64,000 bases of DNA from Verrucomicrobiaceae bacterium (lineage in GTDB: Bacteria > Verrucomicrobiota > Verrucomicrobiia > Verrucomicrobiales > Verrucomicrobiaceae), in contig CANIBP010000004.1 of the NCBI GenBank assembly GCA_947466075.1, positions 1 through 64,000 on the forward strand, read 5' to 3'. The translations under genes were made by a program, and so were the position numbers. Positions 1-64,000 of the stretch are shown here, piece after piece; position 1 is the first letter of the stretch; every line of letters begins with the position of its first letter. Below the pieces are notes generated by a model. That model made no database searches and was not told where the DNA came from. It saw only the letters and a program-made list of their open reading frames with translations.

Positions 1-166
1 CCCGTTACGTCCTGATCGACGCGAACCGCGCGCCAAAAAACGAAGGCCGAAGTCCTATCAATTACTAACTGCCCCGCGCCACAAGTTCCAAGAAATCCCC
101 CATCGTGAACGCTACCGTGCTGCTGCTTAACCGAGTGCCATTCGGGCCAAGCACTCATTCCAAACC

Positions 167-2335
167 ATGAAAATCAACCGAGCACTCCTTATTGCATGGG
201 TCGTCGCCTTCGCACTTCCTGCGACAGCAGCCAGCCTGCAAATCACCAACGACCCCGCCACTTACGCTCCCGGCAAGTTTGCCGAAGAAGAGATCCGTCG
301 CGAAGCTGCCGCTAAAACGACAGAGGCACAGATCACTCTCACCGTCGCCAAAGACGACAAAGCCGCCGCACAAAGTTATCGCATCAAACGCGAAGGACAA
401 AACATCACGGTCATCGGAGCCGATCCCGCTGGTGCCATGTATGGCGGTCTCGACATCGCCGAAGCCATCCGCATGGGCACGCTCGACACGCTGAAGGACT
501 CTGAACACACGCCGCACATCGCCAAACGCGGCATCAAGTTTAATATCCCGCTCGATCTGCGCACACCGAGTTACTCGGACAATAGCAGCTCGGCGCAGGC
601 AAACATTCCCGAAATGTGGAACCTTGAGTTCTGGCATGAGTTCATCGACCGCATGGCGCGGGATCGCTACAACTTGCTCACGCTTTGGAATCTGCATCCC
701 TTTCCATCCATCGTGAAGGTGCCGGAGTATCCGAAGATCGCGCTAGAAGATGTGTGGCGCACCACGGCAGATTTAGTGAAGCCGTTCGACTCCTTTTCAC
801 CCCGAGGCACAGGCATGGTGAAGCCGTGGATGCTGCAGAGCCACAAGGTCGTAAAGCGCATCACCATGGATGAAAAGATCGCGTTCTGGCGTGCGGTGAT
901 GGACCATGCGCATGATCGCGGCGTCGATGTCTATTGGTTCACCTGGAACGTCTTCACCAACGGCACCGACGGCCAATACGGCATCACCGACGACCTCGAC
1001 AACGCCACCACCCGCGACTACTTCCGCAAGAGCGTTCGCGAGACCGTGCTGACCTATCCGCGCCTCGCCGGCATCGGCATCACGGCAGGCGAAAACATGG
1101 AGCACAAAGACGGCTCCAAGGGCAAAGAAGAGTGGCTGTGGGCGACCTATGGCGAGGGCATCAGTGACGCGTTAAAGACCCAGCCGGAGCGCAAGTTTAG
1201 GCTCATCCATCGTCTCCACGAAACAGGACTGAGCCCCATTTTGAAGCAATGGAAGGACTATCCCGGCCCCTTCGAGTTCAGCTACAAATACGCCGTGGCG
1301 CACATGTATGCCTCCCGCTCACCGTCGTTCATCAAGGGTGTGCTGCCCGAGATCACGCCGGAGCACCGCACCTGGCTGACTGTGCGCAACGATGACCTCT
1401 ACAGCTTCCGCTGGGGTGATTCGGACTTCGCTCGTGCCTTCATCAAAAACATGCCCGGGTCGGACAAACTCGCTGGCTTTTACATGGGGCCAGACGGCTA
1501 CATCTGGGGCCGCGATTTCCTCAGCCGCGACGCCGTGGACGCGGACGGTCGCCGTCAATTGGTCTGGGACCGACAATGGTTCAGCTATAATCTCTGGGGC
1601 CGCTTGAGCTATGACCCCTCGCTGCCGGATCATCATTTTCAGCAACTGCTCGGCATACGGCATCCTTCCGTCTCAGCCGAAAAACTCTTCGCCGCCTCGC
1701 AGTCCTCCTCTCGCATCATTCCGCAGGTGACACGCTTTAACTGGGGTTCCATCGACCTGCATTGGTATCCCGAGGCCAACCTCAGCCATCCCAAGCAATA
1801 CAAGGGCTTCTACACCGTGCGCCATTTCATGGAAGGCAAGTCGATGCCTGGCGAGGACGTGCTCAGCATCTCCGAGTGGCGCGAAAAACTCAGCGCCAAA
1901 AAAGCCATCACCGCACAGACGCCACAGGAGGTCGCCAGTGCGCTCGAGCGTGATGCCGACACCACCTTAAAACTCGTCACCGATCTCCGCCAACAAGCCG
2001 CTGCCACCGACAAGGAGTTGACGCTGACACTCGGCGACTATGAAGCGCAGGCATGGCTCGGTCGCTACTACGCAGCGAAGACTCGCGCAGCGATTGACCT
2101 CGCGGAGTTCAACGCCAGCGCCGATGCCACCGCCCAAGCATCGGCCCTCAAGCACGCAGAAAAAGCGCTCGCCCACTGGAAACAATACGCCGCCATCTAC
2201 GACCGCCAATACACACCCCAACTGCTCAATCGAGTCGGCCCCACCGACATGCCTGCTCTCACCGCGAGGGCGGCGGAGGACATCGAGATCGTCCGCAACT
2301 GGAAGCCCGGCACACCGCCCGCCAAGGGGAAGTAG
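167..2335 (+). CDS. Secreted alpha-glucuronidase/hexosaminidase-like glycosidase, copy 1
   Basis: A 722-residue exported protein with a signal peptide in residues 1-21. Residues ~25-115 look like the small alpha/beta domain that precedes the barrel in GH20, GH67 and GH84 enzymes; it ends in GAMYGGLDIAEAI (about 90-102). A probable TIM barrel follows, beginning at RGIKFNIPLDLRTPSY (121-136), with a conserved acidic GENM motif whose Glu is residue 309. The C-terminal third is helical and ends in a Lys/Pro/Gly tail. The next gene is a longer paralogue 31 bp downstream, so the two are probably co-transcribed. Cutting uronic acid or amino-sugar residues from polysaccharide is inferred from fold resemblance. 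I cannot assign a CAZy family. Confidence 0.72.
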   Translation: MKINRALLIAWVVAFALPATAASLQITNDPATYAPGKFAEEEIRREAAAKTTEAQITLTVAKDDKAAAQSYRIKREGQNITVIGADPAGAMYGGLDIAEAIRMGTLDTLKDSEHTPHIAKRGIKFNIPLDLRTPSYSDNSSSAQANIPEMWNLEFWHEFIDRMARDRYNLLTLWNLHPFPSIVKVPEYPKIALEDVWRTTADLVKPFDSFSPRGTGMVKPWMLQSHKVVKRITMDEKIAFWRAVMDHAHDRGVDVYWFTWNVFTNGTDGQYGITDDLDNATTRDYFRKSVRETVLTYPRLAGIGITAGENMEHKDGSKGKEEWLWATYGEGISDALKTQPERKFRLIHRLHETGLSPILKQWKDYPGPFEFSYKYAVAHMYASRSPSFIKGVLPEITPEHRTWLTVRNDDLYSFRWGDSDFARAFIKNMPGSDKLAGFYMGPDGYIWGRDFLSRDAVDADGRRQLVWDRQWFSYNLWGRLSYDPSLPDHHFQQLLGIRHPSVSAEKLFAASQSSSRIIPQVTRFNWGSIDLHWYPEANLSHPKQYKGFYTVRHFMEGKSMPGEDVLSISEWREKLSAKKAITAQTPQEVASALERDADTTLKLVTDLRQQAAATDKELTLTLGDYEAQAWLGRYYAAKTRAAIDLAEFNASADATAQASALKHAEKALAHWKQYAAIYDRQYTPQLLNRVGPTDMPALTARAAEDIEIVRNWKPGTPPAKGK

Positions 2336-2366
2336 TTATCCCAAAAATCTAATTCAACACTGCCCC

Positions 2367-5294
2367 ATGAATCCACCCACCCAACTCCATCCGTCCCGAA
2401 CCAGAACGATCATCCTTGTATTGTCCATGATGCTTGCGCTCGGTGGATTCGGAACCGCCGCATCCGCCGAGACTTTCAGCCTTTTCTATAACTCCGCGAC
2501 TCCTCAGCATGTCTTCGCTGCGGGTGACATACGCGCTGCTTTGGAGGCCAAGAAGGTCACGGTTGAGATCAAAGAACTCTCTGCGCTGAGCGGTGATGTG
2601 GCTGGAAAGAAGATCGTCATCGCGCTGGCATCTGATTCGAAAGTCAGTGCTGCGTTTGAATCTCAGGGCGGTGCCGCAGTGAAGACTCCGGGCGAGCAAG
2701 CCTATGCTATCCGCAGCACAGCGAAGCCTGATTTGAGTTATTGGGTGCTGGGTGGCGATGACAACGGCGCGATGTATGGCGCACTGCAAATCGCCGAGAA
2801 CATCACGTTCAAAGGCATGACCGAGGCTTGCAGTGAAGACGGCGCACCGCATCTGCGGAATCGCGGCATCAAGTTCAATGTTCCGCTGGATAAAGAAGCG
2901 CCGACCTACTTCTACGACTCCCGTGGCACGGCGAACCGCCTCGCCATTCGGCATGTGTGGGACATCACGTTTTGGAAGACGTGGTTTGATGAAATGGCGC
3001 GGCATCGCTACAACGTGCTCTCGCTTTGGAACCCGCATCCCTTCACGTCGATGGTGAACATGGAGGACGAGTATCCCGGTGTTGCCATCCAAGGCGTGAC
3101 GGGTTTTGACAAAGACGGCGACACAGTGGCGATCAATAATTGGAGCATCGACAAGAAGATCGCCTTTTGGCAGGAGGTGATGAAATACGGCAACGAGCGT
3201 GGCTTTAAGACCTTCATCTTCACCTGGAACATCTTCCTCTCCACGGCTGAGGATAAACACGGAATCGGCAAGGGACCGGAGAACAAGGCAACGCGGACCT
3301 ATCTGCGCAAAAGCACCACCAAGCTGCTGGAAACCTATCCGCATCTCTCGGGCATCGGCGTCACCGTCGGCGAAAACATGGACACTGAAGACACCGAGCT
3401 CAAAGAGGAGTGGGCCTGGGATACCTATGGCCGTGGCGTGCATGAATATGCCACTGCCCATCCTGAGCGAAACATCGGCTTCATTCATCGCCTGCTGCAA
3501 AGCGATCTGGAGCCCACAGCGCAGCATTTCAAACCGCTGATGGATCTTCCCAATGTCCGCTTCGACATTTCTCACAAGTATTCCAATGCGCACGCGCACG
3601 CTGCGGTGAAGCCCATCTACTGGAGCCGTAAGAAGCTGGAACCGCAGTTGGAAAAACTCGGCATCACCTCTTGGCTTACCATTCGCAATGATGATTGGTT
3701 TTACCTCCACTGGGCCGATCCGCAGTTCGTTCGCGATTACGTGAATCATTTCCCCACCGTGGGCAAACACGTCGATGGCATCTACATCGGCCCGGATGGC
3801 TGGGCGTTCTCGCGCGTGTTCAACAGCAAGGACCCGTCCTTTGAGGAAAAGCAGACGCTCGATGTCCAGAGGACTTGGTATATGCAAAAGATCTGGGGCC
3901 GCATCGCATACAATCCAAACGTGGCCGATGACTTATTTAAGAGCCATCTCGCCAGCCACTATCCCGAAGCTGCGGTAAACGATCTCTTTGAAGCCTGGAG
4001 CAAGGCCTCGCGAGCAGTCAGGCTCGTCAACGAACAGGTCACTGGAAACTGGAGCCTCGACTTCCACTGGTGGCCCGAGCGCTGGACCAGCAAGGACGGT
4101 GGCTACCTAACTTTAAATGATCTGCGAGAAACCGAACCCATGGATGGATCGGACCTCGCCGACGTGAAAGACACCGCCAAAGGCGACCTCGATGGCAAAC
4201 GATCCGCGCTCGCCAATGCCAACGAGATCGCGCAGTTGGCAAATGAAGCCCGCAAGCTGCTCGCCACCATGAAGCCTGTGTCAAACCACGAACTGTCATT
4301 GAACCTCAAGGACCTCGAAGCAATGGCCAACCTCTCCCTCTTCGGTGCCTCCAAAATACGTGCATCCGTGTTGCTGGAGCAAAACAAACTGCCTGAAGCC
4401 CGCGAGGTCATGCTCACGGCCTTTGGCCACTGGACAAAATATGCGGACATCATGGATGCGCATTACATCGGGGCCGACATGCAAAGAAACTACCACTTCA
4501 AAAGCTGGCACCAACTCGACACCGACATCCTCCGCGAACTCGCCGATCTCGGTGGCCCCATGACTGTCGATGCCGCGCATCCTCATCCCTGGGTACGAAT
4601 CGTCTCGCCGATGGACCTCTCAGAACAAAAAGGCCCCGCCGATGTCGCCATGCAAATCCATGCCTCAGCCGGTGACAAAAAGTTGGCCAAGGTGGAGTTG
4701 AGAAACAACGGCGAGCTCATCCAAACAAGCACCGAACCAACCTTCACCCACTCCTTCAAAGCCCTGAAAGCAGGCGACCACACCCTCACCGCGCGAGTCA
4801 CTGATCAGGATGGTGCCACCAAAGAGCAATCCGTATCCATCACCGTGTTCGACTCAGCAACGAAGGACTCCGTACCGTGGAAAGAGGAGTTCACCTTTGC
4901 CAATCAAACCACTTCCGACACCGGCAAAACCTCCTGGACCGCCACGCGATCCAAAGGCGTATTCGCCGTGAAAGACAAGGCCCTATTCATCAACGACAAA
5001 GGCGACGAAGGCATCTTCCGCTCCGGCGAGATCCATATCTCCAAAGGCCCCGTGGAAATCAATCTCGACGCATGGTCGATGGGCGGCGTGGACGGCAAAG
5101 ATTACGTCAAGCTCTACAAAATCGTGGACGGCGGAAAAGAAATCCTCATCGGTGAAGTCAAAGGCAAGCAAAACGACCTCACCACCCTCAAAGGCACCGC
5201 CGAAGGCAAGCACCTCGTGCTAGTCATCCGCGCCAAAGTCTCCAGCGATGATGAAATCTACTTGATGGATAAACTCAATGTCAGCTATCGATGA
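2367..5294 (+). CDS. Secreted alpha-glucuronidase/hexosaminidase-like glycosidase, copy 2, with C-terminal beta domains
   Basis: A 975-residue paralogue of the preceding gene, sharing NGAMYGALQIAE, RGIKFNVPLD, LWNPHPF and GVTVGENM. I place the start at the ATG at 2367, because it gives a hydrophobic signal sequence ending near ASA; the frame is open further upstream only by overlapping the previous gene. Residues ~40-730 are the glycosidase-like region. Residues ~735-830 resemble an Ig-like domain (a VRIVSP start, repeated beta-strand spacing, then SITVF). The last ~130 residues form another beta-sandwich-like module that copy 1 lacks. The extra domains suggest binding to carbohydrate or surface. 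Its stop overlaps a possible longer form of the next gene. Confidence 0.72.
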   Translation: MNPPTQLHPSRTRTIILVLSMMLALGGFGTAASAETFSLFYNSATPQHVFAAGDIRAALEAKKVTVEIKELSALSGDVAGKKIVIALASDSKVSAAFESQGGAAVKTPGEQAYAIRSTAKPDLSYWVLGGDDNGAMYGALQIAENITFKGMTEACSEDGAPHLRNRGIKFNVPLDKEAPTYFYDSRGTANRLAIRHVWDITFWKTWFDEMARHRYNVLSLWNPHPFTSMVNMEDEYPGVAIQGVTGFDKDGDTVAINNWSIDKKIAFWQEVMKYGNERGFKTFIFTWNIFLSTAEDKHGIGKGPENKATRTYLRKSTTKLLETYPHLSGIGVTVGENMDTEDTELKEEWAWDTYGRGVHEYATAHPERNIGFIHRLLQSDLEPTAQHFKPLMDLPNVRFDISHKYSNAHAHAAVKPIYWSRKKLEPQLEKLGITSWLTIRNDDWFYLHWADPQFVRDYVNHFPTVGKHVDGIYIGPDGWAFSRVFNSKDPSFEEKQTLDVQRTWYMQKIWGRIAYNPNVADDLFKSHLASHYPEAAVNDLFEAWSKASRAVRLVNEQVTGNWSLDFHWWPERWTSKDGGYLTLNDLRETEPMDGSDLADVKDTAKGDLDGKRSALANANEIAQLANEARKLLATMKPVSNHELSLNLKDLEAMANLSLFGASKIRASVLLEQNKLPEAREVMLTAFGHWTKYADIMDAHYIGADMQRNYHFKSWHQLDTDILRELADLGGPMTVDAAHPHPWVRIVSPMDLSEQKGPADVAMQIHASAGDKKLAKVELRNNGELIQTSTEPTFTHSFKALKAGDHTLTARVTDQDGATKEQSVSITVFDSATKDSVPWKEEFTFANQTTSDTGKTSWTATRSKGVFAVKDKALFINDKGDEGIFRSGEIHISKGPVEINLDAWSMGGVDGKDYVKLYKIVDGGKEILIGEVKGKQNDLTTLKGTAEGKHLVLVIRAKVSSDDEIYLMDKLNVSYR

Positions 5295-5316
5295 GAGATC
5301 TCACGCCGGAGCAAAC

Positions 5317-5823
5317 ATGAAACACTTGATCCTTATCACCGCAATATTGCTCGCCGCTCCAGCCTCGCTGCATGCCGCCGAGCCCAGTGCTGTGCTGATG
5401 CAGCGCATCATGAAAGCTGCGGACAAGAACAAGGACGGCATGCTCTCGCTCGACGAATACAAGGCGCTCGATGTGCAGGCACTTCATCATGGCGAGGAAC
5501 ATTTCAAAGCCGGTGACACCAATCACGACGACTTCATCGACGCCACCGAACTCGCTGGTGCCCTCAGCAAGCAGACATGGTTCGCGATTCTGAGCGAAGG
5601 CGCAGAACCTTGCTTTGCAAGAATCGATGCGAACAAAGACCGCAAGCTCGACACCACCGAGTATCGCAAGATCTCCAAGATGGGCCAGCACAGCGAGCAG
5701 CACTTTACCAGCGCGGATGGGAACAAAGACAGCTTCCTCGACCTTGCCGAATTCGCCGCACATGCGGAGCAAAAACTCAAAACGCTCGAAGACGATTCGG
5801 TGAAGATTAAAGCTGGGCAGTAA
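5317..5823 (+). CDS. Secreted EF-hand calcium-binding protein
   Basis: A 168-residue protein with a signal peptide (about 1-20, ending LHA) and four EF-hand-type loops: 36-47 (DKNKDGMLSLDE), 67-78 (DTNHDDFIDATE), 104-115 (DANKDRKLDTTE) and 134-145 (DGNKDSFLDLAE). All four have acidic residues at the usual calcium positions. I chose the ATG at 5317 over the in-frame ATG at 5278, because 5317 begins directly with the signal peptide and avoids overlap with the upstream gene. It probably binds calcium in the periplasm. Short exported EF-hand proteins are common beside secreted hydrolases in Planctomycetes and Verrucomicrobia; a specific partner cannot be named. Confidence 0.85.
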   Translation: MKHLILITAILLAAPASLHAAEPSAVLMQRIMKAADKNKDGMLSLDEYKALDVQALHHGEEHFKAGDTNHDDFIDATELAGALSKQTWFAILSEGAEPCFARIDANKDRKLDTTEYRKISKMGQHSEQHFTSADGNKDSFLDLAEFAAHAEQKLKTLEDDSVKIKAGQ

Positions 5824-5875
5824 TCTCCAAGTGGCGGAGAGAGTAGCCGGAATTTGTCAATGAAGTCGACCCAAA

Positions 5876-5938
5876 CTGCGGAATCCGACACAGCATTTGC
5901 TGAGATGTTCGTGAAAGGTCAACGTTTCTAGCGGGACC
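5876..5938 (+). promoter_or_regulatory. Shared sulfatase-upstream element, copy A (sigma-54-like)
   Basis: Lies directly upstream of the sulfatase start at 5939. It begins CTGCGGAATCCGACACA and continues to TTTGCTGAGATG. The G of CCGACAC (5887) and the G of TTTGCT (5899) are 12 bases apart, which is the -24/-12 geometry of sigma-54 promoters (consensus TGGCAC-N5-TTGCW). The -24 box carries GA where GG is usual. Closely similar sequences precede two other sulfatase genes at 25742 and 44411. The conservation is seen directly; a promoter role is inferred. Confidence 0.5.
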
Positions 5939-7363
5939 ATGCGCCTCCATTTGCTCGCCATTTTCTCTACCCTCTGCCTTCCCCTCTTCGCTGAAAAGAA
6001 GCCAAACTTCGTGGTCATCTTCACCGATGACCAAACTTATCGCGCCATTGGTTACAACAACCCGGCGGTAAAGACGCCGAACCTCGACCGGTTAGCGATG
6101 GAGGGGCTGCGCTTGAATCGCGCGTTTGTGGCCTCGCCGATCTGTGTGGCGAGCCGGGCGAGCATTTACACGGGGATGTTTCCTCAGCAGCATGGCTCGG
6201 TCGCGTTGTCTTCAGCGGGATTCAAGAAGAGCGTGGTCGAGGAGAAGCGCTTCATGACCTTGCCGATGATGCTGGGGCAGGCGGGTTATCACACTGCGCT
6301 GTATGGGAAGTCGCATCTGGGTGAGCCGACGACGTTTGGTTTTGCTGAAGGTCGAGAGATCAAGGACGCCAATGACGAAGAGACGTTCGAGGAAGCAGAC
6401 AAGTTCTTGAAGCGGGAGTCGAATACAGGGCGCCCTTTCTTGCTCTGGCTCACGCCTCATAACCCGCATGTGCCTTACACCGCCCCGCAGCGGTTCAAAG
6501 ACATCTACAAGGACAGCGTCATCACGCTCGATCCGAACTGGATGGAGTCGCCACCGATGCAGAGTTTCTTCAATCAAACGCCCCCTGGCAAGATCGGCTT
6601 CCGCGATAGCCAACTCTCGATCTATCCCAATGCACCTGCCGGTCAGACCTGCGGCCCGCCGCGCTCGGCGGAGGCCATGAAGGAGGTCATCAAAGCCTAC
6701 TACGGCGATGTGACCATGCTCGATGAACAAGTCGGCACGCTCGTGGAGCAAATGAAAGCCGCCGGACTCTATGAGAACACGATCATCATCTTCCTGTCTG
6801 ACAACGGCTACCACCTCGGCAATCACGGCTTGGGAAACAAGATCACCATGCACGAGGAACCGGTGCGTGTGCCGATGTTCATCCATTCGCCGCTGCTGCC
6901 CGTGAAGGGTGCGAAGAGCGAGGCGCTGGTGTCATCACTCGATGTGTTTCCGACTGTCATCGACTTTGCAGGAGCCACGGCACCGCCGCAGCTCATGGGC
7001 AAATCTTTGCGCCCGATCATGAGCGCACCCGACTCGACGGTGCGCGATTACGTCATCACGGAATGCGTCGGCCCGCCGGAAAGCCGAGTCGGCACCGGGC
7101 ATCGCATGGTGCGCACAGATCACTTCAAATACATGCTCTCCACCGACGACGAGGAAGCCTTCTTCAACCTGCGCAGTGATCCCTATGAAATGAAGAACAT
7201 TATCACCGACTCATCACTGAGCGCCGAGATCGAACGTCACCGCGCGATGCTGCGCGAGTGGTCCGTCAGCGTGGGTGAGAAGCGATTGCCGCTAGACGAG
7301 GCCCGGACGCAGCCACGCAAAGGCAAGGCCAAAGCCGCCGCGAAGCCGAAGAAACAAAACTGA
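5939..7363 (+). CDS. Secreted sulfatase (S1 family, CVASR type)
   Basis: A 474-residue exported S1-family sulfatase with a signal peptide (about 1-18). The metal-binding start motif FVVIFTDDQ is at 24-32. The formylglycine cysteine is Cys69 in CVASR, the Ala variant of CxPxR. Later motifs are GKSHLG, a TPHNPHVPY segment and the metal site SDNGYHLGNHGLGNK, a layout resembling iduronate-2-sulfatase-like members. It ends in a strongly basic Lys/Ala/Pro tail. The enzyme should hydrolyse sulfate esters of a polysaccharide or oligosaccharide outside the cytoplasm; the substrate is unknown. It follows the shared upstream element and begins a run of two sulfatases and a DUF1080 fusion. Confidence 0.9.
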   Translation: MRLHLLAIFSTLCLPLFAEKKPNFVVIFTDDQTYRAIGYNNPAVKTPNLDRLAMEGLRLNRAFVASPICVASRASIYTGMFPQQHGSVALSSAGFKKSVVEEKRFMTLPMMLGQAGYHTALYGKSHLGEPTTFGFAEGREIKDANDEETFEEADKFLKRESNTGRPFLLWLTPHNPHVPYTAPQRFKDIYKDSVITLDPNWMESPPMQSFFNQTPPGKIGFRDSQLSIYPNAPAGQTCGPPRSAEAMKEVIKAYYGDVTMLDEQVGTLVEQMKAAGLYENTIIIFLSDNGYHLGNHGLGNKITMHEEPVRVPMFIHSPLLPVKGAKSEALVSSLDVFPTVIDFAGATAPPQLMGKSLRPIMSAPDSTVRDYVITECVGPPESRVGTGHRMVRTDHFKYMLSTDDEEAFFNLRSDPYEMKNIITDSSLSAEIERHRAMLREWSVSVGEKRLPLDEARTQPRKGKAKAAAKPKKQN

Positions 7364-7378
7364 GCCCTTTTGCGCCCC

Positions 7379-8983
7379 ATGAGACTGACTCTCGCCTTTC
7401 TATCCGCGCTGACATTCGCCCCGCTGGCCGAACTTCATGCCACGCCCGCCGCAAAGCCGAACATCCTCCTCTTCCTCGCCGACGACTGGGGACGCATTGC
7501 GAGTTGTTATCGCGATTCGGCCCGCCCCAGCGTGAATGATGTCATCGAGACGCCGAACATCGACCGCGTCGCGCGTGAGGGCGTGCTCTTTCGCCATGCC
7601 TTCATGGGCGTATCGTCGTGCGGGCCTTCCCGTGGTTCGATGGCCACGGGTTCCTATTTCTGGCGCTGCGGCAAAGATGCGTTTCTTCAGCCCGACCCCG
7701 GTTGGGAGATCAACAAGACTCCGAACCCTGGCGATGCGCTTCCGCGCTTCGGCGCATTGCTGCAAGAAGCGGGTTACAAGACATCAGTCTCCGGGAAGGC
7801 GCTGGAGTTAGACCAGCGCCCGCCGCGCATCCCGCTCGGAGGCGATGGGATGCGGTTCAGCCTCTATGCGAGGAAGCAGCGCCTCGGGCACGACGAGACC
7901 GCCAAGGTTTTCGAGCAAGCCGTGCGCGACGTGATGCAAAAAGTTCTCTCCACGCGCAAACCGGGCCAGCCCTTTTGTCACGTGCTCGGTCCAGTCGGGC
8001 CGCATCGGCCTTTTCCTGTCGGCTCCGGCAGGAAGCTGTGGGGCATCGATCCCGATGCGCTGAAAGGCAAAATGCCCGCATTCATTCCTGACGTGCCCGA
8101 AGCCCGTGAAGACTACGCGGACTCACTCGGTGAAGTGCTAGCGCTGGACTTGGAAGTCGGTGTCATTCTCGACGAGCTTCAAAAAGCCGGTGAACTCGAC
8201 AACACCATGCTCGTCCTCACTGGCGACAACGGCGTGAACATGCCGCGCGGCAAGACGCACTGTTACGACATGGCCGTGCATGCCCCGCTGATGATCCGCT
8301 GGCCCACAGGCATCACGAAGCCGGGCCGCGTCGTGGATGACTTCGTCGGACACATCGATCTCGCGCCGACTTGGCTGGAAGTGGCAGGTATCAAGCCGCC
8401 GTCAGGAATGGATGGGCGTTCGCTGCTGCCTCTGCTGCAATCGGAAAAATCAGGCATCATCGACCCATCGCGCGATTTCGTCATCGTCGGTCGCGAACGC
8501 CACGAGGCCGGCACCCGCCCGGATTTCATGCCTTACCCCATGCGTGCCATCCGCACGGCGGACTATCTTTACATCCGCAACTTCAAACCCGATCGCTGGC
8601 CTTGCGGCGAACCCTACAGCGACAAAGGTCCCAGCGGCGATGCGAATCCGCAAGGCAGCGGAACCATCGCCTGGATGGTGGCGCATCGCAAGGAAACGGC
8701 CGTCAGGCCGCTCTACGATCTCGCTTACGCCAAACGCCCGGCGGAGGAACTCTACGATCTGAACAACGATCCCGATCAGATGCACAACCTCGCCGCTGAA
8801 CCCGCCGTTGGTGATGTCAGGGCGAAACTTTCCGCGCGACTCATGTCCGTGCTAGAAAAGACGAACGACCCGCGTCTCACCGACGCCTTTGACAAGCCGC
8901 CTTATGTGAATCCCGAATCCGCAGCCATGCCCAAGAAGCCGAAAGGCCGCAAAGGAGCCAAAGCTGGCAACAAAGCCGAGTGA
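7379..8983 (+). CDS. Secreted sulfatase, sulfamidase-like (CGPSR type)
   Basis: A 534-residue exported sulfatase starting at the ATG 15 bp after the previous stop; an in-frame TTG 9 bp earlier is less likely. The signal peptide is about 1-20. The metal motif NILLFLADDW is followed by an unusually long stretch before TPNIDRVAREG. The catalytic formylglycine cysteine is Cys81 in CGPSR. GKALE replaces the usual GKWHLG, and LTGDNGVNMPRGKTH is the second metal motif. These features resemble N-sulfoglucosamine sulfohydrolase-type sulfatases, so N- or O-desulfation of an aminoglycan-like substrate is possible. The C-terminus is Lys/Gly/Ala rich. Tight spacing suggests an operon with both neighbours. 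Confidence 0.88.
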   Translation: MRLTLAFLSALTFAPLAELHATPAAKPNILLFLADDWGRIASCYRDSARPSVNDVIETPNIDRVAREGVLFRHAFMGVSSCGPSRGSMATGSYFWRCGKDAFLQPDPGWEINKTPNPGDALPRFGALLQEAGYKTSVSGKALELDQRPPRIPLGGDGMRFSLYARKQRLGHDETAKVFEQAVRDVMQKVLSTRKPGQPFCHVLGPVGPHRPFPVGSGRKLWGIDPDALKGKMPAFIPDVPEAREDYADSLGEVLALDLEVGVILDELQKAGELDNTMLVLTGDNGVNMPRGKTHCYDMAVHAPLMIRWPTGITKPGRVVDDFVGHIDLAPTWLEVAGIKPPSGMDGRSLLPLLQSEKSGIIDPSRDFVIVGRERHEAGTRPDFMPYPMRAIRTADYLYIRNFKPDRWPCGEPYSDKGPSGDANPQGSGTIAWMVAHRKETAVRPLYDLAYAKRPAEELYDLNNDPDQMHNLAAEPAVGDVRAKLSARLMSVLEKTNDPRLTDAFDKPPYVNPESAAMPKKPKGRKGAKAGNKAE

Positions 8984-9026
8984 GTAACCGTCCGATCAAA
9001 ACCAACAACGAAGAACCAAAAACTCT

Positions 9027-12000
9027 ATGCTCAAGAAACCCATCCTCACGCTTCTCTTAGCGACGCTGGCCTCCTCCGCACTTTACGCCCAAGATGGTTT
9101 CAAGCCGCTCTTCAACGGCAAGGACCTCAGCGGCTGGGATGGGAATCCGGAGCTGTGGAAGGTGGAGAATGGCGAGATCGTGGGCACGACGACGGGGCCG
9201 GAGCAGTTGAAGTACAATCAGTTCCTCATCTGGCGGGGCGGGGTGGTGAAGAATTTTGAGCTGCGGGCGAAGGTGCGGGTGTCGGCGAGCAATTCGGGCA
9301 TCCAGTATCGCAGCCGCGAGTTTCCAGAGGCGGGGAAGTGGTCGGTGGGCGGGTATCAGTGTGACATCCACTCGGCCGCGCCTAACAATGCGATGGTCTA
9401 TGGCGAGAAGTGGGGCGGCATTCTAGTGCAGAACGGCCAGAGCGTGGTGATAGATCCCGAGGGCAAAAAATGGCTCGTGGCCGAACGTGAGCCGGTGAGC
9501 GTGGACATCGCGCAATGGCATGACTACACGATCATCGCGCAGGGGAATCATCTCGTGCATCAAATCGACGGCAAGGTGGCGATCGACCTCGTGGACTACG
9601 GCGCGAAGACGCAGTTGCTGGAGGGCATCCTCGCGTTTCAGCTTCATCGCGGCCCGGCGATGGTTTTGCAGGTGAAGGACGTGCTGCTCAAAGAGTTGCC
9701 GGAGACTCCGGTGACGGCTTTTGACCCAAAACTGATCGTGAACGCCAAACCGGTCGAAAAGGCGAAAAATGAGCCCAAAGCCAAACCGAAGGCCGAAACG
9801 GCTGCGGCACCGATCAAGGCACCATCCGAGTGGAAATGGCTCTGGAGCGACTCACCGGACTCGAAGAGCGCGGCGCGGTTGAAGAAGGAGTTCGATCTCG
9901 GTGACGCGAAGGTGAAGGAGGCGATGCTGCGCGTGAGTTGCGACAATGGCGCGGAGGCTTTTCTCAATGGCGAGCGCGTTTTGACGAATCCCGACTGGCA
10001 GCGGCCGACGCAGGCGAATGTGACGAAAGCACTGCGCAGCGGCAAAAACGAGCTGCGGGCCGAGGCGACGAACAAGGGCAGCGCGGCGGGTTTTCTCGCG
10101 GTGCTGACGCTGAAGCTCGCGGATGGAAGCGAGCGCGTGATCTTCACCGATGCATCGTGGTCCGCTGCGGCACCGGCGACGGAGGAGTGGAAGCCGGCGA
10201 AGGTGGTGAACACGTATGGCAACAAACCGTATGGCGAGATCTTTGATCGTTCGCGGCAGAAGGAGACGAAGCCGACCTCGGATGAAGTCATTGCGCCGAA
10301 GGACATCAAGACGCTGCCGGGCTTCAAGGTGGAGATGCTGCACAAAGTGTCCAAAGAGAGCGAGGGCTCGTGGGTAGGCCTCACGGTCGATGATCGCGGC
10401 CGGTTGCTTGCCACGGATCAATATGGCGGTCTGTTCCGCGTCACGCCGCCGCCGGTGGGCAGTGGTGACAAGGCGCAGGTGGAGAAACTCAGCGCCGAGA
10501 TCAATGGCGCGCATGGGCTGCTGTATGCCTTCGACAGTCTTTATGCGCTGGTGAATGAGAAGCCGAATGTCGCGGGCCTGTATCGACTGCGCGACACCCA
10601 GGGCACGGGCCAGTTCGATGAGAAGACGCTGCTGCGCGAGATCAAAGGCCAGGGCGAGCATGGCAATCACAGCATCACGCTCTCGCCGGACGGAAGGAGT
10701 CTCTACATCGCGTGTGGAAACGGAACCGCGCAGCCGACGATCGAGCACACACGCGGCTCGCGGCCCTTTGCCGATGATCAAGTGGTGCCGCGCACGAGCA
10801 AAGGCGCTGAGTTTTCCGACACGGAGCCGCAGGCCTTCACGTGCAAGGTTTCGCCGGATGGAAAACGCTTTGAGATGATCGCCGATGGCCTGCGCAATCA
10901 CTTCGACACGGCCTTCAACGCGCTCGGCGATCTCTTCACCTATGACAGCGACATGGAGTGGGATGCGGGCACGCCGTGGTATCGACCCACGCGCATCTAT
11001 CACCTCGTCAGCGGCGGCGATTACGGCTTTCGCGAGTCTTCTGGCAAACTGCTCGGCTACTGCCCGGACATCATTCCGCCGCTGGTCGATGTGGGCCCAG
11101 GTTGCCCGACGGGCGTCGTCAGCGGACTCGGCGCGGCATTTCCCGCGAAGTATCAGCACGCGATCTATGCCTGCGACTGGACCTATGGCACGCTTTACGC
11201 CGTGGTGCTCACACCGAAGGGCGCGGGCTACGACGCGAAGCTGGAGGAGTTCGTCTATGGCAAGCCGTTGCCGCTCACCGATGCCGTGATCGGCAAGGAC
11301 GGCGCGATGTATTTCGCCATTGGTGGACGTCGCACGCAGTCGGCGCTGTATCGCGTCACGTATAAGGGCAAGGAGAGCACCGCGCCAGCCGCCGCGCCCG
11401 TCGAGACGCCGGAGCACAAGCTGCGTGTCGAGCTGGAGCGCCTGCACGAGGAAGGCACCGGCCCTGAGGCCATCGACAAGGCGTGGCCGCATCTCGGTCG
11501 TGCGGATCGTCTCGTGCGCTACGCCGCCCGCGTGGCCATCGAGCGCCAGTCGGCGAAGCTGTGGGCCGCGCGTGCTTTGAAGCAAAGCGAACCCTGGGCG
11601 GTGATCGAGAGCGGTGTCGCGCTCGCTCGCATGGGAGGAAAAGAACATCAGGCCGCCTTGCTCACGATGCTGAATGCGCTCGACTTTGCACAGCTCGATG
11701 CCGCGCAGCAGCTCGCGCTCGTGCGTGTGTATCAAATCAGCCTCGCTCGCAACGGCCTGCCGGAAGGTGATTCGCTCGCGAAGACCCTCGCGCGACTCGA
11801 TGCGGTGTTTCCGGCGAAGACGAACGATCTCAATCGCGAGCTGTCGCGCACGCTCGCAGCGCTCGGTTCCTCCGAAGTCATCGCGGAGACGATCCAGCTC
11901 ATGCGCACGGCGAAGGACGATCCTGTGTCGTGGCTCTCCATCGAACGCATGGCCCGCAACGACCGCTACGGCCCGAATTTCCTCCGCAGCGGCGACGCAC

Positions 12001-12773
12001 GGCCGAACACGCAGCAGATCGCGTATGCCTACGGCCTGCGCTTTGCCAAGAACGGCTGGACGCCGGAGCTGCGCCGCGAGTTCTTCGCGTGGTTTGCCAA
12101 AACGGGCCCGTGGCTCGGCGGCAACCAGTTCCGCGGCTTCATCGACACGATTCGCAATGACGCGCTCGCCTCTGTGCCGGACGCGGAGGAGCGCAAGAAG
12201 CTCGCCGTGCTCGCCACGCCCAAGTTCATCGCCACCAAGCCCGAGGCGATCAAGCCACCGAAAGGCCCGGGCAAGGCCTACACCGTCGATGAAGTCACCG
12301 CTTTGGCCTCGAAGGTGCAAAGCGGCCGCAGCTTCGACCGCGGGCGCGAGCTCTTCATCGCCGCCGCTTGCCAGGCCTGTCATCGCCTCGGCAACGAAGG
12401 CGGCGGAGTCGGCCCCGATCTCACCGCCGCAGGCAATCGCTACACGCTGCGCGACCTTGTCGAGAACATCGTCGATCCCAGCAAGGTCATCTCCGACCAA
12501 TACGAAAGCAGCATCATCGAGCTAAGGAACGGCAACACCATCATCGGTCGCATCACCGGCGAAGAAGGCGGCTTCCTCCAAGTCGCCACCAATCCCGCCG
12601 CCCCCGGCGAGATCACCGAAGTGCGAAGCGACAAGATCAAGTCCCGCAAAGCCTCGCCCACTTCGCTCATGCCTCCAGGAATGATCAACAGCATGAACCC
12701 CGAAGAACTCGCCGACCTCCTCGTCTACATCCTTTCGGGTGGTGATAAGCGGGGCAAAATGTTCAAGAAGTGA
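9027..12773 (+). CDS. DUF1080 / PVC dehydrogenase / c-type cytochrome fusion protein
   Basis: A 1248-residue exported multidomain protein. After the signal peptide (about 1-21) comes a DUF1080 (3-keto-disaccharide hydrolase) domain at ~24-225, with FNGKDLSGW and a NSGIQYRS beta-sandwich core. A Lys/Ala/Pro linker follows (~238-262), then a galactose-binding-like beta domain (~265-390). A PVC-type membrane-bound dehydrogenase beta-propeller (~425-790) begins LPGFKVEMLH, and a HEAT-like alpha-helical stretch (~800-1080) follows. The C-terminus is a PVC cytochrome c domain with heme motif C1115-QAC-H1119. The architecture suggests cleavage or oxidation of a sugar with electrons passed to heme. 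It ends 53 bp before the next sulfatase start. Confidence 0.87.
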   Translation: MLKKPILTLLLATLASSALYAQDGFKPLFNGKDLSGWDGNPELWKVENGEIVGTTTGPEQLKYNQFLIWRGGVVKNFELRAKVRVSASNSGIQYRSREFPEAGKWSVGGYQCDIHSAAPNNAMVYGEKWGGILVQNGQSVVIDPEGKKWLVAEREPVSVDIAQWHDYTIIAQGNHLVHQIDGKVAIDLVDYGAKTQLLEGILAFQLHRGPAMVLQVKDVLLKELPETPVTAFDPKLIVNAKPVEKAKNEPKAKPKAETAAAPIKAPSEWKWLWSDSPDSKSAARLKKEFDLGDAKVKEAMLRVSCDNGAEAFLNGERVLTNPDWQRPTQANVTKALRSGKNELRAEATNKGSAAGFLAVLTLKLADGSERVIFTDASWSAAAPATEEWKPAKVVNTYGNKPYGEIFDRSRQKETKPTSDEVIAPKDIKTLPGFKVEMLHKVSKESEGSWVGLTVDDRGRLLATDQYGGLFRVTPPPVGSGDKAQVEKLSAEINGAHGLLYAFDSLYALVNEKPNVAGLYRLRDTQGTGQFDEKTLLREIKGQGEHGNHSITLSPDGRSLYIACGNGTAQPTIEHTRGSRPFADDQVVPRTSKGAEFSDTEPQAFTCKVSPDGKRFEMIADGLRNHFDTAFNALGDLFTYDSDMEWDAGTPWYRPTRIYHLVSGGDYGFRESSGKLLGYCPDIIPPLVDVGPGCPTGVVSGLGAAFPAKYQHAIYACDWTYGTLYAVVLTPKGAGYDAKLEEFVYGKPLPLTDAVIGKDGAMYFAIGGRRTQSALYRVTYKGKESTAPAAAPVETPEHKLRVELERLHEEGTGPEAIDKAWPHLGRADRLVRYAARVAIERQSAKLWAARALKQSEPWAVIESGVALARMGGKEHQAALLTMLNALDFAQLDAAQQLALVRVYQISLARNGLPEGDSLAKTLARLDAVFPAKTNDLNRELSRTLAALGSSEVIAETIQLMRTAKDDPVSWLSIERMARNDRYGPNFLRSGDARPNTQQIAYAYGLRFAKNGWTPELRREFFAWFAKTGPWLGGNQFRGFIDTIRNDALASVPDAEERKKLAVLATPKFIATKPEAIKPPKGPGKAYTVDEVTALASKVQSGRSFDRGRELFIAAACQACHRLGNEGGGVGPDLTAAGNRYTLRDLVENIVDPSKVISDQYESSIIELRNGNTIIGRITGEEGGFLQVATNPAAPGEITEVRSDKIKSRKASPTSLMPPGMINSMNPEELADLLVYILSGGDKRGKMFKK

Positions 12774-12826
12774 GACCAGCGAAGTTATCGACAACTCGTC
12801 CCAAACCCAACGTTTCACAGCCCACC

Positions 12827-14164
12827 ATGCGACATCTCCTCCTGCTCTCTTTGTTCCTCTGCGGCTTCGCTCATGCCGCCACCACGCCGAACATCGTCCT
12901 TATCTTCATCGACGACATGGGCTATGCGGACATCGGCCCGTTCGGTAACAAAGAGGTGCGCACGCCGCATCTGGATAAGTTTGCGACCGAGGGCATGAAG
13001 TTTACGAGTTTTTATGCGACGCCGGTTTGCTCCATGTCTCGCGCTTGCCTGATGACAGGCTGCTACAACACTCGCGTCTCCATTCCTGGTGTGCTTTTTC
13101 CGCGAGATACCATCGGCTTGCACTCCGACGAGGTCACGCTGGCCGAGATCGTGAAACAGAAGGGCTACGCGACCTGCGCCATCGGCAAATGGCATCTCGG
13201 GCACTACCCAGAGTTCATGCCAACGCGTCAGGGCTTTGATCATTACTTCGGACTGCCCTACAGCAACGACATGCAAGCCGGACGCAAAGAGATGCCGCCG
13301 CTGCCGCTCTATGATGACGAGAAGGTCATCGAGACACAGCCTGATCAATCCCAACTCACTCGCCGCTACACGGAACAAGCCGTGAAGTTCATCCGCGAGC
13401 ACAAGGAAGCGCCGTTTTTTATCTATCTGCCTCACACAATGATCCACGGGCCTCTGGCTGCTTCGGAGGCCTTCATAGGCAAGAGCAAAATGGGCCTGAT
13501 TGGCGATGCTATCGAGGAGATTGACTGGTCCGTTGGTCAGATCATGACCACGCTTCAGGAACTCAAGCTCGATGACAACACGCTCGTCATCTTCACCTCT
13601 GACAATGGCCCCGCAGGTCGCGCGGCACCACCTTTGCGTGGCAACAAAGGCACCAACTTCGAAGGCGGCGTGCGCGAGCCCTGCATCATGCGCTGGCCCG
13701 GCAAGATCCCCGCTGGCACGATATGCAATCAGATCGCCGGCAACATCGACATCCTGCCCACCTTTGCCAAACTCGTCGGCATCGAGCCAGCGAAGGACCG
13801 CATCCTCGATGGGCGTGACATCACCCCGCTCATGTTCAATGCCAATGCTGGCCCCGTGCGTGACACGCATCTCTACATCGGCGGTAACAATGCCGCAGCC
13901 ATTCGCCAAGGTGATTGGAAGCTCTTCCTCAAAGGCGACGCTGCCGACAAGAAAGCCAAGAAAGCGGCTGGCAAAACCAAGCCCCCCAAAGGCGGCCCCG
14001 TGCCCAGTCTTTACAACCTCGCGACCGACCCCGGCGAAACCCAAGACGTCGCCGCCGCCAATCCCGAAATCGTCGCCCGTCTCAAGCAAGAACTGCTCAG
14101 CCGTGAGGCAGAGATCCAGGTGAACAAACGGCCAGCGGGGAAACATGCCGAAGGGGCGAAGTAG
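12827..14164 (+). CDS. Secreted sulfatase with unusual CSMSR maturation motif
   Basis: A 445-residue S1 sulfatase with a signal peptide (about 1-17, ending AHA). I chose the ATG at 12827; the frame is open 57 bp further up to a GTG, but only this start begins with the signal peptide. Motifs are NIVLIFIDDMGY, TPHLDKFATEG, GKWHLGHYPEF and FTSDNGPAGRAAP. The expected maturation motif reads Cys68-Ser-Met-Ser-Arg followed by ACLMTG, so the Pro/Ala position holds Met. A Lys/Ala-rich insertion lies near residues 365-385 and the tail is basic. It resembles N-acetylgalactosamine-6-sulfatase/arylsulfatase A types. Whether Cys68 is converted to formylglycine is the open question. Confidence 0.85.
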   Translation: MRHLLLLSLFLCGFAHAATTPNIVLIFIDDMGYADIGPFGNKEVRTPHLDKFATEGMKFTSFYATPVCSMSRACLMTGCYNTRVSIPGVLFPRDTIGLHSDEVTLAEIVKQKGYATCAIGKWHLGHYPEFMPTRQGFDHYFGLPYSNDMQAGRKEMPPLPLYDDEKVIETQPDQSQLTRRYTEQAVKFIREHKEAPFFIYLPHTMIHGPLAASEAFIGKSKMGLIGDAIEEIDWSVGQIMTTLQELKLDDNTLVIFTSDNGPAGRAAPPLRGNKGTNFEGGVREPCIMRWPGKIPAGTICNQIAGNIDILPTFAKLVGIEPAKDRILDGRDITPLMFNANAGPVRDTHLYIGGNNAAAIRQGDWKLFLKGDAADKKAKKAAGKTKPPKGGPVPSLYNLATDPGETQDVAAANPEIVARLKQELLSREAEIQVNKRPAGKHAEGAK

Positions 14165-14418
14165 TCACCGAACAAGCACAGAGATCTCATCATCCACACG
14201 AATCGAGCCGCTCTTTGCTATGCGTTCCCGCTAGATCGTCGATCCATGCGCCAACATGCACTTCTGTCTTCCTTACGCTTAGCGAGTATGAAAGTGGACC
14301 GAACGCAGCGGATGCAAAAGTGGCTGGATTGACAAGGGGGTGATGCTGCTCTTTTTGGTCCATCATCTTCCATTCTTACAGCATCAGCTTGCCTCCAATG
14401 CCGCAACCAATTCTCTCC

Positions 14419-16872
14419 ATGTTTCGCTGTTTAACTCTTATTCTGGCAGTTGGATCACCGCTTTTCGTGGCTGCCAAGGAGCCTGAGATCGACCTCGACA
14501 AGTTTAAGCTTACCTTTAGCGATGAGTTCGATGGCAACCAACTCGACACCAAGAAATGGCAAGCGCCGGAGATGCCGCGACAAGGGAGTTGTTGATGGGT
14601 GAAGTCACTGGCCACGGTAAGCGAGGGTGCGCTGCATCTTGGCATTCTTCTGAGTGATGATCCCGTGCTGCGCTACGACTGCGCGGCCGTGCGGACGCGG
14701 AAGGACTATGATCCGAAGCAGACGATGTTTGCGCAGCGTTACGGCTACTTTGAGGCGCGTGCGAAGCTGCCGAAGAACATGAAGTCGGACTACTGGGCCG
14801 CGTTTTGGATGATGTGCGGTAACGTGAACAGTGCGGACACCCGCGAAGGCATCGAGGCGGACATCTTGGAGAGTTTCCAACAGTCCAACGTGCCGCGATA
14901 TGGCATGAACTTCCACTGGGACGGTTACGGCGCGAAGCACAACGCCACTGGCATCAAACTCGCACCGACTCCTGAGTTGGCCGATGGCGAGTTCCACCGA
15001 TTCGGCATGTATTGGGACGAGCACTACTACGTGGCCTTCTTTGACGGTCGGGAAGTGGGTCGCACGAATTTGATCGGACTCGGCAGCAAAGACAACGGCA
15101 AGACAATCTCTCAAGGTCCGTGCCAAAAGCACGGCTACTTGAAGTTGAGTTGTGAGGCCGCAGCGTGGGCAGGAGCCACCAACGAATGGGAAAAGGACCC
15201 GACGAAGGAAGATGAGTTCGTGGTCGATTATGTGCGCGTTTATGAAGGCACGCTGCCTGCGCCGGTGGAGGCGACCATTCCCGTGCAGATTCAAATTGAT
15301 TTAGCGAAACCGACTGGTCCGCTCAAACCCATCTGGCGCTTCTTCGGGGCGGATGAGCCCAACTACGCTTACATGAAGCACGGCAGCGAGCTGCTCGGTG
15401 AACTCGGTGAATTGAAGAAGGACGAGGTGTTTTTCCGCACGCATAGTTTGCTCAGCACTGGCAAGGGCGAGCACGGATTGAAATGGGGCTCAACCAACGC
15501 CTACACGGAAGATGCCGCAGGAAATCCAGTCTATGAGTGGACCATCGTGGACCGCATCTTTGACACCTATCGCGAGAAAGGTGTGCGGCCTTATGTGCAG
15601 ATCGGCTTCATGCCGCAGGCGCTTTCGACGAAGCCGGAGCCGTATCGGCATCACTTCCCCAATGCGAGATACGAGGATCTGTTTGGGGGCTGGGCGTATC
15701 CGCCGAAGGACTACGCGAAGTGGGAAGAGCTTGTGTATCAATGGGCGAAGCATTGTGTCGAAAAGTATGGCGAGAAGGAAGTGCTGCATTGGTATTGGCA
15801 GACCTGGAATGAGTCGAACGTCGACTATTGGAAAGGAACTCGTGAGGGCTTCTTCAAGCTGCACGACCACGCCATCCGTGCGGTGCGCCGCGCCATACCT
15901 GGAGCGAAGGTCGGTGGTCCTGATCTCGCTCAAGGCAAGGGCGGCGACTTTTTGGAAGCCTTTCTCAACCACTGCCTCAAGGGCACCAACCTGGCCAGCG
16001 GCGAGAAAGGCACGCCGCTCGATTTTATTTCCTTCCATGCCAAAGGCAACCCGAAGCAAGTCGATGGACACGTGCGCATGGGGATCTCCAGCCAGCTCAA
16101 TGACATCGACGGTGCCTTCGGCGTGGTCGCAAAGCATCCTGAACTCAAGCACACACCCATCGTCATCGGCGAGTCCGATCCCGAAGGTTGCGCCGCATGC
16201 AAAGGTGACAACCTCGCCTATCGAAACGGCACCATGTATTCCAGCTACACCGTCGCTAGCTTCCCTCGCAAACTCGACCTCGCTGAGAAGCATGGCGTCA
16301 ATCTGGAAGGCGCACTCACGTGGGCGTTTGAGTTTGAGGACCAGCCTTACTTCGCTGGTTTTCGCACGCTCGCCACCAATGGCATCGACAAGCCCGTGCT
16401 CAATACCTTCCGCATGTTCTCACGCATGAGCGGAGATCGACTCCGGGTGGAGAGCGATGCCGCCGTTTCCCTCGAAGACATGCTCAAAACAGGCGTCCGC
16501 GATAAGCCCGACATTTCCGCCCTCGCCGCGCGCGAAGGCAAGCGCATCACCATCCTAGCATGGCATTACCACGACGATGATCTCTCTGGACCCGAAGCGA
16601 GTATCACGGTTCAACTCACGAACACTCCCGAAGGCAATCCCAAGCTCACCCGTACGCTCATCGATGAAGGTCACTCGAACTCCTTCATCGTCTGGCAAGT
16701 CCTCGGCTCTCCTCAAAAGCCCACCGCCGATCAGATTCGCCTGCTGGAAGAAGCTAGTCAGCTAGAGAAAGCCACGGACAAGACTGAGCTGAAGTCTGAG
16801 AACGGAAACACCGAGATCAGCTTCAAGCTCGCACGTCAGGGCGTAACACTCGTGGAGTTGGAGTGGCCTTAG
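14419..16872 (+). pseudogene. GH16-GH39 bifunctional glycosidase gene interrupted by in-frame TGA
   Basis: One reading frame carries a signal peptide (start ATG 14419; ATG 14398 also possible) and the beginning of a GH16 domain (FSDEFDG, then RQGSC). It then meets TGA at 14593-14595 and continues open for 757 codons after it. The continuation holds the rest of GH16, with the catalytic motif EADILE (an ExDxxE form), then a GH39-like barrel with the acid/base motif WNESN and a nucleophile candidate in IGESDPEG. Homologous GH16 proteins have a basic residue before the Trp that follows here, so CGA to TGA is the simplest explanation. Without read-through the product is a 58-residue exported fragment. 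GH16 would cut beta-galactan or beta-glucan, GH39 beta-xyloside-like bonds. Confidence 0.8.
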
Positions 16873-16958
16873 ATGCTTCTCCTTTGCTGCCCTGATTTAA
16901 TCTTGCGCGCACTGCGTTTGGTGGGCACTCTCCGCGCCCCGCTTTGAGGCGGAATGTT

Positions 16959-17900
16959 ATGGCTGACACTGCAAAAACCTCCATCGGCATCGACTTCGGT
17001 GGCACCTCCGTGAAACTCGGCGTGTGCCGGGGCGATGAACTCCTCGTCATCGACGAGCCCATCCCCACCGTCCAGTTCCACGGCCCGGCCGCGCTCATTG
17101 GCGAGATGGCTGCTCGTGTCGCGAAGCTACAACAGAAATACCCGGACATCTGCGCCATCGGCGTCGGCGTTCCCGGTCTCGTTGATTTCGACCATGGCTT
17201 CGTGCATGAGCTGACGAACGTTCCCGGCTGGAAGCATGTCCCGCTCAAGGCGATCCTCAGCGAAAAAACCGGCCTCCCGGTGCTCGTCGAAAATGATGCG
17301 AACGCGATGGCCTACGCCGAGTTTCGCTACGGTGCCGCACGTGGTTTGAAAAACGTCATCGGTCTCACCATGGGCACTGGCATCGGCGGTGGGCTCGTAT
17401 TGGATGGCAAAATGTTTCGCGGCAGCGGCTTTGCGGCGGGCGAGATCGGCCAGATGAGCATTCATTTCGACGGCAAGCCCGGCCACTACGGCAATCTCGG
17501 TGCGTTGGAGAAATACACCGGAAATCAGCAGATCGCCGAGCACGCCGTATTGCGCTACGCCGAGGCCGGGATCGATAAAGACATCGCGGACTGCACACCC
17601 AAGAAGATCGCGGATGCCGCGCAGGCAGGCGATGACATCGCGCGTCAAATCTGGGGCGAAGTAGCCGACTGGCTCGGTACCGCCATCGCCAGCATCGCGT
17701 GGTTGCTCAATCCCGAAGCCTTCGTCATCGGTGGTGGCGTTGCGCAGGCCGGTGATCTGATCTTTGCACCGCTCAAACGCAAAGTGCAGAGCATGCTCAG
17801 CACGGTGGTTTGGGAACGCCTGCAAATTATGCCAGCCCGCTTTAGCAATGAGGCTGGCATCATTGGCAATGCCGCGCTGGCGGCGGACGCGGTCGTATGA
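16959..17900 (+). CDS. ROK family sugar kinase lacking the zinc-binding cysteines
   Basis: A 313-residue cytoplasmic ROK kinase, starting at the ATG at 16959 (an in-frame TTG 15 bp upstream is less likely). The N-terminal phosphate loop IDFGGTSVKLG is at 11-21, the catalytic ENDANAMAYAE segment near 110, and LTMGTGIGGG forms the second phosphate loop. The family signature CxCGxxGCxE is replaced by HYGNLGALE, so the structural zinc ligands are missing. It should phosphorylate a hexose, such as glucose, N-acetylglucosamine or N-acetylmannosamine, using ATP. It follows the GH16-GH39 gene by 86 bp and could act on sugars freed by this cluster. Confidence 0.88.
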   Translation: MADTAKTSIGIDFGGTSVKLGVCRGDELLVIDEPIPTVQFHGPAALIGEMAARVAKLQQKYPDICAIGVGVPGLVDFDHGFVHELTNVPGWKHVPLKAILSEKTGLPVLVENDANAMAYAEFRYGAARGLKNVIGLTMGTGIGGGLVLDGKMFRGSGFAAGEIGQMSIHFDGKPGHYGNLGALEKYTGNQQIAEHAVLRYAEAGIDKDIADCTPKKIADAAQAGDDIARQIWGEVADWLGTAIASIAWLLNPEAFVIGGGVAQAGDLIFAPLKRKVQSMLSTVVWERLQIMPARFSNEAGIIGNAALAADAVV

Positions 17901-17917
17901 CCGCATAAATGTCAGGA

Positions 17918-17947
17918 TTGACCTTTACTGGTCGTTTCTGGTATTAC
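17918..17947 (+). promoter_or_regulatory. Candidate sigma-70 promoter with extended -10
   Basis: TTGACC (17918-17923) is followed after 18 bp by TATTAC (17942-17947), preceded by TG at 17939-17940 as in an extended -10. The start codon of the next gene is only 7 bp beyond, so the transcript would be leaderless or nearly so. Matches are 5/6 and 4/6 to the sigma-70 boxes. No experimental support. Confidence 0.35.
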
Positions 17948-17953
17948 CATACC

Positions 17954-18448
17954 ATGAAACGCATCTTGCTTATCACCCTGTTGTGCGGCTTTGCCCTGAG
18001 TGCTTGGTCGTTGCCGGTAAATAACGGCTTTTTTATCGCCGGCCAGAATGATGAAGGCACAACCCTCGAAGAATGGTTTCGTGTCGAATCCCAGTGGTCA
18101 GCGGCGGCGAAATTGCCTGGAACTTGGGCGGCGGTGCAGGGCAGTCCCAACGCTCAGCAAACGGAAACAACTGGCGCTGTTTTTGGCGTCGTTGCTTCAC
18201 GGGCATTGGTGGAGCGCAATGCGGACGGTGCCATCACGGCGGTGATCGCACAGTTTGATCCGGCCAAACAGAACGGTGGCGCTGCAGCGCTTGCCAAGCG
18301 TCTCACCACCAGCATTGGCGTATTCCAAGGCAACACCACATGGACCACGCAAGGCATTGATAAAGTCAATGTCGGCAAAGAACTCATCATCACGCTGCAT
18401 CAGCAGGCCAGCATGGTCAGCGTGACGCTCACGCGGTCGAAAGCATGA
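17954..18448 (+). CDS. Secreted hypothetical protein coupled to a C39-like peptidase
   Basis: A 164-residue exported protein of unknown function, with a signal peptide (about 1-22, ending SLP). The mature part is rich in Gln, Ala and Thr and predicted to be mixed alpha/beta; I see no known motif. The ATG at 17954 was preferred to an ATG at 17909 because it starts the signal peptide directly. Its last codons overlap the next start as ATGA, so the C39-like peptidase is translationally coupled to it. The pair probably works together in the periplasm, but I do not recognise the family. Confidence 0.7.
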   Translation: MKRILLITLLCGFALSAWSLPVNNGFFIAGQNDEGTTLEEWFRVESQWSAAAKLPGTWAAVQGSPNAQQTETTGAVFGVVASRALVERNADGAITAVIAQFDPAKQNGGAAALAKRLTTSIGVFQGNTTWTTQGIDKVNVGKELIITLHQQASMVSVTLTRSKA

Positions 18449-19599
18449 TCTCGCGACGGCTGGCGCTGTGCTGGTTGCTGCTCTGCGCCAGCGTGCGTGG
18501 AGATGAAAAACTTTTTGCCGATGCCACGCGCTGGTCGAGTCCGGAGTTTGCTGCGTTGTTTCCGGCGCCAGTGGTCGAAACCGCTGGTATCTCGCGCGTG
18601 TCTGCCGCCAGCCGTGGTGCTGTGTTTGATATTCAGCCGATGGCCGTCAGCGCACGCTTGGTGAATGGCAGCGTGCATTCGATCAGCGCCGTCATCCTCG
18701 ATGCCGGGAGTTTTTTTGGCTTCAACAACTCGAATCTACCCAAGGATGAAACCTTTGAAGTAGGAAAGCTGCGTTTCGACAAGGAGTTCAGCGAGCGCAA
18801 AGAAGCCGTGCTCGATGGCTTGAAAAAACTCGGCGCTGATGCCGGCAAAGACCTCGTTCTTGGCAAACGCAGCGGCCTGGAGATGAAGACGCAGATTTTC
18901 AAACTGCCGAAGGGTGCTGCACGGCTCATGAGCTACGAGCATCAGCTCCTGCTGCTCGATTTTTTCCGCAGTGAAGCCGATGCGCGCACGCTACTTGTCA
19001 CTTTGCCGGTCACCGCCGCGAAAGCAGCCGCGAACAACCCTGAACGGCGTCTGCCTGTGGTGCCGATGGTGCCGCAGGGGAACCGTGGTTACTGCGGTGT
19101 CGCCACGTTGGCGATGGTGGGCAGCCTGCTGGGCTTGCAGCCGGGCGCAGAGGAGTATGCGGCGCTCAGTGGCTTCCAATACGGCGTCGAAATCAAATCC
19201 GACATCCGCGAACTCTTTGGCAATGTGGCGCAGGAGGCTGGCGTGAAGGCGCAGCGTTCGCCGAAGTTTGAATCGGCGAAGATGAAGCAGAGCATTGATC
19301 AAGGTATGCCAGTTGTCGTGTTTCGCTGGTGGGCGGAGGAGCGTGATTACATTCACTCCGCTTACTCCGCACGCATTGCGCGTGGTGAGAAGGCCGAACT
19401 GCCTGTTGCCAGCATGGAAGATCGCAAAACCTGGCCGAAGCGAGGTGCTCCCGCGCATTCGTCCATCGTGAACGGCTATCGCGCCGACAAACGCGAAGCC
19501 ATCTTCACCGAAAGCTGGGGCGAACAGGCCCGCAACCGCCGCATGCACCTCGAGGAGATGGAAGCCACCTCCTACTACGCGGTTTATTTCAGCCGGTGA
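18445..19599 (+). CDS. Secreted C39-like cysteine peptidase domain protein
   Basis: A 384-residue exported protein with a signal peptide (about 1-19). The N-terminal half (~20-205) is a domain I do not recognise. The C-terminal half fits the papain-like C39-type fold: Cys217 in NRGYCGVATLAM, His338 in HSSIVNGYR, and an Asn/Asp-position region ESWG near 354. These match the order of a Cys-His-x triad. It lacks ABC transporter domains, so it is a free exported peptidase-like protein rather than a bacteriocin exporter. The start overlaps the preceding stop by four bases. Substrate and proteolytic activity are unproven. Confidence 0.75.
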   Translation: MISRRLALCWLLLCASVRGDEKLFADATRWSSPEFAALFPAPVVETAGISRVSAASRGAVFDIQPMAVSARLVNGSVHSISAVILDAGSFFGFNNSNLPKDETFEVGKLRFDKEFSERKEAVLDGLKKLGADAGKDLVLGKRSGLEMKTQIFKLPKGAARLMSYEHQLLLLDFFRSEADARTLLVTLPVTAAKAAANNPERRLPVVPMVPQGNRGYCGVATLAMVGSLLGLQPGAEEYAALSGFQYGVEIKSDIRELFGNVAQEAGVKAQRSPKFESAKMKQSIDQGMPVVVFRWWAEERDYIHSAYSARIARGEKAELPVASMEDRKTWPKRGAPAHSSIVNGYRADKREAIFTESWGEQARNRRMHLEEMEATSYYAVYFSR

Positions 19600-20778
19600 T
19601 TACTTCTTCTTTGGTTTCGGCTCCCAATCGTTCGCCTTGATGATGGCTTCGAGTTCCTGCTTCGCAGCGAGATCTTCTGGCAGGAACTTGAACTGGGTGA
19701 GGTAGCGTAGCGCTTTGGTGACGTGCAGGATCTCACCTTTCTGTGCTTCGATCTTGTCGGCAGGCACGGCTTTCATAGCGGCGGCGAAATCTTTGACGGC
19801 GGTGAGTGCAAACTCCTGCGCGTCGGCATTGGCCTCATAGCAGATGGATTCAAACAGGCGCAGCATCTTGGCGTTGCCTTCGAGCTTGGCGGCGTCTTCG
19901 CGGATGTTCTTGGCGATCTCGGCACGCTTCGCGGCGGTGGCGGCTTCACTCATGTGGCTGGCTTCGCCGCCTTCGATGGCTCGCTTCGGCAGCGGGCGAT
20001 ACCAGATGTTGCGATAGCGCACGGGATTGCCGTGATCCTGCAGCTTGAGCGGGCCTTGATCTGGAAATGCGCGTGGCTTGGAGCGCCGCATGTGCCCGCC
20101 ACCGCCTTCAAGCGGTGTGTGGTCCTGCGTGAGCACACCATTCACGAAAACGGTGATGTAGCCGGGATCGAGTTCGACACCGTCTTTGAAAATGGGGCGG
20201 CGGAAGATGATGTCGTAGGTCTGCCATTCGCCGGGAGCACGCAGCGGGTTCGCCAGCGGCGGATTGATGCCGTAGATGGATGAAGCCATGCCATCGGGGT
20301 AGCTGGGATTGTTGTAATTGTCGAGCACCTGCACCTCGACCTGACCCATGAGGAACACACCGCTGTTACCACGCCCTTGACTGTTGCCCTCGACCTTGCT
20401 CGGAGCACTCCATTCAAGGTGAAGTTGGCAGTCAGAAAATTCTTCTTTCGTGCGCACGTAACCGCTGCCCGGCACGCATTGCAGCACGCCGTCTTTGACT
20501 TCCCACTTCGTCGGCTCCGCAGGGTTTTTGTCTGCCTGCCATTTCTCGATCTCCTCGGGCTTCCCACCAAAGAGAATGATCGCGTCCGAAGGCGGCATGC
20601 CCGGCTTCTCCTGCGAACTGAACGTCCCCGGCTCCACACGCATCGGCTGCGCTCGGTTCATGTCATGAATCGCCCACGGATGCGTGGCGTCGGGTGGATC
20701 GCCGTAGAAAGCGCCGTCCGCAAAGGCGGCGGTGGTGAGTAAAGAGAGAGCGAGGGTGTGAAGCGTGGGTCGGTTCAT
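19600..20778 (-). CDS. Secreted DUF1080 (3-keto-disaccharide hydrolase-like) protein
   Basis: A 392-residue exported protein. I take the ATG at 20778, which begins the signal peptide MNRPTLHTLALSLL; the frame runs further upstream without a better start. The DUF1080 domain spans ~60-280 with ILFGGKPEEIEKW, WEVKDGVLQC, GNSGVFLMGQVEVQVLDN and WQTYDIIFR. The last ~100 residues are a charged alpha-helical segment that ends in a Lys-rich tail. DUF1080 domains are lectin-like beta-sandwiches; some hydrolyse 3-keto-glycosides. It lies 53 bp downstream of a sulfatase on the same strand, so desulfation and further processing of the same saccharide may be linked. Confidence 0.85.
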   Translation of the reverse strand: MNRPTLHTLALSLLTTAAFADGAFYGDPPDATHPWAIHDMNRAQPMRVEPGTFSSQEKPGMPPSDAIILFGGKPEEIEKWQADKNPAEPTKWEVKDGVLQCVPGSGYVRTKEEFSDCQLHLEWSAPSKVEGNSQGRGNSGVFLMGQVEVQVLDNYNNPSYPDGMASSIYGINPPLANPLRAPGEWQTYDIIFRRPIFKDGVELDPGYITVFVNGVLTQDHTPLEGGGGHMRRSKPRAFPDQGPLKLQDHGNPVRYRNIWYRPLPKRAIEGGEASHMSEAATAAKRAEIAKNIREDAAKLEGNAKMLRLFESICYEANADAQEFALTAVKDFAAAMKAVPADKIEAQKGEILHVTKALRYLTQFKFLPEDLAAKQELEAIIKANDWEPKPKKK

Positions 20779-20831
20779 GGTGGACGAGAGATACGCAGAG
20801 TGTTGATGCGAGCAATGTGTCATTCGTGCTT

Positions 20832-22208
20832 TCACCGCACCCAAACTTCTCTTTCACTCGCATCCATCTCAGCCTCCCACGCCTTTAATTCCGTTTTGAG
20901 GTCTTGGAGGATGTCGGGGTGCTGGTAGCCGAGGTCGGTGTGTTCGCTGATGTCGGTTTCGAGGTTGAAGAGGAGGTCCATGGTGTTGCCGTCGTTGATG
21001 TATTTCCATTTCCCGTGACGGATGGCGTGTTGCTGACGGTTGGAGCGGTCGATGCGCCAGAAGAAGCTGCGCTCAATGGGTTTGGCATCGGCGGCGAGAA
21101 GCGGGAGGAGATTGATGCCATCGAGGGGCTTGGGTGCGGGTGTCGTGACTCCGGCGGCAGCGAGGAAGGTTGTATGAAGGTCCATCGTGATGGCCATTTG
21201 CGAGGTGACTTTGCCTTTGGGCAGTTTGGCTGGCCAGCGCATGAGGCAGGGCACGCGAATGCCGCCTTCCCAGACGGTGGCCTTGTGATGGAAGAGCGGC
21301 AGGTTGCGGCTGTAACGTTCGCCGCCGTTGTCGCTGGAAAAAACGACGAGCGTGTTGTCGGTGAGGCCGTGTTTCTCCAATTCGGCGAGCATCTGGCCAA
21401 CGCCGAGGTCGATGCGCTCGACCATCGCTTTGTAAATGGCGCGGCTGCCGTGGTGCATGCTTTCCTTCGTGACCATCGGTGTCTCGGGAGCATCCGGCGG
21501 CTGGAAGGGGCCGTGTACAGCAAGGTGCGGCACGTAAAGGAAGAACGGCGCAGCTTTGTGATCACGAATGAATTTCACGGCGCGTTCGTTGACGAGGTCG
21601 GTGAAGTAGCCGTCGCGTTTCACGGGCTTAAGACCATCCCGCAACGCGTAAGTGCCGTCATAGTAGGCGTGCTTGTAATAATCGGCGTGGCCGAGGAGTT
21701 CGCCGAAGTACTCGTCGAAGCCGCGTTTGGTGGGATTGAACTCGTCTTTGAAGCCGAGATGCCATTTGCCGAAGGCACCCGTGGCATAACCAGCGGCCTT
21801 GAGTCGGTCAGCGATGGTGGTTTCGGTCAACGGTAGGCCGAGCGCATGGATGTCGGGTTCGTTGACCCACTGGCCGTTTACACGGCGTGACTGTTCCGCG
21901 GTATAACCGAAGGCGTATTCAAGTCCGCAACGCTGTTGCCAACGTCCGGTCATGAAGCCGGTGCGCGCAGGTGTGCAAACAGGTGCGTTTGAGTAGAAAT
22001 CGGTGAACTTTACCCCTTCGGAGGCGAGGCGGTCGATGTTCGGCGTGGAGATGTCTGTGCAGCCCATGCAGCCGAGATCGCCATAGCCGAAGTCATCGGC
22101 GAGGATGAAGACGATGTTGGGTGGTGCCGCACCCTCCTTCGCCAAGGCTACGGCGGGCAAGAAGAGCGAAGGGCAGAGGGCGAAGAGAAAGAGAAGCAGC
22201 GAGCGCAT
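20832..22208 (-). CDS. Secreted sulfatase (CTPAR type)
   Basis: A 458-residue S1 sulfatase with a signal peptide (about 1-23). Motifs in order are NIVFILADDFGYGDLGC, TPNIDRLASEG, the formylglycine cysteine Cys78 in CTPAR followed by TGFMTGR, GKWHLGF and FSSDNGGERYSRN. The GYGDLGC start and DYYKHAYYDG segment resemble arylsulfatase A / N-acetylgalactosamine-6-sulfatase types. It is the first gene of a two-gene minus-strand operon with the DUF1080 protein. No basic tail is present, unlike many sulfatases here. The substrate is unknown. Confidence 0.9.
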   Translation of the reverse strand: MRSLLLFLFALCPSLFLPAVALAKEGAAPPNIVFILADDFGYGDLGCMGCTDISTPNIDRLASEGVKFTDFYSNAPVCTPARTGFMTGRWQQRCGLEYAFGYTAEQSRRVNGQWVNEPDIHALGLPLTETTIADRLKAAGYATGAFGKWHLGFKDEFNPTKRGFDEYFGELLGHADYYKHAYYDGTYALRDGLKPVKRDGYFTDLVNERAVKFIRDHKAAPFFLYVPHLAVHGPFQPPDAPETPMVTKESMHHGSRAIYKAMVERIDLGVGQMLAELEKHGLTDNTLVVFSSDNGGERYSRNLPLFHHKATVWEGGIRVPCLMRWPAKLPKGKVTSQMAITMDLHTTFLAAAGVTTPAPKPLDGINLLPLLAADAKPIERSFFWRIDRSNRQQHAIRHGKWKYINDGNTMDLLFNLETDISEHTDLGYQHPDILQDLKTELKAWEAEMDASEREVWVR

Positions 22209-22377
22209 GAGGATGGGAACGTGATTCGTTGCCTAGGCTTGCATCCCACTCAGCGGACGCAGTTCCGCGAAATCACCAGCCGGCCAAACCGCTGTCGTGC
22301 GTGGCGCGTCCAACGCATACCCGTGTCCCACTCGCAGCGGCAGCGTGACGGCACAAAAAAGACCGCGCATGCAAGGG

Positions 22378-22689
22378 CTACACCTTGACCATCAGCAGCC
22401 GCACCTTGCGCCCGAGTGCCTTTGCAGCACGGGAAAGGGTGCCAAGCGTGACGCTGGGATTCTCAGGATCGAGCAGGCGGTCAAGCTGGGCGCGTGAGGT
22501 GGACATGCGGCGGGCCAGGGCGACTTTCGAGACGCTGCCCTTCTGCATGAGATCGGCAATCTTAAGCGCGATGGCACGCTTCACGGCGACGGCCTCGACT
22601 TCTTCGAGGATGCCCTCCTCCGCGAGGAAGCTGTCGAAGCTGCTGCCGCGATGGGGGTTCTTAACCTTGGCTGTTTTGGATGTAGGCAT
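22378..22689 (-). CDS. higA: HigA-like XRE-family antitoxin
   Basis: A 103-residue cytoplasmic DNA-binding protein. The helix-turn-helix covers about 48-83 (SKVALARRMSTSRAQLDRLL) and is followed by NPSVTLGTLSRAAKALG, a common ending of XRE antitoxins. The gene overlaps the upstream toxin-like gene by 29 bp, with the toxin gene first, as in HigBA systems. It should neutralise the toxin and repress the shared promoter, probably via the inverted repeat near 23033-23070. Symbol assigned from order and family rather than an identified orthologue. Confidence 0.75.
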   Translation of the reverse strand: MPTSKTAKVKNPHRGSSFDSFLAEEGILEEVEAVAVKRAIALKIADLMQKGSVSKVALARRMSTSRAQLDRLLDPENPSVTLGTLSRAAKALGRKVRLLMVKV

Positions 22690-23017
22690 GTTTGCGTTTC
22701 AGGGCGAGCGCCCTGTCCTCCGAGGGTGTGCGTTGGGTCTTTTTGATGAAGCTATGCAGAAGGAGGATTTCCTCCTGATGGACGATGAAAAGGGTGCGGG
22801 CGATGCGTGTGGGCAAACGTGTGCGCACCTCCCAGAGGCCATCACCGAGGCTGTCCACCAGCGGCATGCCAAGCGGCCAGCGGTATTGCACGGTCTTGAT
22901 GTCCTCGCCGATGGTGCGGCGCTCGTCTGCGGGCAAGTCCTTCAACCAGTCCCGCACGGGTTCATTGCCGGATGCGGAGCGGTAGAAGATGACGTTCAGC
23001 GGGCGGGGTGCGGGCAC
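22661..23017 (-). CDS. higB: HigB/RelE-like toxin (phage Gp49-like, DUF891)
   Basis: A 118-residue protein read from a GTG at 23017; no better ATG is seen. It matches the Gp49/DUF891 branch of the RelE/ParE superfamily: YRSASGNEPVRDWLKDLP, then GDGLWEVRTRLPTRIARTLF and LLLHSFIKKTQRTP. The KKTQ.TP ending of the core is typical of these ribosome-dependent mRNA interferases. It is followed by the overlapping XRE antitoxin gene. Together they form a complete-looking toxin-antitoxin module next to tRNA-Leu. Confidence 0.78.
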   Translation of the reverse strand: MPAPRPLNVIFYRSASGNEPVRDWLKDLPADERRTIGEDIKTVQYRWPLGMPLVDSLGDGLWEVRTRLPTRIARTLFIVHQEEILLLHSFIKKTQRTPSEDRALALKRKHAYIQNSQG

Positions 23018-23452
23018 GGGCAGAAAGGCTTGCTTGGCTGGAGTGTATTATTTGTGGTGCATTTGCCAAGTGATGATTGCTGGAAGTGATGCCCGCCGCC
23101 GGTGGCCGGGCCGCCCTTTTCATTTTTGCCAGCTAGGATGCAGCGTGAGGAATCATGAGATCAACGGCAGGGAACCACCGAAGGAGAACACTACTGGACG
23201 AAAAGCTGTAGAGCATTTCGGTGTGGGCATTGTCTAGGCGAACCACTACGACCCCAAAGTAAGTCCGTGAATCCTCTGACCGGGACTGCTGGAATGGGTT
23301 TGGAGCCGGGGAATTTCTACCCTTTGGCCGGGTTCTCGACTTGCTATGGCGCATGGTTTGGTCGCTACAGATGCACAGCGGTGCACAGCCAGAAAATTAA
23401 GTGCTGATTTTCTAAACCCTCCATGACGCTGGAAGCCTTGATTTACAAGGCG
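23018..23452. other. Gap between toxin-antitoxin pair and tRNA-Leu, no convincing gene
   Basis: Short open frames occur on both strands, but none has a recognisable start, signal or motif, and one runs into the tRNA. The part nearest 23018 holds the probable HigBA promoter/operator. Adjacent to the tRNA, GCCTTG...CAAGGC (about 23435-23451) can form a 6-bp hairpin just downstream of the tRNA 3' end, without a T tract. The rest may be decayed sequence beside an integration-prone tRNA, but no integrase fragment or direct repeat of the tRNA end was recognised. Confidence 0.5.
23033..23070 (-). promoter_or_regulatory. Candidate HigBA promoter/operator
   Basis: On the minus strand a -10-like TAATAC lies at 23050-23045. 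It is flanked by the inverted repeat CTTGGC (23033-23038) and GCCAAG (23065-23070). Position and symmetry fit an autoregulated toxin-antitoxin operator about 30 bp upstream of the GTG start. The -35 box is weak. Confidence 0.35.
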
Positions 23453-23537
23453 TGGTGCCCGGGACAGGACTCGAACCTGCACTGATTTCTCAACCAGATC
23501 CTAAGTCTGGCGCGTCTACCAATTCCGCCACCCGGGC
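23453..23537 (-). tRNA. tRNA-Leu (anticodon UAG), CCA encoded
   Basis: Read on the minus strand, the acceptor stem is GCCCGGG/CCCGGGC, the D-arm GGCGGAATTGGTAGACGCG, and the anticodon stem-loop CCAGA-CTTAGGA-TCTGG with anticodon TAG. A long variable arm typical of class II tRNAs follows, then the T-arm GCAGGTTCGAGTCCTGT, discriminator A and an encoded CCA at 23455-23453. All stems pair. The 85-nt length fits tRNA-Leu. Confidence 0.96.
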
Positions 23538-23589
23538 GAGGGGCTGTTGCGTGCCATGATTCCGTGCGGCAGCCAACGGCGCAAATGAT

Positions 23590-24528
23590 TTATCGGGTGC
23601 GAAGCAGTCGAGAGGCGATCCAACCAGTCAATAACACGGTGAACAATGGAGCGAGGCCGATTTTAAGATTGGCACCAATCCAAGGCAGCCAGCCATTCGA
23701 GTAGGAGGTGAGGGCGCTAAAGTATTTCAGGCCGAAGACCCAGCCACCATGCAGGCCGATGCCAGCCCACAAGGCTCCGGTTTGCATCCGCACCTGAGCG
23801 AGCACCCAGCCGACGGCGAACAGCGTGGCGAATTCAGCGAGCAGGAACTGCACGTCACCAAAGCCGACGGCGATTTGTTTGAGGACGTGAAAACCACTGC
23901 TCCAAGTGACGGCGGCATCGTCGATCTGCCAGCCTTCCGGGGGCTTGAGGAAATGCACGAGGGCAAAGACAAATGTTCCGGCGATCAAGGCAGTGCGCGT
24001 GGACATGGTGCGCAAAAGCAGGCCGAGGAGCAGCCCGCGGAAGAAAAACTCTTCAACGATGCCTGCGCCAAGCGCTGCGGTGATGGGTTCCCCGAATTTG
24101 AACCAGCGCGGCTGTGGATGCAGTTGATACGCGCCGATTTTGAAGAAAACGAAGCCGAGTACGAGCAGCAGGCCACTGGCAAGTGCGAAGCCGAGCGCCC
24201 ATTGTTTGATGCCAGCGCTGAGCGGCTTCCATGTCGGCAGCAGCGAGCGATCCAGCTTCACCCAGCGCAGAAACGGCCAAATGAGCACGATGGCGCAAAC
24301 GAGCACGGCGCGGTTGAAGTAGCGGGTGAAATGCGCGCGCTCGATTTCGGAGCGCAGCCACTGGGCCATGCCGATGTCTTGCCACGAAGGCGTAGATAAC
24401 CAGCCGTATGCTGCTTTGCCGAGGTGAAACAGCGGCACGGCCAGCAAGGCACCGCCGAGCATGACGACGAGAAGGTAGAGCAGAAGTTTGGGCAGGGCAG
24501 AGGAACTACCGGGGCTGGCGGCTTGCAT
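23590..24528 (-). CDS. CPBP family intramembrane metalloprotease
   Basis: A 312-residue membrane protein with about eight hydrophobic segments. The three CPBP (Abi/Rce1-like) motifs are present in order: EEFFFRG (Glu159, Glu160, Arg164), FALVH (His192) and GIGLHGG (His260). These supply the catalytic glutamates and metal-binding histidines. Bacterial members process prenylated or small peptide substrates, or act in bacteriocin self-immunity; a specific role here is unknown. It is transcribed away from the small gene at 24562, with 33 bp between start codons. Confidence 0.85.
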   Translation of the reverse strand: MQAASPGSSSALPKLLLYLLVVMLGGALLAVPLFHLGKAAYGWLSTPSWQDIGMAQWLRSEIERAHFTRYFNRAVLVCAIVLIWPFLRWVKLDRSLLPTWKPLSAGIKQWALGFALASGLLLVLGFVFFKIGAYQLHPQPRWFKFGEPITAALGAGIVEEFFFRGLLLGLLLRTMSTRTALIAGTFVFALVHFLKPPEGWQIDDAAVTWSSGFHVLKQIAVGFGDVQFLLAEFATLFAVGWVLAQVRMQTGALWAGIGLHGGWVFGLKYFSALTSYSNGWLPWIGANLKIGLAPLFTVLLTGWIASRLLRTR

Positions 24529-24561
24529 GGAGGCGATACTAGCGCATCCTGGGCGCTCTCA

Positions 24562-24852
24562 ATGACCAAAAACCAAATCCACGAATGGCACGAGCGTCTG
24601 GAAGACGGCCGCAAGCAGTACATCCGCGCGTACTGGGATTCCCGTGAGTGGCTCTTTCGGATCGCTCATCCCGACGGCGAGTCGTGGACGCCGGTGGACA
24701 GACCGGAACCGGAGCGCTGGCTGGAGCTGCGTGATTTGTTGTTCCGCAAGTATCAGCGCAAGAAGTTGCCGTGGAAGTATGTGGAGCAACTCGATAAAAA
24801 GCTCGAAGGCATGGGCCTCAAGCCAGATGGCACCAAGACGAGTGACGAATAA
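24562..24852 (+). CDS. Small conserved-looking hypothetical protein
   Basis: A 96-residue cytoplasmic protein. I place the start at the ATG at 24562; earlier codons in the frame overlap the divergent CPBP gene. The sequence is rich in Trp, Arg, Lys and Glu and probably all-helical: IHEWHERLEDGRKQYIRAYW, EPERWLELRDLLFRKYQ, WKYVEQLDKKL. No signal peptide or membrane segment is seen, and I recognise no domain. Its stop is 14 bp from the convergent end of the next gene. Confidence 0.55.
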   Translation: MTKNQIHEWHERLEDGRKQYIRAYWDSREWLFRIAHPDGESWTPVDRPEPERWLELRDLLFRKYQRKKLPWKYVEQLDKKLEGMGLKPDGTKTSDE

Positions 24853-24866
24853 AGCGTTCCCGCAGT

Positions 24867-25592
24867 TTATTGGGCAGCGGCGTTGGCTTTGATCTCGGCA
24901 GTGACGCCGCCGCCGTAGGCAGCGCCAAAGCGCATGCCGACGTGCACGTCGGGAAAAGAATAGCGACGGTCGGCGCGTGCGCTCAGTCTGCGAGATGCGA
25001 ATCCAAGCACGGCGGCGATGGCGGCAGCAACTCCAAGCGCCGTGACCAAGATCAGTGCGTAACGTTTTTCACCACGCTGAATCCAGAGTGATTGTTTGAG
25101 CCGCACACTCTCCATGACACGGAGTCGATCGATCCAACAGCGTGTGGCAAGGGCCAGGCGCTCATCGAGAGTGAGCTTGGTATCAATCAGAATGCGCCGC
25201 GTCTCCTGCATGATTTCGACGAGTTCGGTGGACGGGTAACGTTCCCAGAACTCAGGGGCGAATGACATGGAGCTGCTGTTGCTGGCACGCTCAAAGGCCA
25301 TGAGCACGGCAGGACGCAGTCCGCTCCATTCGCGGCGGGTGGTTTGAGCCTGTCGCCGGACGGTGACACCTGCTGGCGTGAAACTGGATGCGGTAATCCA
25401 CGCATCACATTTCAAATCTTCGCGGAATAGCTTCAACTCTTGCGCGATCTGGCGGTGTGTTTCGTCAGTGAGCGCCCGGGTTTCATCCTGGATGCCGTCA
25501 ACGGGTGGTGTGGTCTGCGCAAACACCCATCCGGCCATGAGCAGCCAGCCAGCCAATGCTGGAACAAGCGGGTTAGGTCTGGAGTGGTTCAT
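24867..25592 (-). CDS. TPM-domain-like exported membrane-anchored protein
   Basis: A 241-residue protein starting at the ATG at 25592 (an ATG 9 bp upstream is equally possible). A hydrophobic N-terminal segment ending VFAQ looks like a signal peptide. The region ~22-130 resembles the TPM (YgcG/Psb32) fold: DETRALTDETHRQIAQEL followed by a DAWITASSF strand and a conserved LRPAVLMAF region. A membrane segment near 175-200 precedes a short C-terminal domain of unknown type. TPM proteins act in envelope or photosystem repair, but that role is not established here. Confidence 0.55.
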   Translation of the reverse strand: MNHSRPNPLVPALAGWLLMAGWVFAQTTPPVDGIQDETRALTDETHRQIAQELKLFREDLKCDAWITASSFTPAGVTVRRQAQTTRREWSGLRPAVLMAFERASNSSSMSFAPEFWERYPSTELVEIMQETRRILIDTKLTLDERLALATRCWIDRLRVMESVRLKQSLWIQRGEKRYALILVTALGVAAAIAAVLGFASRRLSARADRRYSFPDVHVGMRFGAAYGGGVTAEIKANAAAQ

Positions 25593-25741
25593 CGATCGCA
25601 TTCGCTCCTTACTCTGTGTCATTCCCGCGCTGACGGCAACCTTCAGGAGAAACTGTCTCCACTCAAACTCGGAAACCAAAGATAAAAGAGGCATCGTTTG
25701 GCTTCTAGAGATTGATCCAGCTTAGATGGCGCTCTGGAGGC

Positions 25742-25806
25742 CTGCTGAATCCGACACAATCTTTGCTGAGATTCGGATGAAAAACCTGCGTTTCAGCGCA
25801 CACGCC
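25742..25806 (+). promoter_or_regulatory. Shared sulfatase-upstream element, copy B (sigma-54-like)
   Basis: Begins CTGCTGAATCCGACACA and continues TCTTTGCTGAGAT, then reaches CTGCGTTTCAGCGC before the ATG at 25807. The G of CCGACAC (25753) and the G of TTTGCT (25765) are again 12 bases apart. It lies in the gap between the divergent TPM-like gene and the sulfatase, where a promoter is needed. It closely matches the copies at 5876 and 44411. Confidence 0.5.
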
Positions 25807-27594
25807 ATGAAACGCCTTCCCTCTGTTTTTCTCTGCGCCCTCTGTGCTTTCGCTCAGGCTGCGGATAAACCCAACATCATCCTCATCTACACTGACGACC
25901 ACGGTCATGCTGATCTCGGCATCCATGGCGTGATGAAGGACATCAAGACGCCGAATCTCGATGCACTGGCCCGCAGTGGCGTGGTCGCGACGCATGGTTA
26001 CAGCACCGCGCCGCAGTGCGTGCCATCGCGCGGCGGATTGATGACGGGCAAGTTCCAGGGTCGCTTCGACCTCGATAACAACGGCTCTGCGCTGGACGGC
26101 TTTAACAAGGAGACCACCATCGCCACGCGATTGCAGAGCGCGGGCTATGTGACTGCGCAATTCGGCAAGTGGCACCTCGGACCGCAGAACGAGATCACGC
26201 GGCATGGCTTCAAACATGTGTATTCGCAGCACGGTGGGCAGAAGTTTGCCGCGAACATCACGCTCGATGGCAAAGATCGCCCGATGAGTGATCTCGCACC
26301 CGAGGCATATCATCTGGATGGCTGCTCCAAGGCGGCTGCGTCGATCATTGAGCGCTACAAGGACCAGCCTTTCTTCCTCTACGTCGCCTATCGCGGCCCG
26401 CACACGCCGCTGGATGCGCCAAAGAGTTACATGGATCGCTTTCCTGGCGATATGCCGGAACGACGACGCGCCGCGCTGGCCATGCTCTCGGCCATCGACG
26501 ACGGTGTGGGGCTCATCACGAGCACGTTGAAAAAGCACAACCTCACCGAGAGGACGCTCATCTTCTTCATCGGCGACAACGGTGCCCCGCTGAAGATCCA
26601 CAAGATCGACTCACCCCTCAATGGCGATGCCGGAGGTTGGGACGGCAGCCTCAACAATCCGCTCAACGGCGAAAAAGGCATGCTGGCCGAAGGCGGCATG
26701 TCCACGCCTTTCCTCATCGCTTGGCCAGGCACGATCCCCGCCGGTCAGGTTTATGAGCATCCCGTCAGCGCCCTCGATGTCGCTGCGACGGCTGCCGCGA
26801 TCACGAACCTGCAATTGAAGTCCGGCGATCTCGATGGTGTGAATCTTCTCCCACACCTCACGGGTGAAAACAAAGCCGCACCACATGATGCGCTCTACTG
26901 GCGCTGGAGCGCCCAAAGCGCCATCCGCGAAGGAAACTGGAAACTCCTGCGTGGTGGCGAGCGCGAATACCTCTACGACCTCGCCACCGACCGCGAAGAG
27001 AAGCACAATCTCGCCACGCAACATCCCGAGATCACCACGCGACTCCGCAGCAAGCTCAAATCATGGGCCGACGGCCTCACACCACCCGGCATGGCGCTCG
27101 GCCCCATGGCCTCGACTTGGAACGACTACTTCGACCACTACCTCGAAGGTAAAACCATCGCAAACACGTTCAGCAAGGCACCCAAAGTAGAAGCTGATGC
27201 CGGCTTCCAAGGGTGGTTGGCACGCAATGGCACTCTCAACGTAAAGGATGGGGTCCTGCAACTCACCGCCGACAAAAGCAAACAATCGCCCTTCATCACC
27301 CGTAGCCAACTCAAGCTCAAAGGCCCACTCACTGCCACATTTAGCATCAAGTCAGACACTGCCGGCGCAGGCGGCATCGCCTGGCGTATGGATGGCAATA
27401 AAGACTTCCTCCCCGCGAATCGAGTCGCTTTCAAAGTTAGCGCTGAGAGCGATTGGCAGATACTTGACGTCGAGCTTCCTCCAAGCGGCAAGATTATTCA
27501 CCTGCGCCTGCATTTCCCTGGCGGCAGTACTCAGATTCAAAAGATCGAACTCAAAGATGCGGCAGACAAAACCGTGCTTAGCCTCAAACCCTGA
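25807..27594 (+). CDS. Secreted sulfatase (CVPSR type) with C-terminal beta domain
   Basis: A 595-residue exported protein. I chose the ATG at 25807, which begins the signal peptide MKRLPSVFLCALC; the frame is open upstream through the promoter-like element. Sulfatase motifs are NIILIYTDDHGHADLG, TPNLDALARSG, formylglycine Cys71 in CVPSR, GKWHLGP and FFIGDNGAPLK. The sulfatase core ends near residue 465. The last ~125 residues form an extra beta-sandwich-like module (NGTLNVKDGVLQL, then WRMDG, ending with IELKDAAD). A related module ends the sulfatase at 44476. It may bind carbohydrate. Expression is probably driven by the shared element just upstream. Confidence 0.9.
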   Translation: MKRLPSVFLCALCAFAQAADKPNIILIYTDDHGHADLGIHGVMKDIKTPNLDALARSGVVATHGYSTAPQCVPSRGGLMTGKFQGRFDLDNNGSALDGFNKETTIATRLQSAGYVTAQFGKWHLGPQNEITRHGFKHVYSQHGGQKFAANITLDGKDRPMSDLAPEAYHLDGCSKAAASIIERYKDQPFFLYVAYRGPHTPLDAPKSYMDRFPGDMPERRRAALAMLSAIDDGVGLITSTLKKHNLTERTLIFFIGDNGAPLKIHKIDSPLNGDAGGWDGSLNNPLNGEKGMLAEGGMSTPFLIAWPGTIPAGQVYEHPVSALDVAATAAAITNLQLKSGDLDGVNLLPHLTGENKAAPHDALYWRWSAQSAIREGNWKLLRGGEREYLYDLATDREEKHNLATQHPEITTRLRSKLKSWADGLTPPGMALGPMASTWNDYFDHYLEGKTIANTFSKAPKVEADAGFQGWLARNGTLNVKDGVLQLTADKSKQSPFITRSQLKLKGPLTATFSIKSDTAGAGGIAWRMDGNKDFLPANRVAFKVSAESDWQILDVELPPSGKIIHLRLHFPGGSTQIQKIELKDAADKTVLSLKP

Positions 27595-27695
27595 TGCAAA
27601 TGGATTTTGCGACTGACATTTCGGGTCGCCATTGATTTCCGACAAAGGGTTTACGGATTATTGCGATTGTGTTGCTGTGATGCAGGGTGATTCAG

Positions 27696-30389
27696 ATGAA
27701 GAACAAACCATTGATCTTCACCGACCGGCTGCTCGCATGGCTAGTTTTGGTGATCTGCACGATTCGCCTCGGGGGCTTTGCCGCAGCCGGTGAGGTGATG
27801 CTTCCTGGCATTGTAGCGAGCACACTCGATCAAGAGCTGAAAGGGCAAGTCTTGATCGAAGAGATGAACTGCGTGGCGTGCCATTCGAGCACCGCAGCGT
27901 TTGCAGTGCAGTCGAAGAAAGCACCACGGCTAGCAGCAGTCGGTTCGCGGGTGAATCCGGCTTACATTGAGGCGTTCATTGCTGATCCGCATGGTGTGAA
28001 GCCGAGCACGACGATGCCGGATGTGATGCCAGCGGCGGACAAAGGGCGAATAGCGACTGAGATCACGCATTTTTTGCTATCGCTGAAGAAGAGCGACTTC
28101 GAGTTGCAGCCGCCTGATGCCGTTGCGGCGAGTTTGGGTGAAAAACTGTTCCATTCGCGTGGCTGCGCGGCTTGTCATTCGCCACGCGATGCAAAAGGTG
28201 TCGAGACGATGAAGCAGACTTCGGTGCCACTCGGTGCGTTGGAGAAGAAATACAGTTTCAAGAGTTTGGTGACCTTTTTGCGGCAGCCTCATGCGAGCAG
28301 GCCATCAGGAAGGATGCCGGACATGCGATTGCAGGGACGCGATCTGGACTGCATCGCGCACTACCTGCTGCGTGACACACGCGTGCCTGGCAACCTCAGC
28401 TACACGATGTATCGCGGCCAAGTTTGGCAAGGAATCGACAGCGATGAAGTGGAACCGGAGAAGGCGGACTATGTGAAGGATTTTTCGTTGTCGCACTTCG
28501 GCAAGGTGCATCACCACGCGGCGATCCAATACGAGGGCTGGCTGAACATCGCCAATGCGGGACGCTACACGTTTTATCTCACCATGAATGGCGGCTCGCT
28601 GCGCCTGGATGGCAAAGAAGTCATCAACGAGGAGCCCAAAGACCGGCGTGGCGTGAAAAAGTTGCAAGGCACTGCGGAACTCGCAGCGGGTTGGCGGAAG
28701 ATTGAGCTGGTCTATGTTCATACCGGTCGTGAGCCATCGCTCTCTTTTGAGATGGAAGGTCCGCAGTTCACACGGCAGACGATTCCTTCGTCAATGCTAT
28801 CGGTTTCAGATAAACCCATTCCAGCCTTTGAATCGCCCAAGGTGAATGCCGATCTCGCCGCACGTGGCCGCGAGCATTTCTCGAAACTCGGCTGCGCGAA
28901 GTGCCATGACGATGTCGGTGTGCAATCCGCATCCTCCGTTGCCTTTGCGAAGCTGAATGTCACTCGCGGATGCCTGAGCGATGCAGCCGGTGCTTGGCCG
29001 CGTTTTGATCTGAGTGCCGAGCAGCGTGCTTTGATCGCCAAAGCACTTCCAAAGATAGAAACAAAGCAACTCACGGATAAGGAGCGTCTGCACAAGACCC
29101 TCGCTACATTCAACTGCATCGCTTGTCATGAACGCAGCGGCTTGGGAGGCATCGCAGCGGATCGCAACGCTCTCTTTACCGGCACCGCACCAGCGCTGGG
29201 CGATCAGGGACGCTTGCCACCACCACTGACCGATGTGGGAGCCAAGCTCACGCCGGGATGGATCAGTGCTGTGCTCTTAAATGGTCAACGTCAGCGCAAT
29301 TACCTCGATGCGGCGATGCCGCAGTTCGGTGAGGCAAATGTGGGGCACTTGGTGGAGCTTTTTGGCAAGGTCGATCACCTCGAAGATGTCACGTTCCCCA
29401 AAATCGGAAACGTTCAGGAGTCGAAGAACGCAGGCTACGAGATGATCGGCACCACGGGCTTCAGTTGCATCGCGTGTCATGATTTCAATGGCCAAAAATC
29501 AGCCGCAGGCGCGCTCGATATCGTGCACACGACTGAGCGTCTTCAAAAGAGCTGGTTCCATCTCTACCTGCGTCAGCCGCAGCGCTTTCATCCAACGGTG
29601 ATCATGCCCACTTACTGGCCGGGCGGTCAATCCATCCGCCCGAACATCCTCGGTGGCGACTCGGCTCAGCAGATTGAGGCCTTGTGGACCTATCTCGAAG
29701 GCGGCACACAGGCCAAGAAGCCGCTCGGGCTTGCGCGCACGTCAAATGAGCTCCGCGTGACCGACGTGGCGGAGATGTGTCGCGGCCGCGGCACGGCGGG
29801 CTTTCGTGGCATCGGTGTTGGTTACCCTGCGCGACTGAATCTCGCCTTTGATTCCGAGGAGATGGCGCTGCGCATGCTTTGGAAGAATGACTTCGCTAAC
29901 GTCGATCTCGGCTCCTTCCGCGCGAAAGGCGACAGTCGCATCGAGTTCCCCGCCGGCATTCCGTTTCATCATTTGAAATCCATGGACGACGAATGGCCAT
30001 CCAAAGGCAAAACCAACTACACTTTCCCGCAGGATCACGGTTATCAGTATCGCGGCTATCACCTTGATGCCCTTCGCCGACCAACGTTTCGCTATCAATA
30101 CGGCAACATCGCGGTGGAGGAGTTCTTCGAAGACGTTCGTGACAAAGACGGCAAAGCTTATTTCAAACGCAGCTTCCAGTTTGAAGCACTGGAGACGCAG
30201 AAGCCGTTCTACTTCCGCGCGGCCTGCGGTGAAAAAATCAGCACGAATTCGAATCGAATCTTCAAGATCGATCAACTGCAACTCCGCCTCACCAGCGACC
30301 ACAAAGGCATCGCCCGTGAAGGCGAAGTCTTGATTCCCCTCACGCTGCCAAAGGGCCGCTCCACTCTCACTCTCGAATACCAATGGTAG
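27696..30389 (+). CDS. Exported multi-CxxCH cytochrome-like protein with PA14 domain
   Basis: An 897-residue protein starting at the ATG at 27696 (an in-frame GTG 9 bp earlier is less likely), with a hydrophobic leader of ~35 residues. Five heme-type motifs are seen: C59-VACH, C157-AACH, C400-AKCH, C474-IACH and C591-IACH. A PA14-like domain lies between the second and third (~230-345), with WLNIANAGRYTFYL and GSLRLDGKEVI. The C-terminal ~200 residues are a beta-rich domain of unknown type. It resembles large PVC proteins that combine cytochrome modules with carbohydrate-binding PA14. Electron transfer tied to extracellular sugar oxidation is plausible; no partner dehydrogenase is adjacent. 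Confidence 0.82.
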   Translation: MKNKPLIFTDRLLAWLVLVICTIRLGGFAAAGEVMLPGIVASTLDQELKGQVLIEEMNCVACHSSTAAFAVQSKKAPRLAAVGSRVNPAYIEAFIADPHGVKPSTTMPDVMPAADKGRIATEITHFLLSLKKSDFELQPPDAVAASLGEKLFHSRGCAACHSPRDAKGVETMKQTSVPLGALEKKYSFKSLVTFLRQPHASRPSGRMPDMRLQGRDLDCIAHYLLRDTRVPGNLSYTMYRGQVWQGIDSDEVEPEKADYVKDFSLSHFGKVHHHAAIQYEGWLNIANAGRYTFYLTMNGGSLRLDGKEVINEEPKDRRGVKKLQGTAELAAGWRKIELVYVHTGREPSLSFEMEGPQFTRQTIPSSMLSVSDKPIPAFESPKVNADLAARGREHFSKLGCAKCHDDVGVQSASSVAFAKLNVTRGCLSDAAGAWPRFDLSAEQRALIAKALPKIETKQLTDKERLHKTLATFNCIACHERSGLGGIAADRNALFTGTAPALGDQGRLPPPLTDVGAKLTPGWISAVLLNGQRQRNYLDAAMPQFGEANVGHLVELFGKVDHLEDVTFPKIGNVQESKNAGYEMIGTTGFSCIACHDFNGQKSAAGALDIVHTTERLQKSWFHLYLRQPQRFHPTVIMPTYWPGGQSIRPNILGGDSAQQIEALWTYLEGGTQAKKPLGLARTSNELRVTDVAEMCRGRGTAGFRGIGVGYPARLNLAFDSEEMALRMLWKNDFANVDLGSFRAKGDSRIEFPAGIPFHHLKSMDDEWPSKGKTNYTFPQDHGYQYRGYHLDALRRPTFRYQYGNIAVEEFFEDVRDKDGKAYFKRSFQFEALETQKPFYFRAACGEKISTNSNRIFKIDQLQLRLTSDHKGIAREGEVLIPLTLPKGRSTLTLEYQW

Positions 30390-30398
30390 GTCTCGTCA

Positions 30399-30426
30399 GT
30401 GAGCATCGTGGACGACCACCGCTCAC
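30399..30426. terminator. Possible bidirectional hairpin between convergent genes
   Basis: GTGAGC (30399-30404) pairs with GCTCAC (30421-30426), and an inner GTGG pairs with CCAC. It sits between the stops of two convergent genes. There is no T tract, so factor-independent termination is uncertain. Confidence 0.3.
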
Positions 30427-30457
30427 AGGAGATGTCTAGATTCGCGAATGTGGCTCT

Positions 30458-30724
30458 CTACCGCCGCAGCGCATTGATCAGTTCATCCACTTTGTTGATG
30501 AGATCCTGCATCTGACTCTGGTTGTAGCTGCTGTCAGCACCTTGGCCGAGTGTGCCGACGCCGTTGCTGTTGTTGCTGGTTTGAGCCAAAGCGTTGGCAA
30601 TGGCGTTGTTAAGATCGTTGATCATCGCTCGCTGCTGGATGTCGGCATTGAGCGAGGTGAGTTGGCTGCGCATCTCTGCCGATGAGTTCGGCGAGTTGTT
30701 CGCGGGTTTGGTGGGATCAAACAT
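30458..30724 (-). CDS. Small coiled-coil-type hypothetical protein
   Basis: An 88-residue protein starting at the ATG at 30724 (MFDPTKPANNSP). After a polar N-terminus it is predicted helical, with heptad-like leucines and many Asn/Gln (SQLTSLNADIQ, then LINKVDELINALRR). No signal peptide is seen. It probably forms an operon with the larger gene at 31210-32001 upstream of it; the pair is now separated by the inverted-repeat cassette at 30725-31203, whose left arm begins one base before this start codon. Function unknown. Confidence 0.55.
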   Translation of the reverse strand: MFDPTKPANNSPNSSAEMRSQLTSLNADIQQRAMINDLNNAIANALAQTSNNSNGVGTLGQGADSSYNQSQMQDLINKVDELINALRR

Positions 30725-30761
30725 AAGACTTGGAGAAGAGGAGATTTGGAGACTGGGAGAG
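30725..30761. repeat. Left arm of inverted repeat around four-helix-bundle gene
   Basis: A 37-base purine-rich arm beginning AAGACTTGGAGAAGAGGAGA and ending GGAGACTGGGAGAG. It is the reverse complement of 31167-31203 at 33 of 37 positions; the four mismatches are one single base and one run of three. Confidence 0.85.
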
Positions 30762-30782
30762 GTGAGGTAGTCTGGTGGCCTT

Positions 30783-31154
30783 ATGAAGATCACCCGACAT
30801 ACCGAGCTAGAAGTGTTTCAGCGGTCCTTTGAGGCGGCGATGAAGTTGTTTGAGCTGTCGAAGAAGTTTCCGCGTGAGGAGATGTATTCGCTCACAGACC
30901 AAGGGCGGCGCTCATCACGTTCGGTGGCCGCCAACATCACCGAGGCATGGCGAAAGCGTCGGTATGAGGCTGCTTTCATTGCCAAGCTCAGCGATGCCGA
31001 GACGGAAGCGGCGGAAACGCAAACCTGGCTGCGTTTCGCCCACCGCTGCGGATACCTTGCGGAAGACCATTGGCTGGCAATAGAAGATGAGTATGAGCAG
31101 ATCATTCGGATGTTGGTTTCGATGATGGCAAATTCAGAGAAGTGGATTCTTTGA
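30783..31154 (+). CDS. Four-helix-bundle protein (S23 / 23S rRNA intervening-sequence family)
   Basis: A 123-residue protein of the family found in rRNA intervening sequences and as the accessory Avd protein of diversity-generating retroelements. Landmarks are the LEVFQRSFEAAMKLFELSKKF first helix, YSLTDQGRRSSRSVAANITE in the middle, and the AETQTWLRFAHRCGYL third helix. Basic faces suggest nucleic-acid binding. It lies opposite in strand to both neighbours and is enclosed by 37-base inverted repeats at 30725-30761 and 31167-31203. This looks like an inserted cassette. No reverse transcriptase or variable repeat is visible nearby, so a retroelement role is not supported. Confidence 0.88.
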   Translation: MKITRHTELEVFQRSFEAAMKLFELSKKFPREEMYSLTDQGRRSSRSVAANITEAWRKRRYEAAFIAKLSDAETEAAETQTWLRFAHRCGYLAEDHWLAIEDEYEQIIRMLVSMMANSEKWIL

Positions 31155-31166
31155 AGAAGACGAGGA

Positions 31167-31203
31167 CTCTCCCAGTCTCCCCCTCTCCTCTTCTCCCAGT
31201 CTT
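31167..31203. repeat. Right arm of inverted repeat around four-helix-bundle gene
   Basis: A 37-base pyrimidine-rich arm beginning CTCTCCCAGTCTCC and ending CTCCTCTTCTCCCAGTCTT. It pairs with 30725-30761. It starts 12 bp after the stop of the four-helix-bundle gene and ends 6 bp before the convergent gene's stop codon. Confidence 0.85.
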
Positions 31204-31209
31204 GGTCGC

Positions 31210-32001
31210 CTACGGCGACACCGTGACCTTCACCACATCGGTCCAGTCGCCGTTGGGGGTGCCTTTGTCCCAGAAGCGCATGCGGTATTCGCGCACTTCG
31301 GGGGTGCCTGCGACGAGCAGCGGACGCTCGTCGATGTAGGGGCTTTCGGTGTCGATGGCGAGGAACTCCCAGGCTCCGGTGCCACGGCGGCCTTCGATAT
31401 AGACACCCATATGATTGTATTTGTAGAAGGTGTGCTTCACGCATTGGCAACCCGTGCCTTGCAGCATCTCGGTGATGAATTTTGGCACGGCCTTCTCGGT
31501 CGCTTCGGAGCCGACGATGCCGAGGTCGGTGGCGATGGCATCGGTCATGGCGGAGGAGAGCTTCATCTTGGCGATGAGAGCAAAGATGCGGTTTAGCGTG
31601 CCCGGCAGCGCCGCCGTGACACCGGCGGGCAGCGCGGGCGCGGTGAAGGTCGGTAGCACCATTGCCACGGTGCCCGCACCGGTGAGCACGTCATCGACGG
31701 CGTCGGTGGTTGATGGCGAGAAGTTGCGCACGGCGCTGAGCCAGGTGCCGAGGACGTAGTTGGCGTATTTCGCGTCGTTGACGCTGGCGGTGATGTCGCC
31801 CGCGACGACGCCGAGCGTGGCCCCATAGATGGGGAGTTTGATGCCGTAGTTGTCGAGCCAGTTCACTTGGTCGCCGATACGGCTTGGGTAGTAGTTGGTA
31901 CGTTTCATTTTAGTGCTGTTGTTGAGTTTGGGTTGAGGTGAAAAATAGTCGGACGGCTGGTCCCAAAGGCCGCTGTCCCAGTTGGATTGATCCCAGTTCA
32001 T
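31210..32001 (-). CDS. Hypothetical protein with Trp-rich N-terminus
   Basis: A 263-residue protein with a start at 32001 (MNWDQSNWDSGLWDQ); a second possible start is the Met at about residue 32 (MKRTNYYPSRIGDQVNW). There is no signal peptide. An alpha-helical N-terminal half (GVVAGDITASVNDAKY, ALPAGVTAALPGTLNRI) precedes a beta-rich, fibronectin-like C-terminus (REYRMRFWDKGTPNGDWTDV). Proteins of this shape recur in Bacteroidota and PVC genomes, but I know no function. The stop codon lies in the palindrome GTCGCC-TAC-GGCGAC. It is probably the first gene of a pair with 30458-30724. Confidence 0.6.
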   Translation of the reverse strand: MNWDQSNWDSGLWDQPSDYFSPQPKLNNSTKMKRTNYYPSRIGDQVNWLDNYGIKLPIYGATLGVVAGDITASVNDAKYANYVLGTWLSAVRNFSPSTTDAVDDVLTGAGTVAMVLPTFTAPALPAGVTAALPGTLNRIFALIAKMKLSSAMTDAIATDLGIVGSEATEKAVPKFITEMLQGTGCQCVKHTFYKYNHMGVYIEGRRGTGAWEFLAIDTESPYIDERPLLVAGTPEVREYRMRFWDKGTPNGDWTDVVKVTVSP

Positions 32002-32052
32002 GCGGGCAGAGTTCTTGGTTCTGAGTTCCTGGTTCTTGGTTGGCGGGCGGGC

Positions 32053-32111
32053 GTAGGCGCACTTGCCAAAGTGCGAGTCTGGGGCCTTCGCGTTCTGGCG
32101 AACGCGCCTAC
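32053..32111. repeat. GTAG-bounded twin-hairpin (BIME/REP-like) element 1
   Basis: GTAGG (32053-32057) pairs with CCTAC (32107-32111). Enclosed are hairpin 1, CGCACTT-GCCA-AAGTGCG (32058-32075), a GGGG-containing linker, and hairpin 2, CGCGTTC-TGGC-GAACGCG (32089-32106). The three stems abut perfectly as a three-way junction. GTAG at the outer border is the signature of REP sequences mobilised by REP-associated tyrosine transposases; no such transposase gene is in this window. Confidence 0.7.
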
Positions 32112-32114
32112 ATC

Positions 32115-32405
32115 AGCGGCGGGGTGAGCACTCGCTGTGGCGGGGTGATCACTGGCACAGCCGGGGTGCGCCATGCTTGCGGCGGGGTCTTCCATGAATG
32201 GGCCTGGGTGTTCACTCCGGGAAATGGGGAGCAGCCCCGAGCGGCGGATGGGCCACCCCGCGTCGGTGATGAAGCACCCTGACAGGCGGACCGGCGTCCA
32301 TGAGCGGGCCGTGGAGCACCCCGCGCCGCCAATGGGCCACCCCGAGCGGCGGAGCAGCCACCCCGCCGCGTTCATGGAGCACCCCGGACGAAATGGGGCG
32401 GCTGT
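32115..32405. repeat. Mirror-symmetric 21-bp minisatellite
   Basis: GGGG-centred units recur at 32121, 32142, 32163, 32184, 32205 and 32226. CCCC-centred units follow at 32235, 32256, 32277, 32298, 32319, 32340, 32361 and 32382. Spacing is exactly 21 bp within each half, with a few degenerate cores. The motif flips from GGGGTG to CACCCC near 32230, so the two halves are inverted copies. There are no unique spacers, so it is not a CRISPR array. Confidence 0.8.
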
Positions 32406-32592
32406 TTGGAGGCTCAGGACCGCCCTTTTGCCCAGGAACACCGTCCCTGAAGCCGGGAACGGCATCCGTGGCAGGGATAGGCGGGCTGTTGGAGTGAAAA
32501 GAAGCTTCATCGCGGACATCGGGTGTGATGGCCGAGATAGGAGCACAGACCCCGCCCCTGCCGTTAGTCAATCATCGTTGACGGGTCTTGCC

Positions 32593-32650
32593 GTAGCTTC
32601 GATTGGCAATCGAAGTTTCGGGGAGGGATTCGATTGCCAATCGAATCTAC
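32593..32650. repeat. GTAG-bounded twin-hairpin (BIME/REP-like) element 2
   Basis: GTAG (32593-32596) and CTAC (32647-32650) enclose CTTCGATT-GGC-AATCGAAG (32597-32615), a GGGG-containing linker and GATTCGATT-GCC-AATCGAATC (32627-32647). The two palindromes are near-perfect inverted copies of each other. Architecture equals element 1 although the stem sequences differ. The CTAC overlaps the stop codon of the XRE gene. Confidence 0.7.
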
Positions 32651-32904
32651 TCCTCAAGTCGATCAATAAACTGCTTTAACGTCATGCCGATGCCGTGGCT
32701 AATCTGCGCCACCACGACGAAGGCCGGATTGGCATCCCCGCGCTCCACGCGGCCAATGTATTCGCGCGAGATGCCGCTCGTCCCCGCCAGCCCATATTTG
32801 CTCAGCCCCGCTGCTTCAAGAAGCTCCTGCAGCTTCCGAGGCAGCCGCTCGCGGATGCGCTCGGCGTAGTCGTGGGCGTCGTGGTTGTCCGGTGTGCTGG
32901 GCAT
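32647..32904 (-). CDS. XRE-family transcriptional regulator
   Basis: An 85-residue cytoplasmic protein with a canonical helix-turn-helix at ~22-76: LPRKLQELLEAAGLSKYGLA, SGISREYIGRVERGDANP and FVVVAQISHGIGMTL. The start is only 6 bp after the stop of the DUF1501 gene on the same strand, so it could be the fifth gene of the sigma-factor operon. Its stop codon lies inside the second GTAG element. It could regulate that operon or be an independent small regulator; the target is unknown. Confidence 0.85.
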   Translation of the reverse strand: MPSTPDNHDAHDYAERIRERLPRKLQELLEAAGLSKYGLAGTSGISREYIGRVERGDANPAFVVVAQISHGIGMTLKQFIDRLEE

Positions 32905-32910
32905 GGCCGC

Positions 32911-34248
32911 TCACGCCATTATTCCTCGCGCCACCTTGCAGGTTGTGTCGAAGCCGATGCCGTTATGTTTGAGCTTCGTGAAATCGAGGCCGCACATCCA
33001 GAGGATCGTCGCGTGCAGGTCGCGGACGTGAATGGGCTTATCGACGGCGGTGAATCCCTGCTCGTCAGTCGCGCCATACGCGAAGCCGGGCCGCACGCCG
33101 CCGCCGGCCATCCACCAGGTGAAGGCGCTGCCGTTGTGGTTCATGTGGCCGGGACCGCCGCGGCCCATTTCGCCACCCCACACGACGAGCGTGCTGTCGA
33201 GCAGACCTCGTTGCTTCAGATCGGTGATGAGTCCGGCGAGCGGTTGATCGCATGCGAGCGCGAGGTTCGGTATGACGCCGCGCACTTGCGTGGGTGTGTG
33301 CGTGTCCCAGTCGCCGCTGCCGCCTTCGAGGTTTGGCACACTCATGCTGGGCACGACGATGAAACGGACGCCGCGCTCGACGAGTCGGCGCGCGAGCAGG
33401 AGCTTGGTGCCGGTGCTGCGCGTAGGCAATGCGTCGAGGCCGTAGAGCTTGCGGATAGCGGGATGGGCGGCCTCTTTGGCAACATCGAAAGCCTCGGGCG
33501 CGGCGGTCTGCATGCGATGCGCGGCGAGGAATGATTCGGTGCGCGAGTCCAGTTCGGCCACGTGCGGATGCCTTGCGCTGAAGCCGGCATTGAGCGCGCT
33601 GAGTTCCGCAAGCCAACGTGTCTGCTCGGTTTCGGCCATTGGACTGGTGAGGTTCGCAATCGGTCGTTGCAGATCGTTGACGACTTGCGCCTGAAGCGAT
33701 GGAGGAAGTCCGCCCGCACCCGTGGAGCGCGCGCCGCCGTGCACTTCACCATCGGAGACCGCCCATTTGTCGCCCTCCGCGCGACCCGTGAGCAGGACGT
33801 GGCCGGGCAGGCTGGGATTGCCGCTGCCGAGGCCGTGCAGCATCCACGCACCAAGGCTCGCGCCGAGTTTGCTCGCGGCGGTGAAGATGTGAATGCCACC
33901 CTCGTTGTGCGTGGCGAGCGCGCCGTAGCCGGAGCGGATGAGGCAGAGGTCATCGGCCACCTTTTGCAGATTCGGAAACACATCGCCGATCTCCAGTCCG
34001 GACTGGCCGCACTTTTTGAATCCGAACGGATACAACGCGGGATCGGCCACGCTGCGTGGCTTGTCGAACGTATGCGCCTGCGCGGGTCCACCTTTGCAGT
34101 AGTAGAAGATGATGCTCTTCACTTTGCCTGGGTGATGCAGCGGCAGTGATTTGGCGGCGACGATCTTGTCATCGGCCCAAAGCGATCCCGTGGCGACGAT
34201 GCCGGGCGCAGCGGCGATGCGGGTGAGGAAGTGGCGGCGGGTGATCAT
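32911..34248 (-). CDS. DUF1501 secreted protein (Tat exported)
   Basis: A 445-residue protein with a twin-arginine signal (RRHFLTR at 4-10, then a hydrophobic stretch to about 25). It belongs to the DUF1501 family, an alkaline-phosphatase/sulfatase-like fold typical of Planctomycetes and Verrucomicrobia: SIIFYYCKGGPAQAHTFD, GWxxx-type HGLGSGNPSLPGHVLLTGR, WGGEMGRGGPGHMNHNGSAF and DLHATILWMCGLD. DUF1501 genes normally follow a DUF1549/DUF1553 gene, and here the gap is 6 bp. The pair is thought to act at the cell surface in polymer degradation; the biochemical activity is not established. Confidence 0.9.
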   Translation of the reverse strand: MITRRHFLTRIAAAPGIVATGSLWADDKIVAAKSLPLHHPGKVKSIIFYYCKGGPAQAHTFDKPRSVADPALYPFGFKKCGQSGLEIGDVFPNLQKVADDLCLIRSGYGALATHNEGGIHIFTAASKLGASLGAWMLHGLGSGNPSLPGHVLLTGRAEGDKWAVSDGEVHGGARSTGAGGLPPSLQAQVVNDLQRPIANLTSPMAETEQTRWLAELSALNAGFSARHPHVAELDSRTESFLAAHRMQTAAPEAFDVAKEAAHPAIRKLYGLDALPTRSTGTKLLLARRLVERGVRFIVVPSMSVPNLEGGSGDWDTHTPTQVRGVIPNLALACDQPLAGLITDLKQRGLLDSTLVVWGGEMGRGGPGHMNHNGSAFTWWMAGGGVRPGFAYGATDEQGFTAVDKPIHVRDLHATILWMCGLDFTKLKHNGIGFDTTCKVARGIMA

Positions 34249-34254
34249 GGCGTG

Positions 34255-37200
34255 TTATTCGATGTAGAGGATTTCATTTCCGCACAGCAGTAGCGTGATG
34301 AACTCGCGGACTTCGTCCCGGGCTTGCGTCGTGCCGGTTTGCTTCCGGCGTCGGTCGAGGAAACCTTGCGCGGAGTCGCGCTCGGCGTCTGTGGGCGGAC
34401 GTTGGAGAAGGGTTTCGTAAACGATCGCCAGCACGTCGGGCAATGCAGTCTTATCGTCGAGTCGCAGGCGATTGGTGAGCTTTCCGGCGAGGTCGCGGGC
34501 TGTTTGGGGCTGATTCATCAAGAAGAGCGCTTGCGTAGCGGAGATGGAGGCCACGCGGCGGTCGATCACGTCGTAAACGGTGGGTTTGTCGAAGTAGGGC
34601 GCGTAGTCGGCACCATCCAAATTGCCAGTGGAGGCGAAAGGTTGCCCGGTGCGAAGTCGCGACATCGTGTTGAGGATGGGTTCGTATTCGAGACGGCGCA
34701 CCGACTGGCGGGCGAAGAGGCGATTGTCTGGATCTTTGGCGATGTCCTGCTCCGTTGTTACTGCGGACTGCCGGTAGGCGCGGCTCAGCACGATCTCGCG
34801 GATCATTTTCTTCATCGACCAACCCTTGGCCACGAAGTGTGCGGCGAGGCCGTCGATGAGCTCCGGCAGTTCGGGCTGCTCACCGAGTCGGCCGAGTTCC
34901 TTCGGCGTGCGGCAGAGGGCTTCGCCAAAGAGATGCTGCCAGGCACGATTGACCGCTGCGCGGGCTACGAGCGCCGCCTGTGTGGAATCGGGCGTGGTGA
35001 GCCACTCGGCGAGTTGCAGGCGGCCGCTGCCTTCGAGTTCGCGCTTCGATTCACCAAAAAACTGCGGTGTGGCGCGTGGCACGAGTTGGTCGGGATACAG
35101 CACGTCTCCACGCAACAGTAGCCGCGCATCACCGACGAAGTAGGGATGCATCCAGACGCGGTTGTGATCGTTGGAATTGAACTCAAGACCAGCGGCTTTG
35201 GCCTTGTCATCCAGCGGCTGCAAATCCTCGGCGCGACGCAATCCGCCATCGACGCGAACATAGAGATGCGTGTCCTTTGGCGCGGTCCACGGTTGCGCGG
35301 GGTTCGAGACGAGTTCAGCGGTGATCTCGTTGATGCGGGCATCGGCCTTCGCCAGTTCAGCGACCTCGGGATCGGTCTTCGCGAAGCCACCAAAGCGCGA
35401 GCGCTCAATCCAGCGCTGGCGTTCTTCCTCCCAGTAAACCAGATGCTCCTCCAACTCGCGGACGAGTTCGGTTTCATGCAGCGAGGTGGCGCGTTTGATC
35501 AGTCCTAGCTGCGTCTTGTGTCCCCCGATGAAGTGGTTCAATTGCCCCAATGTCCTGAAGTCGTATTTCGGTGGCTGGTGATTCTTCAGCCTTGCCTCAA
35601 GCTCCCTGAGGGTAGTCCGAAGATCCGCCGCGAGCGAGGCGGTCTTGTTTTTCTCCGCGTCGGCGAGTTCCGCGCGCACCACGGCGATCTCGAGTTCGCG
35701 CAAACGCTTGTCTTTCGGCGTGAGGATGGGAATGCGCGACTCCTGCCACCGCTTCACGCGACCTCCGCCGCCAACGTTGAGCTTGATGCTGGTCTTGCGG
35801 ATGAAGCCGTTGAGTCGCGCCTGCTCCGCGATGAGCGCGCGATGCTTCGCCGCTGCGGCCTCGGCTTCGACGCGCGACTTCGCATTCACCGGCACGGGCG
35901 CATACCAACTGCTCTGGAAGAAGCCGAGCAACGAGTAGTAATCGCGCTGCGAGATGGGATCGAACTTGTGATCGTGACAGCGCGCGCACTCCAGGCTGAT
36001 GCCCATGAGCGAGCGCCCCATGAACTCCACTCCCTCGTCGAGCTTGTCCATCAGCACGAAGGTCTGGGTGGCGATGTCTTCAAAAGTGCGCTGTCCGTTC
36101 AAGGGCACCGCAGCGGCGAGCGCCTGATCCACCGAGTAATCCGCGCCGTCGAAGGCCTTCATCTTGTCGCCCGCGAGATGAATCCGCGCGAACCAATCCC
36201 ATGGACGATCCTCGTTAAAACACTGCGCCACCCACGCCGCATAGCGCTCAGTGTCGAGTCCAGGGCCGCGATTGCTTTGCGCGTTTGCTCCGTTGCGCGT
36301 GTAGTCCAGCCAGTGCCGTCCCCAACGCCAGCCGAACTGCGGTGAGTCGAGCAGTCGCGTCACGACTTTCTCGAAGGCATCGGGCGAGGTGTCTTTCACA
36401 AAGACCGCGATCTCATCCAATGTGGGCGGGTAGCCGATCAAATCATACGTGACACGTCGCAGCAGCCGATGACGATCCGCATCCGGCGCAGGCGTGAGGC
36501 CGAGTTTCTCGTGATGAGGCTTCAGCGTCGCGTCGATGCTCCAGTTCGCAGGCACAGCTTTCGGCAACGGACGAAACGCCCAGTGATCCCGATCCGCATC
36601 GCTGATGGTGAATTGCTTCGCCCGCGCCAGCACCTTCTCCTGCGCGGGCCAGGGCAAGCCTTTGGCGATCCATTGCTCAAAGGCTGCGATCTGCGCGTCG
36701 CTAAGTTTGTCGCCACGTCGAGGCATCTTCAGTTCGCCTTCGTGACGGATGGCGTTGATCAGCAAACTCGCTTCCGGTTTGCCCGCCACAGCCGCAGGCC
36801 CTCGCTGACCGCCGCTGATGATGCCCTGCCGCGACGTGAGTCGCAGCCCGTGCTCTGGCTCATCGCCTGCGTGGCATTTGAAACAACGCTCAGCCAGCAC
36901 CGGACGGATCTCGCGCTCGAAGAACGCCACGTCGTCGCTCGCAAAAGTCGGCGAGTCATCATGCGCGCCCTCTGTGATCCATCGCCGCAGAAGTTCGATT
37001 TCCGCCGCCGGCAATTTCTCGCCCTTCTTCGGCATCTCCGGTTTCTTCGCGCCCGTAAGCACCTGAATGAGCGGGCTCTCATCGGGCTTCAACGGAACGA
37101 TCGCCGGCCCAAGGTCATCGCCCCCGCGCAGCATCGTCGCGATACGCGTGAGATCGAGCCCGCCTCGTTGTTCTTCCGGGTAATGGCACTTGTTGCAGCG

Positions 37201-37299
37201 CTTTTCCAAAAGTGGCATCACCTCGCGCTCGAAGCTCACGGGCGCGGCAAAGGCGAGCCGTGCAAAAACACAAAGTAAGATACCGATAATAAGCTTCAT
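34255..37299 (-). CDS. PSCyt1 / DUF1549 / DUF1553 surface cytochrome-like protein
   Basis: A 1014-residue exported protein with a signal peptide (about 1-19). Two planctomycete-type cytochrome c domains carry C35-NKC-H39 and C139-FKC-H143. DUF1549 follows (~240-460; RRVTYDLIGYPPTLDEI, WGRHWLDYTR, CARCHDHKFDPI), then a charged helical region. DUF1553 (~720-990) has WLTTPDSTQAALVARAAVNR and RLEYEPILNTMSRL. CARCH in the DUF1549 part adds a third CxxCH-type site. The start overlaps the anti-sigma stop by 4 bp, so it is translated from the sigma operon. It is probably a surface partner of the DUF1501 protein. Confidence 0.9.
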   Translation of the reverse strand: MKLIIGILLCVFARLAFAAPVSFEREVMPLLEKRCNKCHYPEEQRGGLDLTRIATMLRGGDDLGPAIVPLKPDESPLIQVLTGAKKPEMPKKGEKLPAAEIELLRRWITEGAHDDSPTFASDDVAFFEREIRPVLAERCFKCHAGDEPEHGLRLTSRQGIISGGQRGPAAVAGKPEASLLINAIRHEGELKMPRRGDKLSDAQIAAFEQWIAKGLPWPAQEKVLARAKQFTISDADRDHWAFRPLPKAVPANWSIDATLKPHHEKLGLTPAPDADRHRLLRRVTYDLIGYPPTLDEIAVFVKDTSPDAFEKVVTRLLDSPQFGWRWGRHWLDYTRNGANAQSNRGPGLDTERYAAWVAQCFNEDRPWDWFARIHLAGDKMKAFDGADYSVDQALAAAVPLNGQRTFEDIATQTFVLMDKLDEGVEFMGRSLMGISLECARCHDHKFDPISQRDYYSLLGFFQSSWYAPVPVNAKSRVEAEAAAAKHRALIAEQARLNGFIRKTSIKLNVGGGGRVKRWQESRIPILTPKDKRLRELEIAVVRAELADAEKNKTASLAADLRTTLRELEARLKNHQPPKYDFRTLGQLNHFIGGHKTQLGLIKRATSLHETELVRELEEHLVYWEEERQRWIERSRFGGFAKTDPEVAELAKADARINEITAELVSNPAQPWTAPKDTHLYVRVDGGLRRAEDLQPLDDKAKAAGLEFNSNDHNRVWMHPYFVGDARLLLRGDVLYPDQLVPRATPQFFGESKRELEGSGRLQLAEWLTTPDSTQAALVARAAVNRAWQHLFGEALCRTPKELGRLGEQPELPELIDGLAAHFVAKGWSMKKMIREIVLSRAYRQSAVTTEQDIAKDPDNRLFARQSVRRLEYEPILNTMSRLRTGQPFASTGNLDGADYAPYFDKPTVYDVIDRRVASISATQALFLMNQPQTARDLAGKLTNRLRLDDKTALPDVLAIVYETLLQRPPTDAERDSAQGFLDRRRKQTGTTQARDEVREFITLLLCGNEILYIE

Positions 37300-38216
37300 G
37301 GCAGGGGTTCGTTGATCACACCGGACAGGCGCACATCATCGAGATAGTGCGCCGCGCGGTTCGCAGGTTTTCCATCCATCGTCGCCGCCCACATTGAGAT
37401 CACCAGGATGCGACTGCCTGGCGGCACATCGATCATGAGCGTGATTGTCTGCCAACCATCCGTTCCCGCAGGCACCGAAACGCCGCGCGCCGCATACGCG
37501 AGCGCATGCTCGTCGATCTCGCCCCACATTTCCTTCATCCATCGCTCCTCGACCTTTTCCGGTCCGTCCGCAAACGCGGCAGCCCGCAACACATAACGAT
37601 CCTTCTTGCCAAGAACGGACGGATGAAAGGAGGCGCGAAGCTCGATTTGTCGAGTCGTCGAACCGAAGGCCTTCTGCTGATTTTGCAGATCCACGATGCA
37701 ATGCGTCCGGCTGGAGAGGTCCGTCTTCACCGGGTCCAATTTCAACATGCGCGCGCCGTCCTTCGGATTCACCCCTGCCTCGATCGAAACGACCTTCGCC
37801 TCATCACCACCCCATTGCCCCATCTGTTTCGGAAACCCGCTCTGCCAACGGAAGCCATCACCTTCAAAACTCTCACGCAGCAAAGACCAACTCCGCCCAT
37901 TGCCCGCATACGCCCACACCACCGACGTGCAGAACATCCCAAACACAATGCCCGCCGCCGCCGCCGTGAGCGGACGCCAGGAAAGCCAGTGCCCGCCGCG
38001 TCTTGTCCATGACACCATCGGCACAGTGAGCAGCTCGCGCATCACCTCCGCTGACGCGGCCTCTGCCTCCAGTGCCACATCCAGCTCGGTGTGGCGGAGG
38101 TAGAGGTCCGCTAGGGCGTCGTCCACTTTCAGCGCCGCTTCGAGGCGGCGCGTCTCTTCCTCCGACGTTTGTTCAGCGATGTAGTGCTGAATGAGATCGT
38201 TCCAGTCGGTGTTCAT
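37296..38216 (-). CDS. Membrane anti-sigma factor-like protein (cassette 1)
   Basis: A 306-residue single-pass membrane protein. The cytoplasmic N-terminus (1-75; an acidic helix with TSEEETRRLEAAL and LYLRHTELDVALE) resembles FecR/anti-sigma N-terminal regions. The membrane segment is at about 83-104, preceded by WLSWRPLTAAAAG. The ~200-residue external part looks like a beta-sandwich (ARMLKL, THCIVDLQ, AHYLDDVRLS). It overlaps both the sigma factor and the DUF1549/1553 gene by 4 bp. The protein at 52239 is a clear paralogue, sharing the membrane segment and the AHYLDDV ending. It probably binds the adjacent sigma factor until an external signal is sensed. Confidence 0.8.
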   Translation of the reverse strand: MNTDWNDLIQHYIAEQTSEEETRRLEAALKVDDALADLYLRHTELDVALEAEAASAEVMRELLTVPMVSWTRRGGHWLSWRPLTAAAAGIVFGMFCTSVVWAYAGNGRSWSLLRESFEGDGFRWQSGFPKQMGQWGGDEAKVVSIEAGVNPKDGARMLKLDPVKTDLSSRTHCIVDLQNQQKAFGSTTRQIELRASFHPSVLGKKDRYVLRAAAFADGPEKVEERWMKEMWGEIDEHALAYAARGVSVPAGTDGWQTITLMIDVPPGSRILVISMWAATMDGKPANRAAHYLDDVRLSGVINEPLP

Positions 38217-38746
38217 AGTGCTTCCTCCGTTGCCAGGGTGCGCTCCACGCAGTCCAGCAGGGCGAGCCGGATGCGGTGGAGCAGTTTGTAGAGTGACATC
38301 GGCGTCTGACCGCGCCGTGCCGCAAGATCATCCATGCGCGTGCCTTTCTTGTAGGCGCTGAGCACCAGCTCACGCTGCACCGCAGGCATCTTTTGCAGGC
38401 AGCCCTCCAGCGCCTCCCGGCGTGGCATAACGCCCTGTTCGTGGAGGGCAGCCCTGTCCGCGAGACGGTTCACCAGATCCTCATCAAAGACATGGCGGTC
38501 ACGCTTCCGGTCGCGCAGCACCGCCAGCGCCTTGTTTCGTGCGATGCCTGATGCCCAGGCGCGGAAATCACGGGCCGGATCGAAATCGCCGAACTTCTGC
38601 CACAGCACGATGATCGTCTCCTGCAGCGCCTCTTTGGCATCCTCGCGGGATGGCAGCATGGCCCGCAGCAAAGTGTGCAATGCCGCCTCATGCTCCGCAA
38701 AGAGGCGGAGGAACTGGTCATGGTGCTGGTCGTCGAGGTTTGGCAT
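38213..38746 (-). CDS. ECF-type sigma-70 factor (cassette 1)
   Basis: A 177-residue RNA polymerase sigma factor of the ECF type common in Rhodopirellula and Verrucomicrobium. Region 2 covers ~10-75 (LLRAMLPSREDAKEALQETI, FRAWASGIARNKAL). Region 4 covers ~115-170 (MPAVQRELVLSAYKKGTRMD, SLYKLLHRIRLALLDC). It is the first gene of a minus-strand operon followed by its anti-sigma, DUF1549/1553 and DUF1501 genes. It should direct transcription of genes for polymer use once released by the anti-sigma. The 210-bp divergent gap to 38958 should hold its promoter. Confidence 0.9.
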   Translation of the reverse strand: MPNLDDQHHDQFLRLFAEHEAALHTLLRAMLPSREDAKEALQETIIVLWQKFGDFDPARDFRAWASGIARNKALAVLRDRKRDRHVFDEDLVNRLADRAALHEQGVMPRREALEGCLQKMPAVQRELVLSAYKKGTRMDDLAARRGQTPMSLYKLLHRIRLALLDCVERTLATEEAL

Positions 38747-38957
38747 GGGGGTATATCTTCCTATTTCCAGGAACGGCGCTCATTTGCCGAAAATAGTTTT
38801 GCGATAGACTAAAATGCTGTGGCCAAGGCTGATGAACAGTCGAATGCGGCTTGCACGACCGCAGCGGCATCACCAGTGGCGCGGTACCGATTTGCATAGC
38901 GCGAACCACTTCGGCGGGCATGATTCGCTTGGCAGTACTCCACCTGCTACCTACTTC

Positions 38958-41069
38958 ATGAAGCTGATCCTCCCATTCTTCACACTTGCCATGTCCCTCG
39001 CTGATGCCGCTCCGCCGACTGAAACGAAACCCGTCACCGATGAGTATCACGGTGTGAAGGTGGTGGATGAGTATCGCTGGCTGGAGGAGTCGGGGTCGCC
39101 AGCGGTGAAGGCTTGGACGGCGGCGCAGAACGAATACTCGCGTGCTTGGCTCGATGCGCGGCCGGATCGTGCTGGCATCGAGGCGAAACTCACGGCGCTG
39201 TATGCGAAGGACACGCCTTCGCACAGCGGCATCGTGTCGCGACCGGGGCGCTTGTTTGCGCTGAAATTTCAGCCGCCGAAGCAGCAGCGGTTGCTTGTAA
39301 CGTTGACTTCGGCTGACGATCTGGCGTCAGAGAAGGTCGTCCTCGATCCGAATGAGATTGAACCCAAGGGGCAGGTGGCGATGGATTGGTTTGTGCCTTC
39401 ACCAGATGGCAAGATGATCGCGGTGTGTCTGTCCAAGAACGGCAGTGAGGACGGCACACTGCATTTTTACCGCACCGATAACGGCGAGCATTTGTCGGAT
39501 CGCATTGCGCGTGTGCAATACCCCACGGGCGGGGGGAGTGCGGCGTGGACGCCGGATAGCAGTGCTGTTTTCTACACTCGCTATCCGCACCAAGGTGAGA
39601 AGCCTGAGGCTGACTTGAACTTCTTCCAGCAGATCTATTACCATAAGCTCGGCACGCCCACGAGCAGCGACGAATACTCCGCTGGTCGTGACTTCCCACG
39701 CATCGCTGAGATCGAGCTGCACACCTCGGACGATGGACGGTGGTTGCTTGCGAGCGTGGCCAATGGCGATGGCGGCGAGTTTGCTCATTATGTCCGCGAG
39801 ACCAAGAACGGAGCGGCGTGGCGACAGATCACGCGCCACGAGGATGGCGTCAAAGAAGTCACGTTCAGCCACGATGGGGCGAATTTGTATCTACGCTCCG
39901 TCAAAGACGCGCCGCGTGGAAAGGTGCTGCGTTTTGCCATCGAAGACACTTTGGCTGATGCTCAGGTGATCGTGCCGGAAGGCGATGCGGTGATTGAAAG
40001 CATCACTCCTACAGGGAGGTTTCTCTTTTTGTCGGACATGATCGGCGGCCCTTCGCGCATCCGGCAGTTTGATCAGCAGGGGAAGAACGAACGCGAGGTG
40101 CCATTGCCCGAAGCATCAGGTGTTGGAGGGCTCATTGTGGCAGGAGATCGCATTCTTTTCCGTCAAACGAGCTTCGTCGCACCGGCTGCATGGATGCTTT
40201 GCGATCCTGGCGATATGAGCGTGAAGAAGACCGCGCTTTTCAACACCTCGCCCGTCGATTTCAGCGACATCGAGGCCGTGCGCGAGTTCGCGATCAGCAA
40301 GGACGGCACCAAGGTGCCAGTCAACATCCTGCGGCGCAAAGGCACGAAGCTCGATGGCAGCAATCCGACGCTGCTCTACGCCTACGGCGGCTATGGGCAC
40401 AGCATGAGGCCGACTTTCAACTTCGAGCATCGCCTGTGGTTTGATCGCGGTGGCATCTACGTCGTCGCGAACATTCGAGGTGGTGGTGAGTATGGCGAGG
40501 AGTGGCATCTCGCGGGCAATCTGACGAAGAAGCAAAACGTGTTCGATGATTTCGCTGCCTGTGCCGAGCACCTCATCAAGCAAGGCTACACGCGCTCCGA
40601 AAAGCTCGCCGTCGAAGGCGGCAGCAATGGCGGACTGCTCATGGGGGCCTTCCTCACGCAGCATCCGGCTCTCGCACGCGCTGTCGTGGCCCATGTCGGT
40701 CTCTACGACATGCTGCGTGTCGAACTCGATCCCAACGGCGCCTTCAATGTCACCGAGTTCGGCACTGTGAAAGTTCCCGCGCAGTTCCGTGCGCTGCATG
40801 CCTACTCGCCGTTTCACAATGCCAAAGACGGCACGGCGTATCCCGCCGTGTTCTTCCTCGCCGGTGAAACGGATGGCCGCGTGAACCCAGCCCACTCCCG
40901 ACGCATGACCGCTCGCCTCCAAGCTGCCACCAGCTTGGCCAACCCGATCCTTGCTCGCTTCAGTTCCGCTTCTGGCCACGGCATGGGCACCGCGCTCTCC
41001 GAGAAGATCGCGCAGAAAGCCGACGTGCTCGCTTTCCTCTTCGATCAACTCGGGATGTCCGCCAAGTAA
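38958..41069 (+). CDS. Prolyl oligopeptidase family serine peptidase (S9A)
   Basis: A 703-residue exported peptidase with a signal peptide (about 1-17). I chose the ATG at 38958; the frame is open back to 38814 but that part is intergenic-like. The N-terminus has the family start VTDEYHGVKVVDEYRWLEE, then a beta-propeller (~80-425) that restricts access to oligopeptides. The alpha/beta-hydrolase domain carries the triad Ser556 (GGSNGG), Asp639 (ETDGRVNP) and His674 (SGHGMG). It should cleave short proline-containing peptides in the periplasm. It is transcribed divergently from the sigma operon and is followed 5 bp later by a beta-propeller protein. Confidence 0.93.
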   Translation: MKLILPFFTLAMSLADAAPPTETKPVTDEYHGVKVVDEYRWLEESGSPAVKAWTAAQNEYSRAWLDARPDRAGIEAKLTALYAKDTPSHSGIVSRPGRLFALKFQPPKQQRLLVTLTSADDLASEKVVLDPNEIEPKGQVAMDWFVPSPDGKMIAVCLSKNGSEDGTLHFYRTDNGEHLSDRIARVQYPTGGGSAAWTPDSSAVFYTRYPHQGEKPEADLNFFQQIYYHKLGTPTSSDEYSAGRDFPRIAEIELHTSDDGRWLLASVANGDGGEFAHYVRETKNGAAWRQITRHEDGVKEVTFSHDGANLYLRSVKDAPRGKVLRFAIEDTLADAQVIVPEGDAVIESITPTGRFLFLSDMIGGPSRIRQFDQQGKNEREVPLPEASGVGGLIVAGDRILFRQTSFVAPAAWMLCDPGDMSVKKTALFNTSPVDFSDIEAVREFAISKDGTKVPVNILRRKGTKLDGSNPTLLYAYGGYGHSMRPTFNFEHRLWFDRGGIYVVANIRGGGEYGEEWHLAGNLTKKQNVFDDFAACAEHLIKQGYTRSEKLAVEGGSNGGLLMGAFLTQHPALARAVVAHVGLYDMLRVELDPNGAFNVTEFGTVKVPAQFRALHAYSPFHNAKDGTAYPAVFFLAGETDGRVNPAHSRRMTARLQAATSLANPILARFSSASGHGMGTALSEKIAQKADVLAFLFDQLGMSAK

Positions 41070-41074
41070 TCACC

Positions 41075-42562
41075 ATGCCAGCTCATCGCATCATCATCGC
41101 CCTCGCCGCGCTCGCACTTTCCCCTATTCTTCACGCCGAGGAACTTGGCGAGATGTGGGGCACCGCTGCGGAGGAGGCGAAGTATTATCCCATCGTGAAT
41201 GTGCCGATTCCGCCGACGGTGCCGATGCGACCGGGCGGTTTTGAGATTTTGCCAGATGGACGCTTGGCGGTGGGCACGAGGCGCGGAGACATCTACTTCA
41301 TCAAAGGTGCGTTCGATTCGCCGACGGTTCCGGAGTATCATTTGTTCGCCAGCGGGCAGGATGAGATCTTTTCGCTCGCTTGGAAGGACGGCGCGATGAC
41401 GACAACGTCCTTTGGTGAAGTCACACGCATCTCGGATGCTGATGGCGATGGTGTCGCGGATCGCTATGACACGCTAACGAACAACTGGGGCTATGCCGAA
41501 GGACACGAGTTCGCTTTTGCATCGAAGCATGATCCCGAGGGCAACATCTGGGTGGCGCTCGGGCTCAGTGGTTCGTATGAATCGCACAATCTGTTTCGCG
41601 GTTGGGCGGTGAAGGTCACACCGGATGGCAAGATGATCCCGGTGTGCAGTGGATTGCGCAGTCCGGGCGGAGTGGGAGCGAATGCACAGGGTGCGATGTT
41701 TGCCATCGAGAGCCAGGGGCCATGGAACGGCTGCTGCTCATTGAAGCATCTCAAGCCGGGCGGTTTCCTCGGACATCCAGCGAGTTACAACTGGTATCCC
41801 TTCGTTCCCAACATGAAGGAACCCGTGAAGCCGAACAGCGACTCACGCATTCACATCGAAAGGAAGCGTGTGAAGGAGCTCGTGCCGCCTGCGGTGTGCT
41901 TTCCGTATATCAAGATGGGCCGCTCCATCTCCGGCTTCAGGCTGAATCAAACGGGCGGCAAGTTTGGCCCGTTCGAGAACCAGATTTTTATCGGCGACTA
42001 CACGCTGAGTCTGATCATGCGTGCCACCACGGAGGAGATCAACGGTGTGTGGCAGGGTGCGTGTTATCCGTTTCGTGAAGGACTCGCCACGGGCATCATG
42101 AACGTGGAGTTCTCGCCGAAGGGACAACTTATCGCCGGTGGCTTCACCACGAACGCCCAGTGGCCAGTACGCGGCACGGAACCCTTTGCCATTCAGCGCA
42201 TCGACTGGAACGGCGTGACGCCATTTGAGATCAAGGAGATCAACATCAAGAAGGACGGATTCCTCATCACCTTCACCAAACCCGTCGATCCACAAATCGC
42301 TGGGAACACGGAAAGCTATGCCATTACGACTTACACGCACATCTACCACGCCGGTTACGGCAGCCCCGAGGTGGATCAAACGACGTCGCATGTGATGAAG
42401 GCTGCGCCCGCAGCGGATGGGCTTTCAGTGTTGGTCCAACTGGAGAAGTTCGAGGAAGGCCACATCCATGACTTTGATCTCGCCAAGATGAAATCCAAGA
42501 CCGGCGAGCCGCTTCTGCACACCAAGGCTTACTACACGGTGAATGAAATCCCTTTGAACTAA
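41075..42562 (+). CDS. Exported PVC-type sugar dehydrogenase-like beta-propeller
   Basis: A 495-residue protein with a signal peptide (about 1-21). The body resembles the PVC membrane-bound dehydrogenase / glucose-sorbosone dehydrogenase-like propellers: PGGFEILPDGRLAVGTRRGD, DADGDGVADRYDTL (a calcium-loop-like motif), GLRSPGGVGANAQGAMF and GDYTLSLIMRA. No CxxCH heme motif is present, unlike the related domain at 9027. The last ~100 residues form a separate beta domain. It probably oxidises or binds a sugar outside the cytoplasm. It lies 5 bp after the peptidase and 6 bp before the ThuA gene, so the three form an operon. Confidence 0.8.
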   Translation: MPAHRIIIALAALALSPILHAEELGEMWGTAAEEAKYYPIVNVPIPPTVPMRPGGFEILPDGRLAVGTRRGDIYFIKGAFDSPTVPEYHLFASGQDEIFSLAWKDGAMTTTSFGEVTRISDADGDGVADRYDTLTNNWGYAEGHEFAFASKHDPEGNIWVALGLSGSYESHNLFRGWAVKVTPDGKMIPVCSGLRSPGGVGANAQGAMFAIESQGPWNGCCSLKHLKPGGFLGHPASYNWYPFVPNMKEPVKPNSDSRIHIERKRVKELVPPAVCFPYIKMGRSISGFRLNQTGGKFGPFENQIFIGDYTLSLIMRATTEEINGVWQGACYPFREGLATGIMNVEFSPKGQLIAGGFTTNAQWPVRGTEPFAIQRIDWNGVTPFEIKEINIKKDGFLITFTKPVDPQIAGNTESYAITTYTHIYHAGYGSPEVDQTTSHVMKAAPAADGLSVLVQLEKFEEGHIHDFDLAKMKSKTGEPLLHTKAYYTVNEIPLN

Positions 42563-42568
42563 TCTGCC

Positions 42569-43600
42569 ATGCTCAAGAACCTCATCCTCATCGTTTGCAC
42601 CATCATCGCGCTGCCAGTTCTGGCGCATCCCGTCCCTGATAGCCCGCAATGGCTAACGTATTCCGGTGCCGAAGGCCCAGGCAAAGGCAAGCACATCGTG
42701 CTCATCACGGCCGACCAAGAATACCGCAGTGAACAGTCTATGCCCATGATGGCGAAGATCTTGAGCGCGCGTCATGGCTTCGATTGCACCGTGCTCTTCG
42801 GCGTGAATGAAAAGGGCGAGGTGGATCCCACGATGCCGGTTTATCCCGAGAAGGGAAAGGAGAGCGAGTTCAAACAGCATCACATTCCAGGGCTCGAGCA
42901 CCTCGCATCCGCTGACCTCGTCATCTTTTTCACGCGATTGCTCACGCTGCCAATGAACGAGCGCGAACTCATCGTGAAGTATATCGATTCCGGCAAACCC
43001 TTCATCGCTCTACGCACCGCCAACCACGGCTTCCACGCGCCGCTGCCCTACAAGATCAACGCCAAACAAGTCAACTGGGGCACGGATGTGCTTGGCGGAG
43101 CCTTCATGGGGCATCATGGCCGCTGGCACGCCGATTCGACACGCGGCAATATCGTCGAAGAGCAAAAAAGCCATCCCATCCTCAGTGGTGTGAGCGACAT
43201 CTGGGGAAACTCAGACGTCTATCGGACCTACAAGGAGGGAACCAGCATCCCCGCCGATTGCACCGCCCTCGTTTGGGGGCAGCCACTCATGGGCCGCAAG
43301 CACGACGATCCACCGAACACCAAACTCGAGCCTCTACCGGTAGCGTGGATCAAGACGTGGCAGACGAGCGAAGGAAAAAGTGCCCGCGTGTTTCATTCCA
43401 CGATGGGCAGCGGCACCGATCTCGAAAGTGCAGGCCTGCGTCGAATGATCATCAACGCCGCTTATTGGGGAATGGGCATGGAATCAGCCATCACACCCAC
43501 AAGCAGCGTGGACATCATTGGTGGCTACAAACCACTCGAAAGCGGCTTCAACTACAAAGAACTCGGCGTAGTGCCGCAGCCGGTGTCAGCTTTCAAGTAG
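42569..43600 (+). CDS. Exported ThuA-like protein
   Basis: A 343-residue protein with a signal peptide (about 1-19). It belongs to the ThuA-like class I glutamine-amidotransferase fold: HIVLITADQEYRSEQSMPMM at the N-terminus, ADLVIFFTRLLTLPMNE, a FIALRTANHGFHAPL turn and a C-terminal HSTMGSGTDLES segment. ThuA proteins take part in trehalose and other disaccharide use, and secreted versions are abundant in PVC bacteria. It ends 5 bp from the convergent SGNH hydrolase and is the third gene of the operon starting at 38958. Confidence 0.85.
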   Translation: MLKNLILIVCTIIALPVLAHPVPDSPQWLTYSGAEGPGKGKHIVLITADQEYRSEQSMPMMAKILSARHGFDCTVLFGVNEKGEVDPTMPVYPEKGKESEFKQHHIPGLEHLASADLVIFFTRLLTLPMNERELIVKYIDSGKPFIALRTANHGFHAPLPYKINAKQVNWGTDVLGGAFMGHHGRWHADSTRGNIVEEQKSHPILSGVSDIWGNSDVYRTYKEGTSIPADCTALVWGQPLMGRKHDDPPNTKLEPLPVAWIKTWQTSEGKSARVFHSTMGSGTDLESAGLRRMIINAAYWGMGMESAITPTSSVDIIGGYKPLESGFNYKELGVVPQPVSAFK

Positions 43601-43605
43601 CCAAT

Positions 43606-44340
43606 TTATTTCGCCGCCGCAGCAGCCGTGACAAAGGGTTTCAAAGCGGCAGCGAGCAGTTTGTAGCCCTCGGCATTGAAGTGAAGCATGTCCTCGACAA
43701 ACAACTCGGGGCGCACTTTGCCTTCTTTGTCGAGGCTGAGCGTGCGGGTGTCGATATACGTGATGCCAGTCTGTTCCTTCGCCCAAGCGACGATCATGTC
43801 GTTGAGCTTGTTGCCTTCATCGATCTGTTTGAGACGTTTGATCGTCGGGCTGAGGCCGATGTAATAGATCGGGATGTTTGGGAGACGCTCGCGCATTTTC
43901 GCCACGAAGGTTTTGAAGTCGTTGAAGACATCTTCGGCAGGCCAGCCCGCATTGATGTCATTGCCGCCAGCCCGCAGGAAAATAGCCTTCGGCGCATACG
44001 GAAAGATCATGCGATCGGCATAAAAAGTAGTGTCCTTGATCTGATTGCCGCCGAAACCGCGATTCAGCACCGGCATGCCCGCAAAATCCTCCGCGAGTGT
44101 CTTCCAGCGCACGATGGTCGAGGAGCCAACAAATAGAATACTACCCTTCGCTGGCGGCGACTCCTTGTCGGCAGCTTCGAAGGTCGAGATGTTCTTCTCC
44201 CACTTCTTATAATCATGCGTCGTGGGCTTCGGTTTCGGCCAGACATCCGGCACCGCAGGTTTTTTCGGCTCCGCATGGAGTGCAACAGGCAACGTTAGGA
44301 AAACAACGGCAAGGATACGAAGGGCAGTGGAGCGAATCAT
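43606..44340 (-). CDS. Secreted SGNH/GDSL hydrolase
   Basis: A 244-residue exported esterase-like protein with a signal peptide (about 1-23). The SGNH blocks are present: FVGSST with Ser74 as the likely nucleophile (GSS in place of GDS), GFGG at 96-99, GGND with Asn127, and Asp217/His220 in DMLHFN. It should remove acyl groups such as acetate from carbohydrates. The C-terminus is an Ala-rich tail. It is divergent from the sulfatase at 44476, whose promoter-like element lies between them. Confidence 0.87.
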   Translation of the reverse strand: MIRSTALRILAVVFLTLPVALHAEPKKPAVPDVWPKPKPTTHDYKKWEKNISTFEAADKESPPAKGSILFVGSSTIVRWKTLAEDFAGMPVLNRGFGGNQIKDTTFYADRMIFPYAPKAIFLRAGGNDINAGWPAEDVFNDFKTFVAKMRERLPNIPIYYIGLSPTIKRLKQIDEGNKLNDMIVAWAKEQTGITYIDTRTLSLDKEGKVRPELFVEDMLHFNAEGYKLLAAALKPFVTAAAAAK

Positions 44341-44410
44341 GGTAGGCGGTTGAAACGTCGGGCCACTACGCGTATTTCAAAGAGCTTTGCTTGTTGTGAG
44401 AAACGACATT

Positions 44411-44475
44411 CTGCGGAATCCGACACAGTATTTGCTGAGATGTCGGTGTAAGCGCTGCGTTTCACCCACTGCACC
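44411..44475 (+). promoter_or_regulatory. Shared sulfatase-upstream element, copy C (sigma-54-like)
   Basis: Begins CTGCGGAATCCGACACA and continues GTATTTGCTGAGATG, then CTGCGTTTCAC before the ATG at 44476. The G of CCGACAC (44422) and the G of TTTGCT (44434) are 12 bases apart. It lies in a divergent gap where a promoter is expected and matches the copies at 5876 and 25742. Confidence 0.5.
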
Positions 44476-46365
44476 ATGAAGTCCTTCGCCATCATCCTCT
44501 TCTCACTCGGCTCCTCGCTCTTTGCCGCAGCACAACCAAACGTGATCGTCATCCTCGCTGATGATCTCGGCTGGAGTGACACGACGCTGTATGGCAATAC
44601 AGCGTATTACCAGACGCCGAATGTCGCACAGCTCGCGCAGCGTGGCATGACCTTCACTCGGGCGTATTCGGCCAGTCCATTATGCTCGCCGACGCGGTCG
44701 GCTTTGCTGACGGGTCAAAGTCCGGCACGCACAGGCATCACGGTGCCGAACTGCCATGTGCCGCAGGTGGTGTTGCAAGCGACGACGGGCAAAAAGGCAC
44801 CGCCAGATCAAAAGGCTATCATGCCTGATCCGGTCACGCGTTTGAAGACGGAGTATCGAACCATCGCCGAGACGATGAAGGACGCAGGTTATGCCACGGC
44901 GCATTTTGGAAAGTGGCACCTTGGCCCAGAGCCGTATTCGCCGCTGCAGCAGGGTTTTGATGTCGATCTCCCGCATACGCCGGGCCCAGGGCCAGCGGGC
45001 ACGTATGTGGCACCGTGGAAGTTTCCGAACTTCAAAGAGAAGTCGCCCGGCGAGCACATCGAGGACCGCATGGCAGCGGAGGCAGTGGCGTGGATGGAGC
45101 AGCAGAAGGACAAGCCTTTCTACATGAACTACTGGATGTTCAGCGTGCATGCGCCCTTCGATGCAAAGAAGGCGAACATTGAAAAGCATCGCGGCCGCAT
45201 TGATCCGAAAGATGCGCAACGTAGCCCGACCTACGCGGCTATGATTCAGAGCATGGACGAAGCCATAGGCACGCTCCTCGATGCGCTGGATCGTCTGAAA
45301 CTCGCGGACAACACGATCATCATCTTCACGGCCGATAATGGCGGAAACATGTACAACGAGGTCGATGGCACAACGCCAACGAGCAACCGCCCACTGCGCG
45401 GTGGTAAGGCGACGATGTTTGAAGGCGGCACGCGAGTCCCCGGAGTCATCGTCTGGCCCGGAGTCGCCGCCGCAGGCAGTCGCAGTGACGCGATCATCCA
45501 AAGCGAGGATTACTATCCCACGCTGCTCGCAGGTCTCGCTTTGAAACCCGCCGAAGGCCAAAGATTCGATGGCACGAGCATCCTTCCCGCACTGAAAGGC
45601 GATGCGCTTGCCGACAAAGCTGTCTTCCAATATTTCCCGCACAATCCTGGCGTGCCGGATTGGCTTCTGCCTGCTGTTTCCGTGCATCGCGGTGATTGGA
45701 AGCTCATCCGCATCTTCCACGGCGGTGAGAAAGGCGCGCATCGCCACCTGCTTTTCAATCTGCGCGATGATCTCGGCGAAAAGAACAACCTCGCCACACA
45801 GAAGCCGGAACTTGTAAGTGAACTCGACGCCATGATCGAAAAATTCCTCGCCGACACAAAGGCCGTCGTGCCTGTGCCGAACCCCACGTTTGATCTGTCG
45901 AAGTATCATCCCGAACTCGAAGGCAAGCAGCAACCGAAGGCCAAAGCCAAAGCGCCTGCGAAAGGCAAGGACGATGGCGATCCTGCGCTGCAAGGTTGGA
46001 AGGCTCGTGACTGCAAGGCATCCGTGAAAGACGGCATCCTACGCATCACCAACATCGGCGACGCGTGCTTTCTCGGCTTCTCCGCCGCCAAACACAGCGG
46101 TCCGACTACCGTGAAGTTTCGCATCAAAGCCAAAGCCGGCACCAGTCATTTCGATTGGCTTGCCAATGGGACTGAAGGCAAAGCCCACCGCGCCGATTTC
46201 ACCCTCAAAAGTGGCGACTGGGAAGAAATGGTCATCGAACTCCCCGCTCAAGGTCCGCTCGGCATTGTGCGGCTTTATTTGCCCATGCAGGAGTCAGCAA
46301 TTGAGATCGACTGGATCGAACTCATTTCCAAGAGCGGTGGTAAGCCGACACGTACGGCATTCTGA
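44476..46365 (+). CDS. Secreted sulfatase (CSPTR type) with C-terminal beta domain
   Basis: A 629-residue S1 sulfatase with a signal peptide (about 1-19). Motifs are [30 protein letters not shown], formylglycine Cys70 in [13 protein letters not shown], and [12 protein letters not shown]. The core ends near 480. A Lys/Ala/Pro-rich linker ([15 protein letters not shown]) leads to a ~120-residue beta-sandwich-like module ([22 protein letters not shown]) related to the one on the sulfatase at 25807. It may anchor the enzyme to polysaccharide. The shared upstream element precedes it, and a PhoD-like phosphatase gene follows by 45 bp. Confidence 0.92.
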
Positions 46366-46410
46366 TTAATTAGCCGAAAAAGCAGAGGATTCGGTGCGTT
46401 CCCAACGTGC

Positions 46411-48759
46411 ATGACATCGAAAATCACTCGTCGCACTAGTTTTAAACTCATCACTGCTGGAACACTCGCAGGCATCGCGGGCCGGCAGGCGTCTGTTGCT
46501 GCCGCTGAATCGGTAGCGACGGATTGGGCTAAAACACATGATCGGGTGTTTCTCGGTGGCGAGTTTTGGGCGAACCCGATGGAAGACTGGCGCGTGAGTG
46601 AAGGTGGTGCGGAGTGCCTGAATGCTGGTGCAGGCCGCAGTGTGCATTCGCTGACACATCAGATTGCCAAGAAAGGTGCTTTCACGATGTCGGTCACGCT
46701 CACTCGGCTGGAGGTGAAAAACATGGATGGCGGCGCGGGCTTCCGGATTGGCATCCGCAGTGAGCTCAATGAACACCGCAGCAATTGTTTTGTGCTCAAA
46801 GGCTTCGACGCGGCTTGGAAGGGCGATCAGCTCCTGCTCGGCACCCAAACTACGGCGCTCCCAGATGGGTCTAAGCTCGAGAAAATCCGCCTCACGCTCA
46901 AAGGCACTCCTGAAGGTGAAAAGTGCTCGCTGACACTCACTGCGACGAATCCTGAAAGCGGCCAAGAACTCGCCGCGCTCACTGAGTCCGTCTCGGCTGA
47001 AGTGCTGCTCGGCAATGTCTCGCTAGCGAACAATTTTAATGCCGGAGCGGCTGGCGCTGCCAAGAAAAAAGGCAAGGGCAAGGAAGCTGCCAATGTGGGG
47101 GGTGGCCGCTATCGTTTTCACAATTGGACGCTCGAAGGTGATGCTTTCGCAGTCTCACCCCAGCAAAAGTTTGGCCCCATTTTGTGGTCAATGTATTCGC
47201 TGAGTGACTCGCGCAATGCGGAAGGCTTCGTCATGAAAATCAGCGCTCTCACCGGTCCCATGGGCGTGCAGGACAATCAAGAAGTCGAGCTACACGTCCA
47301 ACAAAACGGAGCTTGGAAATCGCTCGGCACGGCCAAGCTCGATCCTGATGCCTGGGTGGCCACTTTCCGTGTTCCGAACTGGGACGCGAAGACGGCCACT
47401 CCCTACAAGCTCGTGTATCGCGAGAAACACAAAGATGGCAGTGAAACACCGAACGAGTGGACCGGCACCATCAAGGCCAATCCTGAAGGCCGCCCCTTGC
47501 GCATGGCCGCTCTCACTTGCCAAAACGACTACGGCTTCCCCTACGCGCCGGTGGCTGAAAATCTGGTGAAGCTCGATCCTGATCTCGTCTTCTTTTCAGG
47601 CGATCAGATTTATGAGAACCACGGCGGCTTCGGTCTCATCCGTGAACCTGCTGAGCTGGCGATCCTCAATTACCTGCGCAAATTTTATCAGCACGGCTGG
47701 GCTTTCCGCGAAGTGATGCGCAATGCGCCAACGCTTTGTCTGCCTGATGATCATGACGTTTTCCAAGGCAACATCTGGGGCGAGGGCGGCAAGAAAATGG
47801 ACGTCGGTGACAGCGGTGCTTCCTCCAAAGGTGGCTACATCGAACCTGCGCGCATGGTGAATGCCGTGCACAAAACCAATGTCGCGCATCACCCCGACGC
47901 CTTTGATCCGAAGCCGCTCTTGCAGGACATCAGCGTCTATTTTGGCGACATGGTTTATGGCGGTGTCAGCTTTGCCATCATCGCGGATCGTCAGTGGAAA
48001 AGTGGACCCGAGCACGTCGAGACGGGCAGTGGCCGTGCTGATCACGTTCACGATATCAACTTTGACACCATCGCCCTCGATAAACCCGGTCTCGTGATGC
48101 TGGGCGAACGCCAAGAGGCCTTCCTCAAAAAATGGTCGGAAGATTGGCGTGGGCACAAGCTCAAGGCACTGCTCAGTGCAACGGTCTTCATCAATGCCGC
48201 AACCCATCACGGCAGCGAAGATGGCTATCTGAAAGCGGATCTCGACTCCGGTGGCTGGCCGCAGACACCACGCAATCGCGCGATCGACATTCTGCGGCCT
48301 TCGATGGCTCTGCACATCAATGGTGACCAGCATTTGACCACACTCGCTCAGTACGGCGTGGACAAGCAACGCGATAGCAATTGGTCTTTCTGCACGCCTG
48401 CCATCTCCGCTGGTTACCCGCGCTGGTGGCGGCCTGATGAGATGAAGATGCCGCACACCCATCGGCCCATACATGGACAGGAAAACACCGGCGAATATCT
48501 CGATGGCCTCGGCAACAAAGCCTACATCTACGCCGTCGGAAATCCTCAAGTCGGCAAAGCCCCGAATCGCTATGACAAAGCTCACGAAAAGGCCAGCGGC
48601 TTCGGCTTCATCACCTTCGACACGGACAAGAAGACTTACTTCATCGAGTCCTTCCGCTTCCTCATCGACGCCACCGACGGCAAACCGACCAATCAATTCC
48701 CCGGCTGGCCCGTGACCATCCATCAAAAGGAAAATCGCGGTGAAAACATCCTCGGATGA
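46411..48759 (+). CDS. PhoD-like metallophosphatase with N-terminal beta domain (Tat exported)
   Basis: A 782-residue protein with a twin-arginine signal (ITRRTSFKL at 5-13). Residues ~35-240 form a concanavalin/LamG-like beta domain, followed by a Lys/Gly linker (KKKGKGK) and an Ig-like segment. The PhoD-type phosphatase domain starts near 365: the metal sites are Asp398 in [19 protein letters not shown], and His635/Asp639/His641 in HINGDQH. PhoD enzymes are calcium/iron phosphodiesterases and phosphomonoesterases. Placement between sulfatases suggests removal of phosphate, or a related ester, from the same polymer. The N-terminal extension is longer than in classical PhoD. Confidence 0.85.
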
Positions 48760-48851
48760 GTGCAGCGCATGATTCTGGCCTGCAATGATCGTTTGTGGCC
48801 ATTCCGCAACCTGCTGTAAGCCGCGCGTGTTGCTTTCGTTACCCACAGCGC

Positions 48852-50261
48852 ATGAAACGCGCCCACTCCTTGTTACTGCTGCTGATCTCGATCTTCAGCC
48901 TTCAATCACACGCCATCGGGGCGGAGCAACGTCCCAATGTCGTCCTCATCATGGCGGACGATCAGGGCTGGGGCGACACGGGTTACAATGGTCATCCCGA
49001 ACTCAAGACGCCAAATCTTGATTCACTGGCGAAGAGTGGCGTGAGGCTAAATCGCTTCTACACCGCGCACTTCAATTGCTCGCCAACAAGGGCCAGCATC
49101 ATGACCGGACGGCATCCGCATCGCATGGGCACCTTCAATCCAGGATCGCCGATCCGTGCTCAGGAACTCACGGTGGCCAAGGTTTTGCAGACAGCGGGCT
49201 ATGCGACGGGGCATTTCGGCAAATGGCATCTCAACGGCAAAAATGGCGACAAAAACACCACCACGATGCCAGGTCGCGCCATTCTCGCAGATGATCCACT
49301 CTCGCCTGGCAAGCTCGGCTTTGATGAATGGGTCTCGGCGGACAATTTCTTCGACCTCGATCCTGTTTTGGGTCGCAATGGAGTGCCGGAGAAATTCACC
49401 GGCGATAGCTCCGATGTCACCACCGACGAGGCTTTGAAGTTCATCAAGAAGCAAGCCACCGCAGGCAAACCATTCCTCACCGTGGTGTGGTTTGGCTCGC
49501 CGCATGTGCCACACATCGCACAGCCAGCGGATAAAGCGCTCTACAGTAAATTGTCGGAGGCTGAACAAAACTACTTTGGCGAAATCACGGCTGTGGATCG
49601 CAGTGTCGGCAGACTGCGCGCTGCTTTGCGGGAGCTGAACGTGGCCGATAACACCCTGCTCTGGTATAACAGCGACAACGGCGGCCATGAAGGCCCGAAG
49701 TCCACCGGCAACCTGCGTGGTCAAAAAGGCCAGCTCTGGGAAGGCGGCGTGCGCGTGCCGGGCATCGTCGAATGGCCTGCCCGCATCGCCAAACCTTTCA
49801 TCAGCGATGCACCGTGCTCCACGCTCGACATTTTTCCCACCGTGCTCGAAGCCACCGGTGCCGTCGCCCAAAATCAAATCCAGCCGATGGATGGCATCAG
49901 CCTCATGCCGCTGCTGGATCACAAGACCGAGAGCCGCAGCAAAGCGATTCCCTTTTGGAGCAATGCCCGTGAGCACAACAGCCACGCAGCGCTGCTCGAC
50001 TGGCCCTACAAACTGCACCTCAACCCCATCGGAACGAAGGGCAAGAAAGCGGATCCTAATGCTGCAGCCTTGCTCTACGACGTGTCCAAAGATCCAGCAG
50101 AAACCACCGACCTAGCCGCTCAAGAACCCGAACGCGTGGCCAAGATGACCGCCGCGCTCGAAACCTGGAAAACCTCCGTCGAGAAAAGTCTCAGCGGTGC
50201 CGATTACGGCTCCCAGGGTGCCGGAATCCTCCCAGTGAAGAAGAAAAAGAAACAACCATGA
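48852..50261 (+). CDS. Secreted sulfatase (CSPTR type), first of a coupled pair
   Basis: A 469-residue S1 sulfatase. I chose the ATG at 48852, which starts the signal peptide (about 1-24). Motifs are NVVLIMADDQGWGDTGYNG, TPNLDSLAKSG, formylglycine Cys76 in CSPTR followed by ASIMTGR, GKWHLNG and YNSDNGGHEGPKS. The C-terminus is Lys-rich (KKKKKQP). Its stop overlaps the next sulfatase start as ATGA, so the two enzymes are made together and may act in sequence on one substrate. Confidence 0.92.
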   Translation: MKRAHSLLLLLISIFSLQSHAIGAEQRPNVVLIMADDQGWGDTGYNGHPELKTPNLDSLAKSGVRLNRFYTAHFNCSPTRASIMTGRHPHRMGTFNPGSPIRAQELTVAKVLQTAGYATGHFGKWHLNGKNGDKNTTTMPGRAILADDPLSPGKLGFDEWVSADNFFDLDPVLGRNGVPEKFTGDSSDVTTDEALKFIKKQATAGKPFLTVVWFGSPHVPHIAQPADKALYSKLSEAEQNYFGEITAVDRSVGRLRAALRELNVADNTLLWYNSDNGGHEGPKSTGNLRGQKGQLWEGGVRVPGIVEWPARIAKPFISDAPCSTLDIFPTVLEATGAVAQNQIQPMDGISLMPLLDHKTESRSKAIPFWSNAREHNSHAALLDWPYKLHLNPIGTKGKKADPNAAALLYDVSKDPAETTDLAAQEPERVAKMTAALETWKTSVEKSLSGADYGSQGAGILPVKKKKKQP

Positions 50262-51637
50262 AACGCAGCCTCACACTTTTCGCTCTTGCGGCACTTTCTC
50301 TCAGCCACTCAAGCGCAGCAGACGCCAAACCCAACATCGTCTATTTCTTGGTCGATGACTTGGGCTATGCCGACTGCGGCTTCAATGGTGGCAAAGACAT
50401 TCGCACGCCGAACATCGACAAGTTGGCCAAGGAAGGTGCCGTGTTGAAATCTTACTACGTGCAGCCTGTGTGTTCACCCACACGCTCGGCGCTGATGACA
50501 GGTCGTTATGCCATCCACACCGGCGTTTATAATGTCGTCAGACCCGGCGCACCGTGGGGCCTGCCTTTGGCCGAGCGCTTGCTGCCTCAGGCACTGAAGG
50601 AAGTCGGCTACACCACCGCCATCTGTGGCAAATGGCACCTCGGTGAGTTTCAATCCGACTACACGCCCACGCATCGTGGCTTCGATCATCAGTATGGTCA
50701 TTACTTTGGCGCGCTGGATTACTTCAAGCACGACCGCGATGGCAAAATGGATTGGTATCGCGATGACAAGCCGCTCGTCGAAGAAGGCTACACGACCCAT
50801 CTCGTGTCGAAGGAGGCATGTCGCATTGTCCGCGAACAAGCCGCCGATAAGCCGCTGTTTCTCTACGTTCCCTTCAACGGCATCCATTCTCCTCATCAAG
50901 TGCCCGACAGCTACACGGAACCCTACAAGGCTTTGCCAAAGCTCCGCCAAACCATCGCTGGCATGTTATCAGCCGTCGATGAAGCCATCGGCCAAATCAC
51001 CGCTGCGCTTGATGAAAAAGGCCTGCGCCAAAACACACTCATCATTTTCTCCAGTGACAACGGTGGCCCTGGCCCAGGAACCGCGACCATAAACACGCCG
51101 CTGCGTGCTGGCAAAGCCACCATCTACGAAGGCGGCATCCGCGTCGCTTCCTTTGCCACATGGCCCGGCAAAATCCCCGCAGGCATCAACATTGATGAAC
51201 CCATGCACGCCGTGGATTGGTTTCCGACCTTGGTGAAACTCACCGGTGCCCCCGCTGAACAAAAACTCGCACCCGACGGCCTCGACATCTGGCCCGTACT
51301 CACCCAAGGAGCAAAATCACCCCACGAAGCCCTGCTCCTTCCCGGCATGGCCCCCGACAAAATGGCGCTGCGCATGGGCGACTGGAAACTCCTGCTCAAT
51401 CCCTCCGACAAAGACGCCGAAGAAGCCAAAGCCAGCGAAAAATCCTCCGGCAAAATGGAGCTCTACAACCTCGCCTCTGACATCGCCGAAAAGAACAACC
51501 TCGCCACCACTCAGCCCGAGAAATTAGCCGAAATGCGCACCCGCCTCGATGCCCTCATCAAGGACGCAGTGCCAGCCGGAGGAACCACCGAAGGCACTCC
51601 AGCGAAGAAAGCCAAAAAGGGCAAAGGGAAGAAGTGA
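50258..51637 (+). CDS. Secreted sulfatase (CSPTR type), second of a coupled pair
   Basis: A 459-residue S1 sulfatase with a signal peptide (about 1-21). Motifs are NIVYFLVDDLGYADCGFNGG, TPNIDKLAKEG, formylglycine Cys72 in CSPTR, GKWHLGEF and FSSDNGGPGPGTATIN. Segments RGFDHQYGHYFGALDYFKH and MHAVDWFPT resemble arylsulfatase B / N-acetylgalactosamine-4-sulfatase types. The tail is basic (AKKAKKGKGKK). It overlaps the preceding sulfatase by 4 bp. The sequence ahead of the tail, GGTTEGT, is echoed in the possible remnant near 63430. Confidence 0.92.
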   Translation: MKRSLTLFALAALSLSHSSAADAKPNIVYFLVDDLGYADCGFNGGKDIRTPNIDKLAKEGAVLKSYYVQPVCSPTRSALMTGRYAIHTGVYNVVRPGAPWGLPLAERLLPQALKEVGYTTAICGKWHLGEFQSDYTPTHRGFDHQYGHYFGALDYFKHDRDGKMDWYRDDKPLVEEGYTTHLVSKEACRIVREQAADKPLFLYVPFNGIHSPHQVPDSYTEPYKALPKLRQTIAGMLSAVDEAIGQITAALDEKGLRQNTLIIFSSDNGGPGPGTATINTPLRAGKATIYEGGIRVASFATWPGKIPAGINIDEPMHAVDWFPTLVKLTGAPAEQKLAPDGLDIWPVLTQGAKSPHEALLLPGMAPDKMALRMGDWKLLLNPSDKDAEEAKASEKSSGKMELYNLASDIAEKNNLATTQPEKLAEMRTRLDALIKDAVPAGGTTEGTPAKKAKKGKGKK

Positions 51638-51711
51638 AGTCTTCCTGGCTTCAATAATGAGGCAAACTTTTTTGTTACACTCAGCCCATCTGGCGGAAAT
51701 ACTCGTCAGAT

Positions 51712-52242
51712 ATGCTCAGTGAACTCGATCAAGAGCGCTTCATGCGACTTTGGACTTCCGCTCAACCGGCGGTGGCAAATTTTGTCCATGCGCTGGTGCG
51801 GGACTTTGGCGCTGCGCGGGATGTGTTGCAGGAGACGGCACTGGTGATTTTTCGGCGGTTTGAGGAGTATGATGGCGAGCGACCTTTTGTGGCCTGGGCG
51901 CTGGGGATCGCTCGGTTTCAGGTGATGGGACTTCAGCGGGATGCGGCGCGGAGTTTGGTGGTGTTTGATGACGAGTTGCTGGAGAAGTTCACGGACTCAT
52001 GGGCAGAGCTGGCTCCCATTGTGTCGGATCGCAGCGTGGCGCTGGAATCCTGCATTGAGCGACTTGCGGGCCATGCGCGGCGACTGGTGCAGTTGCGTTA
52101 TTTTGAAGATCTCAATGCCGAACAGATCGCCCATCGACTCGGTGGTAACGGCGCATCCGTGCGCGTGACCTTGCAGCGCATCCGCGAGCAACTGCGCACC
52201 TGCATCACTCAACAAGTTCAACTCGAAGGAGGACTATCATGA
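51712..52242 (+). CDS. ECF-type sigma-70 factor (cassette 2)
   Basis: A 176-residue sigma factor of the same Rhodopirellula/Verrucomicrobium-type group as the one at 38213. Region 2: VHALVRDFGAARDVLQETAL and PFVAWALGIARFQVMGL. Region 4: LAGHARRLVQLRYFEDLNAE and VRVTLQRIREQLRTC. It overlaps the anti-sigma gene by 4 bp and heads a plus-strand operon that continues into a sulfatase. It probably switches on desulfation or polymer-use genes. Confidence 0.9.
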   Translation: MLSELDQERFMRLWTSAQPAVANFVHALVRDFGAARDVLQETALVIFRRFEEYDGERPFVAWALGIARFQVMGLQRDAARSLVVFDDELLEKFTDSWAELAPIVSDRSVALESCIERLAGHARRLVQLRYFEDLNAEQIAHRLGGNGASVRVTLQRIREQLRTCITQQVQLEGGLS

Positions 52243-53150
52243 AGGATTCCGAACAACTCATCGCCGACTATCTCGACAACGCCCTGAGCGCTGCGGATGA
52301 AGCGGAACTCAATGCTTGGCTCAAGGCTGATGCGGCCAACATGCAACGCTTCACCGAGGCGGTGATGTTTGAGCAGCAAATTCGAACCGCCGCTCAGGCC
52401 AAAGCGCAGCAACAAGCAGCGAGTGGATTTGATCAAAAGGCAGCGCCTACAAAATCACGCTGGCTTGCATGGCGTCCGCTCACCGCTGCGGCAGCAGGAA
52501 TCATGTTCGGCATGTTCTGCACGTCGGTGGTGTTTGGATTCGTGGTGCAGCAGCAAATCAAAACGCAGACCTTGTTCAGCGAGGGCTTTGAACAGACGGA
52601 CATGCCTCTGGATCGCGGTGTGCCTAGGCGGATGGAAGTTTGGGCGGGTGATCTTCAGGCTATCGACGGCACACAAGGCGACGTGCAGCCACTTGAAGGT
52701 CGGCGCATGGTGATGCTGCCGCCGGTGGAGAAGCGACAGTTCAGCTATGCTTTCCGGTTTATGGATATGGCAAAACTTCCGCCGATAGGAGCCACAGGAA
52801 CTCGTCAGATCGAAGTCACTGCTCAGTTTTATGGTGCGGCAGAAGGTGTGCAGAATCGCTTTCAGATTCGTCTCGCGGCTTTTGCCGAGGATGCCATTGG
52901 AGCGCGTGAAATATGGGTCAGGGGCAACTTGGATGAGCAGTCTCTCCTGCATGTGGCAAAGACAGTGAAAGTGCCAAAGGCTGCCCATGGCTGGACGACG
53001 GTGCGCTCGATAATCGATGTGCCTGCTGGGGCGAAGGTCGTGCTTGTCTCCCTCGCGGCGGGTGGCGCAGAAAACGAAGAGCCTAAAGTCGCGCATTATC
53101 TGGATGATGTGCAAGTCCGTCTCATCACCCACGAAGCACCGCTGCCGTAA
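52239..53150 (+). CDS. Membrane anti-sigma factor-like protein (cassette 2)
   Basis: A 303-residue single-pass membrane protein, paralogous to the one at 37296. A cytoplasmic N-terminus (DSEQLIADYLDNALSAADEA) precedes a membrane segment at about 81-103 that shares WRPLTAAAAGI and FGMFCTSVV with the paralogue. The external ~200 residues form a beta-sandwich-like domain ending AHYLDDVQV and PLP. It should hold the adjacent sigma factor at the membrane and may sense a carbohydrate or envelope signal with its outer domain. The next gene, a sulfatase, starts 24 bp later. Confidence 0.8.
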   Translation: MKDSEQLIADYLDNALSAADEAELNAWLKADAANMQRFTEAVMFEQQIRTAAQAKAQQQAASGFDQKAAPTKSRWLAWRPLTAAAAGIMFGMFCTSVVFGFVVQQQIKTQTLFSEGFEQTDMPLDRGVPRRMEVWAGDLQAIDGTQGDVQPLEGRRMVMLPPVEKRQFSYAFRFMDMAKLPPIGATGTRQIEVTAQFYGAAEGVQNRFQIRLAAFAEDAIGAREIWVRGNLDEQSLLHVAKTVKVPKAAHGWTTVRSIIDVPAGAKVVLVSLAAGGAENEEPKVAHYLDDVQVRLITHEAPLP

Positions 53151-53174
53151 ATATCCACCCGACCTCCACTCTCC

Positions 53175-55091
53175 ATGAAACACCACCTACTACTCTCAGC
53201 TCTGCTGCTCTCAGCACTGGCATCACTTCAAGCTGCCGACTCGCCCAAACCGAACGTCGTCTATCTCTTCGCTGATGACCTCGGCTGGAGCGACATCAGC
53301 GCGCATCCGGGTGGCACGATCAAGACACCAAATATCGACAAACTCTTCAAGCAGGGGCTCGAACTGAAGAACTTCATGGGCTGGTGCGTGTGCTCGCCGA
53401 CTCGTGCGATGCTGCTCACGGGGCGGCATCCGTTTCGTGTCGGCACGGGACCGGAGACGGGCGGTGAATTGGAGAAGGCGGAGACGACTATCGCAGAGGG
53501 CTTCAAGGCGAACGGTTATCGCACCGGTGTCTTTGGCAAATGGCACAACGGCGATGATCCTGACACACCGGAGTATCGTGTAGGGTTTGCAGAGGCGTTC
53601 AAGTCGATGCCGAACAAGCAAGTCAAAGGCGGTCTCGGCGCGAATGAGCACGGCTTTGATGAAGCGTGGGTTTATTACGGCGGCGGTGCGGACTACTTCA
53701 CGCGGCGCACCGTGAGTGGTCGCGGCCCGGTGAGTTGGTGGCACAATCGTGAGTTCCGTGCGGAGGACAAAGGCTACACGGAGGACTTCATCGTGCAGCA
53801 CGCGATGGATTTCATCCGGGACAACAAAGAGAAGCCGTTTTTCTGCTACGTGCCGTTTCACCTCGTGCATGCGCCTTTGCAGGCGAAGGAATCCGACCTC
53901 AAAGACGTGGACCCGAAGGTCACCGATGAAACGAAGCGCGTTTACGCCGCGATGGTGCAGGCTTTAGACAAGAACGTTGGTGCCATCCTTGCCGAACTCG
54001 ATAAGAACGGCCTGCGCGACAACACGATCGTCGTTTTCACCAGCGACAACGGCGCGACGAAGGACGGCAGCAACCTGCCATTTCGCGGAGGCAAGCATTC
54101 CGTGTATGAAGGCGGCACGCATCTGCCCACCGCCATTCATTGGCCGAATGGCAAAGTCGCTGGAGGTGCATGGGATGGGCTCTGCGGCGCGCTCGATATG
54201 TTCCCCACGCTGATGGCGATGGCTGACTTAAAGATGCCTGAGACTCGTCCGCTCGACGGCAAGAATATCTGGCCCGCACTGCGCGACAACACCGCCAGCC
54301 CCGTCGAGAGCTACTACTGGTCCTGGCACAACGAAGACGCCATCCGCACCGCCGACTGGCGCATGCATCGATTCTTCGATCACAATGAACTCTACAACAT
54401 CCGCACCGACATCGGTGAAACCACGGACGTTGCCGCTGCCAATCCGGAAGTCGTTCAATCACTCGTCGCCAAGATGAATGCGTGGGCGAATTCGCTCGGT
54501 GCTGCTCTCACGCATCAGCCCGTTCCCATGAAGCTGGATGCCAAGCCAGGACCTGAGGGCGAAGTGCTCGAAGTCACCGTCACGGTGAACGATGGCACCA
54601 AGCCGAAAGACCAACTCGTGGTGCCCATCGCCAGCGTCGAGGGCAACCAGTTCGCCACCGACTACATCGAGTATGACATCGCCATCGCACCCGAGAGCCT
54701 GCGCCGTGGTTTCTTCTACTCGCCGTTCAAAGGCAACGATGGCAAGGCCATCACGCTCAACTTCAAGCGCGGTGAAGGCATTGACCAGTTCGGTCGCGAA
54801 CAATCCACCGCACCCGAAGTGCAAGGCAAGCCCGGCACCTGGGAGCATCGCGTCATCGGCCTGTGCAGCAGCGCCCCAGGCTCGCTGCCGCGCCACGGCC
54901 TCGTCTTCAAAGGCGGCAAACCGGGCACCTACAAAGTCTATCTCGACAACCTCCGCCTCCGCCACGCCGACGGCAGCACCACACCGATCTGGATGAACGG
55001 GAAAGACACACGGGCAAAGAAAATCGCGGACACTGAGCTCTTCAAAGCGGTCCAAGTCCGAACTGTGCCAGTTTCAGAAATTCGTCCGTGA
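53175..55091 (+). CDS. Secreted sulfatase (CSPTR type) with C-terminal extension, in the sigma operon
   Basis: A 638-residue S1 sulfatase with a signal peptide (about 1-21). Motifs are [31 protein letters not shown], formylglycine Cys73 in CVCSPTR, GKWHNGDD (Asn for the usual Leu) and FTSDNGATKDGSN. The core ends near 445. A ~190-residue extension follows, with beta-strand-rich VLEVTVTVNDG, YIEYDIAIAPESLRRGFFY and TYKVYLDNLRLRHAD; it differs from the modules on the other sulfatases. It is the third gene after the sigma/anti-sigma pair, a likely direct regulatory target. Confidence 0.9.
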   Translation: MKHHLLLSALLLSALASLQAADSPKPNVVYLFADDLGWSDISAHPGGTIKTPNIDKLFKQGLELKNFMGWCVCSPTRAMLLTGRHPFRVGTGPETGGELEKAETTIAEGFKANGYRTGVFGKWHNGDDPDTPEYRVGFAEAFKSMPNKQVKGGLGANEHGFDEAWVYYGGGADYFTRRTVSGRGPVSWWHNREFRAEDKGYTEDFIVQHAMDFIRDNKEKPFFCYVPFHLVHAPLQAKESDLKDVDPKVTDETKRVYAAMVQALDKNVGAILAELDKNGLRDNTIVVFTSDNGATKDGSNLPFRGGKHSVYEGGTHLPTAIHWPNGKVAGGAWDGLCGALDMFPTLMAMADLKMPETRPLDGKNIWPALRDNTASPVESYYWSWHNEDAIRTADWRMHRFFDHNELYNIRTDIGETTDVAAANPEVVQSLVAKMNAWANSLGAALTHQPVPMKLDAKPGPEGEVLEVTVTVNDGTKPKDQLVVPIASVEGNQFATDYIEYDIAIAPESLRRGFFYSPFKGNDGKAITLNFKRGEGIDQFGREQSTAPEVQGKPGTWEHRVIGLCSSAPGSLPRHGLVFKGGKPGTYKVYLDNLRLRHADGSTTPIWMNGKDTRAKKIADTELFKAVQVRTVPVSEIRP

Positions 55092-55111
55092 TCATCAAAG
55101 CATGAGAAAAT

Positions 55112-55173
55112 GGCAAAGGAATGGGGGCAAGGGAATGAAAACCAATTCTGACTTTTGAATCCATTCCCTTGCC
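55112..55173. repeat. Palindromic repeat, copy 1 (left of GxxExxY gene)
   Basis: GGCAAAGGAATG (55112-55123), then GGCAAGGGAATG (55126-55137), which pairs perfectly over 12 bp with CATTCCCTTGCC (55162-55173). The 24-nt loop includes GAAAACC and TCTGACTT. It ends 16 bp before the GxxExxY start codon. Confidence 0.85.
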
Positions 55174-55189
55174 AACTAGACCTTCTCCC

Positions 55190-56014
55190 ATGCCCATATA
55201 CTCTGACTTAAAGCTCAGCTCCGTGAGTGACGTCGATTTTGAAGCCATCGACGAAGCCGTGATGCGCTGCGCCTATGCCACTCAGAACAAGTTTGGTCGT
55301 CTTTTCGATGAACGAGTCTATGAAAACGACCTTGCAGCCCGCCTGCGTGCCGAAGGTTTTGAAGTTCACACACAAGTTCCAATCAAGGTCTCACATGGCG
55401 GCTTTGAAAAGATCTATTATCTCGACCTCGTCGTGAACCAGATGCTCTATGAACTGAAAGCTGTATCAGCTCTATTTGACGAGCACAAAGCCCAATCCTT
55501 GCACTACGCCATGCTTCAGGACATTCGACGCGTGAAGCTCCTCAATTTTGGTGAACCCAAGGTTCGAGGCCTCCTGCTACGAAACGCTATTTTGGCTCCA
55601 TCCCGCCATCAACCCGTGCTGCGCAACTCCGGCTGGCGTGTCCTCACTCCTCAGTGTGATCGCCTCTTTTCTCACCTACGTGCCGTCATCAAGGACTGGG
55701 GCACGCACCTCTCTAGTCAACTTTACAACGAAGCCCTCATTCATCACTTCGGAGGCGAAACCCAATGCCTTCAACGCCTCGATGTCAAAGTGGATGGAGC
55801 AAAACTCGGAACCCATCCCGTGCAAATGCATAGCCCTGACCTCGCCTTCACCGTCACAGCTCTCACACGCAACCAACCATTCCTTCGTAACCACCTCAAC
55901 ACCCTACTAGCCCATACCGACCTTCACGCCATCCAATGGATCAACCTCAATCACTCTCGAATCGAGATCACGACTCTGGAGAAAGATGGCAACGAATTGG
56001 GTGCAAGAGAATGA
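55190..56014 (+). CDS. GxxExxY-type protein, PD-(D/E)xK nuclease-like
   Basis: A 274-residue protein starting at the ATG at 55190; an in-frame TTG at 55169 lies inside the repeat and is less likely. Residues 36-44 (GRLFDERVY) match a degenerate GxxExxY motif. LDLVVN with Asp79 and YELKA with Glu88/Lys90 give a D-x8-ExK arrangement typical of PD-(D/E)xK nucleases. Typical members are near 125 residues, so the extra ~140 C-terminal residues are unusual. The last codons (GNELGARE) lie in the right-hand repeat, so the coding end has grown into, or evolved from, the repeat. Function unknown. Confidence 0.75.
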   Translation: MPIYSDLKLSSVSDVDFEAIDEAVMRCAYATQNKFGRLFDERVYENDLAARLRAEGFEVHTQVPIKVSHGGFEKIYYLDLVVNQMLYELKAVSALFDEHKAQSLHYAMLQDIRRVKLLNFGEPKVRGLLLRNAILAPSRHQPVLRNSGWRVLTPQCDRLFSHLRAVIKDWGTHLSSQLYNEALIHHFGGETQCLQRLDVKVDGAKLGTHPVQMHSPDLAFTVTALTRNQPFLRNHLNTLLAHTDLHAIQWINLNHSRIEITTLEKDGNELGARE

Positions 56015-56062
56015 AAACCGTTCTGACTTCTGAATCCATTCCTTTGCCCCCATTCCCTTGCC
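55988..56062. repeat. Palindromic repeat, copy 2 (right of GxxExxY gene)
   Basis: The right arm CATTCCTTTGCC-CC-CATTCCCTTGCC (56037-56062) pairs with the left arm at 55988-56013 at 20 of 26 positions. The left arm has drifted where it is translated as the C-terminus of the GxxExxY protein. The loop keeps GAAAACC and TCTGACTT. Confidence 0.8.
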
Positions 56063-56093
56063 AATCACCACCCACTTTTCACACCAACCCACC

Positions 56094-57449
56094 ATGAACC
56101 CAATCCCCCTCCTGCTCAGTCTTTGCTCGATGCTTCTATTTGTCGCGCACGCTTACGCGCAGCAGAAGCCCAACATTGTCTTCCTCCTCGCTGACGATCT
56201 CGGTGGCAGCGATTTGCATTGCTACGGGCATCCGTATTCACTTACGCCGAACATTGACTCTCTCGCAAAGGATGGCACGCGCTTCACACAGTTTTACGCG
56301 ATGGGGGCGACTTGCTGTCCGACTCGCACAGCGCTGATGACTTCCAAATTTGCTGCCTCTTATGCGACTTATCCTGCCAACGGCGGTTTTGGAGATCACG
56401 TCACCATCACGGAGCTGTTGAAGAAACAAGGCTATGCCACCGGGCACTTCGGCAAATGGCACATCGGGCCAGAATCGAAGCCGGGCACCTATGGCATCGA
56501 CGCCATCGACGGTGGCGATGAAGAGGGCGGAAAGAAAAAGAAAGTCGCCGATGAACGTGGCCGCGATGCCCACATCTATGACGACGCGATCAAGTTCATC
56601 GAGAAAAACAAGAGCGGTCCGTTCTATATCAACGTGTGGGGCCACATCTCGCATAATCCCGTGAACCCCATCGACTCGTTGGTGAAACGCTGGAGCGACC
56701 TCAAGGTCAAAGACGCTGATTTCCCGGAGCAGATGCGCATGAAGATCGACGAAGTGCGCAAAGCTGGTGGCGATGTGGACGACGCCATGCGCCGCTATCT
56801 CGCCGATGTCGAGTCACTCGACGACAGCGTGGGCATGATCCTCAAACGTCTCGACGAACTTGGCCTCCGTGAGAACACCATCGTTGTCTTCAGCACCGAC
56901 CAAGGTGCCGACATGACCAAGGCGTCCCAAGGCGGCCTGCGTTTCAATCAAATGGGCTTCAATGGAGCACTGCGTGGCGGCAAACACACGCACTGGGAAG
57001 GCGGTGTGCGCTGTCCCTGGATCGTGCGCTGGCCCAGCCACGTGCCCGCAGGCCGCGTGGATGAGCAATCCGTCATTAGCGGCGTGGACTGGCTGCCCAC
57101 ACTCTGCGCCATCGCTGGTGTGAAGATCAACTCAGCCGACTTCGAAGGCGAGGACGCGTCTGCCGCTTGGCTCGGCAAAGCGCCGCATGTGCGCACCAAG
57201 CCTCTCTTTTGGAAAACCAGCTCAACCGGCAGCGAGGCCTACATCCGTGAAGGCCCATGGAAGCTGCGCTATCCCACACGCAAAAATGGTGGCGAACTCG
57301 AACTCTACGACATCCTCGCCGATGCCGCCGAGTCGAAGAACCTCGCCGACAAAAACTCCGACATCGTGAAGAAGCTCTCTGCCAAAGTGGAAGCATGGAT
57401 CGCCAAACTACCAACCGAATACGAGAAGACCAAGGACAAGGATGAATAG
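56094..57449 (+). CDS. Secreted sulfatase (CCPTR type)
   Basis: A 451-residue S1 sulfatase starting at the ATG at 56094, just after the repeat. The signal peptide is about 1-22 (ending AYA). Motifs are NIVFLLADDLGGSDLHCYGH, TPNIDSLAKDG, formylglycine Cys74 in CCPTR followed by TALMTSK (Ser for the usual Gly), GKWHIGPES, and FSTDQGADMTKASQGGL, where the usual DNG is DQG. It resembles arylsulfatase A-like members. A ThuA-like gene follows by 45 bp and is probably co-transcribed. The substrate is unknown. Confidence 0.9.
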   Translation: MNPIPLLLSLCSMLLFVAHAYAQQKPNIVFLLADDLGGSDLHCYGHPYSLTPNIDSLAKDGTRFTQFYAMGATCCPTRTALMTSKFAASYATYPANGGFGDHVTITELLKKQGYATGHFGKWHIGPESKPGTYGIDAIDGGDEEGGKKKKVADERGRDAHIYDDAIKFIEKNKSGPFYINVWGHISHNPVNPIDSLVKRWSDLKVKDADFPEQMRMKIDEVRKAGGDVDDAMRRYLADVESLDDSVGMILKRLDELGLRENTIVVFSTDQGADMTKASQGGLRFNQMGFNGALRGGKHTHWEGGVRCPWIVRWPSHVPAGRVDEQSVISGVDWLPTLCAIAGVKINSADFEGEDASAAWLGKAPHVRTKPLFWKTSSTGSEAYIREGPWKLRYPTRKNGGELELYDILADAAESKNLADKNSDIVKKLSAKVEAWIAKLPTEYEKTKDKDE

Positions 57450-57494
57450 AACGCCACTTGAGTCGCTCGCGAGCGCCCCTAGTCTCCTTGCATC

Positions 57495-58439
57495 ATGATG
57501 AACTCTCACCACCGCGTTCGAATACTGGCTGCGCACGCTGCTCTCCTCGTCACAACAGTCGTATCGGCATTCGCCGCCGAGCCCACACGCATTCTTATCG
57601 TCGTCGGGCCGACTAATCATCCGCCAGGCACGCATGAGGTCGCTGCGGGCGGTCGCTTGATCCAGTATTGCCTCGAAAACATCACCAACTTACCCAACGT
57701 GAAGGCCGATATCGTCTATGCATGGCCCGACAAGGCCTTGCGCGATGCCGCCTCCACCGTGGTCTTTACGGGCGACACCTTTCCCGCGAATCGGTTGCCC
57801 AAGGCTGCGCAAAACCTCGCCGATCTCGAAGCGATGATGCAGCACGGTTGCGGCATCGTGTGCGTGCATTATGCGACGGGTTTGCTCGGCGATGATGTGC
57901 AGCCCGATGGCGATCATCCACTACTGCGCTGGATGGGTGGCTACTTTGCCAATCGCTCCTGCAAGCATCATGAATCCTTCGCGAAGATTTTTCCCAAAGC
58001 CACCATCACACCCGCCGCGCCGCAGCATCCCGTGTGGCGCGGGTGCAGTGAGTTCACGCTGAACGACGAGCCTTACACACACAATTACTTCGGCCCCGAC
58101 GCCAACAAACCCGCATCAAACGTCACCGTGCTCGCCACCTCCATGCTGCCACCCGATGCGCCGAAAGCGGAGGCCGTCTCGTGGTGCGTGGAGCGCCCCG
58201 ATAAAGGTCGTGGCTTCGCCGTCGTGATGCCGCACTTCTTCAAGAACTGGGTGATCGAAGACCTCCGCCGCTACATCCTCAATGGCATTATCTGGACCGC
58301 CAAACTCGATGTTCCAACCGACGGCGTGAAGACCACACTGCCCGAGCTCACGACCTTTGCCCCACTCGCTCTAGAGCCCCAACCGCGAGCACCCAAGGCA
58401 AAGGCAGCGCCGGGGACAAGCTCACCAGTGACGAATTGA
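57495..58439 (+). CDS. Exported ThuA-like protein
   Basis: A 314-residue exported protein with a signal peptide (about 1-28). ThuA-type features are RILIVVGPTNHPPGTHEVAA, a central AMMQHGCGIVCVHYATGL with a Cys-containing turn, GGYFANRSCKHH and FFKNWVIEDLRRYILNGIIW. It is a paralogue in fold of the gene at 42569 but only distantly similar. The C-terminus is a Pro/Ala/Lys-rich tail (PRAPKAKAAPGT). ThuA-like proteins act in disaccharide use; here it pairs with a sulfatase. Confidence 0.83.
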   Translation: MMNSHHRVRILAAHAALLVTTVVSAFAAEPTRILIVVGPTNHPPGTHEVAAGGRLIQYCLENITNLPNVKADIVYAWPDKALRDAASTVVFTGDTFPANRLPKAAQNLADLEAMMQHGCGIVCVHYATGLLGDDVQPDGDHPLLRWMGGYFANRSCKHHESFAKIFPKATITPAAPQHPVWRGCSEFTLNDEPYTHNYFGPDANKPASNVTVLATSMLPPDAPKAEAVSWCVERPDKGRGFAVVMPHFFKNWVIEDLRRYILNGIIWTAKLDVPTDGVKTTLPELTTFAPLALEPQPRAPKAKAAPGTSSPVTN

Positions 58440-58495
58440 TGTGGAAACCCTGAACGAGGATCACCGCACTCCATGAAATCACTCAGTCAGTAAAT

Positions 58496-58556
58496 GGCAA
58501 AGGAATGGGGGCAAGGGAATGAAAACCAAGACTCAGTTCAAATCCATTCCTTTGCC
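58496..58556. repeat. Palindromic repeat, copy 3 (without cargo gene)
   Basis: GGCAAAGGAATG (58496-58507) pairs perfectly with CATTCCTTTGCC (58545-58556). A second GGCAAGGGAATG follows the first arm and the loop begins GAAAACCAA. It is the same family as the copies at 55112 and 55988 but stands alone, 31 bp before a sulfatase start codon. Confidence 0.85.
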
Positions 58557-58587
58557 AATCATCACTGCTTTCTCACCCCAGATCATC

Positions 58588-60105
58588 ATGAGAGCCTTCA
58601 CCATCTTTCTCGCCCTCTGCACCCTTCTATTGCAGATCGGAACCGCCTCTGCTCAGCAAAAGCCCAATGTCATCGTAATCCTCGTTGATGACATGGGCTG
58701 GGGCGATCCGCAGTGCTTCAATCCGCAGTCGAAGATCGCGACTCCGAACATCGACAAGCTGGCGGCGGAGGGGATGAAGTTCACGAATGCTCATGCGGGG
58801 GCGTCCATCTGTGTGCCGAGCCGGTATAGCCTGCTCACGGGGCGGATGCCTTATCGCAATTGGAGCACGACAGGGGTGAAGGGCGTGAGGAAGCAGAGCA
58901 AGAACGGCCGTGAGATGATGCACTTCCCACAGCCACAATTGCAAGCGGAGCCGGGGAGATTGAACCTCGCCACGCTGATGAAGCGGCAGGGCTATGCGAC
59001 GGCTTGCGTGGGCAAGTGGCATCAGGGCATGTCATCGAAGGCCGAGGCGGATGGCACGCTGAAGATGACGCCGGTGGACTTTGGCTTCGATTACTACTTC
59101 GGTTTCGATGCGCCAGAACAGGCACCGTATGCGTTCATCGAGAACAAGCGCTTCGTCGTCGCGCCGACGGAGACGATTGAGGATCATCCGGGCGAAGGCG
59201 TGACGAATCCCGAGACGCAAGGCGCGCATTGGCGCAAAGGTTTGGCGGCACCGGGATGGAAATTCGAGGGCTACCTTTCCACCATCGCAGGCAAGGCGGA
59301 TGCGTGGCTGACGAAACAGTCGGCGAGCGGTGGAAAGGAACCGTTCTTCCTCTACTACGCCATCCCCGCGCCTCATGCGCCGTGGGCTACGGCCAGCGAG
59401 TTCAAGGGCAAGAGCGGCGCGGGTCAATACGGCGACTATGTGATGAACGTGGACGCCATGATCGGCCAGGTGCTGGCGACCTTGGACAAGCTGAAGCTGA
59501 AGGACAATACGCTCATCGTCTTCTCCAGCGACAACGGCCCGGTCTGGTATGCGCAGGACATCGAAAAGTTCGGCCACCGCGCCGCCGGTCCGTGGAATGG
59601 GATGAAAGGCGCGCTCACCGATGCCGGACATCGCATGCCCTTCATCGCGAGTTGGCCGGGCAAGATCCCAGCGGGCAGTTCGTGCGGCGAGTTGATTTGC
59701 TTCACCGACATGATGGCTACCATCGCCTCGCTGCTCGGCGAAAAACTCCCGAACGATGCCGGCGAGGACAGCTTCAACATCTCACCGCTGCTGCGCGGCG
59801 AGAAACCCGCGCAACCCATTCGCAACGGCATGGTGCACGTGAACTACGGCTCCTACACGCTCGCGATCCGCGACGGCGATTGGAAGCTCATCCTGCCATC
59901 AGGAGTCTATGCCGTGCAGGACGGCACCGTCACACCGGATCACATCGTCGAGACCAAAGCCAAAGGCCCCAACGACAAGTTTCAGCTCTACAACCTCCGC
60001 ACCGATCCCGGCGAGGCCACGAATGTCTTTACGCAAGAGCCGGACAAAGCGCAGGAACTCTTCGCCGCGCTGAAGGCGGACATCGCCCGCGGGTGGAGTC
60101 GCTGA
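58588..60105 (+). CDS. Secreted sulfatase (CVPSR type)
   Basis: A 505-residue S1 sulfatase. The ATG at 58588 begins the signal peptide (about 1-22, ending ASA); the frame is open upstream only through the repeat. Motifs are NVIVILVDDMGWGDPQCF, TPNIDKLAAEG, formylglycine Cys75 in CVPSR followed by YSLLTGR, GKWHQGMS (Gln for Leu) and FSSDNGPVWYAQD. PTETIEDHPGEG and HRAAGPWNGMKGALTDAGHR fit arylsulfatase types that act on sulfated sugars. An esterase follows 31 bp later. Confidence 0.91.
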   Translation: MRAFTIFLALCTLLLQIGTASAQQKPNVIVILVDDMGWGDPQCFNPQSKIATPNIDKLAAEGMKFTNAHAGASICVPSRYSLLTGRMPYRNWSTTGVKGVRKQSKNGREMMHFPQPQLQAEPGRLNLATLMKRQGYATACVGKWHQGMSSKAEADGTLKMTPVDFGFDYYFGFDAPEQAPYAFIENKRFVVAPTETIEDHPGEGVTNPETQGAHWRKGLAAPGWKFEGYLSTIAGKADAWLTKQSASGGKEPFFLYYAIPAPHAPWATASEFKGKSGAGQYGDYVMNVDAMIGQVLATLDKLKLKDNTLIVFSSDNGPVWYAQDIEKFGHRAAGPWNGMKGALTDAGHRMPFIASWPGKIPAGSSCGELICFTDMMATIASLLGEKLPNDAGEDSFNISPLLRGEKPAQPIRNGMVHVNYGSYTLAIRDGDWKLILPSGVYAVQDGTVTPDHIVETKAKGPNDKFQLYNLRTDPGEATNVFTQEPDKAQELFAALKADIARGWSR

Positions 60106-60136
60106 AACCCCAAAGCCTTCTGGTATCCCATCATCC

Positions 60137-60994
60137 ATGAGACACTTCTTGATCCTCACCGCTCTGCTGTTGGCACCGCTGGCCGCGCTGCATGGCGCAG
60201 ACACGCCGACCAAGCCGAACGCTCAGGCTCCGTCGGCTTTGCTGGATCTGCCCTATGTCGATGGAGGAAAGGCTTCTCAGTGCCTTGACCTGTTTATTCC
60301 CACCGCACTTTCAAAGCCCCCGCCTCTGCTTGTCTGGATACACGGAGGTGGTTGGCGCGAGGGCGACAAGCGAGGGCATCCAATGCGTGCCTTTGCGGAG
60401 CATGGGTTCGTCATCGCGAGCATCAACTACCGACTCACCGGAGAGGCCGTGTTTCCAGCTCAGATCGATGATGTGCGAGCCGCCCTGAAGTGGTTGCGAG
60501 CCCATGCCATAGAGTATGGCTACGAGAGCAATCGCATCGGCATCATAGGTCACTCGGCAGGCGGACATCTCAGCGCCCTGCTCGGCGTCTCATCACTGGG
60601 TGATCAAGCGGTGCAGGCTGTGTGCGTGCTTTCAGGGCCGTGTGACATGCAAGCAATGGTCAAAGCTGCAATCGACCCCAAACGCCGAACCGCGATGGAA
60701 TCCCTCTTTGGGACACCCTTGAAGGACAAGACCGCACTCATCCGCAGCGCGAGCCCGATCATGCAGATCACCCGCGAATCGCCACCTTTCCTCATCCTCC
60801 ACGGAGAACAAGACGAGGTGGTCCCCGCAGCTCTAGCGCAGAGATTCCATGAGGCTCTTTCCATCCAGCCCATGCATCCATCACGCCTCATCGTGCTTCC
60901 AAACACCAGCCACGACATTTTTCGCAACCCGCAGTGGGCCAGCGAAGCCATCCAATTCTTTGAAGCGAACTTGAAACCCGTTCTACCGAGGTAG
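60137..60994 (+). CDS. Secreted alpha/beta-hydrolase (carbohydrate esterase-like)
   Basis: A 285-residue exported esterase with a signal peptide (about 1-21). The oxyanion motif HGGGW is at 69-73, the nucleophile Ser140 in GHSAGG, Asp226 in HGEQDEVVP and His259 in NTSHDIF. This is the hormone-sensitive-lipase/BD-FAE-like layout. It probably removes acetyl or feruloyl groups from polysaccharides. It sits between two sulfatases, 31 bp and 22 bp from its neighbours, so it is likely part of one operon. Confidence 0.87.
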   Translation: MRHFLILTALLLAPLAALHGADTPTKPNAQAPSALLDLPYVDGGKASQCLDLFIPTALSKPPPLLVWIHGGGWREGDKRGHPMRAFAEHGFVIASINYRLTGEAVFPAQIDDVRAALKWLRAHAIEYGYESNRIGIIGHSAGGHLSALLGVSSLGDQAVQAVCVLSGPCDMQAMVKAAIDPKRRTAMESLFGTPLKDKTALIRSASPIMQITRESPPFLILHGEQDEVVPAALAQRFHEALSIQPMHPSRLIVLPNTSHDIFRNPQWASEAIQFFEANLKPVLPR

Positions 60995-61016
60995 TGACTC
61001 GAACGAATCCTTTGCC

Positions 61017-62393
61017 ATGAAACACATCCTCACATTCGGCATCGCCTTGCTACTCGCGCAGTTGGCCGCGCTGCAAGCCGCTGACGTGAACCAGGCTGGA
61101 GTGCCTGCATCACGTCCCAACATCATCGTCATCCTCGCCGACGACCTCGGCTACGAATGCATCGGGGCCAACGGCGGAAAGTCCTATCAGACCCCGTATC
61201 TGGATGGACTCGCGCGAACGGGTGTGCGCTTCGAGCAGTGCTACGCGCAGCCGAATTGCACCCCGACGCGCGTGCAGATGATGACCGGCATGTCGAACGT
61301 GCGGAACTATGTGAGCTTCGGCTCGCTGGAAAAATCGCAGACGACTTTCGGCCATTTGTTCCGCGATGCCGGCTACGCCACCTGCATCGCCGGCAAGTGG
61401 CAGCTCGGTTCCAAGGACGCTTCATTGGCCAAGCACTTCGGCTTCGATGAGCACTGCCTGTGGTCGTTGCTCGGACGCGGAGAGCGCTACGCCGACCCCA
61501 GCCTCTCGGTGAATGGAGAGTTCAAAACCTTCGCCGGAAAATACGGGCCGGACGTGTGCCAGGAGTTCGTCGTCGATTTCATCCGCCGCAATCACAGCAA
61601 GCCGTTCCTGGTCTATTACCCGATGATCCTCACGCACGGACACTACGAGGCGACACCGGACAGCAAGGACTACGGTCAGCCGGGCGCGAGCGCGAAGGCG
61701 GCCAATCAGCAACACTTCGCCGACATGGTGGCCTACATGGACAAGCAGGTCGGCAGCTTGACGAAAGAACTCGAATCCCTCGGCCTGCGCGACAACACGC
61801 TCATCCTCTTCACCGGCGACAATGGCACGGGCCGCGGCGCGACCTCGACGCTGGAGGACGGAAGCGAACAGGACGGGGAAAAAGGCAGCACCACCCGCGG
61901 CGGCATGCATGTGCCGCTCATCGCGAGCTGGCCCGGCAAAATGAAGCCCGGCACCGTCTGCCCCGATCTCGTGGACACGACCGATTTCCTCCCCACGATC
62001 TGCGAAGCGGCGGGCGTTGCCGTCCCGAAAACGCTGACCTTGGATGGTCGCAGTTTCCTCCCGCAAGTGCGCGGCGAGAAGGGCCAGCCGCGCGATTGGA
62101 TCTACAGCTACTGGGTGCCGCTGCGCGCATCGCAGACCAAGAATGTCGGCAATCGCGGCGCGGTGGAGCAGGCCTTTGATCAGCACTTCAAGCTCTACAG
62201 CACCGGCAAGTTTTTTGACCTCGACCACGACGTGGAGGAGAATTCGCCGCAGCGAGCTGCAGACTTGCAGGGCGAGGCCGCCGCCGCCGCGCGCAAACTC
62301 CAATTGGCGCAGGAGCTATTCAAAGACGCCCGGCCCGTGAGCCTGAGTCCGCCGGTTGTGCCCGGTGAAAAGAAGAAAAGGAAGAACAAGTGA
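61017..62393 (+). CDS. Secreted sulfatase (CTPTR type)
   Basis: A 458-residue S1 sulfatase with a signal peptide (about 1-22). Motifs are [31 protein letters not shown], formylglycine Cys81 in CTPTR, GKWQLGSK (Gln for His) and FTGDNGTGRGATSTLEDG. It lacks the TGR that usually follows the maturation motif and has MMTGMSNVRN. The tail is basic (KKKRKNK). It follows the esterase by 22 bp and precedes the PL7 lyase by 73 bp. Confidence 0.9.
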   Translation: MKHILTFGIALLLAQLAALQAADVNQAGVPASRPNIIVILADDLGYECIGANGGKSYQTPYLDGLARTGVRFEQCYAQPNCTPTRVQMMTGMSNVRNYVSFGSLEKSQTTFGHLFRDAGYATCIAGKWQLGSKDASLAKHFGFDEHCLWSLLGRGERYADPSLSVNGEFKTFAGKYGPDVCQEFVVDFIRRNHSKPFLVYYPMILTHGHYEATPDSKDYGQPGASAKAANQQHFADMVAYMDKQVGSLTKELESLGLRDNTLILFTGDNGTGRGATSTLEDGSEQDGEKGSTTRGGMHVPLIASWPGKMKPGTVCPDLVDTTDFLPTICEAAGVAVPKTLTLDGRSFLPQVRGEKGQPRDWIYSYWVPLRASQTKNVGNRGAVEQAFDQHFKLYSTGKFFDLDHDVEENSPQRAADLQGEAAAAARKLQLAQELFKDARPVSLSPPVVPGEKKKRKNK

Positions 62394-62466
62394 GCGTGAG
62401 CTCACGAAGCCCTTGATATAAGAAACTTGAGTCTCCAACGTTAGCCTCTCACTTTAACCACTTCCC

Positions 62467-63240
62467 ATGAAAACCACTGCCTTCGCCGCCACTCTTGGCA
62501 TTCTAATCAGTTTCACGGCCAACATCCATGCAGCTGAAGCCTTTGATCTCAGCCACTGGAAGCTCACTTTACCGGTCGGCGAATCAGGCTCCGCTGAAGG
62601 TCACCCGATGGAAGTCCAGGCGGCGAAATTGAGCGGTGGATACACGCACGCCGAGTATTTCTACAAGGGCGCAGAGGGCCAACTCGTCTTCTGGTGTCCG
62701 GTCACAGGCACTAAGACCGAAAACACGGAGTTCCCGCGCAGCGAACTGCGCGAGGTGATCAATCCGGACGATGACAACGTATGCTGGCCCGCTCCCGGAA
62801 CGCACATTCTCCAGGCACGCTGCCGTGTGATCGAGGTGCCCAGTTCGCAGAAGGTGATCATCGGCCAGATCCATGGCTACTCCGGCAAAGCCAAGCCGCT
62901 GATCAAACTCCAGTTCTTCAAAGGTCGAGTCGAAGCGCTGGACAAAGAAAACGCATCAAAGGGCAAGGACCTCAAGCTGACCTTCCCAGATGTGGGCATG
63001 GACAAAGATTTCGACTATGAGATCAAGCTGCAAGATGGACTGCTCAGCATCACGATCAATGGCTCCACACAATCCGTGAACGTCTTTGAAAAAGATCCCG
63101 AGTGGGCCAAGCAAACACTCTTCTTCAAAGTCGGAGCCTACACCCAAGACAACGAAGGCCCCGCCACCGAAGGAGCCCGCGTTTCATTCTCCAGCTTCAA
63201 GGTGAGCCACACCGTAGGCACCACGCCGACTAGCAAGTGA
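62467..63240 (+). CDS. Secreted alginate lyase, polysaccharide lyase family 7
   Basis: A 257-residue exported PL7 lyase with a signal peptide (about 1-23), a single-domain enzyme of normal length. The PL7 signatures are present: RSELRE at 91-96, QIH at 134-136 and FFKVGAYTQ at 219-227, with Tyr225 as catalytic residue. QIH, rather than QVH, is associated with activity on guluronate-containing alginate; that specificity is an inference. It cleaves by beta-elimination, releasing unsaturated oligosaccharides. This is the clearest marker of brown-algal or bacterial alginate use in the window. Confidence 0.92.
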   Translation: MKTTAFAATLGILISFTANIHAAEAFDLSHWKLTLPVGESGSAEGHPMEVQAAKLSGGYTHAEYFYKGAEGQLVFWCPVTGTKTENTEFPRSELREVINPDDDNVCWPAPGTHILQARCRVIEVPSSQKVIIGQIHGYSGKAKPLIKLQFFKGRVEALDKENASKGKDLKLTFPDVGMDKDFDYEIKLQDGLLSITINGSTQSVNVFEKDPEWAKQTLFFKVGAYTQDNEGPATEGARVSFSSFKVSHTVGTTPTSK

Positions 63241-63306
63241 TGCTGTACTGCTGAAAGAGGTCGATTCATGATGCACCGCTGAGACTGAGAGCGCGCAGAG
63301 GATTGA

Positions 63307-63488
63307 TTCAGCGGTGTTTCTCAGCGTTCTCCAAAACTTGTCGGCGATAAGGCCAAGGTGAACCTCTTTGAACTCACCGAGATAGGCAACCCCTTGTAAG
63401 CCGGGATCAGCGCCTCGGCATGGCCACGACCGAAGGCACCGAGTCCGTGAATAAAAAGAAGAAGAATAAAAAAGAGAAGGCAGAATAG
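63307..63488 (+). pseudogene. Possible remnant of a sulfatase C-terminus
   Basis: Two short frames look like the end of a sulfatase: SPKLVGDKAKVNLFELTEI (about 63328-63384), then after a frame change TTEGTESVNKKKKNKKEKAE, ending at TAG 63488. The first resembles the WKL...LYDL strand near the end of sulfatases. The second resembles the GGTTEGT plus Lys-rich tails of intact sulfatases here. Stops and a frameshift separate them, so no protein is made. The match is short and visual only. Confidence 0.35.
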
Positions 63489-63495
63489 GCACTTT

Positions 63496-64000
63496 ATGAA
63501 ACGACTCCTTCTTCTCCCTGCGCTCATTCTCGCCAACTGCACGAACCAACCCGGAAGCACTCCGGGTAGTTTGCCGCCGAGTTCGTGGGGCATGCCGCAG
63601 ATCATCAATGTGTCGGCTTATGATCCGAAGGAGCGGCAACGTGAAGGTCGTGGTTTCTCGGAGCATGATGTGTCTGCCCTGCGAGCGAATGGAGCTAGTG
63701 CGTTGATTGCGCGTGCTGGCAAAGGGGGGAATCTGGATGAGAAGTGCGCGAGCTTTCTGGCCTCGGCGGATCGGGCGGGCATGTTGCCTGGCGTGTACTA
63801 TCGTGTGCAGCGGCATGTTGATGCCGTGGCGCAGGCGGATCAGTTAGTGAATCGAGCGCTGGCATTGGCGCGCGGTCGCGCTTGGAATGCGCCGTCGTTG
63901 CTGCTGTGCGGTGATTTTGATGGTGATCTGACGCTTTCGGCGATTTTGCGTTTCATGGATCGTGTGGAATCACGCACGGGCATCGTTCCCGTCGCGTATC
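63496..64000 (+). CDS. GH25-like lysozyme-type lipoprotein, truncated by window end
   Basis: An open frame from the ATG at 63496 with no stop before the window ends (168 codons). The leader MKRLLLLPALILANC fits a lipoprotein signal, although Asn before Cys15 is unusual. The mature part resembles a GH25 lysozyme-type barrel: ALIARAGKGGNLDEKCASFL, ADRAGMLPGVYYRV, AVAQADQLVNRAL and LLLCGDFDGD, where family members have a catalytic Asp-x-Glu/Asp strand. It may cut peptidoglycan or another glycan; the catalytic assignment needs the missing part. Confidence 0.6.
   Translation, partial: MKRLLLLPALILANCTNQPGSTPGSLPPSSWGMPQIINVSAYDPKERQREGRGFSEHDVSALRANGASALIARAGKGGNLDEKCASFLASADRAGMLPGVYYRVQRHVDAVAQADQLVNRALALARGRAWNAPSLLLCGDFDGDLTLSAILRFMDRVESRTGIVPVAY

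Follow-up and report, generated by a model that had tools for sequence, protein, structure and literature searches.

The 64-kb stretch of DNA that was analysed (hereafter the window) contains three copies of one sequence element, all on the + strand and each preceding a sulfatase gene (PF00884). A pattern search of the window found its core, GAATCCGACACA-N3-TTTGCTGAGAT, with zero mismatches at 5881-5906, 25747-25772 and 44416-44441. The corresponding sulfatase genes occupy 5939-7363, 25807-27594 and 44476-46365 on the same strand, with their ATGs (5939, 25807 and 44476) 58-60 bp downstream of the cores. Shuffling the window 100 times gave an expectation of 0.00 core matches, and a reversed control pattern had 0 matches in the whole genome. 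With three perfect cores and none expected by chance, the near-identity of the element before the three genes is confirmed, and is stronger than the original prediction had stated. The spacer between GAATCCGACACA and TTTGCTGAGAT is exactly 3 bases in 3/3 window copies, not the four to five variable bases first described, and a search with N4 gave no match. Other spacers (N0-N2 and N4-N8) were absent from the fetched loci, which had been chosen with N3.

Positions are numbered from the G of GAATCC, taken as 0, and conservation was counted in 68 distinct sites. The element is composed of a TTGC-like box A at -5 to -2, N7, GACACA at +6 to +11, N4 and TTGC at +16 to +19, immediately followed by TGAGAT at +20 to +25 and, further on, by CGTT at +42/43. 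TTGC-N7-GACACA-N4-TTGC forms a direct repeat with a 21-bp period. In the first copy, the distal half-site of the putative operator (5876-5892) consists of box A cTGC at 5876-5879, N7 and box B GACACA at 5887-5892, while the proximal repeat TTTGCTGAGAT (5896-5906) carries a box A TTGC at 5897-5900, whose distance to the distal box A is exactly 21 bp. The second and third copies are built likewise, with distal half-sites at 25742-25758 (box A 25742-25745, GACACA 25753-25758) and 44411-44427 (box A 44411-44414, GACACA 44422-44427) and proximal repeats at 25762-25772 and 44431-44441. The search itself accounts for part of the conservation within the core, and relatives are not independent; outside the search pattern, C is found at -2 in 68/68 sites, G at -3 in 64/68 and T at -4 in 60/68, and CGTT occurs at +42 or +43 in 67/68, beyond the searched block. 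Hence, the conserved block proposed initially does exist, but its limits of about 45 bases do not hold: it starts earlier, with TGC at -4 to -2, and runs on to CGTT. The proximal repeat has a weak box B, which is not conserved in the 68 sites.

A direct repeat with a period of about 21 bp and with boxes A and B, as found here except for the unconserved proximal box B, is a feature of AraC/XylS-type operators. Those of AraC (araI1-I2), XylS (Pm) and MtlR (PmtlE) likewise comprise two direct-repeat half-sites, each with a 4-bp box A and a 5-6-bp box B. The AraC half-site is TAGC-N7-TCCATA (PMC5481539), a layout that TTGC-N7-GACACA matches exactly, in the distal half-site only. XylS binds TGCA-N6-GGNTA-N6-TGCA-N6-GGNTA, with a period of 21 (PMC4514859), and the element shares this period with it. 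Like the operators of this family, the element is situated near the -35. Compared with these operators, the box sequences are new, the proximal box B is degenerate, the promoter core is ECF-like and the binder is a candidate.

The original prediction had favoured a sigma-54 promoter with an altered -24 box, GA replacing GG. CGACACA-N3T-TTGCT does resemble TGGCACG-N4-TTGCW: the GC of TTTGCT and a G 12 bp upstream are common to both, and the genome encodes RpoN as well as homologues of sigma-54 activators. At -13/-12, G18 is present in 68/68 sites and C19 in 67/68, their spacing being imposed by the search. However, the -24 dinucleotide is GA in 84/86 sites and GG in 0/86, and the single RpoN of the genome has a canonical RpoN box (ARRTVAKYRE). 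In addition, conservation reaches beyond the -24 region, up to -5 on the upstream side, and extends downstream to CGTT, so that the element includes parts outside the sigma-54 contacts. Position 17 of TTTGC varies to G or C in the carbohydrate sites of this genome, and a sigma-54 promoter leaves CGTT, with its 1-bp spacing flexibility, unexplained. A genome scan for canonical sigma-54 sites allowing 1 mismatch was uninformative, its control giving almost as many matches (90 vs 75 matches). A sigma-54 promoter is scarcely credible here. The other option raised at the outset, another activator site, is the one that we retain, as a probable AraC-type operator.

The proximal repeat is next to, or overlaps, the expected position of a -35, and adjoins TGAGAT-N16/17-CGTT, which resembles the -35 and -10 of ECF promoters. 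In the window, the putative -35 TGAGAT lies within the proximal repeat (5901-5906, 25767-25772 and 44436-44441), and CGTT, the putative ECF-type -10, is at 5923-5926, 25789-25792 and 44458-44461, all on the + strand. ECF promoters with a -10 of CGTC or TGTT and a spacer of 16 ± 1 are documented (PMC3426412). CGTT, 16-17 bp past TGAGAT, is similar to these -10 sequences of ECF41-type promoters and falls within the same spacer range (PMC3426412), whereas the -35 would be TGAGAT instead of TGTCACA, with an activator site apparently overlapping it. From the distances between promoter core and start codon, very short leaders are expected at the genes bearing the element.

In view of this core, the entire block might be read as an ECF-sigma promoter of unusual length, in which GAATCCGACACA...TTTGCTGAGAT would be an extended -35 region and CGTT the -10. 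The 16-17-bp spacing agrees with this view, and among the 35 Sig-70_gvs1-like matches of the genome, two are encoded in the window. However, a conserved block of about 30 bp with a 21-bp repeat exceeds what sigma region 4 reads, CGTT is found at other genes without the block, and most sites have no adjoining ECF gene. ECF genes are close to sites only at the C1 and C2 loci of this genome, and the two window genes are at least 6 kb from a site, so that no general linkage between ECF genes and sites emerges. We consider an ECF promoter alone unlikely, and a separate activator operator next to an ECF-like core the better description. A putative gene for a membrane anti-sigma factor follows each of the two ECF sigma genes of the Sig-70_gvs1 type in the window (37296-38746, - strand; 51712-53150, + strand); the two loci have a common stretch, LTAAAAGI.FGMFCTSVV, and adjoin PSCyt/DUF1501 genes or a sulfatase.

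In the fetched neighbourhoods, an ORF start follows 81/82 distinct sites, in most cases at a distance of 55-67 nt; copies scattered inside genes, which would have spoken against a promoter element, are thus not what is observed. Sequence signatures identified 37 sulfatases and 20 DUF1080 proteins among these 81 ORFs. The other 24 are mostly additional sulfatases and DUF1080 proteins missed by the signatures, PVC-type dehydrogenase-like proteins (a label that reflects our reading of their sequences), glycosidases and an aldolase that adjoins an AraC-family gene. Overall, for nearly all sites, the gene 55-67 bp downstream encodes an exported sulfatase, a DUF1080 protein, a PVC-type dehydrogenase-like protein or a glycosidase. 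The fixed distance to ORF starts and the 37 sulfatases found by signature support the idea, already put forward, of a promoter-linked element heading a sulfatase-rich regulon.

A 3-mismatch search detected the core in 37/143 genomes, the source genome included. The public genome collection yielded 28 stretches with the core, 26 of which are from Verrucomicrobia (Prosthecobacter, Brevifollis and Verrucomicrobiaceae MAGs, two stretches coming from one MAG labelled Akkermansia). The other two, from a Desulfobacteraceae MAG and Thalassobius, were regarded as chance or misbinning. For genome-wide site counts, we used a profile built from sequence alone. It gave 8 clear sites (E ≤ 2.5e-5) in the 6.4-Mb source genome, the three of the window and five others, which precede genes for a DUF1080 protein, a ThuA-like protein, a GH5-like protein, a sulfatase and a GH43. 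Profile sites were present in 54/143 genomes (source included), mostly Verrucomicrobiaceae: in 46/48 genomes of the same genus (source included; none in G027 and G046), in six genomes of genera g4, g9 and g11 of the same family, and in two of family f3. A sub-class of sites has ACGTNT in place of CGTTT (L150:4675, L151:4989(-), L153:6213(-) and L077:3058(-)); these share CTGCTTTTGATA about 12 bp further on and stand before ThuA-like, GH5-like and GH43 genes.

The candidate regulator is a 276-aa AraC-family protein encoded at C30:20292-21119 of the source genome G000 (L155:4293-5120), unlinked to the window. Its gene is divergent from an operon of a DeoC/LacD-family aldolase and a DAK2-domain gene. 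The protein has the C-terminal double-HTH domain of AraC/XylS regulators (HTH_18 PF12833, 63.5 bits for a cut-off of 33.6; HTH_AraC PF00165, 47.2 bits for a cut-off of 26.6), and its PDB matches are AraC-type DNA-binding domains (AraC, XylR, RamA and SoxS); in the N-terminal part (residues 1-170), where such regulators have a ligand-binding domain, no Pfam match was found. In the source genome, the aldolase-DAK2-AraC cluster (L155:2599-6612) directly adjoins rpoN.

With the profile, an isolated distal half-site, TTGCNRAATCNGACACA, was found in the gap between the AraC and aldolase genes (C30:20257-20286), adjoining the AraC gene, and the distal half-site is also present in this gap in L231, L239, L252 and L233. 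That the distal half occurs apart from the block, at an AraC gene, is a further point against an ECF promoter alone. Among 20 further orthologues (f1, f3 and f4), 17 have a half-site that scores at least 12/16 and points away from the AraC gene, half-sites being taken as best matches with a chance expectation of about 0.1 per region; three of these 17 (L310-L312, family f3) match poorly or ambiguously and were not counted as firm, and a recognisable half-site is absent in three of the 20. At the AraC genes, a GC at +18/19, outside the search pattern, stays in the 21-bp register in 16-17/19 cases. CGTT was not found at the aldolase promoter. Two half-site copies 50-75 bp apart are seen at L231:5886-5958, L239:7300-7374 and L252:12383-12474(-), which might permit looping or let the AraC and aldolase genes be controlled separately.

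The presence of the motif tracks that of the AraC gene. In family f1 (68 genomes), 49 genomes have both, 3 the motif only, 1 the gene only and 15 neither (Fisher P=3e-11, phylogeny ignored); outside the genus of the source genome, the corresponding numbers are 4, 2, 0 and 14 (P=0.003, phylogeny ignored). This linkage is also left unexplained by a sigma-54 promoter. As for the discordant genomes, G022 has a site without a close AraC orthologue but is 52% complete, and G046 has the AraC gene without a full site at threshold, yet contains a half-site. G055 and G062 (genus g9) have a site without a close AraC orthologue (best about 25% identity), as would be expected if a different regulator with the same direct-repeat specificity owned the operator and the AraC gene were merely one more target. 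Against this stand the AraC/XylS geometry of the element, the divergent layout of an autoregulatory kind, with a half-site close to the AraC start codon, and the fact that G027, G057 and G067 lack gene and motif alike although their same-genus relatives have both. Such a regulator thus appears quite improbable, and the 276-aa AraC-family protein remains the candidate binder.

The repeat, CGTT, the fixed distances, the gene set and the distribution are all directly observed in the sequences. Taken together with the regulator gene, they make it probable that the element is the double operator of an AraC/XylS-family activator fused to an ECF-type promoter, with the candidate AraC protein as binder. 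We infer that the 276-aa protein recognizes TTGCYGAATCCGACACA-N3-TTTGCTGAGAT, its predicted binding sequence. It would be triggered by a sugar-derived ligand, which we would guess to be a sugar or phosphorylated sugar tied to the aldolase pathway. A dimer with ligand would then occupy both repeats, two turns (21 bp) apart, its promoter-proximal half-site abutting and partly covering TGAGAT-N16/17-CGTT, and would bring RNA polymerase with an ECF-type sigma to TGAGAT/CGTT. Transcription would start only a few bases ahead of the ATG. Exported enzymes that remove sulfate or attack glycans would thereby be switched on, the predicted targets being secreted sulfatases, DUF1080 proteins, PVC-type dehydrogenase-like proteins and glycosidases. 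The half-site near the ATG of the AraC gene is suitably positioned for autoregulation, and presumably controls that gene itself.

Verrucomicrobia have very many sulfatase genes (PMC5615132). Our literature searches returned no report on the regulation of these genes, nor Verrucomicrobia promoter maps. The present analysis supplies a candidate regulator, its predicted operator, a list of putative targets in 54 genomes and a putative promoter core.

The promoter core may extend beyond this regulon. For signal-peptide genes without the operator, CGTT is the top enriched 4-mer 11-26 bp before the start (4.8-fold; 37 occurrences near the start vs 29 in a more distant region four times as long), and a weak TGARAT lies 16 bp upstream of it. 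For the remaining genes, AATA, ATAA and TTAG are enriched most and CGTT less (2.8-fold). This hints that Verrucomicrobia have a separate promoter type for exported-protein genes, possibly a general alternative-sigma promoter giving near-leaderless mRNAs. We tentatively propose, as an idea that may well prove wrong, that in Verrucomicrobiaceae a TGARAT-N16/17-CGTT promoter of this kind serves near-leaderless mRNAs for exported proteins, and that an AraC-family activator was built onto it for a sulfated-polysaccharide regulon. If true, this would be an AraC-plus-ECF composite instead of AraC acting with the housekeeping sigma. Individual exported-protein genes without the operator have CGTT(T) some 13-21 bp upstream of the ATG, in the window at 12827, 17954, 43606-44340(-), 48852 and 20832-22208(-) and elsewhere in L226-L265, and the same genes display no Shine-Dalgarno-like peak.

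Follow-up and report, generated by a model that had tools for sequence, protein, structure and literature searches.

The locus at 30725-31203 of the window (the whole stretch of 64,000 nucleotides that was analysed) raises the question of why a gene of the S23 family stands between two protein genes, enclosed by a pair of complementary arms. Since the early 1990s, it has been unclear what S23 proteins do and how the rRNA intervening sequences that carry them originated (PMC4990558). We propose, with a probability of roughly two in three, that a copy of a minimal mobile element, an S23 hairpin cassette, lies in the window and that its S23 protein acts on the hairpin arms around its own gene.

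The 5' arm (30725..30761, + strand, in the sense of the gene) and the 3' arm (31167..31203, +) are 37 nt each, are separated by 405 nt and are reverse complements of each other at 33/37 positions, exactly as the initial annotation had described. Between 30001 and 32000, ungapped inverted repeats scored up to 27 versus a maximum of 18.5 in 200 shuffles, and a chance origin of the inverted repeat is excluded. In RNA folded from either strand, 33/37 arm positions paired with the opposite arm, and the arm duplex energy was -61.3 kcal/mol. The arms enclose a single gene (30783..31154, +) encoding a four-helix-bundle protein of 123 aa (S23 / 23S_rRNA_IVP), which was assigned to the family by its matches to PF05635 (105.2 bits, cut-off 33.8) and TIGR02436 (102.2 bits, cut-off 24), and whose solved relatives, identified by sequence, are PDB entries 2rld and 2gsc. 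In relatives, fourfold sites of the gene were 0.30-0.39 identical versus 78-82% identity of the protein, indicating purifying selection on the protein. No transposase gene is present between the arms, unlike in an insertion sequence or a classical transposon.

Both neighbours, gene A (31210..32001, -, 263 aa) and gene B (30458..30724, -, 88 aa, ATG at 30724), are co-directional and lie on the strand opposite to the S23 gene. The left arm directly adjoins the start of gene B and the right arm stops 6 bp from the end of gene A, which confirms the arrangement first read from the letters. Gene A is multi-copy (13 matches in its own genome) and gave no family match in the profile search; gene B, its downstream partner, has paralogues beside gene A in its own genome and in relatives and had no match in Pfam, NCBIfam or PHROG. 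The initial annotation missed that the arms are internally built of 8-nt tandem phrases (GGAGACTT GGAGAAGA GGAGATTT GGAGACTG GGAGA), with the general form GGAGANNN; the 5' arm thus consists of G-rich phrase repeats AAGACTTGGAGAAGAGGAGATTTGGAGACTGGGAGAG. A second, unstranded phrase tract of 7-nt GTTCTTGGTTCTGAGTTCCTGGTTCTTGG lies just upstream of gene A (32011..32045), and a phrase of this type also forms the hairpin between genes A and B in one relative (L052 of G029). Also upstream of gene A, tandem repeats at 21-nt spacing occupy 32140-32390 inside a minus-strand ORF (31998-32546). A long palindrome (GTAGCTTCGATTGGCAATCGAAG...GATTCGATTGCCAATCGAATCTAC) lies at 32593-32650, close to where a short helix-turn-helix-like ORF ends.

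The own genome (6.37 Mb) contains four PF05635 genes, and all four are enclosed by inverted repeats whose sequence differs in each case and is always a short tandem repeat, with units that are 10-nt GTTGACGGTG-like, 8-nt GGAGACTG-like, about 7-nt TTAGGTG-like and 6-nt TCGTCC-like; two of these four loci fall below the threshold of the later scan, one having an arm beyond, or right at the limit of, the region scanned. The window phrase was found at many other places in this genome, while the reversed control gave almost no matches, and several of these copies make up hairpins that contain no S23 gene. One such GGAGAC hairpin sits in frame (net 51 nt) inside a protein gene, and was lacking from the orthologue in G017 (83% identical) and from the more distant homologues aligned. 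Beside GGAGAC-type tracts on three contigs, a GC-rich stretch of 150-170 nt starting GAGCCGAGCACGGTGGCGACGTGCGA was observed (L030/L036 on G000:C65, L011/L035 on C110 and L009-L010/L034 on C85); it gave no Rfam match at E<=1, and a lone miRNA match in the Rfam search of 11 loci at E<=1 was judged to be chance.

S23 genes were present in 51/56 related genomes. With a flanking inverted repeat score of 13 as threshold, arms flanked 79% of 110 S23 loci in these relatives, compared with 4.2% of mismatched flanks and 1.5% of random segments of the same geometry. A scan of named genomes for S23 genes of the window clade gave at least 587 relatives, and the best 80 of them were spread over many phyla, with isolates of Cyanobacteria and Bacteroidetes among them, although some MAG labels may be mis-binned. 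Among these 80, 83% of the 78 readable loci had arms versus 18% in the mismatched control, which is high because the phrase is shared among those loci; nearly all of their arms were variants of a purine-rich 7- or 8-mer. The loci were picked by score or by likeness to the window, on contigs that are often short, so that the percentages describe those samples, and armless loci were included in the flank statistics. A subset of the latter (L172-L175, L177, L182 and L187) is vertically inherited with conserved neighbours and no arms, and is possibly a domesticated form. A 23S motif was not found in any surveyed S23 locus. The stem-bounded S23 cassette outside rRNA that had been suspected from the window alone is thus supported, and its arrangement is general across the surveyed S23 loci.

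The arm units are degenerate tandem phrases of 7, 8 or 10 nt (best-lag identity 0.69 versus 0.40, mostly at lags of 7, 10 or 8 nt), and the 5' arm contains more G than C in 137/145 loci. In the nearest-neighbour test across non-homologous loci, which served as the main test, the phrase followed the protein clade (0.445 versus 0.264+-0.015, z 11.8), also within Verrucomicrobia only (z 6.4). The secondary correlation of arm and protein similarity, computed over all protein pairs, gave a weak though significant result (Spearman 0.098, 1 of 500 permutations). The check for conservation of the arms with the gene had an unexpected outcome: arm sequence varies widely between clades, but arm presence and phrase type follow the gene. 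Phrase copies numbered from tens to more than 100 per genome, up to 167, and many were paired in + then - order 40-140 bp apart, that is, as gene-less hairpins. They were commoner in genomes with a matching S23 clade (p 0.0015 among the genes listed; the value is approximate, as each cassette adds its own arms to the copies). Some genomes, however, had many phrase copies although the loci read included no S23 gene of the matching clade, which, like the armless subset, speaks against the proposed element. Judged from these comparisons, the S23 genes and arms found across phyla are one large class with the window copy as a member.

Mobility was visible in Nostoc, where the cassettes have arms of 7-nt GGGGGCA. 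In an all-against-all comparison, the cassettes were 87-98% identical over about 450-470 bp; the shared unit comprised the gene plus about 25-45 bp on each side, identity ended inside or at the arms, and in the best pairs more than 2.4 kb of flank was unrelated. A search for empty sites in 16 cyanobacterial genomes gave one clean case, in which a 513-bp cassette (L258) faced two uninterrupted flanking genes in Mojavia with 83% identity across the junction and no visible target duplication. On these sequence comparisons, mobility of the S23 cassette is well supported.

The main rival is a passive passenger, in which phrase arrays and hairpins spread by slippage and recombination, S23 cassettes are copied by homologous recombination across common phrases and the S23 protein has another job, e.g. 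RNA binding or stem stabilising. Phrase arrays are indeed abundant recombination targets, and in G016 a recently copied stretch (L096/L110) seems to continue beyond the arm and to include part of gene B, as would be expected from ordinary recombination or gene conversion. The L258 site also holds other tandem arrays in relatives (G061 and G066; Nostoc loci L290 and L316; 21-nt TTTGAACTCCGTTAATGAACC; TTCGTCATTTGTCA plus CCCCAAT heptamers). Against passive spread, the phrase follows the protein clade across phyla, and neither the Mojavia empty site nor the flanks of the Nostoc insertions offered a phrase tract for recombination. We regard this rival as unlikely, though it is the strongest of those considered.

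An empty site with genes A and B about 7 bp apart, as had been predicted for the window, was not found among the A-B copies read. A and B form a multi-copy pair, and the other copies read had about 100-270 bp between the genes, nearly always with a long stem-loop. In four of them (C68 and C19 of the own genome, G016 and G020), the hairpin had the same GGAGAC phrase and no S23 gene, so the hairpin is separable and occurs with or without the gene. The hairpin sequences were otherwise unrelated among copies (GGAGAC, GTTTGC/GTTGAC, GTTCTTGG and GTCCGCACAGTCC types, among others) and the types were scattered over the gene A tree, in which one sequence is partial, indicating that A-B hairpins are replaced over time. 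Among the copies more than 80% identical in gene A, only the window had an S23 gene. S23 genes with 78-82% identity were also found in more distant A-B copies of G008 and G016 and at B-linked loci in two further genomes, on the opposite strand wherever gene A was seen. Recent horizontal entry of the window S23 gene into the A-B site (79% versus 46% protein identity) is not claimed; fourfold sites are largely saturated. The best explanation of these sequences would be that the window cassette sits in an intergenic hairpin hot spot between A and B. The hairpin might instead be a functional part of the A-B operon, as a processing site or attenuator, with the S23 gene incidental, and the keeping of a strong hairpin at nearly every A-B site read despite changing sequence speaks for this. 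However, S23 genes are flanked by similar arms at many sites unrelated to A-B, and we consider the operon reading improbable.

The S23 family is related to Avd of diversity-generating retroelements, a member of the same four-helix-bundle superfamily (bAvd 2.5e-7; PHROG 3206 2.6e-7; PMC10053308), and S23 could act like Avd in a retro-mobility that uses a host reverse transcriptase in trans. The window protein, however, scored 24.3 bits against the NCBIfam Avd model versus a cut-off of 80, and PF00078 was not matched in four S23-rich, near-complete genomes (G005, G016, G030 and G039), which makes this route very improbable. RAYT/REPIN systems resemble the S23 class in that inverted repeats enclose a single gene, that the genome also carries numerous gene-less hairpins of the same type, as the genome of the window does, and that gene and hairpin type appear to co-evolve (PMC3116915). 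They differ in their Y1 transposase and GC-rich palindromic REPs, as the S23 cassette has neither and carries tandem-phrase arms, and RAYTs sit separately in S23-bearing genomes with their own REPs. In the same genus, Y1 transposase genes (L318-L337) were observed with clean inverted repeats of REP type (among them AGCGCCAAAGGCGCG and CCTGGGCCAACGGCCCAGG), and relatives had up to 36 Y1_Tnp matches per genome. That a RAYT moves the S23-type hairpins in trans, as with REPINs, is the least probable reading, since Y1_Tnp genes do occur in 53/56 relatives but 20 RAYT loci of the same genomes had, where arms were present, GC-rich palindromic REPs and in 0/20 cases S23-type phrases, and G037 has an S23 gene with no Y1_Tnp match.

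Because reverse transcriptase was not detected in several S23-rich genomes and RAYT arms are of another type, an element in which S23 acts on its own arms is favoured. Its layout would be a G-rich tandem phrase arm, the S23 gene and the complementary arm. In this element S23, a basic four-helix bundle that resembles Avd and forms pentamers in a solved relative, would recognise the phrase of its own arms, either in hairpin RNA or in single-stranded DNA, and promote the spread of gene-bearing and gene-less hairpins to new sites; we infer this role in mobility. Conserved residues of S23 include several arginines and lysines, which would fit nucleic-acid binding. To our knowledge, the family has no nuclease or recombinase motif, and insertion, probably preferring existing hairpin loops, may use host strand-exchange or replication enzymes. 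RNase III could trim the stem, so that insertions into transcribed regions would be tolerated, as they are for the intervening sequences of 23S rRNA. The S23 protein of Xanthomonas is reported to be a homopentamer of four-helix bundles (PMC4990558).

As in the window, terminal complementary arms enclose the S23 gene in 23S rRNA intervening sequences; these lie in an rRNA helix, whereas the window copy lies between two protein genes. The intervening sequence of Coxiella burnetii is 428 nt long, has a 28-bp terminal stem, an S23 gene and tandem repeats of the heptamer GACAGAT before the S23 start codon, and is excised by RNase III (PMC4990558); it is similar to the window cassette in length and in having complementary arms and short tandem repeats. 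Mobility of intervening sequences was proposed by Ralph and McClelland in 1993 and, as cited in PMC4990558, left open. The S23 intervening sequence is the already known kind, and what may be new is the wider hairpin-cassette class. In the open-access papers searched we found no description of phrase-clade matching, gene-less hairpin populations, empty sites or this wider class, although one may exist elsewhere. Foldback-type transposons (Drosophila Galileo, PMC3573991) have long, internally repetitive inverted ends like the S23 arms, but Galileo, which is related to the P element of eukaryotes, has a transposase and the likeness is anatomical only. STRR heptamers, short tandem repeats of heterocystous cyanobacteria (cited as Vioque 1997), occur in the host group of the Nostoc S23 cassettes, and a possible link to their arms is proposed. 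The odds appear even that there is a distinct cross-phylum mobile class with S23 as its only gene and no known recombinase, transposase or reverse transcriptase, in which S23 would recognise the tandem-phrase arms of its own hairpin and drive the spread of hairpins with and without the gene. This class would then include, as particular cases, the intervening sequences of 23S rRNA and perhaps the STRR repeats of cyanobacteria. If S23 genes normally ride in mobile hairpin cassettes whose arms are specific to the clade, direct tests become possible of what S23 targets, of where rRNA intervening sequences came from and of what gave rise to a large dispersed family of short-tandem-repeat hairpins, and there may be a mechanism of mobility that involves no known recombinase.

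Counted together, the short-loop hairpins of the window showed no excess over shuffles. Three gene-less hairpins of the window (55110-55174, 55987-56063 and 58495-58557) have the common phrase GGCAAAGGAATGGGGGCAAGGGAATGAAAACC ... CCATTCC(C/T)TTGCC in units of about 14 nt and represent a further dispersed hairpin family.
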